Of a stretch of 64,000 bases of DNA, positions 1 through 64,000 are shown piece by piece. The DNA is taken from NCBI RefSeq assembly GCF_000145255.1, contig NC_014394.1, positions 2,418,001-2,482,000 of the forward strand, in the 5' to 3' direction. The stretch comes from Gallionella capsiferriformans ES-2 (lineage in GTDB: Bacteria; Pseudomonadota; Gammaproteobacteria; Burkholderiales; Gallionellaceae). Position numbers and translations under genes: made by a program. The notes beneath the pieces were generated by a model. That model did no database searches. It saw only the letters and a list, made by a program, of their open reading frames with translations, and had not been told where the DNA came from. The stretch's first letter is position 1. Every line of letters begins with the position of its first letter.

Positions 1-303
1 AAGGAGGCCAAGGTAATTTCGCTCACCCATCACGAAAAATGGGATGGCAGCGGTTATCCGAATCAACTGCGCGGCGAAGAAATTCCGCTTGTCGGCAGAA
101 TTGTCGCTATCGTGGATGTGTTCGATGCACTGACAACGGAGCGCCCCTATAAAAAGGCATGGTCGGTTGAGGATGCACTGGCCTTAATCAATCGCGAGTC
201 AGGAAAGCATTTCGATCCAGCACTCGTCGGCTTATTCATGAAAATTTTACCGGCGGTGCTGGAGGTCAAGCATCGCTGGGCAGAAGAAATGAGTCCACCA
301 TAA
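1..303 (+). CDS. HD-GYP domain protein, C-terminal fragment (cyclic-di-GMP phosphodiesterase type)
   Basis: The reading frame is open from base 1 and ends at a TAA at 301-303, so only the last 100 residues of a longer gene are present. The visible part has the HD-GYP hallmarks: H-H-E-K-W-D-G-S-G-Y-P near the left edge, then D-V-F-D-A-L-T and E-R-P-Y-K-K-A-W. HD-GYP domains hydrolyse cyclic di-GMP and are often fused to a receiver domain. A close paralogue with the same motifs lies at 52674-53750. The N-terminus and any sensor domain are outside the window. The next gene downstream is a response regulator on the same strand about 110 bp away. Confidence 0.93.
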   Translation, partial: KEAKVISLTHHEKWDGSGYPNQLRGEEIPLVGRIVAIVDVFDALTTERPYKKAWSVEDALALINRESGKHFDPALVGLFMKILPAVLEVKHRWAEEMSPP

Positions 304-411
304 CGGTGTTTGCGTTGTACCTGCAAGTCAATAAGCGCACTGCTTTGTATGAGTAAGTTATAAAGCAGATTACAAAACCTGTATTAATCACATTGATGGA
401 TTACCATAAAT

Positions 412-1539
412 ATGGATATCGTAGATAAAAAAACTGTTCTGATCGTTGATGATGACTCCATTATTTGTGAAGTGCTGAATGCGGCACTGGATGGTGAATA
501 TAACGTTATAACGGCTCATTCTGGCGAGGAGTGCCTGAGCCGCGTGGACGAATACAAACCGGTATTGATTATTTTAGATATCGATATGGAGGGGATGAAC
601 GGCTACGATACCTGCATAAAACTGCGTGCAGAACAGCACACCATGCCGGTTATTTTCTTGTCGAGCTGCGACAGTCTGGATGAACGTCTAAAAGCATTCG
701 ATGCCGGTGGCGATGATTTCCTCTCAAAACCGACAGACAACCAGATTATATTGCGTAAAGTCCAGATGGCCATTCAGGCTAAGGCCGCTCGTGATGCGCT
801 GGTATGCGAGAAAGACTCATTTGAGTCGATGGCGATGATTTTTTTGGACAGTATGGGCGAGAGCGGTACGCTGCAAAATTACACGCGCGCCAATTTCGAG
901 TGTCCTGACTACAAGACGCTGCTCGATAATACACTGCAGACCACCCGTCATCTCGGACTGGAGTGTCACATTCAACTGCGGCTGCCCGATGGAAGTATTT
1001 CCTGCACGCCCAACGGACAAACCACAGGCCCGCTGGAAGAGTCGATTCTGACGCAGGCCTCGACGATGGGCCGTCTTTTCCAATTCAAAAAACGCTTAGT
1101 CACCAATTTCGAAAATATTACCATCCTCATCGTGAATATGCCGGACAACGTAGAGGTTGCGGGACGGATTAGAGACAATATCGCCATACTCGCGGAAATT
1201 GCAGATGCATTTGTTAAATCCATTACACTGCGACAACGCGCTCAGGCGAGTACTGAGAAAATAAACCGAGCAAACCTGAGTGCAGGTAGCGCAATCGAAA
1301 TTTTACGGCAAAAATATCGTGCACAGCAGGTAGAAACACGGATGCTGCAACATGATTTGATCGAGCAGGTTGAAAAAACGTATATTTACCTTGGGCTGAC
1401 AGATAAGCAGGAGCAGCTGGTCACCGACGTTATGAAAAAATGCTCAGAGCGGATACTCGAATTGTTTGAGCAAAGTGACGAACTTGAAAAACAATTTTCA
1501 ATTATTGCCGATGCATTGAAGCCTGAGTCGACAAAGTAA
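412..1539 (+). CDS. Response regulator with uncharacterised C-terminal region
   Basis: A 375-residue protein with an N-terminal receiver domain (about residues 8-125). It has the acidic cluster D13-D14-D15, the likely phospho-acceptor D56 (L-D-I-D-M) and the conserved lysine in the S-K-P motif near residue 106. The remaining 250 residues match no output domain I recognise. They start with a mixed segment (about 150-275) that could be a divergent GAF-like fold and end in a helical, charged region (about 280-370) that looks coiled-coil. There is no DNA-binding, GGDEF, EAL or HD motif. It follows an HD-GYP gene on the same strand, so a role in the same signalling circuit is plausible but inferred. 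Confidence 0.85.
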   Translation: MDIVDKKTVLIVDDDSIICEVLNAALDGEYNVITAHSGEECLSRVDEYKPVLIILDIDMEGMNGYDTCIKLRAEQHTMPVIFLSSCDSLDERLKAFDAGGDDFLSKPTDNQIILRKVQMAIQAKAARDALVCEKDSFESMAMIFLDSMGESGTLQNYTRANFECPDYKTLLDNTLQTTRHLGLECHIQLRLPDGSISCTPNGQTTGPLEESILTQASTMGRLFQFKKRLVTNFENITILIVNMPDNVEVAGRIRDNIAILAEIADAFVKSITLRQRAQASTEKINRANLSAGSAIEILRQKYRAQQVETRMLQHDLIEQVEKTYIYLGLTDKQEQLVTDVMKKCSERILELFEQSDELEKQFSIIADALKPESTK

Positions 1540-1549
1540 AATGGATCAA

Positions 1550-1570
1550 GGCGGCGGTCTATCCGCCGCC
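1550..1570. terminator. GC-rich hairpin between convergent genes
   Basis: GGCGGCGG at 1550-1557 pairs perfectly with CCGCCGCC at 1563-1570 around a 5-nt loop. It lies between the stop of the response regulator (1539) and the stop of the convergent OB-fold gene (1578). No clear U-tract follows on either strand, so it may be a weak bidirectional terminator or an RNA 3'-end stabiliser. Confidence 0.5.
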
Positions 1571-1577
1571 CATAGTT

Positions 1578-2234
1578 CTACTTTTGCAGCGTTGCTTCTT
1601 CGATGAGCACCTTATACGAATAGCCTGCGCCAAAATCCTTGTCGTTACGCACCACGCCCTTCACTGTCACGACATCACCCACCTTGGCCTGACTCTGCGT
1701 CGTCACGAGAATATCGTTGCTGCCCTCGCTGCCGGTTCCATCGCGCAGATGGACCCAGTTTTTTCCCATAATCCCTGCGTTATATTTGACGATCTTGCCG
1801 TGAACCACCACCGGTTTATCCTTCAGCGCCTTCGCTTTGGTCACGATTTCAAGCACGGTATAGGCATTTGCGCCGGTGGCGCGCGATACCTTGACATCAC
1901 CGACATCGGCTGGTTTGGCGGCATGTGCCGCGCCAGCCGCACCACCGAGCGTGCCAAAGATGATGGTTTTAAAGTTTTTTTTCAGCGACTTACTCTCAAA
2001 GTCGTTCATCGTCATCGCGTTTTCAATCACGACCTGCGCACCCTTTACAACCGGCGCTTTGCCCACCGCAGCCCAAGTCTCGCCCTCGCTGGTTTTTAAA
2101 CGCAGATAGGTATAACTCTCGACCTCCTGGACTTCCAGCACTTCGCCCTTGACCACGCTCAATCCGGCAGGCGCATCGCCCGCGAATACCAGCGTACTAA
2201 AACACAACATAGCAATCGATAACAGCGTTTTCAT
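1578..2234 (-). CDS. Exported OB-fold nucleic-acid-binding-type protein
   Basis: A 218-residue protein. It begins with a signal peptide (K3 near the start, hydrophobic stretch to about residue 18, likely cleavage after F-A) and is therefore predicted periplasmic. Two similar beta-rich segments follow, at about 25-75 and 140-215. The second carries the OB-fold pattern K-P-V-V-V-H-G-K-I-V-K-Y ... W-V-H-L-R-D-G-T-G ... V-G-D-V-V-T-V-K-G seen in DNA-binding-like OB proteins. An alanine/glycine-rich stretch around 92-108 links the halves. Function and ligand are unknown. It is convergent with the response regulator and separated from it by the hairpin at 1550-1570. Confidence 0.75.
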   Translation of the reverse strand: MKTLLSIAMLCFSTLVFAGDAPAGLSVVKGEVLEVQEVESYTYLRLKTSEGETWAAVGKAPVVKGAQVVIENAMTMNDFESKSLKKNFKTIIFGTLGGAAGAAHAAKPADVGDVKVSRATGANAYTVLEIVTKAKALKDKPVVVHGKIVKYNAGIMGKNWVHLRDGTGSEGSNDILVTTQSQAKVGDVVTVKGVVRNDKDFGAGYSYKVLIEEATLQK

Positions 2235-2314
2235 AACCTAGTTCCTCTAAAAATGAATCCTATGAGCATATCAGCAATCGGCACTCAATACCGCCGCGCG
2301 CGATCCGCCCGATG

Positions 2315-3226
2315 TTAAATTTCTTTGATCGCCCGATTACCCCTGCGGTTGGAATAACGCGTCAGGCAATTGTGTACTTCGATTTCGACGCGCGCACTTT
2401 TTCCGCCATAAACGAACTCCTTCAGCCAGACGACCTCGTCCTTCACGGCCGCATCGCCCGCGACCGTGGTGTGCCAGCATTTTTTTTCGCCATCCCAGCG
2501 ATAGCCACGCGCCTTTAACAGATCTTTCGTATCGAACGCCGAACCGGTCGCAAAAACCTGATAACTTTTCTGCGCCAAACCGTCCAAGATCGATTTTAAA
2601 ACCAGCTGCCCTGATTTTGGCAGCGGCTGCTGCAATATTTCCAGCAACGCATAGCAGTCTCCCTCGGCGCGGTGCGCCTCATAGAAAAACCCGTACTGAT
2701 ACGATATGTAATCGAGTTTGGCAGAACCGATTCCTTCCGCACGCCAGTCTACCTGCGCCAAAGAGCAGCCCCAGGGTAGCGTCTCAAAGACAGACAGGCG
2801 CTTTTCGAGAAACACCCGGTCAAATTTAGAATTGTGTGCAATCACCACGCTCACCCCGTCGAGGAAGGCCGCCACCGCAGCATCGTCGATGCGTTTACCC
2901 TGAACCATCTCATCGGTAATGCCGTGCACCTCGGTCGACTCAGGCGGAATCGCCATCCCGGGATCTTCCAGTTGATCGAAACTGCCCAACACCCGCCCGG
3001 CCTCCCCCGTATCGGGATCGTATTCGAACAACACCATGCCCAGTTCAATAATGGCGTCCTGAGCAGAATTGATCCCGGTGGTTTCGGTATCGACAACAAC
3101 CCCTCGCAACATCTCCCGGCCCGCAGGTTCGCCAACGGTGGTGCGGGGCATGATACGCCGGATCACCTTGAAGTCCGGATGTTCATCGAGCAGGCGCAGC
3201 GCCTCAGTGGTTTCTCTATTAGTCAT
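2315..3226 (-). CDS. DnaQ-like 3'-5' exonuclease (DEDDh family)
   Basis: A 303-residue protein with an exonuclease domain at about residues 40-200. The DEDDh motifs are visible: V-D-T-E-T-T-G (ExoI), A-H-N-S-K-F-D (ExoII) and H-R-A-E-G-D (ExoIII). These residues bind the two metal ions for 3'-5' hydrolysis in the DNA polymerase III epsilon family. The C-terminal 90 residues contain an extra region with K-S-Y-Q-V-F-A and a G-Y-R-W-D-G-E-K-K-C-W segment found in several stand-alone DnaQ-like proteins. This is not the polymerase subunit dnaQ itself, which is shorter and differs at the C-terminus. It starts at an ATG 12 bp after the stop of rluE, so the two form a likely transcription unit. Confidence 0.85.
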   Translation of the reverse strand: MTNRETTEALRLLDEHPDFKVIRRIMPRTTVGEPAGREMLRGVVVDTETTGINSAQDAIIELGMVLFEYDPDTGEAGRVLGSFDQLEDPGMAIPPESTEVHGITDEMVQGKRIDDAAVAAFLDGVSVVIAHNSKFDRVFLEKRLSVFETLPWGCSLAQVDWRAEGIGSAKLDYISYQYGFFYEAHRAEGDCYALLEILQQPLPKSGQLVLKSILDGLAQKSYQVFATGSAFDTKDLLKARGYRWDGEKKCWHTTVAGDAAVKDEVVWLKEFVYGGKSARVEIEVHNCLTRYSNRRGNRAIKEI

Positions 3227-3238
3227 CAGCGCATTCCT

Positions 3239-6111
<2,873 letters not shown>

Positions 6112-6131
6112 GTCAACTCACAGCAGGCAAC

Positions 6132-6160
6132 AAAAAAGCCCGGCAGTGCCGGGCTTTTTA
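6132..6160. terminator. Bidirectional rho-independent terminator between icd and csp
   Basis: A-tract, then GCCCGGCA paired with TGCCGGGC, then a T-tract. The A and T runs on both sides make it usable from either strand. It lies 21 bp after icd and 17 bp after the end of the convergent cold-shock gene. Confidence 0.9.
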
Positions 6161-6176
6161 TTCAACCAGATGCAGG

Positions 6177-6380
6177 TTAAGCTGCCTGAATATTGGAAGC
6201 TTGATTCCCCTTAGGGCCTTTAACCACATCGAATGAAACCTTCTGGCCTTCCTTGAGGGACTTAAAACCGCTCATATTGATTGCGGAGAAGTGTGCAAAC
6301 AGGTCTTCGCTACCATCATCAGGCGTAATAAAACCGAAACCCTTTGCATCGTTAAACCATTTAACTGTACCAGTTGCCAT
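6177..6380 (-). CDS. Cold-shock protein, CspA family
   Basis: A 67-residue single cold-shock domain. RNP1 is visible as K-G-F-G-F-I and RNP2 as L-F-A-H-F, the aromatic residues that bind single-stranded nucleic acid. Length and sequence are typical of CspA-like RNA chaperones. The gene has its own unit: a 228-bp gap upstream (6381-6608) is shared with divergent clpS and could hold a long leader, as many csp genes have, but I see no clear cold-box motif in it. Confidence 0.93.
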
Positions 6381-6608
6381 GTGATAACTTCCTTAACAAA
6401 AAAGAACGGGGTCCCCCGCGAAACTGTTTGAATCCAAGACCGCACACGGCAAAACCAGTACTGCAGATACTTTGAATCAAACACCAGTTCGCATTTAACC
6501 CTCACTACACCGCTTTTGTCAAACGGTTATTTTAATTTACAGAACAAGCTTGAAAAAGCATCGCTAATCAACGAGCTTGTCCGACACACAAAGTGACAAA
6601 ATGCCACC

Positions 6609-6917
6609 ATGTCAAAACAAAACGACAGCAGCACGCTACTCGCCCCTGAACGCGCAATAACAAAACCACCCGGCATGTACAAGGTGGTTTTGTATAACGA
6701 CGATTACACTACCATGGAATTTGTCATCGACGTCTTACAGCGTTTTTTTGCCATCAATAACGAGCGCGCACAACAACTGATGCTCCAGATACACAACAAT
6801 GGATCGGCGACTTGCGGCGTTTACACGCGCGATGTCGCCGAAACTAAAGTTGCACAGGTAACTGAATACGCACAGCAAAACGGGCATCCACTGCGATGCG
6901 GCACAGAGGAAATTTGA
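6609..6917 (+). CDS. clpS: ATP-dependent Clp protease adaptor ClpS
   Basis: A 102-residue adaptor that binds the N-domain of ClpA and delivers N-degron substrates to ClpAP. The family core is present: [16 protein letters not shown], where N-D-D lines the N-degron pocket, followed by the M-L-Q-I-H-N-N-G helix and the A-E-T-K-V segment. It is immediately followed by clpA with a 1-bp gap, the standard clpSA operon. Confidence 0.96.
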
Positions 6918-6918
6918 A

Positions 6919-9159
6919 ATGATTGCTCAAGACCTGGAAGTTAGTTTACACCTGGCATTTGTCGAAGCGCGCCAGAAGCGTCACGAGTTCATCACCGTGG
7001 AACATTTATTGCTCGCCATGCTCGACAATGCCTCTGCCGCACAAGCATTACGCGCCTGCCATGCCGATATTGAAGAGTTGCGCCAGGTGGTCACGGAATT
7101 TATTGACGGGAACACACCGGTTGTACCCGGCAGCAGCGACATGGACACGCAGCCTACACTAGGATTTCAGCGCGTCATACAGCGCGCGATTCTGCATGCG
7201 CAATCGGCCAATAAAAAAGAAATCTCCGGCGCAAACATCTTAGCCGCATTGTTTGGCGAAAAAGACTCCCATGCGGTACATTTTTTAACCCAGCGCAACG
7301 TCAATCGCCTTGATGTCGTCAACTACATTGTTCACGGCAATGGCAAAGAAACGCCGGCCAACGCCCCCCAGCCTGCCGTCGAGCAACAACCGGCGGACGC
7401 AGGCGTGTTGAAACAATACACCGTAGATCTCAACGCGCAAGCGCTGGCCGGGCAAATTGATCCATTGATCGGACGCGAGCCTGAGCTCGAACGCGTCATC
7501 CAGACGCTGTGCCGTCGCCGCAAGAACAATCCGCTGCTAGTGGGTGAGGCCGGGGTCGGCAAAACAGCTATCGCTGAAGGCCTTGCGCGCCGTATCGTCG
7601 AGGACAACGTGCCGGACATCTTAAAAGATGCGCATGTCTATTCGCTGGACATGGGCGCACTACTTGCCGGCACAAAATATCGCGGCGACTTCGAGCAGCG
7701 TCTGAAGGCCGTGTTAAAGGAATTAAAAGAAGCGCCCAATGCGGTGCTGTTCATCGACGAGATTCATACCCTGATCGGTGCAGGGTCTGCTTCCGGCGGC
7801 ACAATGGATGCGTCTAACTTGCTCAAGCCAGCGCTGTCCTCCGGCGCATTAAAGTGCATAGGCGCGACCACCTACCAGGAGTATCGCGGCATATTCGAAA
7901 AGGATTCCGCCCTGTCACGCAGATTCCAGAAGGTCGATGTGCCTGAACCGTCGGTCGAGCAGACAATAGAAATACTTAAAGGCTTGAAGTCGCGCTTCGA
8001 GCAGCACCACAGCATTAAATTCAGTGCAGCCGCCATCACCAGCGCTGCCGAACTCTCCGCACGCTTCATCAATGACCGTCATTTACCCGACAAGGCGATC
8101 GACGTGCTCGATGAAGCCGGCGCTGCGCAGCGCATCCTGCCCAAGTCTAAGCAGAAAAAAGTGGTCGGCAAACACGAGATCGAGGAAATCATCGCCAAGA
8201 TCGCGCGCATTCCGACCCGCACCGTGTCGCACGACGACCGCAATGCGCTGAAAAATCTGGATCGCGACCTCAAAGCTACCGTCTTCGGCCAGAACAAGGC
8301 GATCGACGCGCTGGCGCGTGCCATCAAAATGTCGCGCAGCGGGCTGGGCAATCCGCAAAAACCCATCGGCAGCTTCCTGTTCTCGGGACCGACCGGTGTC
8401 GGCAAGACTGAAGTCGCACGCCAGCTAGCCTTTGCGATGGGTATGCCGCTGCACCGCTTTGACATGTCCGAATACATGGAGCGGCATGCCGTGTCCCGCC
8501 TGATCGGCGCACCACCCGGTTATGTCGGTTTCGATCAGGGCGGACTGCTCACCGAAGCGATCAGCAAACAGCCGCATTGCGTTTTGTTGCTCGACGAAAT
8601 CGAAAAAGCGCACCCCGATGTCTTCAACATCCTGCTGCAGGTAATGGATCACGGCACGCTGACTGACAACAACGGCCGTAAAGCCGATTTCCGCAACGTC
8701 GTGGTGATCATGACCACCAACGCGGGTGCAGAGGCGCTGGGCAAGGTGCAGATCGGCTTTACCAAATCAGCCTCGAGCGGCGATGAAATGGCGGACATCA
8801 AGCGCGTGTTTACGCCGGAATTCCGCAACCGTCTGGATGCCATCGTCTCCTTCGACCCGCTGGACACAGAAGTCATCCTGCGCGTCGTCGACAAATTCCT
8901 GATACAGCTCGAAGAACAACTGCACGACAAGAAAGTGGATGCGATCTTTACCGATGCGCTTAAAGTCTATCTGGCCGAAAAGGGATTTGATCCGCTGATG
9001 GGCGCAAGACCGATGGCGCGCCTGATTCAGGACAGCATACGCAGCGCGTTAGCTGACGAACTGCTGTTTGGCCGGCTGGCCCACGGCGGCAATGTCACCG
9101 TGGACGTCAAGGACGGCAAGGTCGTGCTGGAATTCGAGGACGAAATCGTCACTGCTTAA
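6919..9159 (+). CDS. clpA: ATP-dependent Clp protease ATP-binding subunit ClpA
   Basis: A 746-residue AAA+ unfoldase that feeds ClpP. It has the N-domain (about 1-145) and two ATPase modules. Walker A of D1 is G-E-A-G-V-G-K-T near residue 210, and D2 has G-P-T-G-V-G-K-T near 491. Walker B motifs L-F-I-D-E-I-H and L-L-L-D-E-I-E-K and the D2 C-terminal domain are present. There is no long middle coiled-coil between the modules, which separates it from ClpB. The length matches E. coli ClpA (about 758). It is translated right after clpS. Confidence 0.97.
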   Translation: MIAQDLEVSLHLAFVEARQKRHEFITVEHLLLAMLDNASAAQALRACHADIEELRQVVTEFIDGNTPVVPGSSDMDTQPTLGFQRVIQRAILHAQSANKKEISGANILAALFGEKDSHAVHFLTQRNVNRLDVVNYIVHGNGKETPANAPQPAVEQQPADAGVLKQYTVDLNAQALAGQIDPLIGREPELERVIQTLCRRRKNNPLLVGEAGVGKTAIAEGLARRIVEDNVPDILKDAHVYSLDMGALLAGTKYRGDFEQRLKAVLKELKEAPNAVLFIDEIHTLIGAGSASGGTMDASNLLKPALSSGALKCIGATTYQEYRGIFEKDSALSRRFQKVDVPEPSVEQTIEILKGLKSRFEQHHSIKFSAAAITSAAELSARFINDRHLPDKAIDVLDEAGAAQRILPKSKQKKVVGKHEIEEIIAKIARIPTRTVSHDDRNALKNLDRDLKATVFGQNKAIDALARAIKMSRSGLGNPQKPIGSFLFSGPTGVGKTEVARQLAFAMGMPLHRFDMSEYMERHAVSRLIGAPPGYVGFDQGGLLTEAISKQPHCVLLLDEIEKAHPDVFNILLQVMDHGTLTDNNGRKADFRNVVVIMTTNAGAEALGKVQIGFTKSASSGDEMADIKRVFTPEFRNRLDAIVSFDPLDTEVILRVVDKFLIQLEEQLHDKKVDAIFTDALKVYLAEKGFDPLMGARPMARLIQDSIRSALADELLFGRLAHGGNVTVDVKDGKVVLEFEDEIVTA

Positions 9160-9195
9160 TACTCAAGATCGGGGTGCCAGACACCCGAATTCGCC

Positions 9196-10089
9196 ATGTC
9201 AAAATCATCTGACTATCGCGGGCGCTTCGCCCCATCACCCAGCGGACCGCTGCACATGGGTTCACTCATTGCAGCGGTAGGCAGCTATCTTGACGCAAAA
9301 TCCCGCCATGGCACCTGGCTTGTCCGCATGGAAGATCTGGACACGCCGCGCTGTGTTCCCGGTGCGGCAGATAACATATTGAATACACTGACGAACTTCG
9401 GGCTCATCAGTGACGAACCCGTGATGTACCAAAGCCAGCGAACCTCAGCCTATCAGGACGCATTCGACCAGCTATTCCGTGACGGCCGCCTCTATCCTTG
9501 CGCCTGCACGCGGCGTGAAATTGCCGACTCCGCCCTGCACCGTGGCAGTGAACTCATCTATCCGGGTAAATGCCGCGCAGGGCTGGCGGACAGCCGCGAA
9601 GCACGTTCCTGGCGGGTGCGTGTCGAACAAACCCGCATCAAATTCACGGACAGGTTACAAGGTCAATTTGCACAAAATTTAGCCTGTGATGCGGGTGATT
9701 TCTTGCTCAAGCGCGCCGACGGCCTGTTCGCTTACCAGCTCGCGGTGGTCGTCGATGATGCAGAACAGCAAATTTCCGATGTCGTGCGAGGCGCCGATCT
9801 GCTGGATTCAACTTTGCGCCAGATCTATTTACAGCAATTGCTGCACTTGAACACCCCAACCTATATGCATTTTCCTGTTGCAGTTAATCAGCAGGGCGAA
9901 AAACTCAGCAAGCAAACACGGGCCCGTGCCGTCGAGCCGGACAATGCAGCCGCAACGCTATGTAAGGTATTGGAATTTTTGGGTCAGAGCCCGCCCGCGA
10001 GTTTGCGCAAGAAAACCGCACTGCTGGCATGGGCCGTTGACAACTGGCGGCCAGAAATTTTATCCGGTCACCGCCAAAGAACAGTCTGA
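9196..10089 (+). CDS. gluQ: Glutamyl-Q tRNA(Asp) synthetase
   Basis: A 297-residue protein resembling the catalytic half of glutamyl-tRNA synthetase without an anticodon-binding domain. It charges glutamate onto the queuosine base of tRNA-Asp. The class I signature is A-P-S-P-S-G-P-L-H-M-G-S and the KMSKS counterpart is K-L-S-K-Q. The zinc-site pattern C-A-C ... Y-P-G-K-C is visible around residues 100-126. Two queuosine-pathway genes, tgt and queA, are in the same window at 59235-61478, although not adjacent. Confidence 0.93.
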   Translation: MSKSSDYRGRFAPSPSGPLHMGSLIAAVGSYLDAKSRHGTWLVRMEDLDTPRCVPGAADNILNTLTNFGLISDEPVMYQSQRTSAYQDAFDQLFRDGRLYPCACTRREIADSALHRGSELIYPGKCRAGLADSREARSWRVRVEQTRIKFTDRLQGQFAQNLACDAGDFLLKRADGLFAYQLAVVVDDAEQQISDVVRGADLLDSTLRQIYLQQLLHLNTPTYMHFPVAVNQQGEKLSKQTRARAVEPDNAAATLCKVLEFLGQSPPASLRKKTALLAWAVDNWRPEILSGHRQRTV

Positions 10090-10096
10090 TTACATC

Positions 10097-11449
10097 TCAA
10101 TTTGCCAGCTTGCGCACCACGTCCGCGATTTGTTTCGCGGATTGCTCAACCAGTGCTTTATCCTCACCCTCCACCATCACGCGCAGCAGCGGTTCAGTGC
10201 CGGACGGGCGCAGCAGCACGCGGCCTCGACCATCAAGCGCCCGTTCAGCGATCGCAACGGCAGCTTTAACATCGGCATGGCCTAAACAATCGACACCCTT
10301 GGCTACACGCACGTAGATCAGCACTTGCGGATACAGTTTCAAGTCACCCGCAGCCTCACTCAGACTCACATTTTGGGTGCGCAGCGCATGCAGCACTTCC
10401 AGCGCGGACACAATACCGTCGCCGGTACTGTGCTTGTCAAGACAGATGATATGACCGGAATTTTCACCGCCGAGCTCCCAACCGTTCTGATGCAACAACT
10501 CCATCACATAACGGTCACCGACACGAGCGCGCAAAAACGGCACGCCCATTTTTTGCATTGCGTGCTCAAAAGCCAGATTCGTCATCAGCGTACCCACCAC
10601 GCCGCCGACCAAGCGTCCCTGCTCCTGACGCTGACGCGCAATGACATAAATCAGCTGATCGCCGTCATACAGCACCCCTTTACTGTCAACCATCACTAGC
10701 CTGTCGCCATCGCCGTCGAGCGCGATGCCCAAATCGGCCTGATGTTCAACAACGGCTGCCTGCAAATTCGCTGGGGCAGTCGCACCGTATCCATCGTTGA
10801 TATTTTTGCCGTCCGGTTTCACGCCAATCGCAATAACCTCCGCACCCAATTCGTGCAGAACATGTTGCGCAATGTGGTAGGTAGCACCATGCGCACAGTC
10901 GACCACGATTTTCATGCCGCGCAAATTCATCGCAGACGGAAACGTGCTCTTGCAGAATTCAATATAACGGCCAACCGCATCATCGAGTCGCTTAGCTTTG
11001 CCCAGCCCCGTTGCTGAATCAATGGAAATCTCACCATCAAGCCCCGCTTCGATCGCATGTTCAATATCGTCCGGCAGCTTGGAGCCGTTCGCGGAAAAGA
11101 ACTTGATGCCGTTATCCTCATAAGGATTGTGCGATGCGGAAATCACGATACCCGCCTGCAAGCGCAACGTGCGGGTCAGATAAGCCACGGCAGGCGTTGG
11201 AATCGGGCCTGCCAGATACACATCGACACCTGCAGCAATTAAGCCTGCCTGCAAGGCGGATTCAAGCATATAGCCTGAGATACGCGTGTCCTTGCCGATC
11301 AGCACAGCCGAGCGTTCGCCACGGGTGTGCTCGGCACTCGCCAGAACGCGACCGGCAGCGTACCCCAATTGCATCACAAACTGCGGTGTAATGGGAAAAT
11401 CCCCTACGCGACCGCGAATCCCGTCGGTGCCAAAATATTTTTTACTCAT
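10097..11449 (-). CDS. glmM: Phosphoglucosamine mutase
   Basis: A 450-residue enzyme converting glucosamine-6-phosphate to glucosamine-1-phosphate for peptidoglycan and LPS precursors. It begins [13 protein letters not shown]. The phosphoserine loop is [12 protein letters not shown], the metal loop is D-G-D-G-D-R, and the substrate loop G-E-N-S-G-H is present. The ATG at 11449 was chosen because the family starts there; an in-frame start at 11470 would add seven unrelated residues. It overlaps the end of folP by 8 bp, as in the common ftsH-folP-glmM arrangement. It ends close to the convergent gluQ. Confidence 0.96.
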
Positions 11450-12260
11450 TGCATCCCCCGTTAATTGCATTCAAAATTTTCAAGGCATCCACCGTGGCAC
11501 GCACATCGTGCACACGCACAATCGCAGCACCCCGCTGCACGGCAATTATCGCTGCCGCAACGCTCGCCGGCATCCGACTCATTGCATCCTGACCCGTCAG
11601 GGAACCCAGCATGGACTTTCTGGACAAGCCCGCCAGCACGGGAACACCCAGCGCGGCAAAGCGATGCAACTCGCGCAGCAAAGCGAGATTATGCGCCAGT
11701 GTCTTGCCAAAACCGAATCCGGGATCGACAACGATACGATCTTGCGCGATACCCGCCGCGCGCGCCGCCATCACCCGTTCGCGCAGGAACGCACTCACCT
11801 CGGCAACCACATCCTCGTATTCCGGTTGCATCTGCATAGTCTGCGGCACACCGCGCTTGTGCATTAGACACACGGCCACATTGGAAGCCGCGACGATTTG
11901 CATCGCGAGCGGATTTTGCAGCGCATCGATATCATTGACCATCTGCGCACCCGCCAAAATTGCGGCACGCATCACGTCGGGTTTAAATGTATCAATCGAA
12001 ACGGGTATCCCCGGCAGCGCTTCGATCACAGGAATCACGCGGGATAACTCGTCTTCTATACTGACCGGAACCGCGCCGGGGCGGGTCGACTCGCCACCGA
12101 TATCGATGATATCCGCACCTTCTTCGATAAGACGATGCGCATGATCTATGGCGGATTGCCCAAGCCGCCCGCCATCAGAAAAAGAATCCGGTGTGACATT
12201 GACAATTCCCATCACCAGCGGACGGGAGAGAGCGAACTGGAATGTGCCGAAGGAGAGCAT
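11442..12260 (-). CDS. folP: Dihydropteroate synthase
   Basis: A 272-residue enzyme joining para-aminobenzoate to 6-hydroxymethyl-dihydropterin diphosphate in folate synthesis; it is the sulfonamide target. Signatures [14 protein letters not shown] and [11 protein letters not shown] are clear, as is the pterin-site D-P-G-F-G-F-G-K. It lies between ftsH and glmM on the same strand and overlaps glmM by 8 bp. The 76-bp gap to ftsH holds a heptamer repeat (12261-12333). Confidence 0.96.
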
Positions 12261-12333
12261 CAGGATGCAGGATTGAGGAACAAAGATTCAGGAGCGAGGA
12301 TTGAGATGTGTTGTTACTCAATCCTCGCTCCTG
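12261..12333. repeat. Heptamer repeat array with inverted arm, ftsH-folP gap
   Basis: On the + strand six consecutive 7-mers run from 12261: CAGGATG, CAGGATT, GAGGAAC, AAAGATT, CAGGAGC, GAGGATT. The last part then forms a perfect 17-bp inverted repeat: 12289-12305 pairs with 12317-12333 around an 11-nt loop. The array fills almost the whole gap between the ftsH stop and the folP start. It lacks a U-tract, so it is not a standard terminator. Six similar arrays with different heptamers occur elsewhere in the window. Confidence 0.8.
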
Positions 12334-12336
12334 CTT

Positions 12337-14256
12337 TTAGGTTTCCTGAGCGGGTTGAGTCGGCGCAGCTGGTGCAGCCGGCGTCACCGCGGGTGCGGTA
12401 GGAGCCTGATCTTCTGGCGGTTTCGGTGTCTTGCTGTATTGACTAGGCTTCGGCGGACGCGGCGGATTGCCATCCATGATGTCGTTGATCTGATCGGCGT
12501 CTATCGTTTCCCATTCCAGCAGGGCATGCGTCATCGCCTCGATCTTGTCGCGATGCGTTTCGATCAGATTGCGCGCAAGCGCATACTGCTGATCGATGAT
12601 GCGACGAATTTCGATATCGACTTTTTGCATAGTCGCCTCGGAGATGTTCTTGTGCGTCGTCACAGAACGCCCCAGAAAAACTTCACCCTCATTTTCGCCG
12701 TACACCATAGGGCCCAAGGCGTCTGACATCCCCCATTGCGTCACCATCTTGCGCGCCATATCGGTCGCGCGTTCGAAATCGTTCGAGGCACCGGTGGTCA
12801 TCTGATTCATGAAAATTTCTTCGGCAATACGACCGCCGAACAACACCGCGAGAGTGGACAATATGCGTTCTTTGTCCATGCTGTAACGGTCTTCAGACGG
12901 CAATTGCATCGTCAAGCCCAGCGCGCGACCGCGCGGAATAATGGTCACTTTGTGCACCGGATCCGTCTTGGGCATCAGTTTTGCAACCACCGCATGGCCC
13001 GACTCATGATAGGCGGTATTGCGGCGTTCTTCCTCCGGCATCACCATTGAACGACGCTCGGCGCCCATAAAGATTTTATCTTTAGCCGCTTCAAAATCAT
13101 CCATTTCAACAAAACGCTTGGCACGGCGCGCCGCAAACAGCGCTGCCTCGTTCACCAGATTGGCCAGATCCGCACCCGACATACCGGGTGTGCCGCGTGC
13201 GATCACATTGCCATCCACGTCCGGTGCGCACGGCACTTTACGCATATGTACGGCAAGGATTTGTTCGCGACCGCGAATGTCCGGCAACGGCACCGTCACT
13301 TGACGATCGAAACGCCCGGGGCGCAACAAGGCCGCATCCAGCACGTCAGGACGATTGGTCGCAGCAATCACGATCACGCCACTTGCGCCTTCGAAACCGT
13401 CCATCTCAACGAGCAGCGCGTTCAGTGTCTGTTCGCGCTCATCGTTACCGCCACCGACCCCCGCGCCGCGCTGACGGCCAACCGCATCGATTTCATCGAT
13501 AAAGATGATGCAGGGAGACTGCTTCTTGGCTTGCTCAAACATGTCACGCACACGCGCGGCACCCACACCGACAAACATTTCAACGAAGTCGGAGCCGGAA
13601 ATCGAAAAGAACGGCACCTTGGCTTCACCCGCAATCGCCTTGGCGAGCAGCGTTTTACCGGTACCCGGGCTACCCACCATCAGCACGCCGCGCGGAATGC
13701 GTCCGCCCAGATTCTGAAATTTGGTCGGATCGCGCAGGAAGTCCACCAGTTCGGAGACTTCTTCCTTCGCTTCATCACACCCTGCCACATCGGCAAAAGT
13801 GACGCGTTCTTTGGCTTCATCGAGCATGCGTGCGCGCGATTTTCCGAATGAAAATGCACCGCCTTTTCCGCCCCCCTGCATCTGACGCATGAAAAACACC
13901 CAGACGCCGATCAGCAAAATCATCGGAAACCATGACACAAATATGTTCATCAGGAAGGACTGCTCTTCTTCTGGCTTAGCTTCGACATTGACGCCGTTTT
14001 TGAGCAGGTCCGAGACCATCCACAAATCGCTGGGCGCATAGGTGCTGATGCGTTTGCCTTCCGTCGTCGTCGCGGTCAGCGTACGACCTTCGATCACAAC
14101 TTTGGCGATCTGACCCTTTTTGACTTCATCGAGGAATTGCGAATAATCAAGATGTCCCTGCGCCGACTGCTGCTGGCGCGTATTGAACTGGTTGAATACC
14201 GTCATCAAGACAAAGGCGACAACCAGCCAGATAGCGATGCTTTTAAAATTATTCAA
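12337..14256 (-). CDS. ftsH: ATP-dependent zinc metalloprotease FtsH
   Basis: A 639-residue membrane-bound AAA+ protease that degrades misfolded membrane proteins and selected cytosolic regulators. It has TM1 at about 5-22, a short periplasmic domain, and TM2 around 105-124. Walker A is G-S-P-G-T-G-K-T at about 195-202 and the second region of homology follows. The zinc site H-E-S-G-H is at about 417-421. The C-terminal tail is proline/alanine-rich. I chose a TTG start at 14256 because AAAGGAA lies 5 nt upstream and the family begins there; an upstream TTG at 14277 would put the Shine-Dalgarno inside the gene. Confidence 0.95.
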
Positions 14257-14313
14257 GATATTTCCTTTTACGCGCAACTTCCGAGGTTGATCATTAGACT
14301 ATGTATCCGCTCA

Positions 14314-14934
14314 TTACTCAAGTTTTCCGGTGCCCAACAGATACACTTCGCTACTACGATCACGCGAAGCTTTGGGTTTGCGCGCCACCACACGAGTAAA
14401 CTTTGTGCGCATTAATTTCATATAGGCTTCGAATCCTGTCCCTTGGAACACTTTAACCAGAAAACTACCATCCCGGGTCAGGTGATCAAAGGCGAATTCC
14501 ATCGCCAGTTCCGCAAGATAGATCGAACGATCCTGATCGACAGCACTCACGCCGCTAAAGTTGGGGGCCATATCCGAAATTACAAGTCCTACGGGTTTGC
14601 CTTGCAAACTTTCTTCCAGCTTTTTTAAGACCGCTTCATCCCGAAAATCCCCCTGAATGAATTCGACACCGCGCAATGGTTCGAGCGGCAACAGATCGAG
14701 CGCGATCACCTTACCGGTCTCTCCCATAATTGCGCCCGCCACCTGACACCAGCCGCCGGGCGTCGCGCCCAGATCTACGATCACCATGCCGGGTTTGATC
14801 AGATGATCCTTCTCATTGATCTCGATTAATTTATACGCTGCGCGCGAACGATAGCCATCTTTTTGTGCCTGCTGCACAAAAGGATCATTAATATGCTCTC
14901 GCATCCACTGTTTACTGGTTTTGGATGGCTTCAT
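14314..14934 (-). CDS. rlmE: 23S rRNA 2'-O-ribose methyltransferase RlmE (FtsJ)
   Basis: A 206-residue SAM-dependent methyltransferase that modifies U2552 in the 23S A-loop. Motif I is [12 protein letters not shown], and the K-D-K-E catalytic tetrad can be traced (K-L near the N-terminus, D-M-A-P-N, K-V-F-Q-G, and the E of S-S-E-V-Y). It is upstream of ftsH, the usual pairing in proteobacteria, and divergent from yhbY with a 38-bp gap. Confidence 0.96.
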
Positions 14935-14972
14935 CGTTTAGAATCCGTGCCTGAGATATTATTGAGAAAATT

Positions 14973-15323
14973 ATGCTAGAGCTTACCGTAACAGAACGCC
15001 TTACCCTGAAGGGTCGCGCGCACCAATTAAAACCCACTGTCATGATAGGCAACGCCGGTCTGACTGAATCCGTCCTGAAGGAAATCAGCGTGAGTTTAAA
15101 GCAGCACGAACTCATCAAAATTCGCGTCATGGCCGAACGTGCCGACCGCGAAACGATGCTGACCGAAATTTGCACGCAGCTCAATGCTGCACCGGTACAG
15201 CATATCGGCAAAATTCTGGTGATTTACCTGCCAAAACCTGATGCTGAAAAAATCGAAATCCGTCAAATGCCGCGCCACAAGGGCAAAAAACCGTTGACCA
15301 AAAAGCAACTCGGCAACCGTTAA
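14973..15323 (+). CDS. yhbY: CRS1/YhbY-type RNA-binding protein
   Basis: A 116-residue protein with a single CRM domain, associated with 50S subunit precursors. The domain covers residues 1-97, with the motif V-M-I-G-N-A-G-L-T-E-S-V near residue 24-35 (the family GxxG-like loop). A basic tail rich in K and R follows. It is divergent from rlmE, a widespread gene pair, and convergent with greA; the gap to greA holds an inverted heptamer repeat. Confidence 0.93.
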   Translation: MLELTVTERLTLKGRAHQLKPTVMIGNAGLTESVLKEISVSLKQHELIKIRVMAERADRETMLTEICTQLNAAPVQHIGKILVIYLPKPDAEKIEIRQMPRHKGKKPLTKKQLGNR

Positions 15324-15352
15324 GTCAGCAAGCGGGGCGGCACTTCGTGCCT

Positions 15353-15399
15353 TAGTAGAGAGTGGCTTTCCACTTACCACTCTCTACTTACCACTTCCC
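15353..15399. repeat. Heptamer repeat array with inverted arm, yhbY-greA gap
   Basis: Read on the minus strand the gap shows AGTGGTA, AGTAGAG, AGTGGTA, AGTGGAA in 7-bp register, then an inverted partner: GTAGAGAGTGG at 15355-15365 pairs with CCACTCTCTAC at 15377-15387. It sits between the convergent stops of yhbY and greA. The heptamer resembles the one in the tgt-queA gap but not the others. Confidence 0.75.
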
Positions 15400-15404
15400 C
15401 GCCT

Positions 15405-15881
15405 CTAGATGTACTGAACCTCGATCAATTCGTATTCCCTGATGCCGCCCGGCGTCTTCACTTCAGCCACATCGCCACTGCTCTTACCGATCAAAGCACG
15501 TGCAATCGGTGAGCTGATCGAAATTTTACGCGCCTTGATATCCGCCTCATCGTCGCCGACGATCTGATAGGTCACCACATCACCGCTATTCATTTCTTCC
15601 AGAATCACCGTTGAGCCAAACACGCAGCGACCATTGGCGTTGAGCGTCTTTGGATCGATGATCTGCGCGCTACCCAACTTGCCTTCCAGCTCGATGATGC
15701 GCCCTTCGACAAAGCCCTGACGGTCCTTGGCTGCTTCGTATTCGGCATTCTCGGACAGATCGCCCTGAGCGCGCGCTTCCGATATCGCATTAATGACCCA
15801 GGGACGCTCTACCGTTTTGAGTTTATGTAACTCCTGGCGCATTTTATCCGCGCCAACCAAAGTCAAAGGAATCTTGATCAT
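15405..15881 (-). CDS. greA: Transcription elongation factor GreA
   Basis: A 158-residue factor that rescues backtracked RNA polymerase by stimulating transcript cleavage. It has the N-terminal coiled-coil with the tip acidic pair (G-D-L-S-E-N-A-E-Y-E-A-A) and the C-terminal FKBP-like domain (I-V-G-D-D-E-A-D, S-P-I-A-R-A-L-I-G, T-P-G-G). The start is the ATG at 15881, which is 7 nt after AGGTGAG and gives exactly the E. coli length. An upstream GTG at 15893 overlaps that Shine-Dalgarno. It is downstream of carB with a 55-bp gap, the common carAB-greA order. Confidence 0.97.
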   Translation of the reverse strand: MIKIPLTLVGADKMRQELHKLKTVERPWVINAISEARAQGDLSENAEYEAAKDRQGFVEGRIIELEGKLGSAQIIDPKTLNANGRCVFGSTVILEEMNSGDVVTYQIVGDDEADIKARKISISSPIARALIGKSSGDVAEVKTPGGIREYELIEVQYI

Positions 15882-15895
15882 ACTGAAACTCACCT

Positions 15896-15950
15896 AATTG
15901 TTAGTTGTTAGTTGTTGTCGCTCTGCGTCATTCGTTTTAACTAACGACTG
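15896..15950. repeat. Heptamer repeat array, carB-greA junction
   Basis: AATTGTT, AGTTGTT, AGTTGTT on the + strand (15896-15916), with an inverted partner AACTAACGACT near 15939-15949. The partner arm lies inside the last codons and stop of carB (K-A-V-V-S-stop), so the repeat supplies the coding 3' end there. The greA ribosome-binding site is directly next to the other end. Confidence 0.7.
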
Positions 15951-18900
15951 CTTTTCGCTTATGTTGAGACTGCACGTCATAGACTTGCAAATCATCCAGA
16001 TGATGCATACCGATACAGGCGGCACGTGCACCTGCCAGTGTGGTGTAATAAGTTACCCGCCCCTGCAACGCCGCATGACGGATCGAGTAGGAATCACGCA
16101 TCACGGCAGGCTTGCTGTCCACCGTGTTGATAATCAGATTCACTTCACCATTTTTAACCATATCGACGATATGAGGACGACCTTCGGCCACCTTGTTAAC
16201 CGATTTCACCGGCACGCCTGCCGCAGAGATGGCCGCTGCCGTACCGCGCGTGGCGAGTATGGTAAAGCCCAATTCGGCCAGTGAACGCGCCACATCCACG
16301 GCACCGGGCTTATCGGCTTCGCGCACACTGATAAAGACGTTGCCGCTCTTAGGCAATTTAACGCTCGCCGCCAGCTGCGACTTGACGAAGGCTTCGGCAA
16401 ACGTCTCACCCACCCCCATCACTTCGCCAGTGGACTTCATCTCAGGACCTAAGATCGTATCGACGCCCGGGAACTTGATGAACGGGAATACCGCTTCTTT
16501 CACCGAATAATACGGTGGCACAACTTCACCCGTGACACCCTGCTCTGCGAGACTTTGCCCCGCCATGCAGCGCGCGGCAATCTTTGCCAGCGGCACACCG
16601 GTCGCCTTGGAGACGAACGGCACGGTGCGCGAGGCGCGCGGATTGACTTCCAGCACGTAGACCGTCTCGCCTTGAATCGCGAACTGCACGTTCATCAAGC
16701 CCACCACGTTGAGCGCACGCGCCATCGCAACCGTTTGGCGGCGCAATTCATTTTGCATCGCCACCGGCAAACTGAACGGCGGCAAGGAACAGGCTGAATC
16801 GCCCGAATGCACGCCCGCTTCTTCAATATGTTCCATGATGCCGCCGATGATCACATCGACCCCGTCGGACACCGCATCCACATCCACCTCGATCGCATCG
16901 TTCAAGAAGCGGTCCAGCAAAATGGGCAGACGTTCAGGATAGGTCTTGGACATGATCTCCGCGTCGCGCATATAGCGCTCCAGATCCACCTGTTCGTGGA
17001 TAATCTCCATCGCACGACCACCCAGCACATTCGATGGCCGCATCACCAGCGGATAGCCAATGGCTGCCGCGCCAGCCAAGCCTTCGGCCACCGTACTTGC
17101 CGTACGGTTAGGCGGCTGCTTCAATTCTAGCGCCATCAGCATCTGCTTAAAGCGCTCGCGATCTTCCGCGCAGTCGATCATGTCGGGCGTTGTACCGATA
17201 ATCGGCACACCGTTCTTCTCCAGACCGCGCGCCAGACTGAGTGGCGTCTGACCGCCGTATTGCACGATCACACCGACCGGTTTTTCGACGGCGACCACTT
17301 CGAGCACATCTTCCAAAGTCAACGGCTCGAAATACAAGCGATCCGAGGTGTCATAATCGGTCGATACGGTTTCAGGGTTACAGTTGACCATGATGGTTTC
17401 ATAGCCGTCTTCGCGCATCGCCAACGCCGCATGTACGCAGCAATAGTCAAATTCGATCCCTTGACCGATACGATTCGGCCCGCCGCCCAACACCATGATT
17501 TTCTTGTTGTTGGTCGGGTTCGCTTCGCATTCCTCTTCATAGGTGGAATACATATAGGCGGTGTCGGTCGAAAACTCGGCAGCGCAGGTATCCACGCGCT
17601 TGTAAACCGGACGTACGCCCAGCGCATGGCGATAGGCGCGCAAGGCGGACGGATCCGTTTCCAGCAAATCGGCCAGACGCGCATCGGCAAATCCGCTGCG
17701 TTTTAACGTGCGCATCTCATCGGCATTCACGCTTTCCAGCGGACGCCCGAGGAGTGTTGCCTCCTGACGAATCAAATCAGCGATCTGCACCAAAAACCAG
17801 CGATCAATTTTGCTGACGTTGAACACCTCCTCGACGCTCATTCCCAAACGGAAAGCATCGGACACCGCCCAGATGCGGGATGGTCCCGGATTGCGCAATT
17901 CGGCAGTCACCGCATCGAGATTATCGAATTTGCTATCCAGTCCGTTAACGCCCACTTCCAGACCGCGCAGCGCTTTCTGGAAAGACTCCTGAAAGGTGCG
18001 ACCGATGGCCATCACTTCACCCACCGATTTCATCTGGGTCGTTAGGCGATCGTTGGCCTGCGGGAATTTTTCAAACGCAAAGCGCGGAATCTTGGTGACC
18101 ACGTAATCGATGGCAGGCTCAAATGAGGCTGGTGTCGCGCCGCCCGTGATGTCGTTCTGCAATTCGTCCAGCGTAAACCCCACCGCCAGCTTAGCGGCGA
18201 TCTTGGCGATTGGAAAACCGGTCGCCTTGGAGGCCAGTGCGGATGAGCGCGACACACGCGGATTCATCTCGATCACCACCATGCGCCCGTCGTCCGGATT
18301 AATGGAGAACTGCACGTTCGACCCGCCGGTCTCGACACCGATTTCGCGCAGCACCGCTAAAGAGGCATCGCGCAGAATCTGGTATTCCTTATCGGTCAGC
18401 GTCAACGCTGGCGCAACGGTGATCGAGTCTCCCGTGTGCACGCCCATCGGGTCCAAATTTTCAATCGAGCAGATGATGATGCAATTATCATTGCGATCGC
18501 GCACCACTTCCATCTCGTATTCTTTCCAGCCCAGCAGAGATTCTTCGATCAACAGCTCGCTGGTCGGCGAGGCTTCAAGTCCGCGCTCGCAGATTTCCAG
18601 AAATTCTTCGCGGTTATACGCAATGCCGCCGCCGCTGCCACCCATCGTGAAAGAGGGACGAATAACGGTCGGAAAACCCATCACCTGCTGCACCTGCAAC
18701 GCCTCTTCCATGCTGTGCGCAATCGCCGAACGGGCGGATGCGAGACCGATACGGGTCATCGCCTGTTTGAATTTCTCACGGTCTTCCGCCATGTCGATCG
18801 CTTCACGCGACGCGCCTATCATCTCGACGTTGTATTTTTCCAGCACGCCGTGATGCGCCAGATCCAACGCGCAATTCAATGCGGTCTGACCGCCCATGGT

Positions 18901-19164
18901 CGGCAAAATCGCGTCCGGGCGCTCCTTGGCGATAATCTTCTCGACGATCTGCCAAGTGATCGGTTCAATATAAGTCGCATCCGCCATGTCAGGATCTGTC
19001 ATGATGGTGGCCGGATTCGAATTGACCAGCACCACGCGATAGCCTTCTTCGCGCAGCGCCTTACAGGCTTGCGCACCGGAATAGTCGAACTCGCACGCCT
19101 GCCCGATGACGATAGGGCCCGCGCCGATGATCAGTATGGATTTTATATCTGTACGTTTTGGCAT
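15937..19164 (-). CDS. carB: Carbamoyl-phosphate synthase large subunit
   Basis: A 1075-residue enzyme that, with CarA, makes carbamoyl phosphate from glutamine, bicarbonate and two ATP for pyrimidine and arginine synthesis. It has two homologous ATP-grasp halves, each opening with a glycine-rich motif (G-A-G-P-I-V-I-G-Q near residue 14 and [10 protein letters not shown] near 567). The C-terminal MGS-like allosteric domain starts near residue 935. The length matches E. coli CarB (1073). It follows carA with an 81-bp gap containing heptamer repeats. The last few residues overlap another repeat. Confidence 0.98.
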
Positions 19165-19172
19165 ATTTTTTC

Positions 19173-19248
19173 GGGAAGAGGAAAGCGGGAAGCGTTTTGG
19201 AGCTCAGGTTTTACCCTTCACCCTTCACCCTTCACCAGCCTTCTCTTA
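19173..19248. repeat. Heptamer repeat array, carA-carB gap
   Basis: Left arm GGGAAGA, GGAAAGC, GGGAAGC at 19173-19193, and right arm three exact CCCTTCA copies at 19214-19234 followed by degenerate copies that reach the carA stop codon (19246-19248). The arms are partly inverted complements. They fill the whole 81-bp gap. Confidence 0.78.
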
Positions 19249-20373
19249 CTTCCGCCCCTCCATCATCTCAACAAATTTATCGAACAAGCCGTCCACATCG
19301 TGCGGACCCGGACTCGCTTCCGGATGCCCCTGAAAACAGAACGCAGGTTTATCCGTCAATTCAAAACCTTGCAGCGTGCCATCGAACAAAGAGATATGCG
19401 TCGCACGCGCATTCGCAGGCAAAGACGCCGCATCCACCGCAAAACCGTGATTCTGGCTGGTGATCATCACCTGCCGGGTCGCCAGATCCTGCACCGGATG
19501 ATTCGCGCCGCGATGACCGAATTTCATTTTGACCGTTTTAGCGCCCACAGCCAGACCCAAGATCTGATGCCCCAGACAAATACCGAACAACGGAACGCCT
19601 GCCGCCAGCACGCTTTGCGTCGCGGCAATCGCATAGTCGCAAGGCTCAGGGTCGCCCGGGCCATTTGACAGAAAAATGCCATCCGGCTTCATCGCCAGCA
19701 CCGTCGCGGCCGGCGTCTTTGCCGGTACAACGGTGATTTTGCAGCCACGCGCGGCCAACATACGCAGGATATTGCGCTTAACCCCAAAGTCGTAAGCGAC
19801 CACATGAAATTCAGGTGATCCTGCTTCACTGTAGCCTGCTGCCAGATCCCACTCGCCCTGATTCCACTCATAAGGCGTATCGCAAGTAACCACCTGCGCC
19901 AGATCCATACCGGCAAGCCCGGCAAATCCGCGCGCGGCTGCCAGCGCCGCCACTTCGTCTGTACCGCTGGCGATACACCCGCTCTGAGCCCCCTTTTCAC
20001 GCAGAATGCGCGTAAGTTTACGCGTATCGATACCAGCGATCGCAACCACATCGTTCGCTTTAAGGTACTCCGGCAGCGATTGCGTGCAGCGCCAGTTACT
20101 CACCGTCAAAGACAGATCGCGTATCACCAGACCGCTGGCGAACACCTGACGCGATTCAACATCCTCGTCATTGATTCCGACATTACCGATATGCGGGCAC
20201 GTCAGCGTCACAATCTGGCGACAATAAGAAGGATCAGTGAGTATTTCCTGATAGCCCGTCATCGACGTGTTGAATACGACCTCGCCGCTGCGGCTTCCGG
20301 AAGCCCCGATAGACACACCGCGAAACACCGTCCCATCGGCAAGCACAAGAATTGCAGGATTCGTTTGCGTCAC
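19246..20373 (-). CDS. carA: Carbamoyl-phosphate synthase small subunit
   Basis: A 375-residue glutamine amidotransferase subunit that supplies ammonia to CarB. The N-terminal CPSase domain contains [14 protein letters not shown]. The class I glutaminase domain has the catalytic nucleophile in G-I-C-L-G-H-Q and the H/E pair in [11 protein letters not shown]. The gene starts the carAB unit, and a hairpin lies in its leader at 20418-20444. Confidence 0.97.
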
Positions 20374-20417
20374 CAGACACCCCCCAAGATAAACATCAAC
20401 TAGCTAGACATAAAGAA

Positions 20418-20444
20418 GCGGGAAGAACCGTGAGTTCATCCCGC
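20418..20444 (-). promoter_or_regulatory. Hairpin in the carA leader region
   Basis: On the minus strand GCGGGA and GAAC pair with GTTC and TCCCGC around a 5-nt loop, each arm having one unpaired base between its two parts. A moderately pyrimidine-rich stretch (TTCTTTATG) follows. It lies 45-71 bp upstream of the carA start. It could be a leader attenuator or a terminator-like element. No leader peptide was identified. Confidence 0.35.
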
Positions 20445-20563
20445 AAAAGATTGACCGGCATTATAGCGGAATAGCGAGTCAGCATCAAACACAAGCGCAT
20501 CGTTCAGCGGGCGGGTCTGAGGATGTTATACAATTCGACTCCGACAAAACTTGCAGGATAGAC

Positions 20564-21097
20564 ATGTTTGAAGTCATTGTTTTAGCGATCGCTCTGAGCA
20601 TGGATGCCTTCGCCGTCTCTATCGGCTTGGGCTCAAAGGACGCCAGCAAAAATCTGGGCATAAAAGCCGGAATTTATTTTGGCGTTTTTCAGGCACTGAT
20701 GCCCTTCATCGGCTATATGGGCGGACGCGGGGTATTAGGATGGGTCGATGCTTACGCCCACGGAATCGCCTTCGGACTGCTGGCGCTGATCGGCGCAAAA
20801 ATGATATACGAAGGCCTGCAAGAGGGTGTTGAGGCGGACATTCAAGCGATCACTCACAAAATGATGCTGATGCTAGCCATTGCCACCAGTATCGATGCGA
20901 TGGCCGCAGGCTTCAGCCTGACACTACTTAACGTAAATGCCTACTTAGCCTGCCTCATCATCGGTGTCACAACCTTTACCTTTAGCTGGGCCGGCGTCAA
21001 AATTGGCCGGCGCAGCGGCACCTGGCTTGAGAGTCGCGCAGAGATTTTCGGCGGCACCGTGCTAATACTGATCGGCATCAAAATATTGATACGCTAA
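20564..21097 (+). CDS. mntP: Manganese efflux pump MntP
   Basis: A 177-residue, six-helix membrane protein of the MntP (former DUF204) family, which exports Mn(II). The two internal repeats each carry the characteristic acidic motif: S-M-D-A-F-A-V-S near residue 12 and S-I-D-A-M-A-A-G near residue 107. It stands alone between carA (divergent) and a sensor kinase. I looked for a manganese riboswitch in the 190-bp upstream gap and did not see convincing conserved features. Confidence 0.93.
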
Positions 21098-21221
21098 CGC
21101 ACGCCATCAACACGACCCCCAAATCAATTACTCCCGCTTGCCTAGGCAACCATATAGGAATATTCTTACAAGCAAACCAGAAAATCGGCCGGCCGCCGAA
21201 TAACCACCCTGTTACGCGCCA

Positions 21222-24200
21222 TTGAAACCAGTCAATTTCATTTTAGCCGCCTCACCCAAAATTCTGCTGTTAGCCGGAATTTATTTTCTACTGGGTGTCG
21301 CATCACAACAGCTGGCTATTCCGCCAGGCTATGCATCTGCCGTTTTTCCCGCCGCAGGGGTCGCCCTAGCCGTCATTCTTCATAGCGGCTACCGCCTGCT
21401 ACCCGGCATCTGGACAGGCTCGTTCTGCCTCAACTTGTGGATTGCATCCTGCTCCGGCGGCATAGACGACAAAACCATTTTAATCGCAGCGATTGTTGCA
21501 TCGGGTGCAACACTACAAACCGGCGTTGCCGCCCTGCTGATCCGCCGCCTCTTAAAAGGCAACTGGCACAATCTGGACAGCGATACCGACATCATCCGTT
21601 TTTTGCTGCTCGCCGGCCCCGTGGCCTGCCTGATCTCCAGCTCCTGGGCGACGGTCACACTGACGATGTCAGGCGTCATCTCAGACCATGCATGGCTGTT
21701 TAACTGGAGCAACTGGTGGGTTGGAGATTCAGTCGGTGCCATGTTATTCGCACCGCTGACGCTCATACTACTGCAGCGGCGCGGCAATACTGAAAAATCC
21801 AGAATTACCAACGTCGCCATCCCCACCCTGCTGGTCACCGCAGGCATTGTTGCCTTGTTTGTTTATGTATCCGGCATCGAGGCAATCAAGGTCAGGCAAC
21901 ATATTGCAGAGCATGGTCGCACGGTCTCCGACCAGCTAAAAAGTCGGATCATTTCCTATCATGAGGTGATTGCCTCGCTGGACAATTACCTGCAAGCCAC
22001 ACCCGACATCAACCGCTTAAAATTTGAACGCTATACACAAAGTTTTTTTGAGGATCACCCGGATTTAATGGCGCTGAGCTGGAACCCGCTGATCCCTCAA
22101 AAATCACGGCGACAGTTTGAACAGACGCTCTCTAACGAATACAGCCCGGCCCGACTGACAATTACCGAACGAAATTTGCAAAATCAACTCGTATCCGCCA
22201 ACGTCCGTGATCAGTATGTGGCAATCGGTTACATCAGCCCGCTACAGTCCAATCGCAAAGCATTAGGATTTGACATTTTATCCAATCCGATGCGCGCAGA
22301 GGCGATTGAGCGCGCCATAAATTCAGGGCAAATGGCCGCGACAGCGCCCATACAACTGGTTCAAGATTCCACGGCCAATGCAGGCGTTTTACTACTGCAC
22401 CCAGTCTATCGCAATCACACCTCTGCCACAGGCCACAACAAAATAGCACCGCGAGGTTTTGCCGTTGGCGTGTTCCGTATCGATAAAATGCTCTCTGAGC
22501 TTGCCGTTAAAAACATACCGGCTGAACTAGCATTTAGTCTGCATGACACCGCTGCGCCATCTGAAAACCAGACCTTATATCGCCTGAATGTCAACCGCCC
22601 GCTGCTGAGCGAATATACATGGGAAAGCGATGTCGCTATCGGCGGACGCGCCTGGCACATCACGCTGTCCCCGACGCGCGCCTATCTTGAGGAAAATCGA
22701 TCATTCCTGCCATGGATTGTCCTCGCAGCAGGCCTAACGCTGGTCAGTCTGCTACAGGCTTTTTTACTGGCCATCACCGGGCGCACTTCAATTGTTCAGC
22801 GCACTGTCGATCAGCAGACGCAAATACTGCTTGAAAGCGAACAGCGGCTGCGCAAACAAAATGAAAAAAATCTCGCGATTTTACACAATGCCAGTGACGG
22901 CATACACCTGCTCAACGCCAGCGGCGATCTCATTGAAGCCAGCGATTCGTTCTTCACCATGCTAGGCTACCAGCGCGAAGAAATGATCAATATGCACGTA
23001 TCACAATGGGATGCATTATTAACGGGTCCTGAGCTAGCGCAGACCATCCAACTGCAATTTGAAAAAAAGGAACGCTCCCAGTTTCAGACCGTCCACCGCC
23101 GCAAAGATGGCAGCACGCTTGACGTCGAAATCAGCAGTTTTCCGCTCGAACTCGATGGTGAAATAGTCCTGTTTTATTCCTCAAGAGATATCACCGCACG
23201 CCGCATTATAGAAGCCTCGCTACAACAACAACTGATGTTCACCCGCGCGCTCAACACAATCTCACGAACCTTTGTCGAGCAGGAAGAAAACGCGCTTTTG
23301 CTAACCCGCACGGTCGTCAACGTCGGTGCAGCGCTCGGCGCCGACCGCGCGCTGATTTACGATATCAATTTCGAGACACAGAAAATCATCGGCCTGTCTG
23401 AATATCTCAATCCTGAACACGCCGATATCACCGCGACACTTGCCACCTATCCACTGCAGCTATTTTTCGGCGGTGCCAGTGAAATCATGTCAACGCATCG
23501 CTGGATCATAAGCCAGCGCGATGATATTGAACCTCATCTGGCGCTAGACGGGTCGGGCGATATACTGCACCGGCAAATGAACATTCAAAGCCTGCTCTGG
23601 TATCCGTTCGCGTTCCATAACAACGGCTTCCACCTGCTGGCGCTGAATCATATTCACGCAAAAAAAATCTGGTCTGCCGAAGAGCTCGAGTTTATTGAAT
23701 CGGTCAGCCATCTGGTCAGTTTTGAGCTTGAAAAAATTCGCCTGACCGATGCACGAAAATGCGCGGATGCCGAACGGGACCGCCTGCTGAAAATCATCGA
23801 GGATGCACCCGACTTTATTGCAACGTGCGATATGCAGAACCGTCTAAAATACCTGAACGCAGCCGGCGCGAAACTGGTCGGCCTGCCCGACAATGCCGAC
23901 TTGTCTGCTTTAAAAATTAGCGACATGCACCCTGAATGGGCGACACAAAAAATGTTGAACGAGGACATTCCCGTTGTACTTGAACAGGGCGTATGGCAGG
24001 GTGAAACCGCCTTGCTCCACCGCGATGGACATGAAACACCCGCATCTCAGGTATTACTCGTGCATCGCGACGCCGATGGCAATCCAGAATACTTATCCAC
24101 TATTATCCGCGACATCTCCGGACTGAAAAAATATGAGAAGGCCCTCCTTAACAACGAACAAAACCTGCTCAATATTCTCAAGCTGAGCCCCATCGCCGTT

Positions 24201-25202
24201 CGTATCGCCGTCGACCGTGGTCAAAAGGTCGCTTTTTGCAATCCGCGCTACGCCGATCTGATTAAAAGCGAAGATCCTCTGGGCGATACCCCTACAAAAT
24301 ACTATGCCAATGTCGCCGATTATCACGCTATCCTTGATGAGCTTGCCAAAGGCAACAGCGTACTCAATCGCATGGTCGAGTTGAACATTCCCGGCGGCAC
24401 CACCACCTGGGCGCTGGCCTCTTATATGCCGATGCAATACGATGGTGCCGATGCGGTGTTAGGCTGGTTCTATGACATTTCAGATCGCAAAGAGGCCGAA
24501 ACGGAACTGCTACGCTCCAACATTGAACTTGAGCAATTTAGCTATGCCATTTCTCACGATATGCGCCAGCCGCTACGCATGATTTCAAGTTATCTGCAAC
24601 TGCTGGAAATGAGCCTCGCGGATCAACTGAACGATGAAAATCGCGATTACATTCAGTATGCCGTCGAGGGGGCAAAACGCATTGATCAGATGCTCATCGC
24701 CCTGCTCGAATACTCACGTGTCGGGCGGATGAATGAAGATAAAGCATGGCATGAAAGCCGCACCCTGCTTGATGAAGCCCTGCTGTTTTTGCAACCTGCC
24801 ATCAGCGAGGCACAGGCGAAAATCACCCTCAGCGGCGACTGGCCCCCCTTATTTGCCAACGGTGATGAAATCACCCGGCTGTTACAGAACCTGATCGGCA
24901 ATGCCGTCAAATACCGGATCGCCGGACGCCCCCCCGAAATCAACCTCGACGGCGTGCGAGTCAATCATGAATGGCATTTATGCATCAGCGATAACGGCAT
25001 TGGCATAGCGCCGGGTCAAATCAAGCGCCTGTTTCAAGTCTTTCAGCGATTACAGTCGCGCGAAGTGTATCAAGGCACCGGCATTGGTCTGGCCTTATGC
25101 CGTAAAATTGCCGAACATCACGGCGGTCGAATCTGGGTAGAATCATCAGGTGAAGGAATGGGCAGCAGATTTTTTGTCGCTCTGCCACTCACGGACTTAT
25201 AA
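21222..25202 (+). CDS. Multidomain sensor histidine kinase (MASE1-CHASE-PAS-GAF-PAS-PAS-HisKA-HATPase)
   Basis: A 1326-residue kinase. Residues 10-210 are a multi-pass MASE1 membrane domain with W-W-V-G-D-S-V-G-A. Residues 220-500 form a periplasmic CHASE-type domain, bounded by a further membrane helix at about 500-525. Cytoplasmic domains follow: PAS (about 550-670), GAF (about 680-840), two more PAS domains (about 850-980 and 985-1090), HisKA and HATPase. The phospho-acceptor is H1112 in A-I-S-H-D-M-R-Q-P. The ATP lid motifs D-N-G-I-G-I and G-T-G-I-G-L are present. The start is a TTG at 21222 with no strong Shine-Dalgarno, so the exact start is uncertain. It has no receiver domain; the two response regulators that follow are likely partners. 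Confidence 0.9.
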   Translation: MKPVNFILAASPKILLLAGIYFLLGVASQQLAIPPGYASAVFPAAGVALAVILHSGYRLLPGIWTGSFCLNLWIASCSGGIDDKTILIAAIVASGATLQTGVAALLIRRLLKGNWHNLDSDTDIIRFLLLAGPVACLISSSWATVTLTMSGVISDHAWLFNWSNWWVGDSVGAMLFAPLTLILLQRRGNTEKSRITNVAIPTLLVTAGIVALFVYVSGIEAIKVRQHIAEHGRTVSDQLKSRIISYHEVIASLDNYLQATPDINRLKFERYTQSFFEDHPDLMALSWNPLIPQKSRRQFEQTLSNEYSPARLTITERNLQNQLVSANVRDQYVAIGYISPLQSNRKALGFDILSNPMRAEAIERAINSGQMAATAPIQLVQDSTANAGVLLLHPVYRNHTSATGHNKIAPRGFAVGVFRIDKMLSELAVKNIPAELAFSLHDTAAPSENQTLYRLNVNRPLLSEYTWESDVAIGGRAWHITLSPTRAYLEENRSFLPWIVLAAGLTLVSLLQAFLLAITGRTSIVQRTVDQQTQILLESEQRLRKQNEKNLAILHNASDGIHLLNASGDLIEASDSFFTMLGYQREEMINMHVSQWDALLTGPELAQTIQLQFEKKERSQFQTVHRRKDGSTLDVEISSFPLELDGEIVLFYSSRDITARRIIEASLQQQLMFTRALNTISRTFVEQEENALLLTRTVVNVGAALGADRALIYDINFETQKIIGLSEYLNPEHADITATLATYPLQLFFGGASEIMSTHRWIISQRDDIEPHLALDGSGDILHRQMNIQSLLWYPFAFHNNGFHLLALNHIHAKKIWSAEELEFIESVSHLVSFELEKIRLTDARKCADAERDRLLKIIEDAPDFIATCDMQNRLKYLNAAGAKLVGLPDNADLSALKISDMHPEWATQKMLNEDIPVVLEQGVWQGETALLHRDGHETPASQVLLVHRDADGNPEYLSTIIRDISGLKKYEKALLNNEQNLLNILKLSPIAVRIAVDRGQKVAFCNPRYADLIKSEDPLGDTPTKYYANVADYHAILDELAKGNSVLNRMVELNIPGGTTTWALASYMPMQYDGADAVLGWFYDISDRKEAETELLRSNIELEQFSYAISHDMRQPLRMISSYLQLLEMSLADQLNDENRDYIQYAVEGAKRIDQMLIALLEYSRVGRMNEDKAWHESRTLLDEALLFLQPAISEAQAKITLSGDWPPLFANGDEITRLLQNLIGNAVKYRIAGRPPEINLDGVRVNHEWHLCISDNGIGIAPGQIKRLFQVFQRLQSREVYQGTGIGLALCRKIAEHHGGRIWVESSGEGMGSRFFVALPLTDL

Positions 25203-25406
25203 ACAATGCCACATTTAAAAATTTTCGCCCTCTCCCTTTGGCAGTTGTGCAGCGCACGTCGCGTCTTCGCGCCGCACTGGAGCGATATACAACTTGGCTT
25301 TAAATACAGCCCCCGTCCAATGTCGCTGGCAGTCACGCCAGCACACCGACGCTGCGGCCCGAATACCACTTTTAATCGATACGTTCATAACGGATGAGGA
25401 AATAGA

Positions 25407-25874
25407 ATGAACGACAAAATCACGACCGACCAGCCGTTTGTTATTTTGCTGGTGGAAGACGAGAAAACGGATGCGCAACTGGTTAAATGGGCACTGAAAC
25501 AAAATCAAATCAAGGCTGATATGCGTCAGGCATTTGACGGCTATGAAGCGTTGGCATTTTTACGCAAGCAAACGGGTAGCTTTGCTAATGCACCACGCCC
25601 CAACCTGGTTCTACTCGACCTGAATATGCCACGCATGAACGGACTGGAATGTCTGGCTGAAATTAAAAAAGATGCAGCCCTGCGTGACATTCCCGTCGTC
25701 ATCCTGTCAACCTCGTATGCACACAGTGACATCATCGCTGCCAATGAACTGGGGGCCGCCGACTATGTCAGCAAACCGATGGATATTCACGAGTTAAGTG
25801 CCTCCATCCGCATGCTGGCCGAACGCTGGATCTTCCCGTTAACGAACATGGCTGGCAATACCGAAATGCTATGA
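25407..25874 (+). CDS. Single-domain response regulator, Rcp1 type
   Basis: A 155-residue stand-alone receiver. It has E17-D18 in the acidic pocket, phospho-acceptor D71 (L-L-D-L-N-M-P) and the S-K-P lysine motif. The G-S-F-A-N-A-P-R-P-N insertion before the aspartate strand is typical of Rcp1-type regulators paired with bacteriophytochrome or PAS kinases. It lies 204 bp after the sensor kinase and overlaps the next regulator by 4 bp (ATGA), so the pair is translationally coupled. Confidence 0.93.
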   Translation: MNDKITTDQPFVILLVEDEKTDAQLVKWALKQNQIKADMRQAFDGYEALAFLRKQTGSFANAPRPNLVLLDLNMPRMNGLECLAEIKKDAALRDIPVVILSTSYAHSDIIAANELGAADYVSKPMDIHELSASIRMLAERWIFPLTNMAGNTEML

Positions 25875-27226
25875 ATACACTGCCCTTAAAACCGCTGTCT
25901 ATCCTGGCCGTCGAAGACGATCCCGGTGATTTTGGATTAATCCGTGCGCATGTGCGCTTGTCAGGACTCTGCGCCAAAGATGACAAGGAAGCCGTGATCT
26001 GGGCGAAAATATTAGCCGGTGGCGTCGTTGCCGCACAAAAATCGCATCCTGATATCATTTTGCTCGATCTGTCCTTACCTGATTCTGCCGGCATGGATAC
26101 CGTACACGCCATGCGTAGCGCACATCCGGGCACACCCATCGTCGTTTTGACAGGTCATGATGACTACGATCTGGCCAATGCCGCGCTGCAAGCAGGCGCT
26201 CAAGACTATCTGGTCAAAGGCCACTTTGATCACAATGCACTAGGCCGAGCCATACGCTACGCACTGGTACGCATCCAGCTCGAATCTCGCCTGCGCCTCT
26301 CCGAAGTCGCCTTAAATGCGGTCGCCAACGGGATCGTTATCACTGATCAGCATGCTCAGATCGAATGGGTTAATCCTGCCTTCACCCGGCTAACCGGATA
26401 TACGCTGGAGGAAGCAATCGGCAATAAGCCGGGAGACTTGGTTAAATCGGGACATCACAGTGAGTCTTTTTATCAAGACATGTGGCAGACCATACTATCA
26501 GGGCAGGCATGGAATGCCGAAATGCTTAACCGGCGCAAGGATGGCTCACACTATGACGAGTCGCTCCATATCACGCCCGTGATCTCCGAAAACGGCTCGA
26601 TCCTGCATTTTGTTGCCATCATGCAGGATATCACTGAGCGAAAACGCACGGATGAAACGATACGCAATCTGGCATTTTATGACACGCTTACAAAACTTCC
26701 CAACCGTCGTCTGCTCAATGAGCACTTAAACCGCGCCATAGCATCGAGTCGCCGCAACAATCACTACAACGCATTGATGTTCCTCGACCTTGATAATTTC
26801 AAACCGCTCAACGATACCTACGGGCATGTGATAGGCGACCAGCTGTTGGTAGAAGCCGCGCACAGACTTAAGGCCTGTGTGCGCGAAATCGATACTGTAG
26901 CGAGATTCGGGGGAGATGAGTTCATTATTTTGCTCAGCGAACTCACCGAAAATGAAAGCGAATCGACCATTCAGACTGGGATTATCGCCGAAAAAATTCG
27001 CGATATTTTATCCGCTCCCTATTTCCTGAAAACGACGCCGCATCAAATTATGCCACCGCACAGCATCGAACATCACTGCACGGCCAGTATTGGCGTCTCC
27101 GTATTTACAGGGCACTCAACCACAGCGGAAACGGCCATCTTGCAAGCCGATAAGGCCATGTATCAGGCAAAAGAACGCGGCCGGAATCTCGTCGTTTTTA
27201 ATCAGGATTTACACGACCCGGATTAA
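25871..27226 (+). CDS. Response regulator with PAS and GGDEF domains (diguanylate cyclase)
   Basis: A 451-residue protein with a receiver (about 8-125, D66 as acceptor), PAS (about 140-260) and a GGDEF domain (about 270-448). The catalytic motif is intact (A-R-F-G-G-D-E-F). R-E-I-D sits five residues upstream, the position of the RxxD inhibitory I-site, so product-feedback inhibition is likely. A 15-residue insertion with P-P-H-S-I-E-H-H is present late in the GGDEF domain. It overlaps the preceding regulator by 4 bp. Together they could link the MASE1 kinase to cyclic-di-GMP output, which is inferred from position. Confidence 0.94.
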   Translation: MNTLPLKPLSILAVEDDPGDFGLIRAHVRLSGLCAKDDKEAVIWAKILAGGVVAAQKSHPDIILLDLSLPDSAGMDTVHAMRSAHPGTPIVVLTGHDDYDLANAALQAGAQDYLVKGHFDHNALGRAIRYALVRIQLESRLRLSEVALNAVANGIVITDQHAQIEWVNPAFTRLTGYTLEEAIGNKPGDLVKSGHHSESFYQDMWQTILSGQAWNAEMLNRRKDGSHYDESLHITPVISENGSILHFVAIMQDITERKRTDETIRNLAFYDTLTKLPNRRLLNEHLNRAIASSRRNNHYNALMFLDLDNFKPLNDTYGHVIGDQLLVEAAHRLKACVREIDTVARFGGDEFIILLSELTENESESTIQTGIIAEKIRDILSAPYFLKTTPHQIMPPHSIEHHCTASIGVSVFTGHSTTAETAILQADKAMYQAKERGRNLVVFNQDLHDPD

Positions 27227-27233
27227 CCGCCCC

Positions 27234-27270
27234 CCAACAAAAAAGCGCACTGAGTGCGCTTTTTTGTTGG
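27234..27270. terminator. Bidirectional rho-independent terminator
   Basis: A near-palindrome CCAACAAAAAAGCGCAC...GTGCGCTTTTTTGTTGG with a short loop and A/T runs on both sides. It lies between the diguanylate cyclase stop (27226) and the convergent PsiF-type gene (27273). Confidence 0.9.
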
Positions 27271-27272
27271 GA

Positions 27273-27605
27273 TTACTCGCCTTTCAAACAGTTCTTCATG
27301 AATGCCTTGCGCTCATCACCCTTGAGTGCTTGGGTCTTGGCATCCGCATTGCAGGACTTCATTTTATTCTGTCGCGCGGCAGGTAGAGCGGCCTTCTCTT
27401 CCGGCTTAGCTCCCTCAGCAGCCTTCAGGGTGTAGTCTTTTTTCAGACACTTGCTCATGAAAGCCTTGCGCTCGTCACCTTTGAGCGCGTCCGCTTTCGC
27501 CTCCGCATTGCATCCTTTCATTTTTTCCTGTTGCGCACCCGCAAAAACGGGTGCTGATACGGTCACAAATAATCCCAAACAAGCCACTGCGATCAATTTT
27601 TTCAT
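27273..27605 (-). CDS. PsiF-repeat exported protein
   Basis: A 110-residue protein with a signal peptide (M-K-K-L-I-A-V ... P-V-F-A) and two PsiF repeats. Each has the pattern M-K-x-C-N-A-x-A-K ... L-K-G-D-E-R-K-A-F-M-x-x-C-L-K, with two cysteines, at about 30-56 and 83-109. E. coli psiF is phosphate-starvation-inducible but its function is unknown. The ATG at 27605 follows AAGGAGA by about 7 nt; a longer upstream frame start is not supported. The pst operon is 16 kb away, so any phosphate link is only by family name. Confidence 0.88.
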   Translation of the reverse strand: MKKLIAVACLGLFVTVSAPVFAGAQQEKMKGCNAEAKADALKGDERKAFMSKCLKKDYTLKAAEGAKPEEKAALPAARQNKMKSCNADAKTQALKGDERKAFMKNCLKGE

Positions 27606-27751
27606 GAGTATCTCCTTGATTAGTCGATTGTATCCCCCCGGATCGGGACGTTTCAGCATCAAACTGAAACGCGGCCATTATAGCCATAATTACCGCCCGC
27701 GGTTCAAAGGTACAATACACCCTTCGTACACTAATATTCCTGTGAGTGGCC

Positions 27752-28555
27752 ATGGAACTCAAACTCAACACCCGGCAGGATCTCAAGGCACGCGCCCTGC
27801 TGCTGGGCGACCGTCTCGACCTGAAATCCTTCAAGATCGCTGATTGTCTGGCGACCACGCCGCTGACACTGGAAATAGACAGCGAAGGCGGCATCGCGGT
27901 ACTGTTTCGCTACGGGGTCGTGGTGCTGTTCGGCGTGCCGATCGTCGATGAGGTGCGCTTTATCGACACGCTCAAAACACTACTCACGAACCCCTCTTCT
28001 TCACCTGAAACCGAGGAGATGGAAATCCACAGCGGCAGAAACAGCATCGGCGTGCAAAGCGGTGCGGTCTCGCTTGACACGATCACTTTGGAAAAACTGC
28101 AAATCATCGCTGACGCGCTGAGCAAAAATCTCGTGTTGACGCTGTATGAAAACAAAGTCGCCGGGGAATTCGACAAGATTGAGCCTTTAGCGCAGGAACT
28201 GGCGCTGCATGGCCGGGTCAGCGCAGGTGCTAAAAATCTGCTCTCCAAGATCGGACATATGCTGCTGATCCAGCACCGCATGGTGGGCCGCGCCGAAATC
28301 GGCGACAAACCCGAAACGCTGTGGAATTTTCCCCACTTGGGCGGCCTGTACGCCAGTCTCGAGGACGAATTCGAATTACAGGAGAGACAATCAGCCTTAA
28401 ATCGCAAGCTGGGGCTGATCTCCGATACCGCACAAACGCTGGCGGATGTGTGGGACAACAAGCAACTGCACAAGCTCGAATGGTATGTGATCGGCCTGAT
28501 CCTGTTCGAAATCATCCTGAGCCTGCACGACCGGCTCGGGAAATTTCTGAACTAG
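27752..28555 (+). CDS. RMD1/YagE family (DUF155) protein
   Basis: A protein of about 267 residues of the RMD1 family, found in bacteria and as mitochondrial proteins in eukaryotes. It has an N-terminal globular part (G-V-V-V-L-F-G near residue 55) and a helical region. The C-terminus ends in a membrane-like segment (W-Y-V-I-G-L-I-L-F-E-I-I-L) followed by a short polar tail, as in the family. The function is not established. I favour the ATG at 27752; a GTG two codons earlier at 27746 is possible. It converges on the SNF2 helicase gene (6 bp between stops). Confidence 0.82.
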   Translation: MELKLNTRQDLKARALLLGDRLDLKSFKIADCLATTPLTLEIDSEGGIAVLFRYGVVVLFGVPIVDEVRFIDTLKTLLTNPSSSPETEEMEIHSGRNSIGVQSGAVSLDTITLEKLQIIADALSKNLVLTLYENKVAGEFDKIEPLAQELALHGRVSAGAKNLLSKIGHMLLIQHRMVGRAEIGDKPETLWNFPHLGGLYASLEDEFELQERQSALNRKLGLISDTAQTLADVWDNKQLHKLEWYVIGLILFEIILSLHDRLGKFLN

Positions 28556-28561
28556 CAGTGG

Positions 28562-31500
28562 CTATTCTTCCTCGTCTTTGGGCAAGGGCGCGAGCAACGC
28601 GGCAATGTCCGCCTCGCCAAACTTCGTAAGCCCCGCACTGTCCTCAGATAAGATACCAGCGGCTAACTCCGCCTTTTTTTCCTGCAAGGCGAGGATTTTT
28701 TCCTCGATGCTGCCGGCCACTACCAGTTTATAGACGAACACATTCTTGGTCTGCCCCAGCCGGTGTGCGCGATCGGTCGCCTGATTTTCTACGGCCGGAT
28801 TCCACCAGGGGTCATAGTGAATGACCGTGTCTGCCGATGTCAGATTGAGCCCGACCCCGCCCGCTTTCAGACTGATCAGGAAAATGGGCACTTCACCGTC
28901 CTGAAACTGGCGCACCACCTCTTCGCGGTTTTGCGTATCTCCGGTGAGTTTCACATAGGTGAGTTTTTCCTTGGTCAGCTCGCCCTCAATCAGCTCCAGC
29001 ATCGAGGTAAATTGAGAAAATACCAGAATGCGCCGGCCTTCACTGACCAACTCCGGCAACATTTCCATCAGCAGATCGAGTTTGGCGTGCTCCTTGACCT
29101 TTTTTGCGCTGGTCAATTTGAGCAGGCGCGGGTCGCAGCAGACCTGACGCAACTTGAGCAGCGCATCGAGAATAATGATATGACTGCGCGCAAAACCTTT
29201 TTCGGCGATTTCCTCGCGTACCCGCTGATCCATTGCGATGCGCACCGTCTCATACAGGTCGCGCTGCGTTCCCGACAATTCGACGGTGCGCACGATCAGC
29301 GTCTTAGGTGGCAATTCTGTTGCCACATCTTCCTTGCGGCGGCGCATGATGAAAGGCCGCACGCGTTGTGCCAGCAAATCGCGTCGCATGCGGTTGCCGT
29401 GTTTTTCGATCGGCGTGCGCCATGTTTTGGTGAAACTTTTGGCATCACCCAATAAGCCCGGCAGCAAAAAGTCAAACTGTGCCCACAATTCGCCCAGATG
29501 ATTCTCAAGCGGTGTGCCGGTCAGACACAAGCGGTGGCGCGCATTCAGACGGCGCACCACTTGCGCGGCCTGACTGGAGACATTCTTGACCGTTTGCGCC
29601 TCATCCAGAATCAACAGATGATAGTTATGCTCGAGCAAGGCTGCCTCATCGCGCCACAACAACGGGTAGGTGGTGAGAATCACATCGTGTTCAGCGATCA
29701 ACGGGAAATGCTCCGCCCGCTCCTTGCCATGCAGGGACAACATCTTGAGTTCAGGGGCAAAACGCTCGGCTTCACGCTTCCAGTTAAAAATCAGCGAAGT
29801 CGGCAACACCACTAAAGACGGCCGGTCCATGCGGCCCGACTGTTTTTCCAGCAACAGATGCGCGAGCGTCTGGGCCGTTTTACCTAAGCCCATATCGTCA
29901 GCCAGTATGCCGGCTAAGCCCTGTTGGCGCAGAAATTGCAGCCAGGCCAGACCTTCGAGCTGATAATGACGCAGTTGCAGCGCGAAGCCCGCGGGCGGCT
30001 CGACGGCTTCAATTCCGTTGGTATTTTTGAGTTTTTCGGCAAGACTCGCCACTGCGTCCACGCCCTTGAACTGCCAGCGTTCCATCCCGGCAAGTGCATC
30101 GATGCGCGCAACGTCGTAACGGGACAGGCGGAGTTCGTCACCCGGTGCTTTGCCATCGAACAATTCAATCAGCGTGCGGGCCAGCGGTTTGATGCGCTCC
30201 GCCGGTACATTAACTCGCCCGCCTTCCGGCAATTGCAGTTGGATCGGTTCGCTGTCCTTCATCCGGTCGAGCAAAATCGCATCCAGCCAGCGCGGATCGA
30301 CCTTGAACAACTCATGCAGCATAGGTGCTAACGCCAGCCGCTGACCGTTGACCACAATGCCCATGTTCAGGCTGAACCAGCCATCTTCCTGCTCATCGAA
30401 CTCGCCGACCCACGCTTCCACTTCCAGCACATGGTGCCGGAATCCCTGTGGAATGACGATATCCCAGCCGGCCGCCTTCATGTCAATCAGCGCGATCTTC
30501 ATAAATTGAGGCCACGCTTTTTCACTCTCCAAACCATACATCGTCTGATCCGGGATCGCGCCTGCCATGCCGAACCGCGACATCTCCTCCAATCCGTAGC
30601 GCCCCAGCGACTGAATAAATCGCTGTTCAAGTTTTTGATCCCGCTTAACCCGCACAGTCTCACCATTGGCCAAGGAAACAAATTCCCCCGGATGATCGGG
30701 CCGCAAAACGGCCTCGCCATAGCGAAATTCCACGCAGGCCCAGTCGCGCACTTGAGTACCGAAACCATAGCCGCGAAATCGCCCCATGTAAGCAGGCAAA
30801 GAAGTATCGAGAAACAGCATCGGCACAGGGGTTGTATCTAGCGCACGCAGACGCGCTGTGGTCGGTGCCGGCAAATCAGGTACCATTTCACGCAGCATGT
30901 CCGACACCACGGGCACATCAATTTCACGCAACGGCGGCATGCTGAGCAATTGGGCGATTTGTGCCGGTGTCTGAGACAATTTGAGCAGACCGATCTCACC
31001 CGCGCCGGTATCCAGATACCAGGTTGCATCCGGCAGCGGCAACACGACAACCGTCGCACCACTGCGAATAATTCTGGGCACCATGCGACCGGATTCATCG
31101 GCCCCCCAGTCTAACTTCGCCTCCCTCACCGCACCCTGTTTAATGCGGATCGGCGCAGACAGCACATAACGATTGCCGGCGACTCTTTCCATACAGAAAA
31201 GTCGCCCGCTCTCAATCACGCTCAGCAAAATCTCGTTACCCTGTTTACCCAGCAGAATATTGCCGTCAAACTTCTCGCGCTGCCTGAGTAACATGCGCAA
31301 AACCGCCAGATCCTCATCAGCGACAAACAGCGGCGGCTTAATCAAGGCACGCTCGATATTGTTCCACTCTTCTAACTGGGCAGGTATCGCGCCGTCAGCG
31401 GACATCTTCGCTTTATAGGTGCCAATAAAATAGCCGTCCGAATACATCGTTTTTTGCAATACATAACATAAGCGTTCGGTACGTTGGACCGGTTTGGGCT

Positions 31501-31864
31501 TCCTTTTAGCGGGCACCGCCTGCGCTTTGCGGAACGCCTCCACCCAGTCCAGCAATGCCGGATTAACCACCGGCGCGCGCGGCAGCGCCAAGGCCGACAA
31601 CAGGACAGCTGCCGTGTGTTTGCATTTATATCCGACCGGACAGCTGCAGGCAGGCTTCACACCCGGCAGGCCCGAGGTATCGTCAGCAAATTGAATATCA
31701 ACCGAATAGGGCAGCTTTGCCGTACCTTTGACCTGCGCAGTAATTCTGTCGGGCTGAACCGTCAACTGAGTGATTGAATTCAGGTATGCCTTGGCTTTGT
31801 GCAACTCAGGCATGGAATACCAGCGAGTGACATCGGCGAGCGTATAGGTCTTGGCAAGTGACAT
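28562..31864 (-). CDS. SWIM zinc-finger SNF2-family helicase
   Basis: A protein of about 1100 residues. Near residue 80 it has a SWIM zinc finger (C-S-C-P-V-G-Y-K-C-K-H, the CxCxnCxH pattern). A long middle region follows, then an SNF2 ATPase at about 640-1090. Walker A lies in D-D-M-G-L-G-K-T, box II is D-E-A-Q, and box VI is T-D-R-A-H-R-L-G-Q-T. SNF2 proteins translocate on duplex DNA or displace bound proteins; the bacterial SWIM-SNF2 group is widespread but poorly assigned. I chose the ATG at 31864 over a TTG nine codons earlier. It ends next to the convergent RMD1-family gene. Confidence 0.9.
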   Translation of the reverse strand: MSLAKTYTLADVTRWYSMPELHKAKAYLNSITQLTVQPDRITAQVKGTAKLPYSVDIQFADDTSGLPGVKPACSCPVGYKCKHTAAVLLSALALPRAPVVNPALLDWVEAFRKAQAVPAKRKPKPVQRTERLCYVLQKTMYSDGYFIGTYKAKMSADGAIPAQLEEWNNIERALIKPPLFVADEDLAVLRMLLRQREKFDGNILLGKQGNEILLSVIESGRLFCMERVAGNRYVLSAPIRIKQGAVREAKLDWGADESGRMVPRIIRSGATVVVLPLPDATWYLDTGAGEIGLLKLSQTPAQIAQLLSMPPLREIDVPVVSDMLREMVPDLPAPTTARLRALDTTPVPMLFLDTSLPAYMGRFRGYGFGTQVRDWACVEFRYGEAVLRPDHPGEFVSLANGETVRVKRDQKLEQRFIQSLGRYGLEEMSRFGMAGAIPDQTMYGLESEKAWPQFMKIALIDMKAAGWDIVIPQGFRHHVLEVEAWVGEFDEQEDGWFSLNMGIVVNGQRLALAPMLHELFKVDPRWLDAILLDRMKDSEPIQLQLPEGGRVNVPAERIKPLARTLIELFDGKAPGDELRLSRYDVARIDALAGMERWQFKGVDAVASLAEKLKNTNGIEAVEPPAGFALQLRHYQLEGLAWLQFLRQQGLAGILADDMGLGKTAQTLAHLLLEKQSGRMDRPSLVVLPTSLIFNWKREAERFAPELKMLSLHGKERAEHFPLIAEHDVILTTYPLLWRDEAALLEHNYHLLILDEAQTVKNVSSQAAQVVRRLNARHRLCLTGTPLENHLGELWAQFDFLLPGLLGDAKSFTKTWRTPIEKHGNRMRRDLLAQRVRPFIMRRRKEDVATELPPKTLIVRTVELSGTQRDLYETVRIAMDQRVREEIAEKGFARSHIIILDALLKLRQVCCDPRLLKLTSAKKVKEHAKLDLLMEMLPELVSEGRRILVFSQFTSMLELIEGELTKEKLTYVKLTGDTQNREEVVRQFQDGEVPIFLISLKAGGVGLNLTSADTVIHYDPWWNPAVENQATDRAHRLGQTKNVFVYKLVVAGSIEEKILALQEKKAELAAGILSEDSAGLTKFGEADIAALLAPLPKDEEE

Positions 31865-32010
31865 AGAGGACCGTGGTTTAAAACCGCGCAAAAAAGCAAT
31901 CGCGGATTATAGCGTGCTGCACGGTTCGGGGTAAGGCTGATAAAAATATTACTGAACCCGCGCACATCCTCTCACTCGCAGATTCGTGATGAAAATTTGC
32001 AATAGGTTCG

Positions 32011-33324
32011 TTAGACAGCGTGATTTTCGGCATGCAAGCTTGCCAAAGCCTGCGCAACATCGTCAAAGAGCGGCCGGTCTTGCACCCGTTCCTGCGCACA
32101 ACGCCCTTGCAACGCGCGGAGCGCATCGAGTAGCGAATGCGGCGCGCAGCGTGCGAGCAACTCCGCCAGATAACAGGAAAACGCACGCACTTCGATGCGT
32201 TGCAGCGCGCAGCGCGCCTCCCCCGACGGCATAAAAGACGCGGCACCAAAATCCCCCAGCAAACACGTCCCGCGCCCGTTCCACAACATATTGTGCGCAT
32301 ACAAATCGCCGTGCAGGATACCCCTTGCATGCAAGTGTGCTGCCGCATCCGCAATACCCCGCGCCATCGAGAGCACCTCATCCAGTGAAAAATGCGTATC
32401 GTCAGGATAAATATCGCGTGTACAGGACTCGAGACTGGGGGGACCGGCCAGATTCTTGAAGCTCGCATCAATCAAGGGCATCACTAAGCCTTTCGTGCCT
32501 TCAGGATGTCCGCTGACCTTGCCCAGCACCGAAATGAGATTGGCGTGATCGCCTGCCGCGATACAGGCGGCCTTTTCGCTGCGAGGCAAACCATCGCTCG
32601 TGACTGCGCCTTTAAAAAGTTTCACAGCCACAGCACTTACCGGCGCCTTGTGCCAGTTTGCCTGATGAATCACGCCGGATGCCCCTTCCCCTAATTTTTG
32701 CAGGACCTCAAGGTCGTGCCAGAAAATCGGCTGCTTCGTCTGTTCCATCGCAGACTCAACTCCATCCGAAAATGGGTTGCCGGCAAAAGCAAGCCAAGCC
32801 AGACGCGGCAAGGACAGCAGCCACGCGGGCAAAGATTCAAAACCGTTAGCCGAAATGCGCAGCAATTCGAGCTGCCGGCAGGCGGCCATCGTCTCAGGCA
32901 GACTTTGCAAACGGTTTCCTGCCAGCATCAGTTTTTGCAAGCGCGAGCAGCGCCCCAACTCCGCAGGCAATTCGCTCAACCGGTTATCAGTCAGAATAAG
33001 CCAGCGCAGCGCAGGGGGGAGCGATGCAGCAGACAGACGGCTTATTTGATTGGCCTTGAAACCCACCATCTCCAAACCGGGACAGCGGCCCAGTACCTCA
33101 GGCACTTCGGTAAACTGGTTATCGGAACAAAAGATCACCCGGAGTTTTTTAAGTCGCATCAGATCATCCGGCAACGACGACAAGGCATTACCGGACAGAT
33201 TTAGAATTTCCAGCGTCTCGGCCAGTTCAAAAATCTCAGGCGGAAACTCACTCAGCCCACACGATAAATCCAGCCGTGTAATGCCTGCCAGTTTGCCGCT
33301 GCGCAGCATCGAGAGTGTATTCAT
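32011..33324 (-). CDS. Leucine-rich-repeat protein with eukaryotic-like protein kinase domain
   Basis: A 437-residue protein. Residues 15-185 contain about seven leucine-rich repeats of 22-23 residues (for example L-x-x-L-x-L-S-x-N-x-L-x-x-L-P). Residues 205-430 form a protein kinase domain. The glycine loop is L-G-E-G-A-S-G at 211-217, the ATP lysine is K235 (V-A-V-K), and the helix-C glutamate is probably E250. The catalytic loop is H-G-D-L-Y-A-H-N (D340, N345) and the metal motif is D358-F-G. The arginine before D340 is a glycine, so it is a non-RD kinase, but all main catalytic residues remain. There are no membrane segments. It follows the glutamine amidotransferase gene by 12 bp and probably ends the xseB-ispA-dxs-folE2 unit. 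Confidence 0.9.
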   Translation of the reverse strand: MNTLSMLRSGKLAGITRLDLSCGLSEFPPEIFELAETLEILNLSGNALSSLPDDLMRLKKLRVIFCSDNQFTEVPEVLGRCPGLEMVGFKANQISRLSAASLPPALRWLILTDNRLSELPAELGRCSRLQKLMLAGNRLQSLPETMAACRQLELLRISANGFESLPAWLLSLPRLAWLAFAGNPFSDGVESAMEQTKQPIFWHDLEVLQKLGEGASGVIHQANWHKAPVSAVAVKLFKGAVTSDGLPRSEKAACIAAGDHANLISVLGKVSGHPEGTKGLVMPLIDASFKNLAGPPSLESCTRDIYPDDTHFSLDEVLSMARGIADAAAHLHARGILHGDLYAHNMLWNGRGTCLLGDFGAASFMPSGEARCALQRIEVRAFSCYLAELLARCAPHSLLDALRALQGRCAQERVQDRPLFDDVAQALASLHAENHAV

Positions 33325-33336
33325 GTCGGGTAGGTT

Positions 33337-34038
33337 TCAGCCAGCCAGCGCGCTGATCCATTGCGTATAGAGCCGCTCAGCTACCGCGTGCAATTGCGGC
33401 AAATTCGCCCGTTGCTGCATGAGTTCTGACGATTGCACGGCGGGACTGCCGAGATTAGCCTTGATTTCTGCTGCGCCCGCCTCGCACCAGCTGGCAATCA
33501 ATGCAGATGTCATTTCAATATGACACTGCAAGGCAAGATGCGGACCCAGGGTATAGCCCTGATTGGCGCAATAGGCGCCGCTCAATAAGCGGGTGGCGCC
33601 AGCCGGCAGACTAAACGTTTCACCATGCCAGTGAAACGCATCAAAAACGCGTAACTCGCCCAGCCAGCATCGCGCAGATTCCGTATCGGCTACTGCAACG
33701 GGGCCCCAGCCGATTTCCACAACCGGATTTTTCGATACAACGCCGCCCAGCGCCTTAGAGATCAGCTGCCCGCCCAGACAATGGCCCAGCACGGGAATAT
33801 TGCCCGCCACCGCATCAAGTATCAGATCGAGTTCCTGTGCAATCCACGGCAGATCATCGTTGACACTCATCGGCCCGCCCATGAAAACCAGTCCGGAATA
33901 ATCCGCGGATGCCTTAGGCACAGCCTCACCTTCGTCAATGGCGATCAACTGCCACGGGATATTTCTGGCATCCAGAAACTCAGCCAGAAAACCCGGCCCC
34001 TCGAAGGCGACATGACGAAAGATGGCGATGGGCTTCAT
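33337..34038 (-). CDS. Class I glutamine amidotransferase family protein
   Basis: A 233-residue single-domain GATase1 protein. The nucleophile cysteine is in L-G-H-C-L-G-G-Q, and a histidine-glutamate pair is in Q-C-H-I-E-M-T. F-H-W-H-G-E-T-F is the segment typical of stand-alone GMP-synthase-like amidotransferases. The synthetase partner domain is absent, so this is not GuaA. The substrate is unknown. It follows folE2 across a 42-bp gap that is itself a heptamer repeat. Confidence 0.88.
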   Translation of the reverse strand: MKPIAIFRHVAFEGPGFLAEFLDARNIPWQLIAIDEGEAVPKASADYSGLVFMGGPMSVNDDLPWIAQELDLILDAVAGNIPVLGHCLGGQLISKALGGVVSKNPVVEIGWGPVAVADTESARCWLGELRVFDAFHWHGETFSLPAGATRLLSGAYCANQGYTLGPHLALQCHIEMTSALIASWCEAGAAEIKANLGSPAVQSSELMQQRANLPQLHAVAERLYTQWISALAG

Positions 34039-34040
34039 TA

Positions 34041-34089
34041 CTCAATGGATAATTGACGATTGATAACTGTCGATTGTCCATTACCCATT
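34041..34089. repeat. Perfectly phased heptamer repeat array, folE2 stop to amidotransferase start
   Basis: Seven consecutive 7-mers on the minus strand, from 34089 down to 34041: AATGGGT, AATGGAC, AATCGAC, AGTTATC, AATCGTC, AATTATC, CATTGAG. The first two include the last codons and stop of folE2, and the array ends 3 bp from the start of the next gene. The outer parts form an imperfect inverted repeat. Confidence 0.85.
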
Positions 34090-34878
34090 GGTCTTGTCCC
34101 GCTCGATCAATGCATAGGCCGAATGGTTATGAATAGACTCAAAATTTTCAGACTCGACGACATAGGCATCGATGCGCGCGTCGGCATTGAGCACGGCGGC
34201 CACGTCACGCACCATGTCTTCGACAAACTTTGGATTGTCGTAGGCACGTTCGGTGACATATTTTTCATCAGGGCGTTTGAGCAGCCCATACAGCTCGCAA
34301 GAGGCCTGCTCTTCTGCGATGCGCACCACGTCTTCAATCCAGACAAAACTGTTGGTGCGCAGCGTGATGGTCACATGCGAGCGCTGATTGTGCGCACCGC
34401 GATCGGAAATCTTCTTCGAACACGGACACAGACTGGTCACCGGCACCAGGACTTTCATGGTCACGCTGGCTTTTCCGTCTTTCATTTCACCGATCAAGGT
34501 CACATCGTAATCGAGCAGACTTTGCACGCCGGAAACCGGTGCGGTCTTATTGACGAAATACGGGAAACTCATCTCGATGTAGCCGGATTCCGCCTCGAGC
34601 AACACCACCATTTCGCGCAGGATACTCTCGTATGACTCGACGGAAATCTCCCGCTCATGCCGGTTGAGAATCTCGACAAAGCGCGACATATGCGTGCCCT
34701 TGAAATTGTGCGGCAGGTGCACGTACATGTTAAAGGTGGCGATGGTGTGCTGCACCCCGACGCTCTTGTCCTGCACCTTGACCGGATGACGGATACCTTT
34801 GATGCCCACACGGTTGATCGCGATATGGCGCAAATCAGCTGAACTTTGCACGTCAGGAATAGGGGCCGTGTTATTCAT
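34081..34878 (-). CDS. folE2: GTP cyclohydrolase FolE2 (type IB)
   Basis: A 265-residue cyclohydrolase making 7,8-dihydroneopterin triphosphate for folate and queuosine precursors. It is the zinc-independent alternative to FolE. The family motif with the key cysteine ([10 protein letters not shown]) is present, as are the R-G-A-H-N-Q-R-S-H segment and the E-S-G-Y-I-E glutamate. It lies downstream of dxs. The 3' end overlaps a heptamer repeat, giving the terminal residues T-N-G. Confidence 0.95.
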
Positions 34879-34933
34879 AATAATTTTCTTTCCAGTGACT
34901 GAATAGTCAGGATTATAACCAATCCCGACAAGA

Positions 34934-36775
34934 TTACTTGGTCAATTTATTGATTGCAACAATGATACCCGCGCTGTCCAAGCCGCAATCGGCCAGCATT
35001 TTGACAGGATCACCCTGATCGATAAAGCGATCCGGCAAACCCAGATGCAGCAAGTTCACTGCGATACCCGCCTCGGCCAGGCACTCAGCAACTGCGCTGC
35101 CCGCACCGCCCTGCACCGTGTTTTCTTCCACCGTGACCACCAATTCATGCGCACTGGCCATACGATGCAGCAATTCGGCATCCAGCGGCTTAACGAAGCG
35201 CATATTGACAACTGTCGCGTCCAGTTGCTCGCCCGCAATCAAGGCCGGCGCCAGCATCGAACCGAAAGCCAGTATCGCAACGCGCACCCCTTCACGGCGC
35301 ACTTCGGCTTTGCCTACCGGCAACGCCTGCATCTCGTTGCATACCGCGACGCCCGGCCCTACACCGCGCGGATAACGCACCGCAGTTGGCGTATCGAGTG
35401 TCATGGCGGTATAGAGCATCTGACGACACTCGTTCTCATCAGAGGGCGCCATGACTGTCATGTTCGGAATACAGCGCAGAAATGACAGATCGAAACTGCC
35501 GGCGTGGGTCGCACCATCCGCCCCCACCAGTCCGCCGCGATCGATCGCCAGTATAACGGGCAATTTCTGGATCGCGATATCGTGTATCAGTTGATCATAA
35601 GCGCGTTGTAAAAAGGTCGAATAAATCGCCACCACCGGCTTGTAACCATCGCAGGCTAAGCCAGCCGCAAAGGTTAACGCATGCTGCTCGGCGATCCCCA
35701 CATCGAAATAACGCTGAGGATATTTTTCAGCGAATTCCCCCATACCGGAGCCTTCGCACATCGCAGGCGTAATGCCGACGACCCGCGCGTCCTCGGCCGC
35801 GATATCGCACAGCCATTGACCGAACACTTGAGTGTAGGAAGGATTGCCTGACGGTTTAGGTACGATCCCGTTGGTGCGATCGAATTTACTCACGCCGTGA
35901 TACAGCAGGCAATCCTCTTCGGCCAGCGTATAACCTTTGCCTTTTTGCGTGACGACATGCAAAAACTGCGGGCCTTCCAGCTGGCGGATATTGCTCAAGG
36001 TATCGATCAGCGCATTCAGATCGTGTCCATCGATAGGGCCGATATAGTTAAAACCGAACTCCTCGAACATCGTGCCGGGAATCACCATCCCTTTGACGTG
36101 CTCTTCGGCGCGCTTGGCAAATTCCAGCACAGGCGGCATGCCTTTCAACACTTTCTCGCTGCCGCGCCGCATTGCCGCGTAAAAACGCCCCGACATCAAC
36201 TTGGCCAGATAATTATTCAGTGCGCCAACCGGGCGCGAAATGGACATATCGTTGTCGTTCAGGATCACCAGCAGGTTGGCGTTCATCGCCCCCGCATTGT
36301 TGAGCGCCTCAAACGCCATCCCGCCCGTCATCGCACCATCGCCGATGATCGCAACCGAACGTCTGGCTGAACCTGACAATTGCGCGGCCACCGCCATGCC
36401 TAAGGCTGCGGAAATCGAGGTGCTCGAATGCCCGGTGCCGAAGGTGTCGTAGGGGCTTTCCTCACGCTTGGGGAAACCTGCGATCCCGCCTTCCATGCGC
36501 AGGCCGCTCATCGCAGCGCGCCGTCCGGTCAAAATTTTATGCACATAGGTCTGATGACCAACATCCCACACCAGACGGTCTTCAGGGGTATTGAACACCG
36601 TATGCAACGCGATGGTCAGTTCGACCGTACCGAGGTTGGAAGACAAATGGCCGCCGGTCTTGCTGACCGATTCGACCAGAAATTCGCGTAATTCTCGCGC
36701 CAGTTGCGGTAGTTGCTCGCGGCTCAGGGCGCGCAAGGCCTCGGGGGTATCGATGGTATCGAGCAGTGAATACAT
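34934..36775 (-). CDS. dxs: 1-deoxy-D-xylulose-5-phosphate synthase
   Basis: A 613-residue thiamine-diphosphate enzyme that joins pyruvate and glyceraldehyde-3-phosphate, the first step of the MEP isoprenoid pathway. The TPP motif is G-D-G-A-M-T-G-G ... N-D-N-D-M-S-I. The transketolase-type Pyr and C-terminal domains follow (for example V-G-I-A-E-Q-H-A). Its ATG abuts the end of ispA (1-bp overlap), the classic xseB-ispA-dxs operon. Confidence 0.97.
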
Positions 36776-37668
36776 CAGAACTTACGCAACACAATAAAAT
36801 CGGCCAATTCACGCAGACGTTGGGCTGCATCCCCGAACTCCGCCAGACTCTCGAGCGCCTCGCGGTGCAGATTATTCGCCATCTCGCGAGCGGCCGTCAC
36901 ACCCAGCAGGGTCACATAGGTCGGCTTGTCGTTATCGGCGTCCTTGCCTGCGGTCTTGCCCAAGGTCGCCGTATCGGCTTCCGCATCGAGCACATCGTCG
37001 ACAACCTGAAACGCGAGCCCTACGCATTTGGCGTAATGGTCAAGGCAGGCGAGTTGCACGGGGGACACGGCTCCACACTGTGCGCCCAGCAAAACGGCTG
37101 CGCGTATCAACGCACCGGTTTTATGGATATGCATATTTTCCAGTTCAGGCAGCGTCAACGACTTGCCGACACTATCCAGATCAATCGCTTGGCCGCCTGC
37201 CATGCCGCGTGAACCGGATGCACTGGCCAGCAGACGGATCATGGCCATCTGCTGCTGCGGCCCGTCACTCAAACGATGCTCAGTGAGCAACTGAAAAGCC
37301 AGCGTTTGCAGACTGTCGCCGACCAGCAATGCGGTCGCCTCGTCATATTGCACATGACAAGTAGGCTTGCCACGGCGTAGCACATCGTCATCCATGCACG
37401 GCATATCATCGTGCACCAGTGAATAGGCATGGATCAGCTCCACCGACGCCGCAACGATGTCCACACGCGCAATATCCGCACCTGTCAGCTCGCCGGCCGC
37501 GAAAGCCAGCAAAGGACGCACGCGCTTGCCTCCTTCGAGAACGGCGTAGCGCATCGCCTGATGCAGACGTTGCGGCGACACCTCAGGTTGCGGCAACACA
37601 CGGCGCAACACCTCTTCGAACGCGGCTTGCCGCTCTGCGGCCCAAGCTGAAAAATCAGCTGTCATCAT
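36775..37668 (-). CDS. ispA: Farnesyl diphosphate synthase (polyprenyl synthetase)
   Basis: A protein of about 297 residues that condenses isopentenyl diphosphate with dimethylallyl and geranyl diphosphates. The first aspartate-rich motif is [10 protein letters not shown] and the second is D-D-V-L-D. A G-G-K-R-V-R-P motif is at the N-terminus. The start is one of two adjacent ATGs at 37668/37665; the stop of xseB overlaps the first by one base (TAATG). The longer frame to 37755 lies inside xseB and is rejected. It overlaps the dxs start by one base. Confidence 0.96.
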
Positions 37669-37928
37669 TACGCTTCTCCTGCTGGTAATTCTTTCAAAAT
37701 TCCCTCTTCGAGAACGCGCACCTGCTGCTGCGCATCTTCCAAGCGAGCGCGACAAAATGTCAGCAACTCCGCCCCCCGCTTATAAGCCGTCAATGAGTCT
37801 TCCAGCGATAGCTTCCCCGCCTCCATGTCCGCGACAATTTCTTCGAGCTCAGCCATGGCTGATTCGTAACCCTGAGCCTTGTGAGTTTTTCCGGTCATTT
37901 CAGTGTTCTGCAAAGGAAAGTGCGCCAT
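37668..37928 (-). CDS. xseB: Exodeoxyribonuclease VII small subunit
   Basis: A small helical protein (about 75-86 residues) partnering XseA in degrading single-stranded DNA. The family core Y-E-S-A-M-A-E-L-E-E-I-V followed by L-S-L-E-D-S-L-T-A-Y-K-R-G is present. The start is uncertain: ATG at 37928 (86 residues), ATG at 37898 (76 residues, closer to the usual length) or a TTG at 37937; none has a strong Shine-Dalgarno. It heads the ispA-dxs unit and is divergent from the Rieske oxygenase gene. Confidence 0.9.
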   Translation of the reverse strand: MAHFPLQNTEMTGKTHKAQGYESAMAELEEIVADMEAGKLSLEDSLTAYKRGAELLTFCRARLEDAQQQVRVLEEGILKELPAGEA

Positions 37929-38037
37929 TTTACCCAACGCACCCGCTCTGAGCCAATTTTTGTTGCCCTCACCCCTGATTTGAGAGAAAATTGCACCTGA
38001 GTCTCAACCATTCACCCTTTGCAAGGATAGCGCAGGT

Positions 38038-39129
38038 TTGTCCAATATCGTCACTCAACTTAGTCCATCCCAGGTTCAACCGCCGCTCGGCTGGTACTTC
38101 GATCCAAAGATTCTGGAGCTAGAACAACGCGTGCTGTTTGAGCACGGACCCAAGTATGTTGGCCACGAATTGATGGTACCGAACCTCGGCGACTATCAGG
38201 TATTGCGCAACGAAGCGCAAATGCTGGTTCGCAACCCGAATGGCGTGGAGTTACTGTCTAACATCTGCCGCCACCGTCAGGCGACCATGCTCTCGGGTCG
38301 CGGCAATGCACAACACATCGTCTGCCCGCTGCATCGCTGGACCTATAAGACCGATGGCGAATTGCTGGGCGCACCGCATTTCCCTGAAAATCCCTGCTTG
38401 CACCTGAACAAATCGCCGCTGCAAAACTGGAACGGCATGCTGTTTTCAGGCGAACGCGACATCGCACGCGACTTGGCCCGTGTCGGCGTGATGGAGGATC
38501 TGGATTTTTCAGGTTATATGCTCGATCGCGTGCAAGTGGACGAATATGCTTTCAACTGGAAAACCTTCATCGAAGTGTATCTGGAAGACTACCATGTGGT
38601 TCCGTTTCACCCGGGACTGGGCAATTTCGTCGATTGCGATGATCTAAAATGGGAGTTTGGTGAACAGTACAGCGTACAAACCGTCGGCATCAAAAATGCG
38701 TTAAAGAAGGTCGGCAGCGCCGCCTATGGCGACTGGCAAGAACAAGTACTCCGCTACCACGGCGGGAAGCTGCCCAAATACGGCGCAATCTGGCTGACTT
38801 ATTACCCGAACATCATGGTCGAGTGGTATCCGGGCACGTTAGTCATCAGCACGCTGGTACCGCGCGGCGCGGAAGCGTGCACCAACATCGTCGAATTCTA
38901 TTATCTGGAAGACATCGTTTTATTCGAGCGCGACTATGTCGAAGCCGAGCAGCGCGCCTACAACGAAACAGCCATCGAAGATGACATCATCTGCCTGCGC
39001 ATGAATCAGGGACGCCGCTCGCTGTATCAGCGCGGCATCGAAGAACACGGCCCGTATCAGTCCCCGACTGAAGATGGCATGTTGCACTTTCACGAGTACC
39101 TGCGCCGCAACCTGGCGCAGCACCTCTAA
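38038..39129 (+). CDS. Rieske-type ring-hydroxylating oxygenase alpha subunit
   Basis: A 363-residue protein. The Rieske [2Fe-2S] ligands are C77-R-H79 and C96-P-L-H99. A mononuclear iron site is suggested by E-D-Y-H-V-V-P-F-H (H186 and H191). The C-terminal domain is short. The family oxidises aromatic acids, cholines and similar substrates; the substrate here is unknown and no reductase or ferredoxin gene is adjacent. The start is a TTG at 38038 with AAGGA about 10 nt upstream; no better start is nearby. An oxygenase of this type next to xseB-ispA-dxs recurs in betaproteobacteria as far as I recall. It is followed 20 bp later by an EamA transporter. Confidence 0.87.
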   Translation: MSNIVTQLSPSQVQPPLGWYFDPKILELEQRVLFEHGPKYVGHELMVPNLGDYQVLRNEAQMLVRNPNGVELLSNICRHRQATMLSGRGNAQHIVCPLHRWTYKTDGELLGAPHFPENPCLHLNKSPLQNWNGMLFSGERDIARDLARVGVMEDLDFSGYMLDRVQVDEYAFNWKTFIEVYLEDYHVVPFHPGLGNFVDCDDLKWEFGEQYSVQTVGIKNALKKVGSAAYGDWQEQVLRYHGGKLPKYGAIWLTYYPNIMVEWYPGTLVISTLVPRGAEACTNIVEFYYLEDIVLFERDYVEAEQRAYNETAIEDDIICLRMNQGRRSLYQRGIEEHGPYQSPTEDGMLHFHEYLRRNLAQHL

Positions 39130-39149
39130 CAGCCGCGCGCCCCGCCGGC

Positions 39150-39998
39150 ATGGGCGCTTTGTGGATGCTGGTCGCAGGATTGCTGTTCGCGTGCATGGGC
39201 GTCTTCGTCAAGCTTGGCGCCGCCTATTTCTCACACATCGAACTGGTCTTCTACCGCTCGGCCTTAGGGTTACTGATTGTGTACCTGATCATGCGGTCGC
39301 AACACACAGGCTTGAACACACGACACTGGCGCAACCACTTGTGGCGCGGACTATCGGGCACGGCCGCCATGCTGCTGTTCTTCTATTGCATCACTGTGCT
39401 GCCACTGGCCACCGCCATCACACTCAATTACACCGCACCGGTATTTTTAACTTTGCTCACCATGCTGGTTTTCAAAGACAAGTTCCATCTGCCGCTGACA
39501 ACGAGTATCACGTTAGGATTCGCCGGCGTGGTCTTGCTGCTACACCCGACACTGCAGCAAAATCAGCTACTAACCGGACTCATGGGGCTGATTTCCGGAT
39601 TTCTGGCCGCGGTCGCCTTCCTCAATGTTAAGCAACTCGGCCTGTTTGGCGAACCCGATACGCGCACCGTGTTTTATTTCAGCCTGATCGCAACACTGGG
39701 CAGCGCTGCTGCCATGCTGCTCGATACGGTTCATTCCATCACGCTGCACAGCTTCGGTATCCTGTTAGGATTGGCCTTAACCGCGACACTGGCGCAAATT
39801 GCCATGACCCGCGCCTACCGTGTCGGCCGCACCCTGGTGGTTGGCAGCATGGCGTACAGCACCATTGTTTTTGCAAGTTTGTTCGGCATACTACTGTGGG
39901 ATGAATCGCTACCCGCGACAAGTTGGCTCGGGATGACGCTCATCATCGCCAGCGGTGTGCTAAGCTTGAGGCTGTCTCCCAAACACTCGCTGACCTAA
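39150..39998 (+). CDS. EamA/DMT-family membrane transporter
   Basis: A 282-residue protein with about ten hydrophobic helices in two EamA repeats (about 3-133 and 150-280). Each repeat ends in a G-x-x-L motif with the usual family pattern. DMT permeases export or import small metabolites; the substrate cannot be predicted. It lies 20 bp after the Rieske oxygenase gene on the same strand and is followed by a SpoIIAA-like gene. Confidence 0.87.
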   Translation: MGALWMLVAGLLFACMGVFVKLGAAYFSHIELVFYRSALGLLIVYLIMRSQHTGLNTRHWRNHLWRGLSGTAAMLLFFYCITVLPLATAITLNYTAPVFLTLLTMLVFKDKFHLPLTTSITLGFAGVVLLLHPTLQQNQLLTGLMGLISGFLAAVAFLNVKQLGLFGEPDTRTVFYFSLIATLGSAAAMLLDTVHSITLHSFGILLGLALTATLAQIAMTRAYRVGRTLVVGSMAYSTIVFASLFGILLWDESLPATSWLGMTLIIASGVLSLRLSPKHSLT

Positions 39999-40013
39999 TA
40001 AAAAGGAATTATT

Positions 40014-40361
40014 GTGATTACCATCGAACAAACCGACAACCTCGTCAACGCTGCCGTACTGGGCGAGTTCACCCTTGCCGATTTTAAAGTGTTTGAAGAA
40101 CAATCCCTTTATAAATTGCAATCACCCGGCGCACTCAATTTGCTATTCGATTTGCGCGGCATGCTGGACTACAGCGTCGATGTCGCATGGGAAGAGATCA
40201 AATTTTTCAGCCGCCAGCACAACCATGATTTCTCCAAAATCGCTGTCATCACCGACGACCAATGGTTAACCTGGAACGCCTGGCTCAGCCGTCTGTTCGT
40301 CGATGCCGACATCCGCGTCTTCACCAATTATGAAGAGGCCATCGCGTGGGTTCATGGTTGA
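40014..40361 (+). CDS. SpoIIAA/STAS-like domain protein
   Basis: A 115-residue protein of the SpoIIAA-like (DUF3478) group, with the alternating strand-helix pattern of that fold and the internal motif L-L-F-D-L-R-G-M. The start is a GTG at 40014 after AAGGAAT. It sits 15 bp after the EamA gene. It has no obvious phosphorylatable serine like SpoIIAA, so a regulatory role is only a guess. Confidence 0.75.
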   Translation: MITIEQTDNLVNAAVLGEFTLADFKVFEEQSLYKLQSPGALNLLFDLRGMLDYSVDVAWEEIKFFSRQHNHDFSKIAVITDDQWLTWNAWLSRLFVDADIRVFTNYEEAIAWVHG

Positions 40362-40427
40362 GAAAAGCTACCCCAGATAGCCCGCTGACCGCCTCAGCCG
40401 CCTGCGCTCGTTCGAGGATCGCTGTCA

Positions 40428-40719
40428 TTAAATCCCGGCAAACAGCAAATCCAGCACGGCAATAATTTCGTCGCGCTGTACTGTTAGCAAGATGACTTTA
40501 TCGCCAAGAGCGCGAAAAGAGACACCGGCCAGTTCGGCGGTAGACATCACGACGGCACTGTCATTGATGTTAAACGTCGGATTGAGCCTTCTTGCTGCCA
40601 ACCCCATAGCTTCCGCCCGTACGAGCGGCACGACAACGCGGGTTGCCAACGTATCGAGCAGATAAGAAATGGTTAGCACGGTCGCGCGATTGGGATTGAT
40701 ACACATCAAACTGCGCCAT
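40428..40719 (-). pseudogene. Degraded ccdB toxin gene
   Basis: The body reads Y-L-L-D-T-L-A-T-R-V-V-V-P-L-V ... L-L-F-A-G-I, a CcdB-like gyrase toxin C-terminus. The N-terminus M-A-Q-F-D-V-Y is present at 40719 but in a different frame from the body. The frame changes within TAT-C-AAT-CCC, as if two bases were lost or one gained. The usual V-Q-S-D-L-L-D between Y-L-L-D and T-L-A-T-R is missing, consistent with a 21-bp deletion between two copies of L-L-D. An uninterrupted 133-codon frame at 40428-40829 exists only because it joins the ccdA tail to the ccdB body. Confidence 0.78.
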
Positions 40720-40917
40720 CCGAATCTTTGCAACCCGTCACTGAATATCCCGTTTGATTCTAACCGGCGATTGTAGCTTCCAGTGCAGTCCGCTTTTCTG
40801 CCAGCCACTGGTTTTGCTTCGCCTCGCAAGTGAGATCAACGGCAACTCCAGAATTTGTAAGGGATTGAGCTGTTTGGCTTGCGGCTACAAATCAGCGTTA
40901 ATACTGAGATTAGCCAT
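40719..40917 (-). pseudogene. Degraded ccdA antitoxin gene
   Basis: From the ATG at 40917 the sequence reads M-A-N-L-S-I-N-A-D-L-stop-P-Q-A-K-Q-L-N, matching the start of CcdA-type antitoxins but with an in-frame TAG. Further on, after a frame change, it reads Q-W-L-A-E-K-R-T-A-L-E, then changes frame again to Y-N-R-R-L-E-S-N-G-I-F-S-D-G-L-Q-R-F. The expected terminal TGA overlapping the ccdB ATG now reads GGA. It has at least one nonsense mutation, two frame changes and a lost stop, so it is clearly inactive. Confidence 0.78.
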
Positions 40918-40953
40918 CGCATGGATAGACTCAACAACAAACTCGCGCGCCTG

Positions 40954-41238
40954 CTAGATCGTGCCGGATACGATCAACGAGCCGACCCCGCTGGTTAACG
41001 TTAAAACCAAAAGAACAACAGTCAGCGCAACAAAGCCGATAAAGCGTGTTTTTTGATCGAAGTCGTGTTGTCTGGTCAGACGCTCATTCTCCTGCTGCGC
41101 CAGATCATGCTGACGCAACTGACGCGCGTCTTCAATATATCTTTCCATCTGTTGATTTTTAACGTACTGACCGTAGGCGCTACCGAGCATTTCGCTTTTT
41201 TGCGCTTCGGTGAAAAAATGATCGGTAAAAAATCTCAT
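40954..41238 (-). CDS. Small membrane-anchored coiled-coil protein, unknown function
   Basis: A 94-residue protein I do not recognise. Residues 10-62 are strongly charged and glutamine-rich with R-Q-H-D repeats (R-L-R-Q-H-D-L, R-L-T-R-Q-H-D-F), suggesting a coiled coil. Residues 66-92 are one hydrophobic helix (F-V-A-L-T-V-V-L-L-V-L-T-L) ending near the C-terminus, a tail anchor. A strong AGGAGG lies 5 nt before the ATG at 41238, so it is probably translated. The decayed ccdAB pair follows directly downstream on the same strand, and rpmG lies upstream. Confidence 0.6.
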   Translation of the reverse strand: MRFFTDHFFTEAQKSEMLGSAYGQYVKNQQMERYIEDARQLRQHDLAQQENERLTRQHDFDQKTRFIGFVALTVVLLVLTLTSGVGSLIVSGTI

Positions 41239-41331
41239 GCGATCCTCCTGTCAAGTTGATAAATCCGCTAATTCCATGCCAGAGTAAAGAACATGTATGA
41301 CAAACAGATTTCAGTGCAGATGACAGGCAAT

Positions 41332-41357
41332 AAAAAACCCGCCGTAGCGGGTTTTTT
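41332..41357. terminator. Rho-independent terminator after rpmG
   Basis: AAAAAACCCGC and GCGGGTTTTTT form the arms around a 4-nt loop, with a T-run on both strands. It lies 22 bp after the rpmG stop on the minus strand, ending the rpmB-rpmG transcript before the small membrane-protein gene. Confidence 0.88.
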
Positions 41358-41379
41358 TGCACCTTGAAGCCACTCTGAA

Positions 41380-41535
41380 TTACTTCAGTTTGGTTTCCTT
41401 GTACATGACATGCTTGCGTACCACTGGATCGTATTTCTTCATCTCGATCTTGCCCGGTGTGGTGCGTTTGTTCTTGTCTGTAGTGTAAAAATGGCCGGTG
41501 CCAGCACTAGACTCAAGTTTGATTTTTTCGCGCAT
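41380..41535 (-). CDS. rpmG: 50S ribosomal protein L33
   Basis: A 51-residue ribosomal protein, found by reading the sequence directly because it is short. The sequence starts [16 protein letters not shown] and ends V-M-Y-K-E-T-K-L-K. It contains no cysteines, so it is the zinc-free (C-minus) form. The start ATG at 41535 is preceded by AAGGAG. It follows rpmB by 12 bp, the standard rpmBG operon, and a terminator lies downstream. Confidence 0.95.
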
Positions 41536-41547
41536 TTTCTATACTCC

Positions 41548-41784
41548 TTAGATTTTTTCGCCGCGTGCGCGCATATCTGCCAACACAGATTCGATACCAT
41601 TCTTGTCGATGGTACGCAAACCAGCATTGGTCAAGCGCAAGCTGACCCAGCGATTTTCTGCTTCAACCCAAAAACGGCGACGTTGCAGATTAGGCAAGAA
41701 GCGACGCTTGGTTCTGTTGTTCGCATGGGAAACGTTATTCCCGCTCATCGGGCCCTTGCCCGTCACTTGACATACTCGTGCCAT
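41548..41784 (-). CDS. rpmB: 50S ribosomal protein L28
   Basis: A 78-residue protein starting [12 protein letters not shown] and containing the conserved [14 protein letters not shown]. The ATG at 41784 gives the family start; a longer upstream frame to 41847 adds unrelated residues. It has a single cysteine and no CxxC pairs, so it is the zinc-free form, matching L33. It heads the rpmB-rpmG unit. Confidence 0.96.
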
Positions 41785-41978
41785 GGTTCTACTCCAACCG
41801 ATTTTCAAAAGAGCGCGGATTCTACAGGCGGAATCAAAAACATTCAACCTTAATTTTATTTACCCGCTCAACTTTAAGGACCGATCAACGTGCAATATAG
41901 ATTTGCACGAAAATTCTGCGCAAAATTTAAAACGAAATTAAGCTAGAATCGCGTTCAAATTGATGAACGGGCACAATC

Positions 41979-43298
41979 ATGCAGGAAATCGACAAAGCGA
42001 ACGACCCTGGCGCCACACAAAAAAACCTGTGGCAGGTGAACCGCCTGCTCCACAAACACAAGCTGATTGAAACACTGGCCCACAAACAAAACCTAGCTGA
42101 ACTGCGCACCCGTCTTGAGCAGCATGATGCCGAAGCCGTTGCACAAATTCTCGAAGCCGTTCCTCATGCTGATCGCGAGATCATCTGGCAACTGATCACG
42201 GAAGAACGCAAAGAGGAAATATTGCTGGTCATCTCAGATGACGTGCGCTCGGAACTGGTCGACGAAGCAAAACCTCAAGATCGCAGCACCACCATACGCG
42301 TATTCGACTTACATGAAGGCCGCTTGCGTCAAATCCCAATCGCGAGCCGCGCAGATTTGGCCCGCGCCAATCCAATCTGGATTGATCTGGTCGCACCCGA
42401 CGATGAACAGATTGCCTGGGCGCGCGAACTGTTCGAAGTCGACCTGCCGAACCCTAAAGATTTAACGGATCTGGAAACCAGCGCACGCTTCTATATCGAA
42501 GAAGGCGACGAAGTGCATCTGCACTCGGACTTCCTGCTCGACCGTGAAGACGAATCTCGCAACGTTGCAGTGGCGTTCATCCTGCACAAAGGCACGCTAT
42601 TTTCGGTGCGCAGCGAAGAGCTCCCCGTTTTCCGCCTGCAGCGCTTACGAGCACGCGCACAATCAGGCTACGTATCAGAAGCCAAAGATGTGCTGCTCGA
42701 TCTTTATGCAGCAGACGTCGAATACTCGGCCAATGCCCTCGAAGACGTGTATGCCGATCTTGGCGTTGTCGGCAAACAAGTACTAAGATCACACATCACC
42801 GATGATGAGGCCGCCGTCATCCTCGCCTCCATCGCAGAAGAAGAAGATTTGAACGGGCGCATACGCCGCAACGTGCTGGACACCCGGCGCGCCCTGTCTT
42901 TTTTGATGCGCGCTAAATTTCTATCCGAAGCGCAACATGAAAACGTGCGCGAAATTTTGCGCGATATTGAATCACTCGACGGGCATACCGCCTTCCTGTT
43001 CAACAAGATCAACTTCCTGATGGATGCAACCGACAGCTCCATCAACATTAACCAGAACAAGGACATCAAACGCCTGACCATCATCAGCGTGGTATTTATG
43101 CCACTCAATGTACTGGCCGGCATCGGGGGCATGTCTGAGTATTCGATGATGACTCAGGGCATTCCCTGGCCCGTCTCTTATGCCGCATTTACCATCGGAT
43201 TGATCATCGTCGGCTGGCTGACCTTCGTTGGCCTGCGCCATGCAGAACTGAAAAAATCCAGAGACAGCCTGTCGGGCAGCAGAAAATCCAACCATTAA
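41979..43298 (+). CDS. CorA-family divalent cation transporter with MgtE-N-like domain
   Basis: A 439-residue protein. Residues 35-100 resemble the MgtE N-terminal superhelical domain (E-A-V-A-Q-I-L-E ... I-I-W-Q-L-I). A CorA cytoplasmic domain follows at about 105-370, then two C-terminal membrane helices at about 375-392 and 405-425. The CorA signature before the second helix, normally G-M-N, reads G-G-M-S-E-Y-S-M-M, with serine replacing asparagine. The polar tail is K-K-S-R-D-S. The family moves Mg(II) or Co(II); selectivity of the G-M-S form is not certain. The gene ends 126 bp before pstS. Confidence 0.88.
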   Translation: MQEIDKANDPGATQKNLWQVNRLLHKHKLIETLAHKQNLAELRTRLEQHDAEAVAQILEAVPHADREIIWQLITEERKEEILLVISDDVRSELVDEAKPQDRSTTIRVFDLHEGRLRQIPIASRADLARANPIWIDLVAPDDEQIAWARELFEVDLPNPKDLTDLETSARFYIEEGDEVHLHSDFLLDREDESRNVAVAFILHKGTLFSVRSEELPVFRLQRLRARAQSGYVSEAKDVLLDLYAADVEYSANALEDVYADLGVVGKQVLRSHITDDEAAVILASIAEEEDLNGRIRRNVLDTRRALSFLMRAKFLSEAQHENVREILRDIESLDGHTAFLFNKINFLMDATDSSININQNKDIKRLTIISVVFMPLNVLAGIGGMSEYSMMTQGIPWPVSYAAFTIGLIIVGWLTFVGLRHAELKKSRDSLSGSRKSNH

Positions 43299-43320
43299 TC
43301 ATCAGGCGATGTAATAATAT

Positions 43321-43338
43321 TGTCATATTACTTTCATA
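43321..43338 (+). promoter_or_regulatory. Pho box upstream of pstS
   Basis: TTGTCAT-ATTA-CTTTCAT: two 7-bp half-sites separated by 4 bp, the spacing and sequence of the PhoB-binding Pho box (consensus CTGTCAT-NNNN-CTGTCAT). Half 1 differs from consensus at one base and half 2 at one. It lies 87 bp upstream of the pstS start, so phosphate-starvation control is expected. The -10 region was not pinned down. Confidence 0.78.
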
Positions 43339-43424
43339 GTATAGAGGACGGCACAAAGCATTAATGCCTAACAGACATTAACAGCCGCAACCGATACAAC
43401 CGAATAATCCATCTGGAGAACCCT

Positions 43425-44468
43425 ATGAAGTTCAAGCAACTTATTACCGCAGTAGCCGCAGCCACCACGCTTGCATACGCAAGCGTATCTTTTGCAACCG
43501 ACATCACGGGTGCAGGCGCTACATTCCCGTATCCAGTTTATGGCAAATGGGCTGAAGCCTATAAAGCACAATCCGGCACCAACATGAACTACCAGTCCAT
43601 CGGATCAGGTGGCGGCATCAAGCAAATCACAGCCAAGACCGTGGATTTCGGCGCATCTGACATGCCGCTCAAGCCTGAAGAGCTCAACAAGAACGACATG
43701 ATGCAATTCCCAACCGTCATTGGCGGTGTCGTTCCTGTCATTAACGTGCTGGGCGTTGAAAACGGCAAGTTGAAACTGGATGGCAAAACGCTGGCTGAGA
43801 TCTATCTGGGCAAGATCACCAAATGGAATGACCCTGCGATTGTGGCACTAAACAAAGACCTCAAGCTGCCAGATGACATCATCACCGTTGTGCACCGTTC
43901 AGATGGCTCCGGCACCAGCTTTATTTTCACCAACTACCTGTCCAAAGTCAGCGCTGACTGGAAGGCAACCGTAGGCGAAGGTACTGCGGTGTCCTGGAAA
44001 GCCGGTACGGGCGGCAAGGGTAACGAAGGCGTTGCATCCTACGTTCAGCGCATCAAAGGCTCTATCGGTTATGTTGAGTATGCTTATGCATTGCAAAACA
44101 AGATGGCTGCAGTACAGATGAAGAACCGCGCTGGTAACTACGTTGCAGCAGATGAAGCCAGCTTCAAAGCGGCCGCTGCGGGCGCTGACTGGAAAAAAGC
44201 ACCAGGATTTTACGAAATTCTGACTGATGAACCAGGCAAGGCAACATGGCCTATCAGCGGCGCGACTTTCATCCTGATGCATAAGCTGCAGGACAAGCCT
44301 GAATCCGCACTGGCTGCATTGAAGTTCTTTGACTGGGCTTACGCAAAGGGCGACAAACTGGCTGCTGATCTGGACTATGTGACACTGCCTGAAGAAGTCA
44401 AAAATATGATTCGCGGTGCATGGAAAGCACAGATCAAGGACGCACAAGGCAAGGCCATCTGGAAGTAA
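43425..44468 (+). CDS. pstS: Phosphate ABC transporter substrate-binding protein PstS
   Basis: A 347-residue periplasmic phosphate-binding protein. It has a signal peptide (K-F-K-Q-L ... S-V-S-F-A, cleavage near residue 24). Phosphate-site motifs are T-G-A-G-A-T-F-P-Y-P-V-Y, G-S-G-G-G-I-K-Q, G-A-S-D-M-P-L and R-S-D-G-S-G-T-S. It is the first gene of pstSCAB and is preceded by a Pho box. A strong hairpin lies in the 96-bp gap to pstC. Confidence 0.97.
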   Translation: MKFKQLITAVAAATTLAYASVSFATDITGAGATFPYPVYGKWAEAYKAQSGTNMNYQSIGSGGGIKQITAKTVDFGASDMPLKPEELNKNDMMQFPTVIGGVVPVINVLGVENGKLKLDGKTLAEIYLGKITKWNDPAIVALNKDLKLPDDIITVVHRSDGSGTSFIFTNYLSKVSADWKATVGEGTAVSWKAGTGGKGNEGVASYVQRIKGSIGYVEYAYALQNKMAAVQMKNRAGNYVAADEASFKAAAAGADWKKAPGFYEILTDEPGKATWPISGATFILMHKLQDKPESALAALKFFDWAYAKGDKLAADLDYVTLPEEVKNMIRGAWKAQIKDAQGKAIWK

Positions 44469-44493
44469 GCAAATGGAACGTGGCTGACACGAT

Positions 44494-44521
44494 CACGAGG
44501 AGCAGTCGCTCCTCGTGTTTT
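44494..44521 (+). terminator. Hairpin between pstS and pstC (attenuating terminator)
   Basis: CACGAGGAGC and GCTCCTCGTG form a perfect 10-bp stem around an AGTC loop, followed by TTTTAAC. It is 26 bp after pstS. Such a partial terminator would allow more PstS than permease subunits. Confidence 0.75.
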
Positions 44522-44564
44522 AACTTTATAAGCAGTCCGTTTTTTTAATCTAAAGCTCATTACT

Positions 44565-45527
44565 ATGCCGATGTTATTACACGAAGCACGCCTCAAACGG
44601 CAATCCATTTACGATATGCTGTTTCGCAACCTGACTCGTCTGGCCGCCTTTTGCGTGCTGGCCTTGCTCGCAGCGATACTCGCCTCACTGGTGATCGGCA
44701 GCATGCCCGCCATTCACGCTTTCGGTTTCGGTTTTTTGACCAGCCCAGACTGGGATCCAGTCAACGATAAATTTGGTGCGCTGATTCCTATTGTCGGCAC
44801 ACTCATCACCTCTATCATCGCACTCATCATCGCCATCCCGGTGAGTTTTGGTATCGCCCTGTTTCTGACAGAGCTCTCCCCGCGCGTGCTGCGCCGCCCG
44901 TTAGGAGTCGCGATTGAACTGCTGGCGGGTATTCCCAGCATCATCTACGGCATGTGGGGGCTATTCGTGTTCGCGCCGCTATTCGCCGACCACGTAGAAC
45001 CCTGGCTCAATCAGCATGTCGGCACCCTGCCCTACATCGGCCCGTTTTTCTCAGGACCGCCTATGGGAATCGGCATTCTGACCGCCAGCATTATTCTGGC
45101 CATTATGGTGATCCCGTTCATCGCCTCCGTGATGCGCGATGTCTTCGATGTAGTCCCCACCATGCTCAAGGAATCCGCTTACGGCCTGGGCTCAACGACC
45201 TGGGAAGTCATGCTGAAGATTGTACTACCCTACACCAAGGTCGGCGTCGCCGGCGGTATCATGCTGGGACTGGGGCGCGCGCTGGGCGAAACCATGGCGG
45301 TCACTTTTGTCATCGGTAATGCACACGAACTGACCAAGTCGCTGCTCAATCCGGGCAACAGCATCTCATCGGCGCTGGCCAACGAGTTTACTGAAGCCTT
45401 CGGCGAACTCTATACCTCGGCGCTGATTGAGCTGGGATTGATTCTGTTCTTTATCACGTTCGTCGTATTATCACTTGCACGCTACATGCTCTACAAGCTG
45501 GGACAGCGCGAAGGAAAGGCTTCTTAA
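44565..45527 (+). CDS. pstC: Phosphate ABC transporter permease PstC
   Basis: A 320-residue inner-membrane permease with six predicted helices. It has the ABC permease coupling motif [12 protein letters not shown] and [13 protein letters not shown]. Loops such as [13 protein letters not shown] are typical of PstC. It pairs with PstA, which starts 2 bp after its stop. Confidence 0.96.
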
Positions 45528-45529
45528 TC

Positions 45530-46378
45530 ATGATATTAGATCTCTACACTCGACGAAAAATCGTTAACTGGGCCGGGCTTACCGTATCGGTATTAGCCAT
45601 GGGCTTTGGCCTGTTCTGGTTGTGCTGGATCCTGTGGACCCTGCTCGACCACGGCCTGCCCGCACTTACCTCGTCCGTATTTACCCAGATGACGCCCCCT
45701 CCGGGCAGCAATGGCGGCTTGTTCAACGCCATCTTCGGTTCATTGATGATGACGGTGATCGGCACGCTGATCGGCACACCGATCGGCATACTCGCAGGCA
45801 CCTACCTGGCTGAATTCGGTCAGCGCGGCTGGCTGGCGCCCATTACGCGCTTCATTAACGACATTTTACTGTCAGCCCCCTCCATCGTGATCGGTCTGTT
45901 CGTCTACGAAGTCTATGTCGTACACATCAGACATTTCTCCGGCTGGGCGGGCACACTGGCACTGGCCATCATCGTGATCCCCATCGTCATCCGTACGACA
46001 GAGAACATGTTGCGTCTGGTGCCGTCCACTTTGCGGGAAGCGGCAGCAGCCTTAGGAGCACCGCAATGGAAGATCATCAATTTTGTGACGCTGCGTGCTG
46101 CCCGCGCCGGCATCATCACCGGCATCATGCTGGCAATTGCGCGCATCAGTGGCGAGACAGCGCCGCTGCTGTTCACCGCGCTTAACAATCAGTTCTGGAG
46201 CAACGACATGAATCAGCCTATGGCTAATTTACCTGTCGTGATCTTCCAGTTCGCCATGAGCCCCTACACAGACTGGCAGAATCTTGCCTGGGCAGGTGCC
46301 CTGCTGATTACCTTTAGTGTACTGACGCTTAATATTCTCGCGCGTGTACTGTTCCGTCAAAGTGCTTCCGCACATTAA
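45530..46378 (+). CDS. pstA: Phosphate ABC transporter permease PstA
   Basis: A 282-residue inner-membrane permease. Motifs: [10 protein letters not shown] near residue 63, [20 protein letters not shown] and [12 protein letters not shown]. It is translated almost without gap from pstC (2 bp) and is followed by pstB after 13 bp. Confidence 0.96.
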
Positions 46379-46391
46379 AAAGGCCTAGCAA

Positions 46392-47165
46392 ATGAACACT
46401 GAAACCAATGTAACTCCAAGAGTCGTCGTCAAAGATCTGAACTTCTTTTACGGCAAAGCGCGCGCGCTCAAAGACATCAACCTGACCATCGCTGACAAAA
46501 AAGTGACCGCCTTCATCGGCCCGTCCGGTTGCGGAAAATCCACGCTGCTGCGCACCTTCAACCGCATGTACCAGCTCTATCCTCATCAAACCGCGACCGG
46601 TTCTATCATGCTCGATGGATGCAACATTCTGGACAAGGGGCAAGACCTCAACAAATTGCGCGCCAAGGTCGGCATGGTGTTTCAAAAACCCACGCCGTTC
46701 CCGATGTCGATTTATGACAATATCGCCTTCGGCGTGAAACTCTACGAAAGCCTCTCCAACAATGAGATGGACGAGCGCGTAGAATGGGCGCTGAAGAAAG
46801 CCGCACTTTGGACTGAAGTCAAAGACAAGTTAAAACAAAGCGGCATGAGCCTGTCCGGTGGTCAGCAACAACGTCTGTGCATTGCGCGCGCAATTGCCGT
46901 CAAACCCGAAGTGCTGCTGCTCGATGAACCGACCTCGGCGCTGGATCCGATTTCAACCGCTCACATCGAAAAACTGATCGACGAATTGAAGGAAGACTTC
47001 ACGATCGTCATCGTCACCCACAACATGCAACAAGCCGCACGCGTGTCAGATTACACGGCCTATATGTATCTGGGCGACCTGATTGAATTCGGAGACACCA
47101 GCACCGTATTCACCAACCCTAAACGCAAAGAAACAGAAGATTACATTACGGGTAGATTTGGTTAA
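46392..47165 (+). CDS. pstB: Phosphate ABC transporter ATP-binding protein PstB
   Basis: A 257-residue ATPase with Walker [11 protein letters not shown], the signature [10 protein letters not shown] and Walker [12 protein letters not shown]. Its last residues E-D-Y-I-T-G-R-F-G are the conserved PstB end. The DNA for that end is the 5' arm of a strong hairpin and is repeated twice more downstream (47141-47327). No phoU follows: the next feature is a terminator. Confidence 0.97.
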
Positions 47166-47327
47166 TTTACCCGTAATGTAACAGTGAAACAAAAGTCGGA
47201 CATAAGCTGAAGTACTATATAACTGGCAGATTCGGTTAATCTGACAGTTATATAACAGTGAAACAAAAGTCTGAGATAAGCTGAAGTATTACATTACGGG
47301 TAGATTCGGTTAATTACCCGTTATATA
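47141..47327 (+). repeat. Tandem hairpin repeats carrying the pstB 3'-end code (about 2.5 copies)
   Basis: Copy 1 is 47141-47213, copy 2 is 47214-47287 and copy 3 is 47288 to about 47327. Copies 1 and 2 consist of a hairpin plus a linker with AACAGTGAAACAAAAGTC, then two variable positions, then ATAAGCTGAAGT. In copy 1 a perfect 14-bp stem (47141-47154 with 47168-47181) is extended by inner pairs to a 5-nt loop; its 5' arm contains the last codons and stop of pstB. In copy 2 the 5' arm (47216-47232) pairs with 47238-47254 with one mismatch. All copies can be read Y-I-T-G-R-F-G-stop. Copy 3 lacks the linker and runs into the terminator. The function is unknown. Confidence 0.85.
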
Positions 47328-47335
47328 GCAGATGT

Positions 47336-47363
47336 AAAAAAGCCCGGCATGCCGGGCTTTTTT
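47336..47363. terminator. Rho-independent terminator after the pst repeats
   Basis: A-run, then GCCCGGC and GCCGGGC around an AT loop, then a T-run. It ends the pst transcript after the hairpin repeats and, being symmetrical, can also serve the convergent glycine-zipper gene whose stop is at 47383. Confidence 0.9.
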
Positions 47364-47382
47364 ACACGAAATCAAGGCAAGC

Positions 47383-47940
47383 TTAGTTGCGTTCACCCTG
47401 ACGGTAATGCCTGTCATTGTATTGCCCGCCCTGATTGCGACCTGATCGAGTCTGATCCTCAATCACGCTAATACCCACTTTGATCGTACTCCCGGGCTGA
47501 TAGGGTAGCGTCGTGGTAGCTTCCTGCCCGTTATAACGGTAAGTCACGGTATAACCCTTGATGACATCGCGATAATTGTCCACGTCACGACACCGCTGCC
47601 CCTGCTCGGTGCGCGCTGGCTGATCCGGATTGGCAATCCGGTCACCGACCACTGCACCCGCTATGGCACCCGCCGCCGTCGCGACGGTTTGGCCGTTGCC
47701 ACCGCCCACCTGATTGCCCAGAATACCGCCGGCAATCCCGCCTAACACTGCACCGCCAATCGAACGCTCCTTAGGTGCGCTCTGCACATTTTCATTCCAG
47801 CATTCACGGCGCGGCTCATTGACCCGTTCATAAACCGGCGTGCTAGAGATCACTCTGGCCGTATCAACCAATTCGGAGGCATAAACAGAACCGCATAAAG
47901 ACAAGAGACTCAACGCAAACAGACTTTTTTTCATTTTCAT
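47383..47940 (-). CDS. Glycine-zipper 2TM-domain envelope protein
   Basis: A 185-residue protein with a signal peptide (K-K-S-L-F-A-L-S ... V-Y-A, cleavage near residue 21). The glycine-zipper region at about 60-100 has G-G-A-V-L-G-G-I-A-G-G-I-L-G and A-G-A-I-A-G-A-V-V-G-D. The soluble tail at about 120-165 has Y-T-V-T-Y-R-Y-N-G. This is the 17-kDa surface antigen/2TM family, usually outer-membrane associated. There is no lipobox cysteine at the predicted cleavage site. It is upstream of nothing obvious on its strand. Confidence 0.83.
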   Translation of the reverse strand: MKMKKSLFALSLLSLCGSVYASELVDTARVISSTPVYERVNEPRRECWNENVQSAPKERSIGGAVLGGIAGGILGNQVGGGNGQTVATAAGAIAGAVVGDRIANPDQPARTEQGQRCRDVDNYRDVIKGYTVTYRYNGQEATTTLPYQPGSTIKVGISVIEDQTRSGRNQGGQYNDRHYRQGERN

Positions 47941-48018
47941 GGCTCCTAGAAATAATCATAACGGCAATATGACCCGACTTTTGCTTCGGCGTTCAATCCG
48001 TTACAAAAAATTACGTCA

Positions 48019-51000
48019 TTATTTTTCCAGATAGGCGATCAGCGCAGACTTGAATAATTCCATCTCAACCTGAAGCTGCTCGAAATATCCGGATGCACTC
48101 AGCAAATCATCCGAATTGGCTAACTGTTCAATTTTAGCCGAGATTTCCTCAATTTTACGCGCATTAAAATTGCCAACCAGCCCGCGCAAAGTATGTGCGC
48201 CGCGCATCAGCAAGACCTTATCCCCTGACTTAATAGCGGAATCAATCGCAGCCATCTGAGGATCGCACTCATCCAGAAACGCCTGACCGATCGTTTCAAC
48301 AACCCATGCATCTGCAGTGTTTAAAGCAGCCCTGTAGTCGTAAACCGTCACCTTCTCAGCGACGTCCGCACTCTCCATCCCATCCAGTAAGGCGCGCAAT
48401 TTCTCAGTGTTGAGTGGCTTAGCAATATAGTCATCCATGCCTGCATCCAGACAGCGCTGCCTGTCCTCACTCATTGCATTTGCAGTCATCGCAACGATGC
48501 GACTGTGACGACCTCGCAACTGGTCCTGCTCACGAATCAGCCGGGTCGCTTCCATTCCGCTCATTTCAGGCATCTGCAAATCCATCAAAATCACATCGAA
48601 ATCAACGCGCCCCGCGTGTTCGACCGCCTCGATACCATTGTTGGCCAGCACGACGCGATGCCCCCATTTTCCCAGCAGTGTAATCGCCAGTTTTTGATTG
48701 ACCCGGTTATCTTCGGCCAACAAAATATTCAGGCTATGCGCTGACGCAAGCGGCGCCGTTTGAACGAAAACATCATCAACCTGTAATCCGAGCGCAGCCT
48801 TGATTGTCTTTATCAATTCCCAACGATCTATTGGCTTGCTCAAATAGTTACTAATCCCGGCCTGACGGCACCTTTCTGCATCTGCACGTAAACTGGCAGA
48901 GGAAAGCATCATCACCAGCGCACGCGGTTTTTGAGGCATTGATTGCAGCTGAGCTGCAAAATCGAACCCGTCCGCATCGGACAGGACGGCATCGAGCAAC
49001 AGCAAGTCAAACGGTGCTTGTTCCTGTTGTGCCTCACGCAGCATCGCCATACCTTCACTCGCACTGCCTGCCACTGTAGGACGCATACCCCATTTTTTAA
49101 TCTGTTGAGACAGCAGCTTGCAGTTCGTCGCATTGTCATCGACGATCAACGCCGATAAATTCACCAACGACTCGCAGCTTATCTCCGATGGCTGATTTAA
49201 TGCAACAGGCAGGGTGGTCGTAAATCCGAACACGCTACCTATACCGACCTGACTCTCCACGCTTAAATCGCCACCCATCGCAGCAACCAGTTTACTGGAA
49301 ATGGCCAGCCCCAAACCGGTGCCACCATATTTGCGTGTCGTAGAAGTATCGGCTTGTGTAAACGCCTCAAAAATATGCGCAAGTTTGTCGACGGGAATGC
49401 CGATCCCCTGATCAGCCACCTCGATACGGACGCACAACCCGTCTGATGTCTGCATCAGCAACTTCATGCGCAACGTAATCGCACCGTGTTCGCTAAACTT
49501 AATGGCATTACCCAGCAAGTTGGTCAACACCTGACGCAAGCGTCCCGGATCACCGACAAGCAGATCAGGAATCGCGCCATCGACGTCATAAACCAGCTCA
49601 AGTCCTTTCTGTGCCGCGCGGATGGCCAGTGTCTTCTCTGCGCTGGCAAACAAATTGCGCACATCAAATTCGACCGATTCCAGCTCCATTTTCCCGGATT
49701 CGATCTTGGAAAAATCCAGAATATCGTTGATGATGGTAAGCAATGCATCGGCAGAGGACTTCACCATATTCAAATACTCACGCTGCTCTGCGCTCATCTC
49801 AGTATCGAGGGCAAGCTCAGTCATACCGATGATGCCATTCATCGGCGTACGAATCTCGTGACTCATCGTCGCCAGAAAATCTCCTTTGGCACGACTGGCG
49901 GCCTCCGCCGACTCCTTAGCACGCAGCAATTCCCGCTCGGTAAATTTTCGTTCGGAAATATCCTGAAAAGCGGCAACCGAGCCTGTAATAAGATCTCCAT
50001 CGATCATGGGGGACGCCACAATCGCAATCGGAAACAGCGTACCGTTCTTATGTTGAAAATATTCCGCTTCAGAGTGATACACTTTTTTGTTCATCGTACT
50101 TTGCCGGATCGGGCACTCATCCGCAGTCACCCGTGTGCCATCGGGCCGGTGCACATGAAGAAGATCATGCAGATTGCGCCCCACCACCTCCTCGATGGTC
50201 CAGCCGACAATATCCTCCGCCTCCGTGTTCATATAAGTGCAGTTACCGTCCTGATCCAGCATGTACACGCCTTCGCCAAGGGTATCCATGACGCTTTTAA
50301 GCAGACGGCGCTCGCTCTGAACCTGCAATTCCATCGCCTTTTGCGCGGTAATATCGGTGCGCATGGAAACATACTGATAGGGTTTGCCGTCCTGATCCAT
50401 GAAGGGTACTACGGTCGCCTCCACCCAATAGCAACTGCCATTTTTGGCGCGATTTTTGACCTGGCCGTGCCAGACGCGCCCATTCGCAACTGTCTGCCAT
50501 AACTCACGGAAAAATTCCTGATCGTGTTGACCCGAGTTAACCATACGATGATTTTTACCGATTAACTCATCGGCCGAATAACCGCTGATTTCAATAAACT
50601 TGTCGTTAACATAAGTGATATCGCCTTTAACATCGGTGATACTGACAATGGCGTGTTCGTTCAAGGCATGCTGCTGATTAGAAACCTCGGCTAACGCGCG
50701 CTCAAGTTGTTGCCCCTTAACCTTCAAACGAAAGTAAACGAAGATCGAATAGGCCAGCATCAGCAATGCTGCAAACAGCAGGAATAGCCGGTAAATATTT
50801 GCCGTGCGCTGCTGCTGTTCATAGTGCACCTGATACAATCTATCCAGGCCGGCCGCCAGATGTTCCCCTTTATAGGCGCTCAAATCGGCTAGCAATCCCG
50901 GCATGATCCGAGCTACGCTCAACAAGGTTTGGGCGTGACGTACCACATAGACAGCGACGCCCTGTGCCTTGGCCGGCAGACCGGGAATAGCCTGCTCGGC

Positions 51001-51558
51001 ACGATTGATATCTACAGCCAGCTGCGCAATCGAAGCTTCATCCCCCTTGACGCTGACCAGCAAGGCATCCCGCAACAGAAATTCGAATTTCTCCAGCGTC
51101 ACCTCGGTCTCATACGGCAACAAAGCCAAAACCTTGCCAACCATACTTGGCAAATAGATCAGCGAATTTTTCATCACCGCATTGTTAGATTTAAACTCGT
51201 CGAGCTGATTGCTGCGCTGTTCAATTTGCACCCGCAACCCGGCCAGTTCGCGTCTCGCTTCTGGACTATCCGGCAGCCAACCGTTGTTCTGATGCGCCTC
51301 GAGTCTGTTTGCCAGCACATCCGCTCTCTGCATCAACGCGGTGACTGCATCATAGTTATTCGCAAGCCGGTAATGCAATTGCAATACAGCTTCACCCAGC
51401 TCCGTATCACGTTTTTGCAACTCCGCGATATCACTTACGACCTGATTATGTATATCAGGATCGACTGCCTGCGCCTTGACAAACAACAACAGCAATCCGG
51501 CAATAGCCGCAAAAGCGATGAATACCTGCCAAGCGTTTTGTTTGATTGAGCGCTTCAT
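48019..51558 (-). CDS. Hybrid sensor histidine kinase with DAHL, two PAS, two receivers and Hpt
   Basis: A 1179-residue phosphorelay protein. TM1 (about 11-30) and TM2 (about 255-276) bracket a helical periplasmic sensor resembling the DAHL domain (N-N-Y-D-A-V near residue 70). PAS domains lie at about 290-405 and 415-530. HisKA has M-S-H-E-I-R-T-P-M-N-G, and the HATPase has G-T-G-L-G-L. Receiver 1 ends its strand L-L-L-D-A and receiver 2 has L-M-D-L-Q-M-P. The Hpt motif is G-A-H-T-L-R-G near residue 1110. Its ATG overlaps the stop of the upstream di-heme peroxidase gene by 4 bp (ATGA), implying translational coupling. The HD-GYP regulator upstream on the same strand could be an output. Confidence 0.92.
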   Translation of the reverse strand: MKRSIKQNAWQVFIAFAAIAGLLLLFVKAQAVDPDIHNQVVSDIAELQKRDTELGEAVLQLHYRLANNYDAVTALMQRADVLANRLEAHQNNGWLPDSPEARRELAGLRVQIEQRSNQLDEFKSNNAVMKNSLIYLPSMVGKVLALLPYETEVTLEKFEFLLRDALLVSVKGDEASIAQLAVDINRAEQAIPGLPAKAQGVAVYVVRHAQTLLSVARIMPGLLADLSAYKGEHLAAGLDRLYQVHYEQQQRTANIYRLFLLFAALLMLAYSIFVYFRLKVKGQQLERALAEVSNQQHALNEHAIVSITDVKGDITYVNDKFIEISGYSADELIGKNHRMVNSGQHDQEFFRELWQTVANGRVWHGQVKNRAKNGSCYWVEATVVPFMDQDGKPYQYVSMRTDITAQKAMELQVQSERRLLKSVMDTLGEGVYMLDQDGNCTYMNTEAEDIVGWTIEEVVGRNLHDLLHVHRPDGTRVTADECPIRQSTMNKKVYHSEAEYFQHKNGTLFPIAIVASPMIDGDLITGSVAAFQDISERKFTERELLRAKESAEAASRAKGDFLATMSHEIRTPMNGIIGMTELALDTEMSAEQREYLNMVKSSADALLTIINDILDFSKIESGKMELESVEFDVRNLFASAEKTLAIRAAQKGLELVYDVDGAIPDLLVGDPGRLRQVLTNLLGNAIKFSEHGAITLRMKLLMQTSDGLCVRIEVADQGIGIPVDKLAHIFEAFTQADTSTTRKYGGTGLGLAISSKLVAAMGGDLSVESQVGIGSVFGFTTTLPVALNQPSEISCESLVNLSALIVDDNATNCKLLSQQIKKWGMRPTVAGSASEGMAMLREAQQEQAPFDLLLLDAVLSDADGFDFAAQLQSMPQKPRALVMMLSSASLRADAERCRQAGISNYLSKPIDRWELIKTIKAALGLQVDDVFVQTAPLASAHSLNILLAEDNRVNQKLAITLLGKWGHRVVLANNGIEAVEHAGRVDFDVILMDLQMPEMSGMEATRLIREQDQLRGRHSRIVAMTANAMSEDRQRCLDAGMDDYIAKPLNTEKLRALLDGMESADVAEKVTVYDYRAALNTADAWVVETIGQAFLDECDPQMAAIDSAIKSGDKVLLMRGAHTLRGLVGNFNARKIEEISAKIEQLANSDDLLSASGYFEQLQVEMELFKSALIAYLEK

Positions 51559-52604
51559 TTTTCATGCCCAGTCGGTTCAGCCTGAGACAACGAGCGCCCC
51601 TCATATTCACCCGTCAGCGTATTTAAAAACTTGACGATACGGTGAATTTCATCCGGCTTTAGATCTACACCCAACTGGAATTTCCCCATGATGGCGACCG
51701 CCTGTTTCAGATCGACTGCCGATGCGTCATGAAAATACGGTGCGGTCAGCGCGACATTGCGCAACGACGGCACACGAAACTCGTAACGATGTTCTTCATC
51801 CTTGGTGATATTGAAACGGCCAAAATCCACCTGTTCTATGTTGCCGCGCTGCTCAAAATAATTCTCCACCAAACCAATTTTTTCATACATGTTACCGCCC
51901 ACATTAACACCCTGATGACATGCAACACATCCTACTTCCTTGAACAATTGATAGCCGGCGATCTCTTCACCATCAAGGGAGTTTTTTTCCCCGCGCAAAT
52001 ACCGATCAAATTTAGAATTGGGTGTATAGAGGGATCGTTCGAACATCGCGATCGCATCCTTAACCGTCTCAGGTGTAATTCCTGACCGATAAATTACTTT
52101 AAAATCAGACCGATATGAGGAATCATCACTCAATACCGCGACAACCTGAGACCAGCTAGATCCCATTTCCTTGGGATGCTGAACCGGCCCGTCGATCTGA
52201 TCTTCCAAAGAGGCGGCGCGCCCGTCCCAAAACTGACGGAAGTTAAAACCACTGTTAAACACGGTCGGCACGTTGATAGCCCCCATTGCACCGCCAATGC
52301 CAAATGCGCGCGGACGTCCGTCTACGCCTCCGTGCGCCAGATCATGACAACTTGCGCATGAAATCGTGTTGTTGGCCGACAATCGCGTGTCATTGAACAG
52401 TCGTTTGCCCAACGCAACTTTATTTGGATCAAGATTGAGTGTGAGCGGCAGCGGCGTGATCGGTTCATCCACCTCACTGCTCGCAACCGGCATACGCCAG
52501 CTATCCTGAACAGGCACATGAGTTGCCGGTGAAAAGTACCAGTATGCGAAACCGACCGTCAGTATGATCGGCAGAAGATAAAAAAAACGCGGATTAAAGC
52601 GCAT
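51555..52604 (-). CDS. Di-heme cytochrome c peroxidase family protein
   Basis: A protein of about 349 residues (352 from an upstream start at 52613) of the CcpA/MauG superfamily. It has an N-terminal membrane anchor (F-Y-L-L-P-I-I-L-T-V-G-F-A-Y-W). There are two c-type heme sites, C86-A-S-C-H90 and C229-V-A-C-H233 in the longer numbering. Both hemes and the W-D-G-R-A segment typical of bacterial peroxidases are intact, so it should reduce H2O2 in the periplasm using cytochrome electrons. It overlaps the following hybrid kinase by 4 bp. Confidence 0.92.
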   Translation of the reverse strand: MRFNPRFFYLLPIILTVGFAYWYFSPATHVPVQDSWRMPVASSEVDEPITPLPLTLNLDPNKVALGKRLFNDTRLSANNTISCASCHDLAHGGVDGRPRAFGIGGAMGAINVPTVFNSGFNFRQFWDGRAASLEDQIDGPVQHPKEMGSSWSQVVAVLSDDSSYRSDFKVIYRSGITPETVKDAIAMFERSLYTPNSKFDRYLRGEKNSLDGEEIAGYQLFKEVGCVACHQGVNVGGNMYEKIGLVENYFEQRGNIEQVDFGRFNITKDEEHRYEFRVPSLRNVALTAPYFHDASAVDLKQAVAIMGKFQLGVDLKPDEIHRIVKFLNTLTGEYEGRSLSQAEPTGHEK

Positions 52605-52673
52605 AAGATACACCGTTATTTAGCCGTGACATTCATGAGGAGCGGCCAGCCGCATTACAATCAAGCCCACGGA

Positions 52674-53750
52674 TCAATACTCACCCAGATGATGTGATTC
52701 CTGTTCGGATTTGTCATCCTGAAAACGCTTGCGGATCGTCATCACGCCGTCCCAGTCAGACAAGAAGGCCTCCACACACGCCGGATCAAAATGACTGCCC
52801 ATACCCTCACGCAGTAGCGCAATCGCGCGTTCATCGTCCCAAGCTTTTTTATAGGGGCGCTCGGATGTCAGCGCATCAAAGACATCACCGACAGCACAAA
52901 TACGTGCGAATAACGGGATCGCCTCACCGATCAGTCCGCGCGGATAACCACTCCCGTCAAATTTCTCATGATGGCTTAGTGCAATTTGCGCAGCCGCCTG
53001 CAACATCTCAGACTGACTACCATTGAGAATGTCATAACCCAGGATTGAATGCCGTTTCATGATTTCAAATTCAGCGACATCCAAACGACCAGGCTTGAGC
53101 AAAATATTGTCAGGAATGCCTACTTTGCCAATATCGTGCATAGGCGCGGCCTCTAATATCATCTCCTGTTCGGCTTCAGACAAACCCAACTGCTTTGCAA
53201 TCAGTTTTGAAAAATGCGACATACGCAAAATATGCGCGCCCGTCTCAGGATCGCGCGAGTCTGCGGCCTTAGACAAGCGGATGACGGTTTCACGTTCACG
53301 AGCCAGAATGAGCGCGGTCGCTTTTTTAACCTCTTCATCCAGCCAAGCGGCACGATCTTCCAGCTTACGCTGGCTGCGGCGCAAAGACAGCATGTTGCGC
53401 GTACGCGCCATGAACTCTGCCTTATCGATAGGTTTGGTCAGAAAATCGTTGGCGCCGGCCTCTAGTGCTTGGTGGCGAACCGCAATCTGATCGTTCGCCG
53501 TCACCATCAATACAGGAATATCCGCACGCCCTTCACCTGCCCTGAATTGGCGGACAAACTCGATCCCGTCCAGTTCCGGCATCATGTAGTCGACGATCAC
53601 AAGATCGGGAACATTTTCAAGGCACCAGGCCAATCCTTCCTGCGGAATCGTAAAACCTTTGGCCACACAATCCTCAAGACGCCCGATCAAGTGCGATATC
53701 AGTGTGACATTGATAGGCGTGTCATCGACAATAATTACATTCAATTGCAT
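52674..53750 (-). CDS. Response regulator with HD-GYP domain (cyclic-di-GMP phosphodiesterase)
   Basis: A protein of about 358 residues. The receiver domain has I-I-V-D-D near the start and acceptor D54 in I-V-D-Y-M-M-P. A helical linker runs to about residue 155. The HD-GYP domain has M-H-D-I-G-K-V-G, K-R-H, S-H-H-E-K-F-D-G-S-G-Y-P and D-V-F-D-A-L. All metal-binding residues appear intact. I prefer the ATG at 53750 after AAAGG; ATGs at 53765 or 53792 would lengthen it. It lies upstream of the peroxidase and hybrid kinase genes on the same strand (60-70-bp gap). Confidence 0.92.
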   Translation of the reverse strand: MQLNVIIVDDTPINVTLISHLIGRLEDCVAKGFTIPQEGLAWCLENVPDLVIVDYMMPELDGIEFVRQFRAGEGRADIPVLMVTANDQIAVRHQALEAGANDFLTKPIDKAEFMARTRNMLSLRRSQRKLEDRAAWLDEEVKKATALILARERETVIRLSKAADSRDPETGAHILRMSHFSKLIAKQLGLSEAEQEMILEAAPMHDIGKVGIPDNILLKPGRLDVAEFEIMKRHSILGYDILNGSQSEMLQAAAQIALSHHEKFDGSGYPRGLIGEAIPLFARICAVGDVFDALTSERPYKKAWDDERAIALLREGMGSHFDPACVEAFLSDWDGVMTIRKRFQDDKSEQESHHLGEY

Positions 53751-53857
53751 TTGCTTGCCTTTCATGCACGCGAGTCCTGCCCTGACATTCAAAAATACAG
53801 ATAATACGCTTACGCATTATACGAAAAAACATATCTGAATGTGTTACACTGGGCGAA

Positions 53858-55270
53858 TTAAACACATTTCAAAATCTCTGCGATTGCGTCAGGGAGTATT
53901 GGCGGCCCGACAAAATCTCCCTGAGCCTCATGACATCCTGCATCACGCAGCCAAGCTAATTGAGCCGCTACCTCTACGCCCGTACCCACCACTTTCAAGC
54001 CCAATCCCTGACCCAGCGTGACAATGGCCTTTATAATGGCAGCATCCTCCCGCGAATGGGGTAAATTCCGGATAAAGACAGGATCGATTTTCAGTGTATC
54101 TACGGATAGATATTTCAAATAGTTCAAACAGGAATGTCCGGTGCCAAAATCTACAATGCCTATCTGAACGCCCATTTCTTTCAGTGCTTGGAGTACCCCA
54201 GCCGTCGTATCAAGGTCTTGCATCAGCAAACTTTCACTGACATGCAATTCCAGCACAGCGGCATTACGTGCCAGACCATACCTTTGCAGAACAGTCTGAA
54301 ACAGGCTGGCAAAATCGCTCTGCCGAATTTGCAATGCAGACAGATGAATCGAAACTGTCAATGAATCGAGTCCATTATTCTGCCACAGCGCAATCTGCCG
54401 GCAGACTGTATCGAGCAGCCACGCGCCGACAGGCACAATCAGTCCCAGCTTTTCTAGCTGCGGCATGAATTGACTTGGCGACAGCATGCCTTGTTCGGGA
54501 CTCTGCCAGTAAATCAACGCCTCCACTGCGCAAATACGTCCGTCGGCCAGATCACGCACAGGTGCGTAATGCACGACAAATTCACCACATTCAAGTGCGC
54601 GCTGCATCACATCTTCAAACGTCAAACCGGCGGCATCGCTCATACGGACAGAGTAATATTGCATGCTGCAAAGCCCCTCTTCTTTGGCATGGCATAACGC
54701 AATCTCAGCATGCTGCAACAAAATATCAGCATTCACACCGTCGAGCGGATAGAGCGCAATGCCGATATAGGCCTGCACGAAAACTTCTCGATCGCCAAAT
54801 TTTAACGGTGTATGAGCAAACGAGTCCGTCATGCGTGCCGAAAAATCAGCAGCGGCCTGTGCATTATCAAGATCAGGCATGATAAGCCTAAGCTCATTCT
54901 CGCCCAGATGACCAACGGTATCGCCCGCCCTTGCCTGCAGCTTTAATCGCTCAGCGACCGTGCGCAGCAGCAAAGCTGCCATGGAGTGGCCGTATTCGTC
55001 CTGAATCTGACGATAAGGCTCAAGACTGAACCTCAAAACGGCCACCATCCGCTTGTCGCGCTGCGCACGCGACATATCCTGAATGAGTCGTTCGACAAAC
55101 AATGAACGGTCAAAAATAGGGAGATGAGATAGGTGTCGGATATTTTTTTGCAGGTCACGCTGCGTCGATGCAACGCACAATTCCTGACGCAGTTCTGACA
55201 ACTGACGCTTTGCCGCCAGGATTTCGCCCTGCAACTGCTGCTTTTCCTGCAGCATCCGGTCTCCCATCAC
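53858..55270 (-). CDS. Degenerate GGDEF-EAL protein
   Basis: A 470-residue protein with a short coiled-coil start (about 1-45), a GGDEF-like domain (about 50-200) and an EAL-like domain (about 215-465). The GGDEF motif reads H-L-G-E-N-E-L, so it should not make cyclic di-GMP. The EAL motif E-A-L survives (V-E-A-L-I-Y-W), as does L-K-I-D. But D-D-F-G-T-G is V-D-F-G-T-G, the metal-site asparagine region reads S-I-H-L-S-A, E-G-V-E reads T-G-V-E, and Q-G-Y reads Q-G-D. Phosphodiesterase activity is therefore unlikely; a receptor role is inferred. It lies upstream of the HD-GYP gene on the same strand. Confidence 0.9.
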   Translation of the reverse strand: MMGDRMLQEKQQLQGEILAAKRQLSELRQELCVASTQRDLQKNIRHLSHLPIFDRSLFVERLIQDMSRAQRDKRMVAVLRFSLEPYRQIQDEYGHSMAALLLRTVAERLKLQARAGDTVGHLGENELRLIMPDLDNAQAAADFSARMTDSFAHTPLKFGDREVFVQAYIGIALYPLDGVNADILLQHAEIALCHAKEEGLCSMQYYSVRMSDAAGLTFEDVMQRALECGEFVVHYAPVRDLADGRICAVEALIYWQSPEQGMLSPSQFMPQLEKLGLIVPVGAWLLDTVCRQIALWQNNGLDSLTVSIHLSALQIRQSDFASLFQTVLQRYGLARNAAVLELHVSESLLMQDLDTTAGVLQALKEMGVQIGIVDFGTGHSCLNYLKYLSVDTLKIDPVFIRNLPHSREDAAIIKAIVTLGQGLGLKVVGTGVEVAAQLAWLRDAGCHEAQGDFVGPPILPDAIAEILKCV

Positions 55271-55331
55271 ACCCTCCTAAAATTGAAACAGGCGCTAGTC
55301 AGCCGGTTGCACTCAGACAGCGCATCTGCAA

Positions 55332-55967
55332 TCAGATCTTTGAATTTTTATGTTGAATGTACTGAATCATTGCGGGCAGGAATGACAGAAAAATCACCCC
55401 TAAGATAATCAATGTCAGGTTATTTTTAACCACCGGTATATTGCCGAAGAAAAATCCTGCCAGTGTCAAACTCCCTATCCAGCCAATACTGCCCGCCGCG
55501 CTATACAGCACGAACAGACGGTAACGCATCAGCGCGATGCCCGCTACAAAAGGCGCGAAGGTACGGATAATCGGCATAAAGCGGGCAAACAGGATGGTCT
55601 TGCCGCCATGTTTTTCATAAAAAGAATGCGTCTTGTCCAGATGCTCCCGTTTGAGCAACCGCCCCTCGAAACGCTGAAACACACGCATACCGATCAGGCG
55701 CCCCACCCAGTAGTTGGTGTTATCACCGCTAAAGGCCGCCAGCATCAAGAGTGGCATCAGCCAGTGCAACTGCAGCGCATCCAGCCCGCACAAGGCACCG
55801 GCCACAAAGAGCAGGGAGTCGCCCGGCAAAAAGGGCGCAAACACCAATCCCGTCTCAGCGAAAATAATTGCAAACAAGATAGCATAAACCCACACCCCGT
55901 AATCCTGCACCAGCGTCATCAGGTGAGTATCGAGGTGTAGGACTAGATCAATAAGGGTGGTTAACAA
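55332..55967 (-). CDS. DedA-family membrane protein
   Basis: A 211-residue protein of the DedA/SNARE-associated family, implicated in lipid (undecaprenyl or phosphatidylethanolamine) flipping and membrane homeostasis. Typical motifs are E-T-G-L-V-F-A-P-F-L-P-G-D-S-L-L near residue 36, G-D-N-T-N-Y-W-V-G-R and A-R-F-M-P-I-I-R-T-F-A-P. Four to five hydrophobic helices are predicted. The gene is in line with secF upstream of it; the 95-bp gap contains a heptamer repeat. Confidence 0.93.
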   Translation of the reverse strand: MLTTLIDLVLHLDTHLMTLVQDYGVWVYAILFAIIFAETGLVFAPFLPGDSLLFVAGALCGLDALQLHWLMPLLMLAAFSGDNTNYWVGRLIGMRVFQRFEGRLLKREHLDKTHSFYEKHGGKTILFARFMPIIRTFAPFVAGIALMRYRLFVLYSAAGSIGWIGSLTLAGFFFGNIPVVKNNLTLIILGVIFLSFLPAMIQYIQHKNSKI

Positions 55968-55993
55968 AGAAATTCCATTCTATAAAATCAGGC

Positions 55994-56058
55994 GTAAGGG
56001 AGTAGGGAGATGGGTAACTGCAGCTCAGCGGTTGTACGCTTACCCTCCCCCTTCGCAA
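55994..56058. repeat. Heptamer repeat array with inverted arm, secF-dedA gap
   Basis: GTAAGGG, AGTAGGG, AGATGGG at 55994-56014, and an inverted arm CGCTTACCCTCCCCCTTCGC at 56038-56057. It fills most of the gap between the secF stop (56063) and the DedA-family start (55967). Confidence 0.72.
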
Positions 56059-56062
56059 ATTT

Positions 56063-56995
56063 TTACGGTAGCACTTCTTCAGACTCAACCTTTTCAGGCT
56101 TGATAAAGTCTTCGCGCGACACGCCCAGCCACATCAGAATCGGACTTGCGACCAGCACTGAAGAATAAATACTGAACAGGATACCGATCGTCAGCGCCAT
56201 CGCGAAGTAATGCAGCGTCTCGCCGCCCAAAAACAGCATTGCGCCGACCATCATCTGTGTGCAGCCGTGCGTAATGATCGTGCGAGACATGGTACGTGTA
56301 ATCGCATTGTCGATGATCTCGGTGACTTCCGCACGACGCATTTTGCGGAAATTTTCGCGGATACGATCGAACACGACCACAGATTCATTCACCGAATAGC
56401 CCAGCACAGCTAATACTGCCGCCAGCACAGATAAGGAAAATTCCCACTGAAAGAAGGCAAAGAAACCCAGAATAATGACTACGTCGTGCAAGTTGGCAAT
56501 GATCGCCGACAAACCGAATTTCCACTCAAAGCGTACCCACAAATAACCCACGATACCTAAGGAAACCAGCAGCAGCGCCATTGCACCGTTTTCGATCAGA
56601 TCCCGACCTACCTGCGGGCCGACGAATTCAACGCGGCGCATTTCAACGCTGGCATCCTGACTGTGCAATGCACCCATTACCTGCTCAGAGAGTTTGGCGC
56701 CTGCCACGTTCTGCTTTAAAGGAATCTGAATCAGCACATCGTGGCTGGAACCAAAGTTCTGCACCAGCGCATCGGGCAATTTCACCCCGGCTAACTGTTC
56801 GCGCACCTTCACGAGATCAGCCGGCTGTGCGTAATGCACTTCCATCACGGTACCGCCGGTAAAATCCACACCGAAATTCAAACCGCGGGTCACAAGAAAA
56901 AGCACCGCGAACAAAAAAGTCACTAATGAGATCGCCGTGGTGTAACGGCCATAGCTCATAAACGGGATGTCACGCTTGATTTTGAAGAGTTCCAT
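56063..56995 (-). CDS. secF: Protein translocase subunit SecF
   Basis: A 310-residue integral membrane protein partnering SecD in proton-driven Sec export. It has TM1 at about 18-37, F-G-V-D-F-T-G-G-T as the SecF signature near residue 42, a periplasmic domain, and a bundle of five C-terminal helices with V-L-G-Y-S-V-N-E-S-V-V-V-F-D-R-I-R-E. It follows secD by 9 bp. Confidence 0.97.
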   Translation of the reverse strand: MELFKIKRDIPFMSYGRYTTAISLVTFLFAVLFLVTRGLNFGVDFTGGTVMEVHYAQPADLVKVREQLAGVKLPDALVQNFGSSHDVLIQIPLKQNVAGAKLSEQVMGALHSQDASVEMRRVEFVGPQVGRDLIENGAMALLLVSLGIVGYLWVRFEWKFGLSAIIANLHDVVIILGFFAFFQWEFSLSVLAAVLAVLGYSVNESVVVFDRIRENFRKMRRAEVTEIIDNAITRTMSRTIITHGCTQMMVGAMLFLGGETLHYFAMALTIGILFSIYSSVLVASPILMWLGVSREDFIKPEKVESEEVLP

Positions 56996-57004
56996 ATTTT
57001 TTCC

Positions 57005-58816
57005 TTAACCGATCGACACGCCAGTCAGGCGTGCGCGGCGACCGTAAACCAGATTCACGATGGCGCGGGACACCAGCACTGAACTAAACATCGAAGTCAG
57101 AATACCCAGACACAACACCACCGCAAAACCCTTGATCGGGCCCGAACCGAACAAGAACAATGCGATCCCTGCAATCAGATTAGTGATATTCGAGTCCACG
57201 ATGGTGGCAAACGCGTTATCGTAACCCGCATGAATCGCCGCCTGCGGCGAGATGCCATTGCGCAGTTCTTCGCGAATGCGTTCATTGATCAGTACGTTCG
57301 AATCAATCGCCATACCGAGGGTGAGCGCGATACCCGCCATACCCGGCAGAGTCAAGGTCGCCTGCATCATCGACAGCAACGCAATCAGCAGCAACAGATT
57401 CGCCGCCAGCGCCACCACTGAGATCGTGCCGAACATCAGATAGTAAGCCACCATGAACACTGCGATCAGCATAAAACCGATTTTGGTCGAGTTAAAGCCG
57501 CGCGCGATATTGTCCGCACCAAGACTCGGCCCCACAGTACGCTCTTCGACGATTTCCATCGGCGCTGCCAAGGCACCTGCACGCAGCAGCAACGCCGTGT
57601 CCTGCGCCTCTTCAGTCGTCATCCTGCCACTGATCTGCACGCGTCCGCCGCCAATTTCCTCGCGGATCACAGGCGCTGTCACGATTTCACCGCGCCCCTT
57701 CTCGAACAGAATGATCGCCATGCGCTTACCGACATTCTCGCGGGTGGCATCTTTAAATTTACGCGCGCCCACGCCGTCCAGATTGATGTGAACCGCCGCT
57801 TCATTGTTTTGATTGTCAAAGCCGGGTTGCGCATCGTTGATACGCTCACCGGTGAGCATCACCTGCTTTTTGACCAATATGCTCACGCCTTCGCGATCCT
57901 TGAACATCTCGGTGCCAAACGGTGCTACGCCTCCCGCTCCGACCTGATGTTCATCATCCACCATGCGCACTTCAAGGGTCGCAGTACGACCCAGAATATC
58001 CTTGGCTCGCGCCGTATCCTGCACGCCGGGCAACTGCACCACTACGCGGTCTGCCCCCTGCTGCTGAATCACAGGTTCTGCCACACCGAGTTCATTGACG
58101 CGGTTACGCAAGGTTAACAAATTCTGCTGCACAGCCGATTCACCGATGCGGTGCTCAGCCTCCGGCTTCAAGGTTGCCTGCAACAAAAATTCGCCGTTTA
58201 GCTCCTTGTCGACCAGAGCATAATCGGAAAATCGCTGTTTCAATTGCGCCTCGCCCTTAGCTCGTGCCGCCGCATCGCGGAATTTGACCAACAGGGTATT
58301 CCCCTCGCGACTCACGCCCGAATAGGCCACATTTTCTTCACGCAATGCGCTGCGAATATCCCCGGTTGCCGCTTCCAGCGCCTTATCCAGTGCCGCTTTC
58401 ATGTCCACTTGCAACAGAAAATGCACACCGCCGCGCAAATCGAGTCCCAGATACATCGGCAGTGCATGCATATCGGTCAGCCACTGAGGCGAGCGCGGCA
58501 GCAAATTCAATGCAACCACATAGTCCTCGCCTAACTGGGCCTTGAGCAAATCCTTGGCTTTGAGCTGCAAATCCGTATCGGCAAAACGCGCCTTGATACT
58601 GTTACCATCGAGCGCAACCATCTCGGTGTTGAGGTTACCCGCCTTGAGCGCTGCCTCGACGCGGCCTAACAGCGCAATATCGGCTTTCATACTGGCACGC
58701 AGTGGCAAAATTTGTACGGCAGGCGATTCACCAAAAAAATTCGGCAGGGTGTAAATCAGGCCGACCAGTAAAACGGCCAGAATCAGCAGATATTTCCACA
58801 GCGGGTAACGGTTCAT
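57005..58816 (-). CDS. secD: Protein translocase subunit SecD
   Basis: A 603-residue subunit. It has TM1 at about 9-25 and G-L-D-L-R-G-G-V-H-F near residue 123. A large periplasmic P1 domain follows, then six membrane helices with T-L-G-M-A-I-D-S-N-V-L-I-N-E-R-I-R-E. Its length matches E. coli SecD (615). It is in the yajC-secD-secF unit. Confidence 0.97.
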   Translation of the reverse strand: MNRYPLWKYLLILAVLLVGLIYTLPNFFGESPAVQILPLRASMKADIALLGRVEAALKAGNLNTEMVALDGNSIKARFADTDLQLKAKDLLKAQLGEDYVVALNLLPRSPQWLTDMHALPMYLGLDLRGGVHFLLQVDMKAALDKALEAATGDIRSALREENVAYSGVSREGNTLLVKFRDAAARAKGEAQLKQRFSDYALVDKELNGEFLLQATLKPEAEHRIGESAVQQNLLTLRNRVNELGVAEPVIQQQGADRVVVQLPGVQDTARAKDILGRTATLEVRMVDDEHQVGAGGVAPFGTEMFKDREGVSILVKKQVMLTGERINDAQPGFDNQNNEAAVHINLDGVGARKFKDATRENVGKRMAIILFEKGRGEIVTAPVIREEIGGGRVQISGRMTTEEAQDTALLLRAGALAAPMEIVEERTVGPSLGADNIARGFNSTKIGFMLIAVFMVAYYLMFGTISVVALAANLLLLIALLSMMQATLTLPGMAGIALTLGMAIDSNVLINERIREELRNGISPQAAIHAGYDNAFATIVDSNITNLIAGIALFLFGSGPIKGFAVVLCLGILTSMFSSVLVSRAIVNLVYGRRARLTGVSIG

Positions 58817-58858
58817 AACGACCTCAAAAGTGATACATGCAGCACGCAGGCGCGCACC

Positions 58859-59182
58859 TTACTTGATGGATTTGATAGTGCCTTTAGGCAAGACAGCCTG
58901 AATCGCCGTTTTTTGCACGGTTACTTCGAGGTTTTCCGCCAGCTCAACGCCGACATAAGCTTCGAATACTTTGGTAACACGACCCAATTCGCCGCCGATT
59001 GTGACCACTTCATCGCCGCGCTGCAACGCTTCAACCATCGCCTTATGCTCTTTGGCACGCGTCTGCTGCGGACGCAATACCAGGAAATAAAACACGGCAA
59101 CTAACGCCACCAGTGGCAAATATTCCATAAATCCGCCGGGTGCTGCGCCTGCTGCTTCTGCATATGCATTACTGATAAACAT
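58859..59182 (-). CDS. yajC: Preprotein translocase subunit YajC
   Basis: A 107-residue single-span protein that associates with SecDF. The helix at about 20-38 (Y-L-P-L-V-A-L-V-A-V-F-Y-F-L) is followed by the family motif R-P-Q-Q-T-R-A-K-E-H and G-D-E-V-V-T-I-G-G. It lies 42 bp upstream of secD and 52 bp after tgt. Confidence 0.95.
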   Translation of the reverse strand: MFISNAYAEAAGAAPGGFMEYLPLVALVAVFYFLVLRPQQTRAKEHKAMVEALQRGDEVVTIGGELGRVTKVFEAYVGVELAENLEVTVQKTAIQAVLPKGTIKSIK

Positions 59183-59234
59183 TATTTTGACTCCACAAAT
59201 AATTCAAAAGGGACGCATTCTAGCACGAAGCCTG

Positions 59235-60368
<1,134 letters not shown>

Positions 60369-60390
60369 TTACCAATATTTCAAATATTCT

Positions 60391-60462
60391 GTAAGTTGTA
60401 AGTGGAAAGTAGCAAGTAAAAGCCCGTATCCACTCACTACTTACGACTCACCACTTACCGAT
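60391..60462. repeat. Heptamer repeat array with inverted arm, queA-tgt gap
   Basis: Left arm GTAAGTT, GTAAGTG, GAAAGTA, GCAAGTA at 60391-60418; right arm ATCCACT, CACTACT, TACGACT, CACCACT, TACCGAT at 60428-60462. Read on the minus strand the right arm encodes the end of QueA (V-S-G-E-S-stop). The arms are imperfect inverted complements. Confidence 0.82.
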
Positions 60463-61478
60463 TTTTCGATCAGCATCGCATCACCATAACTGAAGAAGCG
60501 ATACTGCTGCGCCACCGCATGAAGATAAGCCGCCCGCATCTCGCTCATGCCGCCAAATGCACTCACCAGCATCAACAACGTCGATTTGGGCAGGTGAAAA
60601 TTGGTCAACAATACGTCCACCACCCGAAAACGATAGCCTGGCGTGATAAAAATCCGCGTCTCGCCAGCCCCCGATTGCAATTCACCTGACGCCGCTGCGC
60701 TCTCCAGCGCGCGCAAACTGGTGGTTCCCACCGCAACGACCCGCCCGCCTGCAGCATGCGTCTGCTCAATCGCATCCACCGTCGCTTGCGAAATCTGGTA
60801 ACACTCGCTATGCATGATGTGCTCCGACAACCATTCGGCGCGTACCGGCTGAAAGGTACCCGCCCCGACATGCAAGGTCACATAAGCAATTTTTACGCCT
60901 TTATCCTGCAAAGCTTCTAGCATCGCGTCATCAAAATGCAAGCCTGCAGTGGGCGCTGCCACCGCGCCCGATTGCCGTGCAAACACGGTTTGATAGCGCG
61001 TCTCGTCTTCTGCTTCGGCTGCGTGCGTTATATAAGGCGGTAGTGGCAGACGTCCATAACGCTCCAGCAATTCCAGCACAGGCTCTTCAGCACAAAAACG
61101 TAAATGGTAAAATTCGCCTGCGCGGCCCATCACTTCGACACTCAATTCACCCGCCAGCAACACATAACTGCCCGTTGGCGGCGATTTACTGGCGCGCACT
61201 TGTGCCAGCACCTCGTGATTGTTCAACACGCGCTCGACCATCACCTCGATCTTGCCACCGCTGCGCTTGATACCGAACAGGCGCGCACGAATCACCCGCG
61301 TATCGTTCAATACCAGCAAATCTCCCGGCGCAACCTTCTGTAATAAATCAACAAACTGACTATCTTCTAAAATACCATCGTGCACACACAACAGTCGGCT
61401 CGCACCACGTTTTTCCGGCGGATGCTGTGCAATCAAGCCGTCCGGCAAGGCAAAATCAAATTCATCGGTACGCATCAA
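60441..61478 (-). CDS. queA: S-adenosylmethionine:tRNA ribosyltransferase-isomerase
   Basis: A 345-residue enzyme that builds epoxyqueuosine on preQ1-tRNA using SAM. Family motifs: [14 protein letters not shown] near the start, [22 protein letters not shown] and [10 protein letters not shown]. The first ATG (61478) and the second one codon later are both possible. The last five codons are part of a heptamer repeat. It is the first gene of the queA-tgt-yajC-secDF unit. Confidence 0.97.
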
Positions 61479-61553
61479 CAGCTCATCATTTTCACAAAGG
61501 CGCGATTGTAGTTGATCTGCGAAACAGTTTCATGGATAATGCGCACCTCTCTT

Positions 61554-61640
61554 GCCGGGGTGATGGAACTGGTAGACGTGCCGGACTCAAAATCCGGTGC
61601 CTGAAAGGGCGTGGGGGTTCGATTCCCCCCCCCGGCACCA
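61554..61640 (+). tRNA. tRNA-Leu(CAA)
   Basis: An 87-nt tRNA including encoded CCA. The acceptor arm GCCGGGG pairs with CCCCGGC. The anticodon stem CCGGA/TCCGG surrounds the loop CTCAAAA, giving anticodon CAA (reads UUG). The long variable arm after it and the GGTTCGATTCC T-arm are typical of type II leucine tRNAs. Confidence 0.95.
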
Positions 61641-61648
61641 AAGAATTC

Positions 61649-61675
61649 AAGCCACTTAATTTTTTAAGTGGCTTT
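61649..61675 (+). terminator. Terminator after tRNA-Leu
   Basis: AAGCCACTTAA pairs with TTAAGTGGCTT, followed by a T-run. It begins about 10 nt after the tRNA CCA end. Confidence 0.85.
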
Positions 61676-61738
61676 TTCTTTGACTGTACTTAGGCGCCCT
61701 CTGTAAAGTACGTCCTATATTTTTGTTTGCAAATTCCC

Positions 61739-61766
61739 TTGTACAACAATGATATTCCACTATAGA
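61739..61766 (+). promoter_or_regulatory. Sigma-70-type promoter upstream of small coiled-coil gene
   Basis: TTGTAC at 61739-61744 and TATAGA at 61761-61766 with a 16-bp spacer, 52 bp before the start codon at 61819. This is a good match to -35 and -10 elements. Confidence 0.6.
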
Positions 61767-61818
61767 ATCAACGTTGTTCAAAGCAATTTCAATGATCAAT
61801 TAACCGAAGGAAATTTAA

Positions 61819-62070
61819 ATGGCAGCTCGTAGATCCAAAGAAGAAATCATCAAAGCGCTAGAAGCAAAAATCCAAAAACTGAAAGAGCAGGCTAGCGCCG
61901 ACAAGGAAGTTAAAATCACCAAACAGAGCGCCGGAATTTCAGATGCGATTGCAGCAATTGAAAATGCCGCCACGGCAAATAACATTGCGGTCGCCGATGT
62001 GATTAAGGCCATCGCCCGCATCAAGCGCACCGGCCTGAAAATTGAAGATTCAGCTCGCAAGGCCAAGTAA
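61819..62070 (+). CDS. Small basic coiled-coil protein, unknown function
   Basis: An 83-residue protein I cannot assign. Residues 1-27 are highly charged and heptad-like (S-K-E-E-I-I-K-A-L-E-A-K-I-Q-K-L-K-E-Q). The middle is alanine-rich (I-A-A-I-E-N-A-A-T-A-N-N-I-A-V-A-D-V), and the end is basic (I-K-R-T-G-L-K-I-E-D-S-A-R-K-A-K). The arrangement recalls nucleoid-associated or H-NS-like oligomerisation regions, but no DNA-binding motif is recognised. A strong GAAGGAA 9 nt before the ATG and a good promoter indicate high expression. Confidence 0.65.
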   Translation: MAARRSKEEIIKALEAKIQKLKEQASADKEVKITKQSAGISDAIAAIENAATANNIAVADVIKAIARIKRTGLKIEDSARKAK

Positions 62071-62188
62071 AGCTCAGGAATTGGCACCGTGAACCCCCTT
62101 CAACGGATTGAATAATCGTACGTTGTATGCCTCGACACCCGTGTGTCGGCAACAAGCCTTACGTTAATCAACTTGAATGGAGTTCACA

Positions 62189-62383
62189 ATGAGCAAACTG
62201 TTATCTGTATTAATCGCTGCTGCATTCGCTACTGTTGCATTCTCCGCTGTTGCGGCTGATACCACCCCTGCCAGTACAACACCTGCGGCGGCAACTTCGG
62301 CCAAGGCAGTAGAAAAATCAAAAGCTGCCGAAACCAAAGAAGTCAAAAAGCACCATCACCACAAAAAACTAGCCAAGAAATAA
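62189..62383 (+). CDS. Small exported lysine/histidine-rich protein
   Basis: A 64-residue protein. A signal peptide (S-K-L-L-S-V-L-I-A-A-A-F ... V-A-A, cleavage near residue 23) leads to a short alanine/threonine segment. The C-terminus is rich in lysine and histidine (K-K-H-H-H-H-K-K-L-A-K-K), similar in style to acid-shock proteins, and could bind metals or acids. The ATG at 62189 follows TGGAG; a longer frame starting at 62177 is less likely. A terminator follows at 62406. Confidence 0.6.
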   Translation: MSKLLSVLIAAAFATVAFSAVAADTTPASTTPAAATSAKAVEKSKAAETKEVKKHHHHKKLAKK

Positions 62384-62405
62384 TTTTTCAGCTTGAACAA
62401 AATAG

Positions 62406-62429
62406 GGCAGAGGAAACTCTGCCTTTTTT
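62406..62429 (+). terminator. Rho-independent terminator
   Basis: GGCAGAG and CTCTGCC around a GAAA tetraloop, then six T. It follows the small exported protein gene by 22 bp. Confidence 0.9.
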
Positions 62430-62486
62430 GTTTTGCAGCAGTTCAGTGATACCATTCACCGACTTGCAACACTGCCACACATCGAA

Positions 62487-62933
62487 ATGATCTGGAAACC
62501 CAATGTCACCGTCGCAGCCGTCATAGAACGCGATGCCAAGTTTTTACTGGTCGAAGAAGAGACCTCGCAGGGGCTGCGCTTTAACCAGCCCGCCGGACAC
62601 TGGGAACCGGGCGAAACCCTCATTGAAGCTACAATACGCGAGACGCGCGAGGAATCCGCCTACGACTTTGTGCCGCAACATCTGACCGGCATTTACAGCT
62701 GGCGAGCGCCGGAATCCAACACGACTTATCTGCGCTTTGCCTTTACCGGAAAACTGCAATCGCATCACCCTGAACAAAATCTGGACGCTGGCATCGTGCG
62801 TGCCGTATGGCTCACGATGGATGAAATTCGCGACACTCAGACGCGCCACCGCAGCCCGCTGGTATTGCGCTGCTGCGAAGACTATCTGGCAGGAAAACGC
62901 TTTCCGCTCGAACTACTGGTCCACTATGAATAA
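62487..62933 (+). CDS. Nudix hydrolase, NudJ-like
   Basis: A protein of about 148 residues with a Nudix box [21 protein letters not shown] (residues about 35-55). The catalytic glutamates are present; the last glycine of the consensus is replaced. The sequence resembles NudJ, a phosphatase acting on nucleoside and thiamine pyrophosphates. I chose the ATG at 62487 ([10 protein letters not shown]) over an upstream start at 62433 that would add 18 residues. Its stop overlaps the start of mnmA by 8 bp, a common gene pair in proteobacteria. Confidence 0.88.
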
Positions 62934-64000
62934 AAACAAACGCGTCGTCGTCGGCATGTCCGGCGGCGTGGACTCCTCGGTCACAGCACTGCTGCTCAAG
63001 CAGCAAGGGTATGACGTCATCGGCCTGTTTATGAAAAACTGGGAAGATGACGACAACAGCGAATACTGCTCCTCGCGTCAGGACCTGCTGGATGCCGTAT
63101 CGGTCGCCGACACCATCGGCATTCCGATTGAGGCGGTCAATTTTGCTAAAGAATACAAAGACCGCGTGTTCAGCGCCTTCCTGCGCGAATATCAGAGCGG
63201 ACGCACGCCGAACCCCGATATTCTGTGCAACGCCGAAATCAAGTTCAAAGCCTTTCTGGATCATGCGATCGAACTCGGGGCGGATACCATCGCCACCGGG
63301 CATTACGCGCAAGTGCGTGAAGTCGACGGGCTGTTCCAGCTACTCAAAGCCACCGACGCCAGCAAGGACCAAAGCTATTTTCTGCATCGACTCAATCAGG
63401 CGCAACTCTCCCGCGCCATGTTTCCACTCGGCCGCCTGCTCAAATCCGAGATCCGAAAAATTGCCGAGCAGCACGGCCTGTGCAACTTTGCCAAGAAGGA
63501 CAGCACCGGCATCTGTTTCATCGGCGAGCGACCTTTCCGCGAATTTTTGAGCGGCTATCTACCCACCCAACCGGGCGAAATGCGCACGCCCGAAGGTAAA
63601 CGGGTTGGCCGGCACATCGGACTGTCTTTTTACACCCTGGGCCAGCGACAGGGCTTAGGCATAGGCGGCGAAAAAAACTCCAGCGGCGAGCCCTGGTTTG
63701 TCGCGGCAAAAGACATGGAAAACAACCGCCTGATCGTCGTGCAAGGCCATGATCATCCGGCCCTGTTGAGCCACACACTTACCGCCCTCGATGCGCACTG
63801 GATCAGCGGCAGCGCGCCGAAAACCAACCATCCTTACGCCGCCAAGACCCGCTACCGCCAAGCCGATGCCCCCTGCCATTTCACCGAACAATCAGGCGAC
63901 CAGTGTTCAATCGCCTTCGACCAGCCGCAATGGGCCGTCACTCCGGGTCAATCGGTCGTACTGTACGAGGGCGAGGTCTGCTTGGGCGGCGCGATCATCG
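62926..64000 (+). CDS. mnmA: tRNA-specific 2-thiouridylase MnmA (3' end beyond window)
   Basis: The frame is open from the ATG at 62926 to the window end (358 codons seen), so only a few residues are missing. MnmA adds sulfur to U34 of Glu, Gln and Lys tRNAs. The ATP-binding P-loop is [10 protein letters not shown]. The catalytic cysteines lie in N-P-D-I-L-C-N and G-I-C-F-I-G. The T-G-H-Y-A motif and the near-final V-C-L-G-G are present. It overlaps the Nudix gene by 8 bp. Confidence 0.96.

Follow-up and report, generated by a model that had tools for sequence, protein, structure and literature searches.

The pstB gene of Gallionella capsiferriformans ES-2 was located at 46392–47165 (forward strand) of the window, i.e., the whole stretch of 64,000 nucleotides that was analysed; its extent was taken from the list of open reading frames and from relatives. 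The features named next lie on the same strand. The last codons (Tyr-Ile-Thr-Gly-Arg-Phe-Gly-stop, from 47141) form the 5' arm and the loop of the first of three tandem hairpins, hereafter H1. Copy 1 (47141–47181) is composed of the live pstB end and a complementary arm, and is adjoined on its left by a GA dinucleotide (47139–47140), the putative insertion point as judged from the sequence and from the GA/CA count (48 of 49) given below. It is followed by a linker (47182–47214), by copy 2 with a displaced and differently spelled pstB end (47215–47255), by a second linker (47256–47288) and by copy 3, a displaced pstB end with a chimeric 3' arm (47289–47328). The linkers are read as diverged forms of a dispersed element, E, the first of them by position and partial likeness; the E model does not reach it. 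A palindrome rich in G+C and bearing A and T tracts, which by eye resembles a terminator, was found at 47333–47366, so that the array sits between this palindrome and the pstB stop; the palindrome was absent from the output of the terminator scan, which requires a loop. A convergent ORF of 185 amino acids with a glycine-rich middle lies further on (47383–47940, reverse strand). Among the matches listed, DNA just 3' of the array resembled DNA 3' of pstB in some array-less relatives, e.g., at loci L029 and L019.

The initial annotation had described tandem hairpins built from the pstB end and spaced by 73 and 74 bp; three copies were indeed present, starting at 47141, 47215 and 47289, and the start-to-start distance was 74 bp in both cases. 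The paired changes reported between copies 1 and 2 were recovered: C-G to T-A (47144/47178 to 47218/47252), T-A to A-T (47147/47175 to 47221/47249), G-C to T-A (47150/47172 to 47224/47246) and T-A to C-G (47153/47169 to 47227/47243); the differences on the coding side of Y-I-T-G-R-F-G fall on third codon positions only, as had been stated. Two uncompensated differences, absent from that description, were also found (47215/47255, C/A; 47226/47244, G/A). The third copy exists as annotated, but is a chimera and more than merely partial: its 5' arm is almost identical to that of copy 1, whereas its 3' arm agrees in the outer half with copy 2. When folded individually, copy 1 gave −23.2 kcal/mol (z −8.1), copy 2 −16.3 kcal/mol (z −6.8), and copy 3 folded poorly (z −1.6); for the whole hairpin stretch behind pstB the fold z was −8.7. 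The pstB site was the sole blastn match in its own genome (single contig, 3,162,471 bases), and no dispersed linker copies were found there, the linker pattern matching the two pstB linkers only. Matches to this pattern in genomes G008, G033 and G036 were set aside, their layout being unlike that of the pstB array (reversed control: 1 match, in G033).

Copies of the pstB hairpin were found in related genomes, in keeping with the initial annotation; the closest named records include several Gallionella and Gallionellales MAGs. Among 60 pstB genes (distinct ends, the window's own included), a complementary arm lies directly 3' of the stop in 26 (11–15 of 15 bases), and the remaining 34 lack it (no more than 9 of 15 bases); locus L044, counted among the 34, carries a decayed array and was grouped with arrays in the codon comparison. 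Pairing of 95.6% of the cells was observed in the first-copy hairpins of 24 genomes (25 rows, L063 being left out as no E follows it), a percentage that is partly built in because only hairpins with 13 or more of 18 complementary positions were chosen. The covariation anticipated by the initial annotation proved strong in this set on the main measures: two-sided changes, 75 vs 25 in shuffles; covariation score, 0.436 vs 0.159 shuffled, slid versions reaching 0.09. Two of the five measures were not above shuffles (pairs with two-sided change, 7 vs 6.5; further pair types, 23 vs 21.4). A matched change was also seen between the window and its sister G054 in an otherwise nearly identical unit.

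Arms of the pstB type are confined to pstB ends and the arrays there (exact arm pattern, 71 genomes, coordinates compared with those of pstB genes); the 11 arm matches outside the coordinate placement were nine further pstB ends, a pstB paralogue in G013 and part of a G020 array split between contigs. This restriction points to homing, or to transfer together with the gene, and not to random landing. Among the matches listed, a pstB hairpin with an E-like linker was found outside the window's family at L072 (G094) and L101 (Burkholderiales MAG26), which suggests that the pstB site is used more widely. On two contigs of G020 (L429, contig C51; L430, contig C22) the pstB hairpin is seemingly interrupted by another repeat, and the assembly breaks there. 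Downstream of pstB at L028 and L052, again among the matches listed, inverted TTCCCGCGAAAGCGGGAA repeats are found, which we take to be akin to CGTC-type/dRS3 REPs.

Element E was first seen as a second hairpin between pstB ends in the longer array of G027 (L013); a search with this hairpin returned many further sites in the same genomes. The sequence of E follows the form C-NNY-GNA-GRC-stem-GYC-GNA-RNN-A, in which the inner stem varies; longer versions bear a side hairpin, and some copies are reduced, e.g., to CGGCGTAGCCA. The E model matched in 42 of 81 genomes and 10 of 33 genera; the fixed pattern gave 64 matches in 19 of 61 genomes (reversed control, 0). The free R and Y of the pattern pair in 60 of these 64 matches (31 A-T, 28 G-C, 1 G-T; 4 mismatches), and it is on this test that the covariation of E rests, not on the alignment of 24 E copies (A1), the pairing test of which is partly circular, most of the copies having been selected with a pattern in which the outer pairs are required. 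The window's linker may be read, from its sequence, as a diverged member of this family. A known structured RNA family was rejected: with Rfam 15, no match at gathering score was obtained for 46900–47700 (best, 34.4 of 55 bits), and eight E-bearing loci gave only a tRNA and a c-di-GMP riboswitch.

Directly 5' of E stands H1, a hairpin of almost any sequence. For 90 E copies (score 19–20, fixed start pattern, out of at least 130; background of the E scanner, 1 match per 12,456 shuffled bases), an H1 scoring at least 7 was found upstream of 49, vs 34 of 1000 random places; at a score of at least 13 the counts were 20 of 90 and 0 of 1000. The dinucleotide to the left of the 49 well-defined H1 was GA in 38, CA in 10 and GG in 1 (random places: GA 6.0%, CA 5.2%); with distinct H1 starts counted once (n = 71), GA was found in 44 and CA in 12. 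Three of the ten CA borders are the end of a preceding E; the other seven are not preceded by E. The H1 + E unit measures 55–96 bp in 47 of 49 cases and 128 bp in two, and a unit of 55–96 bp leaves no room for a gene. The bases after E are mostly (A/C)(A/T)A.

Two loci, L013 and L301, each have a unit (61 or 60 bp) nested in another E; its removal restores a complete E without loss or duplication of bases (scores of 20 and 17 out of 20). These two clear cases show, at the level of sequence, insertion that leaves the target unduplicated. The nested unit of L015 is alike and one base short (score 14), that of L041 is incomplete (score 15), and three further candidates (scores 12–13) were rejected as nested units. 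The units of L198 (G042) are identical and in tandem. At L198 and at L208 (G022) an aminotransferase-like gene end is perfectly duplicated around E; L208 contains a second E with an insert in the inner stem.

Beside genes, H1 holds the last codons and the stop of the gene. Such ends were recorded for pstB; for dksA (EKQIAK-stop), an aspartate-aminotransferase-like gene (ALERLAKALS-stop), smpB, hypD, a second aminotransferase gene and an acetyl-CoA-synthetase-like gene, all named from the C-terminus; and for a gene ending in KVKDFFGQ-stop. Several of them recur across genomes. Two variants were met in which the intact copy lies downstream of the unit. In L234, L258 and L306 (G020, G032 and G037) the unit follows CTTGA within a copy of a tRNA-Ser 5' half, which is repeated further on and is part of an intact tRNA-Ser(tga) in L234 and L306; ARAGORN gave no tRNA on L258. 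In L205, L223 and L290 (G007, G040 and G038) the unit stands behind a shortened copy of a radC-like gene start, the intact start lying downstream; the radC-like cases are 5' rather than 3' regeneration. Neither variant could be reduced to one simple insertion.

The origin of the live gene ends was examined in pairs of relatives. In the closest pstB pair with and without an array (G053/G050), 7% of the body codons differ vs 7 of the 8 last codons, all silently; in the next two such pairs the body differs by 8% and 13%, and 6 of the 8 last codons differ in each. The numbers of identical codons before the border were 6, 14 and 14 in the three pairs. The displaced copy behind E in G053 agrees with the intact end of G050 in 22 of 25 bases, and the next 60 bases in 54, vs 17 of 25 for the live end of G053. 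The first displaced copy of G011 differs from the pstB end of G003 in a single codon out of 7, vs 5 for the live end. In the aminotransferase gene of G013, ALERLAKALS-stop occurs twice and is followed by LKQALERMHKAIA and a stop, the intact C-terminus of G007; in that of G027 the displaced end continues into TTTTCTGCA, which trails the intact end of G008. The displaced ends thus resemble the intact ends of G007 and G008, with related sequence downstream. The aminotransferase body of G013 counts against this, 81 of 364 codons differing from G021 vs 101 from G007.

The dksA genes fit end replacement more weakly than pstB and the aminotransferase. Eight of them were taken as arrays or remnants; for three of these (G032, G013 and G018) there is a close array-less relative, from which 4, 5 and 5 of the 7 last codons differ, vs 20, 25 and 24 of 113 in the body, and the relatives of the other five are distant (40–53 of 113) and decide nothing. 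Four array-less pstB pairs also count against replacement: 2.75 of the 8 last codons differ vs 1.43 expected from the body, a fast change that may be due to older cassettes or to relaxed codon choice. A displaced copy was recognised by pattern in 18 of 27 array genes; set against the live end, the best copy lay nearer to the closest array-less relative in 10 genes and farther from it in 2, with 6 ties, most of these relatives being too distant to decide and the choice of the best copy favouring the replacement claim. Simple target duplication, in which the new end would be a copy of the old one, was rejected, as the new ends are spelled differently. For pstB in G053/G050 and G011/G003 and for the aminotransferase in G013 and G027, the comparison indicates that the live gene end was probably supplied by the element and the old end displaced.

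We estimate at about 0.7 the probability that the pstB array consists of stacked miniature cassettes of two hairpins, each made up of H1 with the last codons of the gene and of E, which would likely be mobile and would replace gene ends. The anatomy, the dispersal of E, the GA or CA to the left of H1, the clean nested insertion and the displaced ends matching the intact ends of relatives were seen in the sequence. Each unit would enter cleanly after GA at the gene end, just before the old end; the gene would then read into a new, differently spelled end, and the old end would be pushed behind the unit. H1 and E would be read as folded single-stranded DNA by an enzyme acting in trans and cutting after GA or CA, perhaps an HUH-transposase-like enzyme or another structure-reading recombinase. 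The new ends would arrive from other lineages, each cassette family homing to its own gene; the gene likely keeps working after the insertion, and older ends remain as fossils. Of the two suggestions of the initial annotation, a 3'-UTR RNA element or a mobile unit that regenerates the gene end, the second was the better one and is supported by the relatives.

Ordinary homologous recombination, importing pstB ends and repeats from other species with the repeats no longer moving, is considered unlikely. It would agree with the foreign look of the new ends and with arrays that differ among species (among the matches listed), but in all three closest pairs the change sets in within 6–14 codons of one common GA border, and the nested units represent clean insertion away from gene ends.

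A structured 3'-UTR RNA, with hairpins under selection for terminating or protecting the pst transcript and with copies arising by tandem duplication, is regarded as quite improbable. The location of the hairpins between the pstB stop and the terminator-like palindrome, the strong stems, the covariation and the matched change between the window and G054, in a unit otherwise nearly the same, are as such an RNA would have them; E at many unrelated places, the GA/CA border, the units nested in E and a displaced copy nearer than the live end to the relative's end are left unexplained by it, and 34 of the 60 pstB genes lack the arm. Covariation is not proof of selection on RNA, since hairpins of folded single-stranded DNA, or ready-made units from other species, would give the same signal. 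Replication template switching, in which a strand turns back on the gene end to give X, then X' and then X again, the turn being made at E, is given very little weight and was rejected as the sole cause: the order X – X' – E – X resembles a turn-around product, and identical tandem units are present at one locus (L198), but E is a conserved family at unrelated places, and a new end that differs from the old one in 7 of 8 codons, all silently, is not its copy.

For the cassettes, a mover was sought among known transposases. Y1 transposases were found in 47 of 61 genomes, G006 (3 E) and G022 (9 E) being without any, and E stood beside a Y1 gene in none of the 25 loci inspected (flanks of ca. 1.5 kb, regular-expression scan; more than 100 Y1 matches in all), nor were RAYT genes flanked by copies of E in these loci. 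A RAYT (Y1) as the resident mover is thus unsupported, the presence of Y1 being out of step with E; an IS91-like Y2 transposase was rejected also, Y2 transposases being absent from the E-rich G013, G025, G027 and G034.

IS200/IS605-type elements make no target duplication, and mini forms of them exist. The H1 + E unit resembles such a mini element in that insertion takes place at a short fixed site and does not duplicate the target (L013, L301; GA/CA). Hairpins near both ends and strand-specific insertion beside a short site are described for the type in excerpts of PMC8266576. The unit differs in that its left hairpin is hypervariable and carries gene ends, and no transposase partner was matched in the searches. 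In the arrays of integron cassettes the most recent unit is the one closest to the entry point, and attC recombines as a folded strand; its core sites are RYYYAAC and GTTRRRY. The arrays of H1 + E units presumably share the position of the newest unit and a site read as a folded strand; an integron attC was rejected, as the E core GRCTAAC ... GTTAYGY (alignment A1) misfits the attC core when compared by eye.

Prophage e14 of E. coli, according to excerpts of PMC11148124 and PMC6379469, inserts inside the conserved icd gene and brings a new 3' end, the old end (icdC) being displaced behind the element; the duplicated segment of 165 bp has 12 base exchanges and two conservative residue changes. 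As proposed for H1 + E, a new gene end is supplied and the old one is pushed behind, with the difference that e14, in the same excerpts, is a 15-kb prophage, and H1 + E is 55–96 bp of two hairpins and gene-free; an integrase gene, expected inside e14-type elements, was not found in the units, which at 55–96 bp (47 of 49) or 128 bp (2 of 49) have no room for it. By this analogy we conclude that the cassettes would work like e14 at icd, without a gene of their own.

REPs, in the excerpts of PMC3733652 and PMC8266576, are small palindromes that often lie 3' of genes; flanking ORFs often take their stop codon from GTAG REPs, the CGTC REPs have CCA-like tails at their ends, in some cases a REP lies within a longer palindrome, and a TnpAREP cuts after CT or CA. 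The small size, the palindromic form and the frequent location downstream of genes are shared by H1 + E. E differs in its GNAG with a free second base and in the second, variable hairpin (H1); the REP tag, an unpaired GTAG or CGTC at one end of the palindrome, was not found in E, whose GNAG takes all four bases at N and lies partly inside a longer paired stem. Carried or displaced gene ends are not described for REP/TnpAREP in those excerpts. Rickettsial RPE and Yersinia YPAL are mobile repeats, short and palindromic, that insert into genes or abut them, RPEs adding peptide inside genes and YPALs making target duplications of 3–26 bp (PMC2229807, in part); unlike for H1 + E, a recoded end of the target gene is not described in that part of PMC2229807. 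A direct target duplication of the MITE type was not observed, the flanks of nested units yielding, once joined, a full E without any repeated bases. Both short palindromic repeats and elements that restore gene ends have been described before; a combination of the two in gene-free, gene-end-carrying hairpin cassettes of 55–96 bp did not turn up in the open-licence literature, judged by titles and abstract openings.

Gene-free hairpin cassettes of ca. 55–96 bp could, as a tentative proposal drawn from the sequence comparisons and possible rather than probable, form a new class of mobile DNA that crosses species and serves one gene each, the last codons being both address and camouflage, conserved ends being rewritten mostly silently and a layered record of former ends being left. 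Two known things would be joined unexpectedly, the gene-end-restoring trick of a prophage being done by DNA of the size of a REP. If true, this would explain gene-end hairpins that covary while keeping their codons; the silent recoding, and sometimes the altered C-termini, of core genes would be a product of selfish DNA, and an enzyme that recognises folded DNA by its structure would be indicated. The displaced ends would then constitute a fossil record that is readable by comparison alone.
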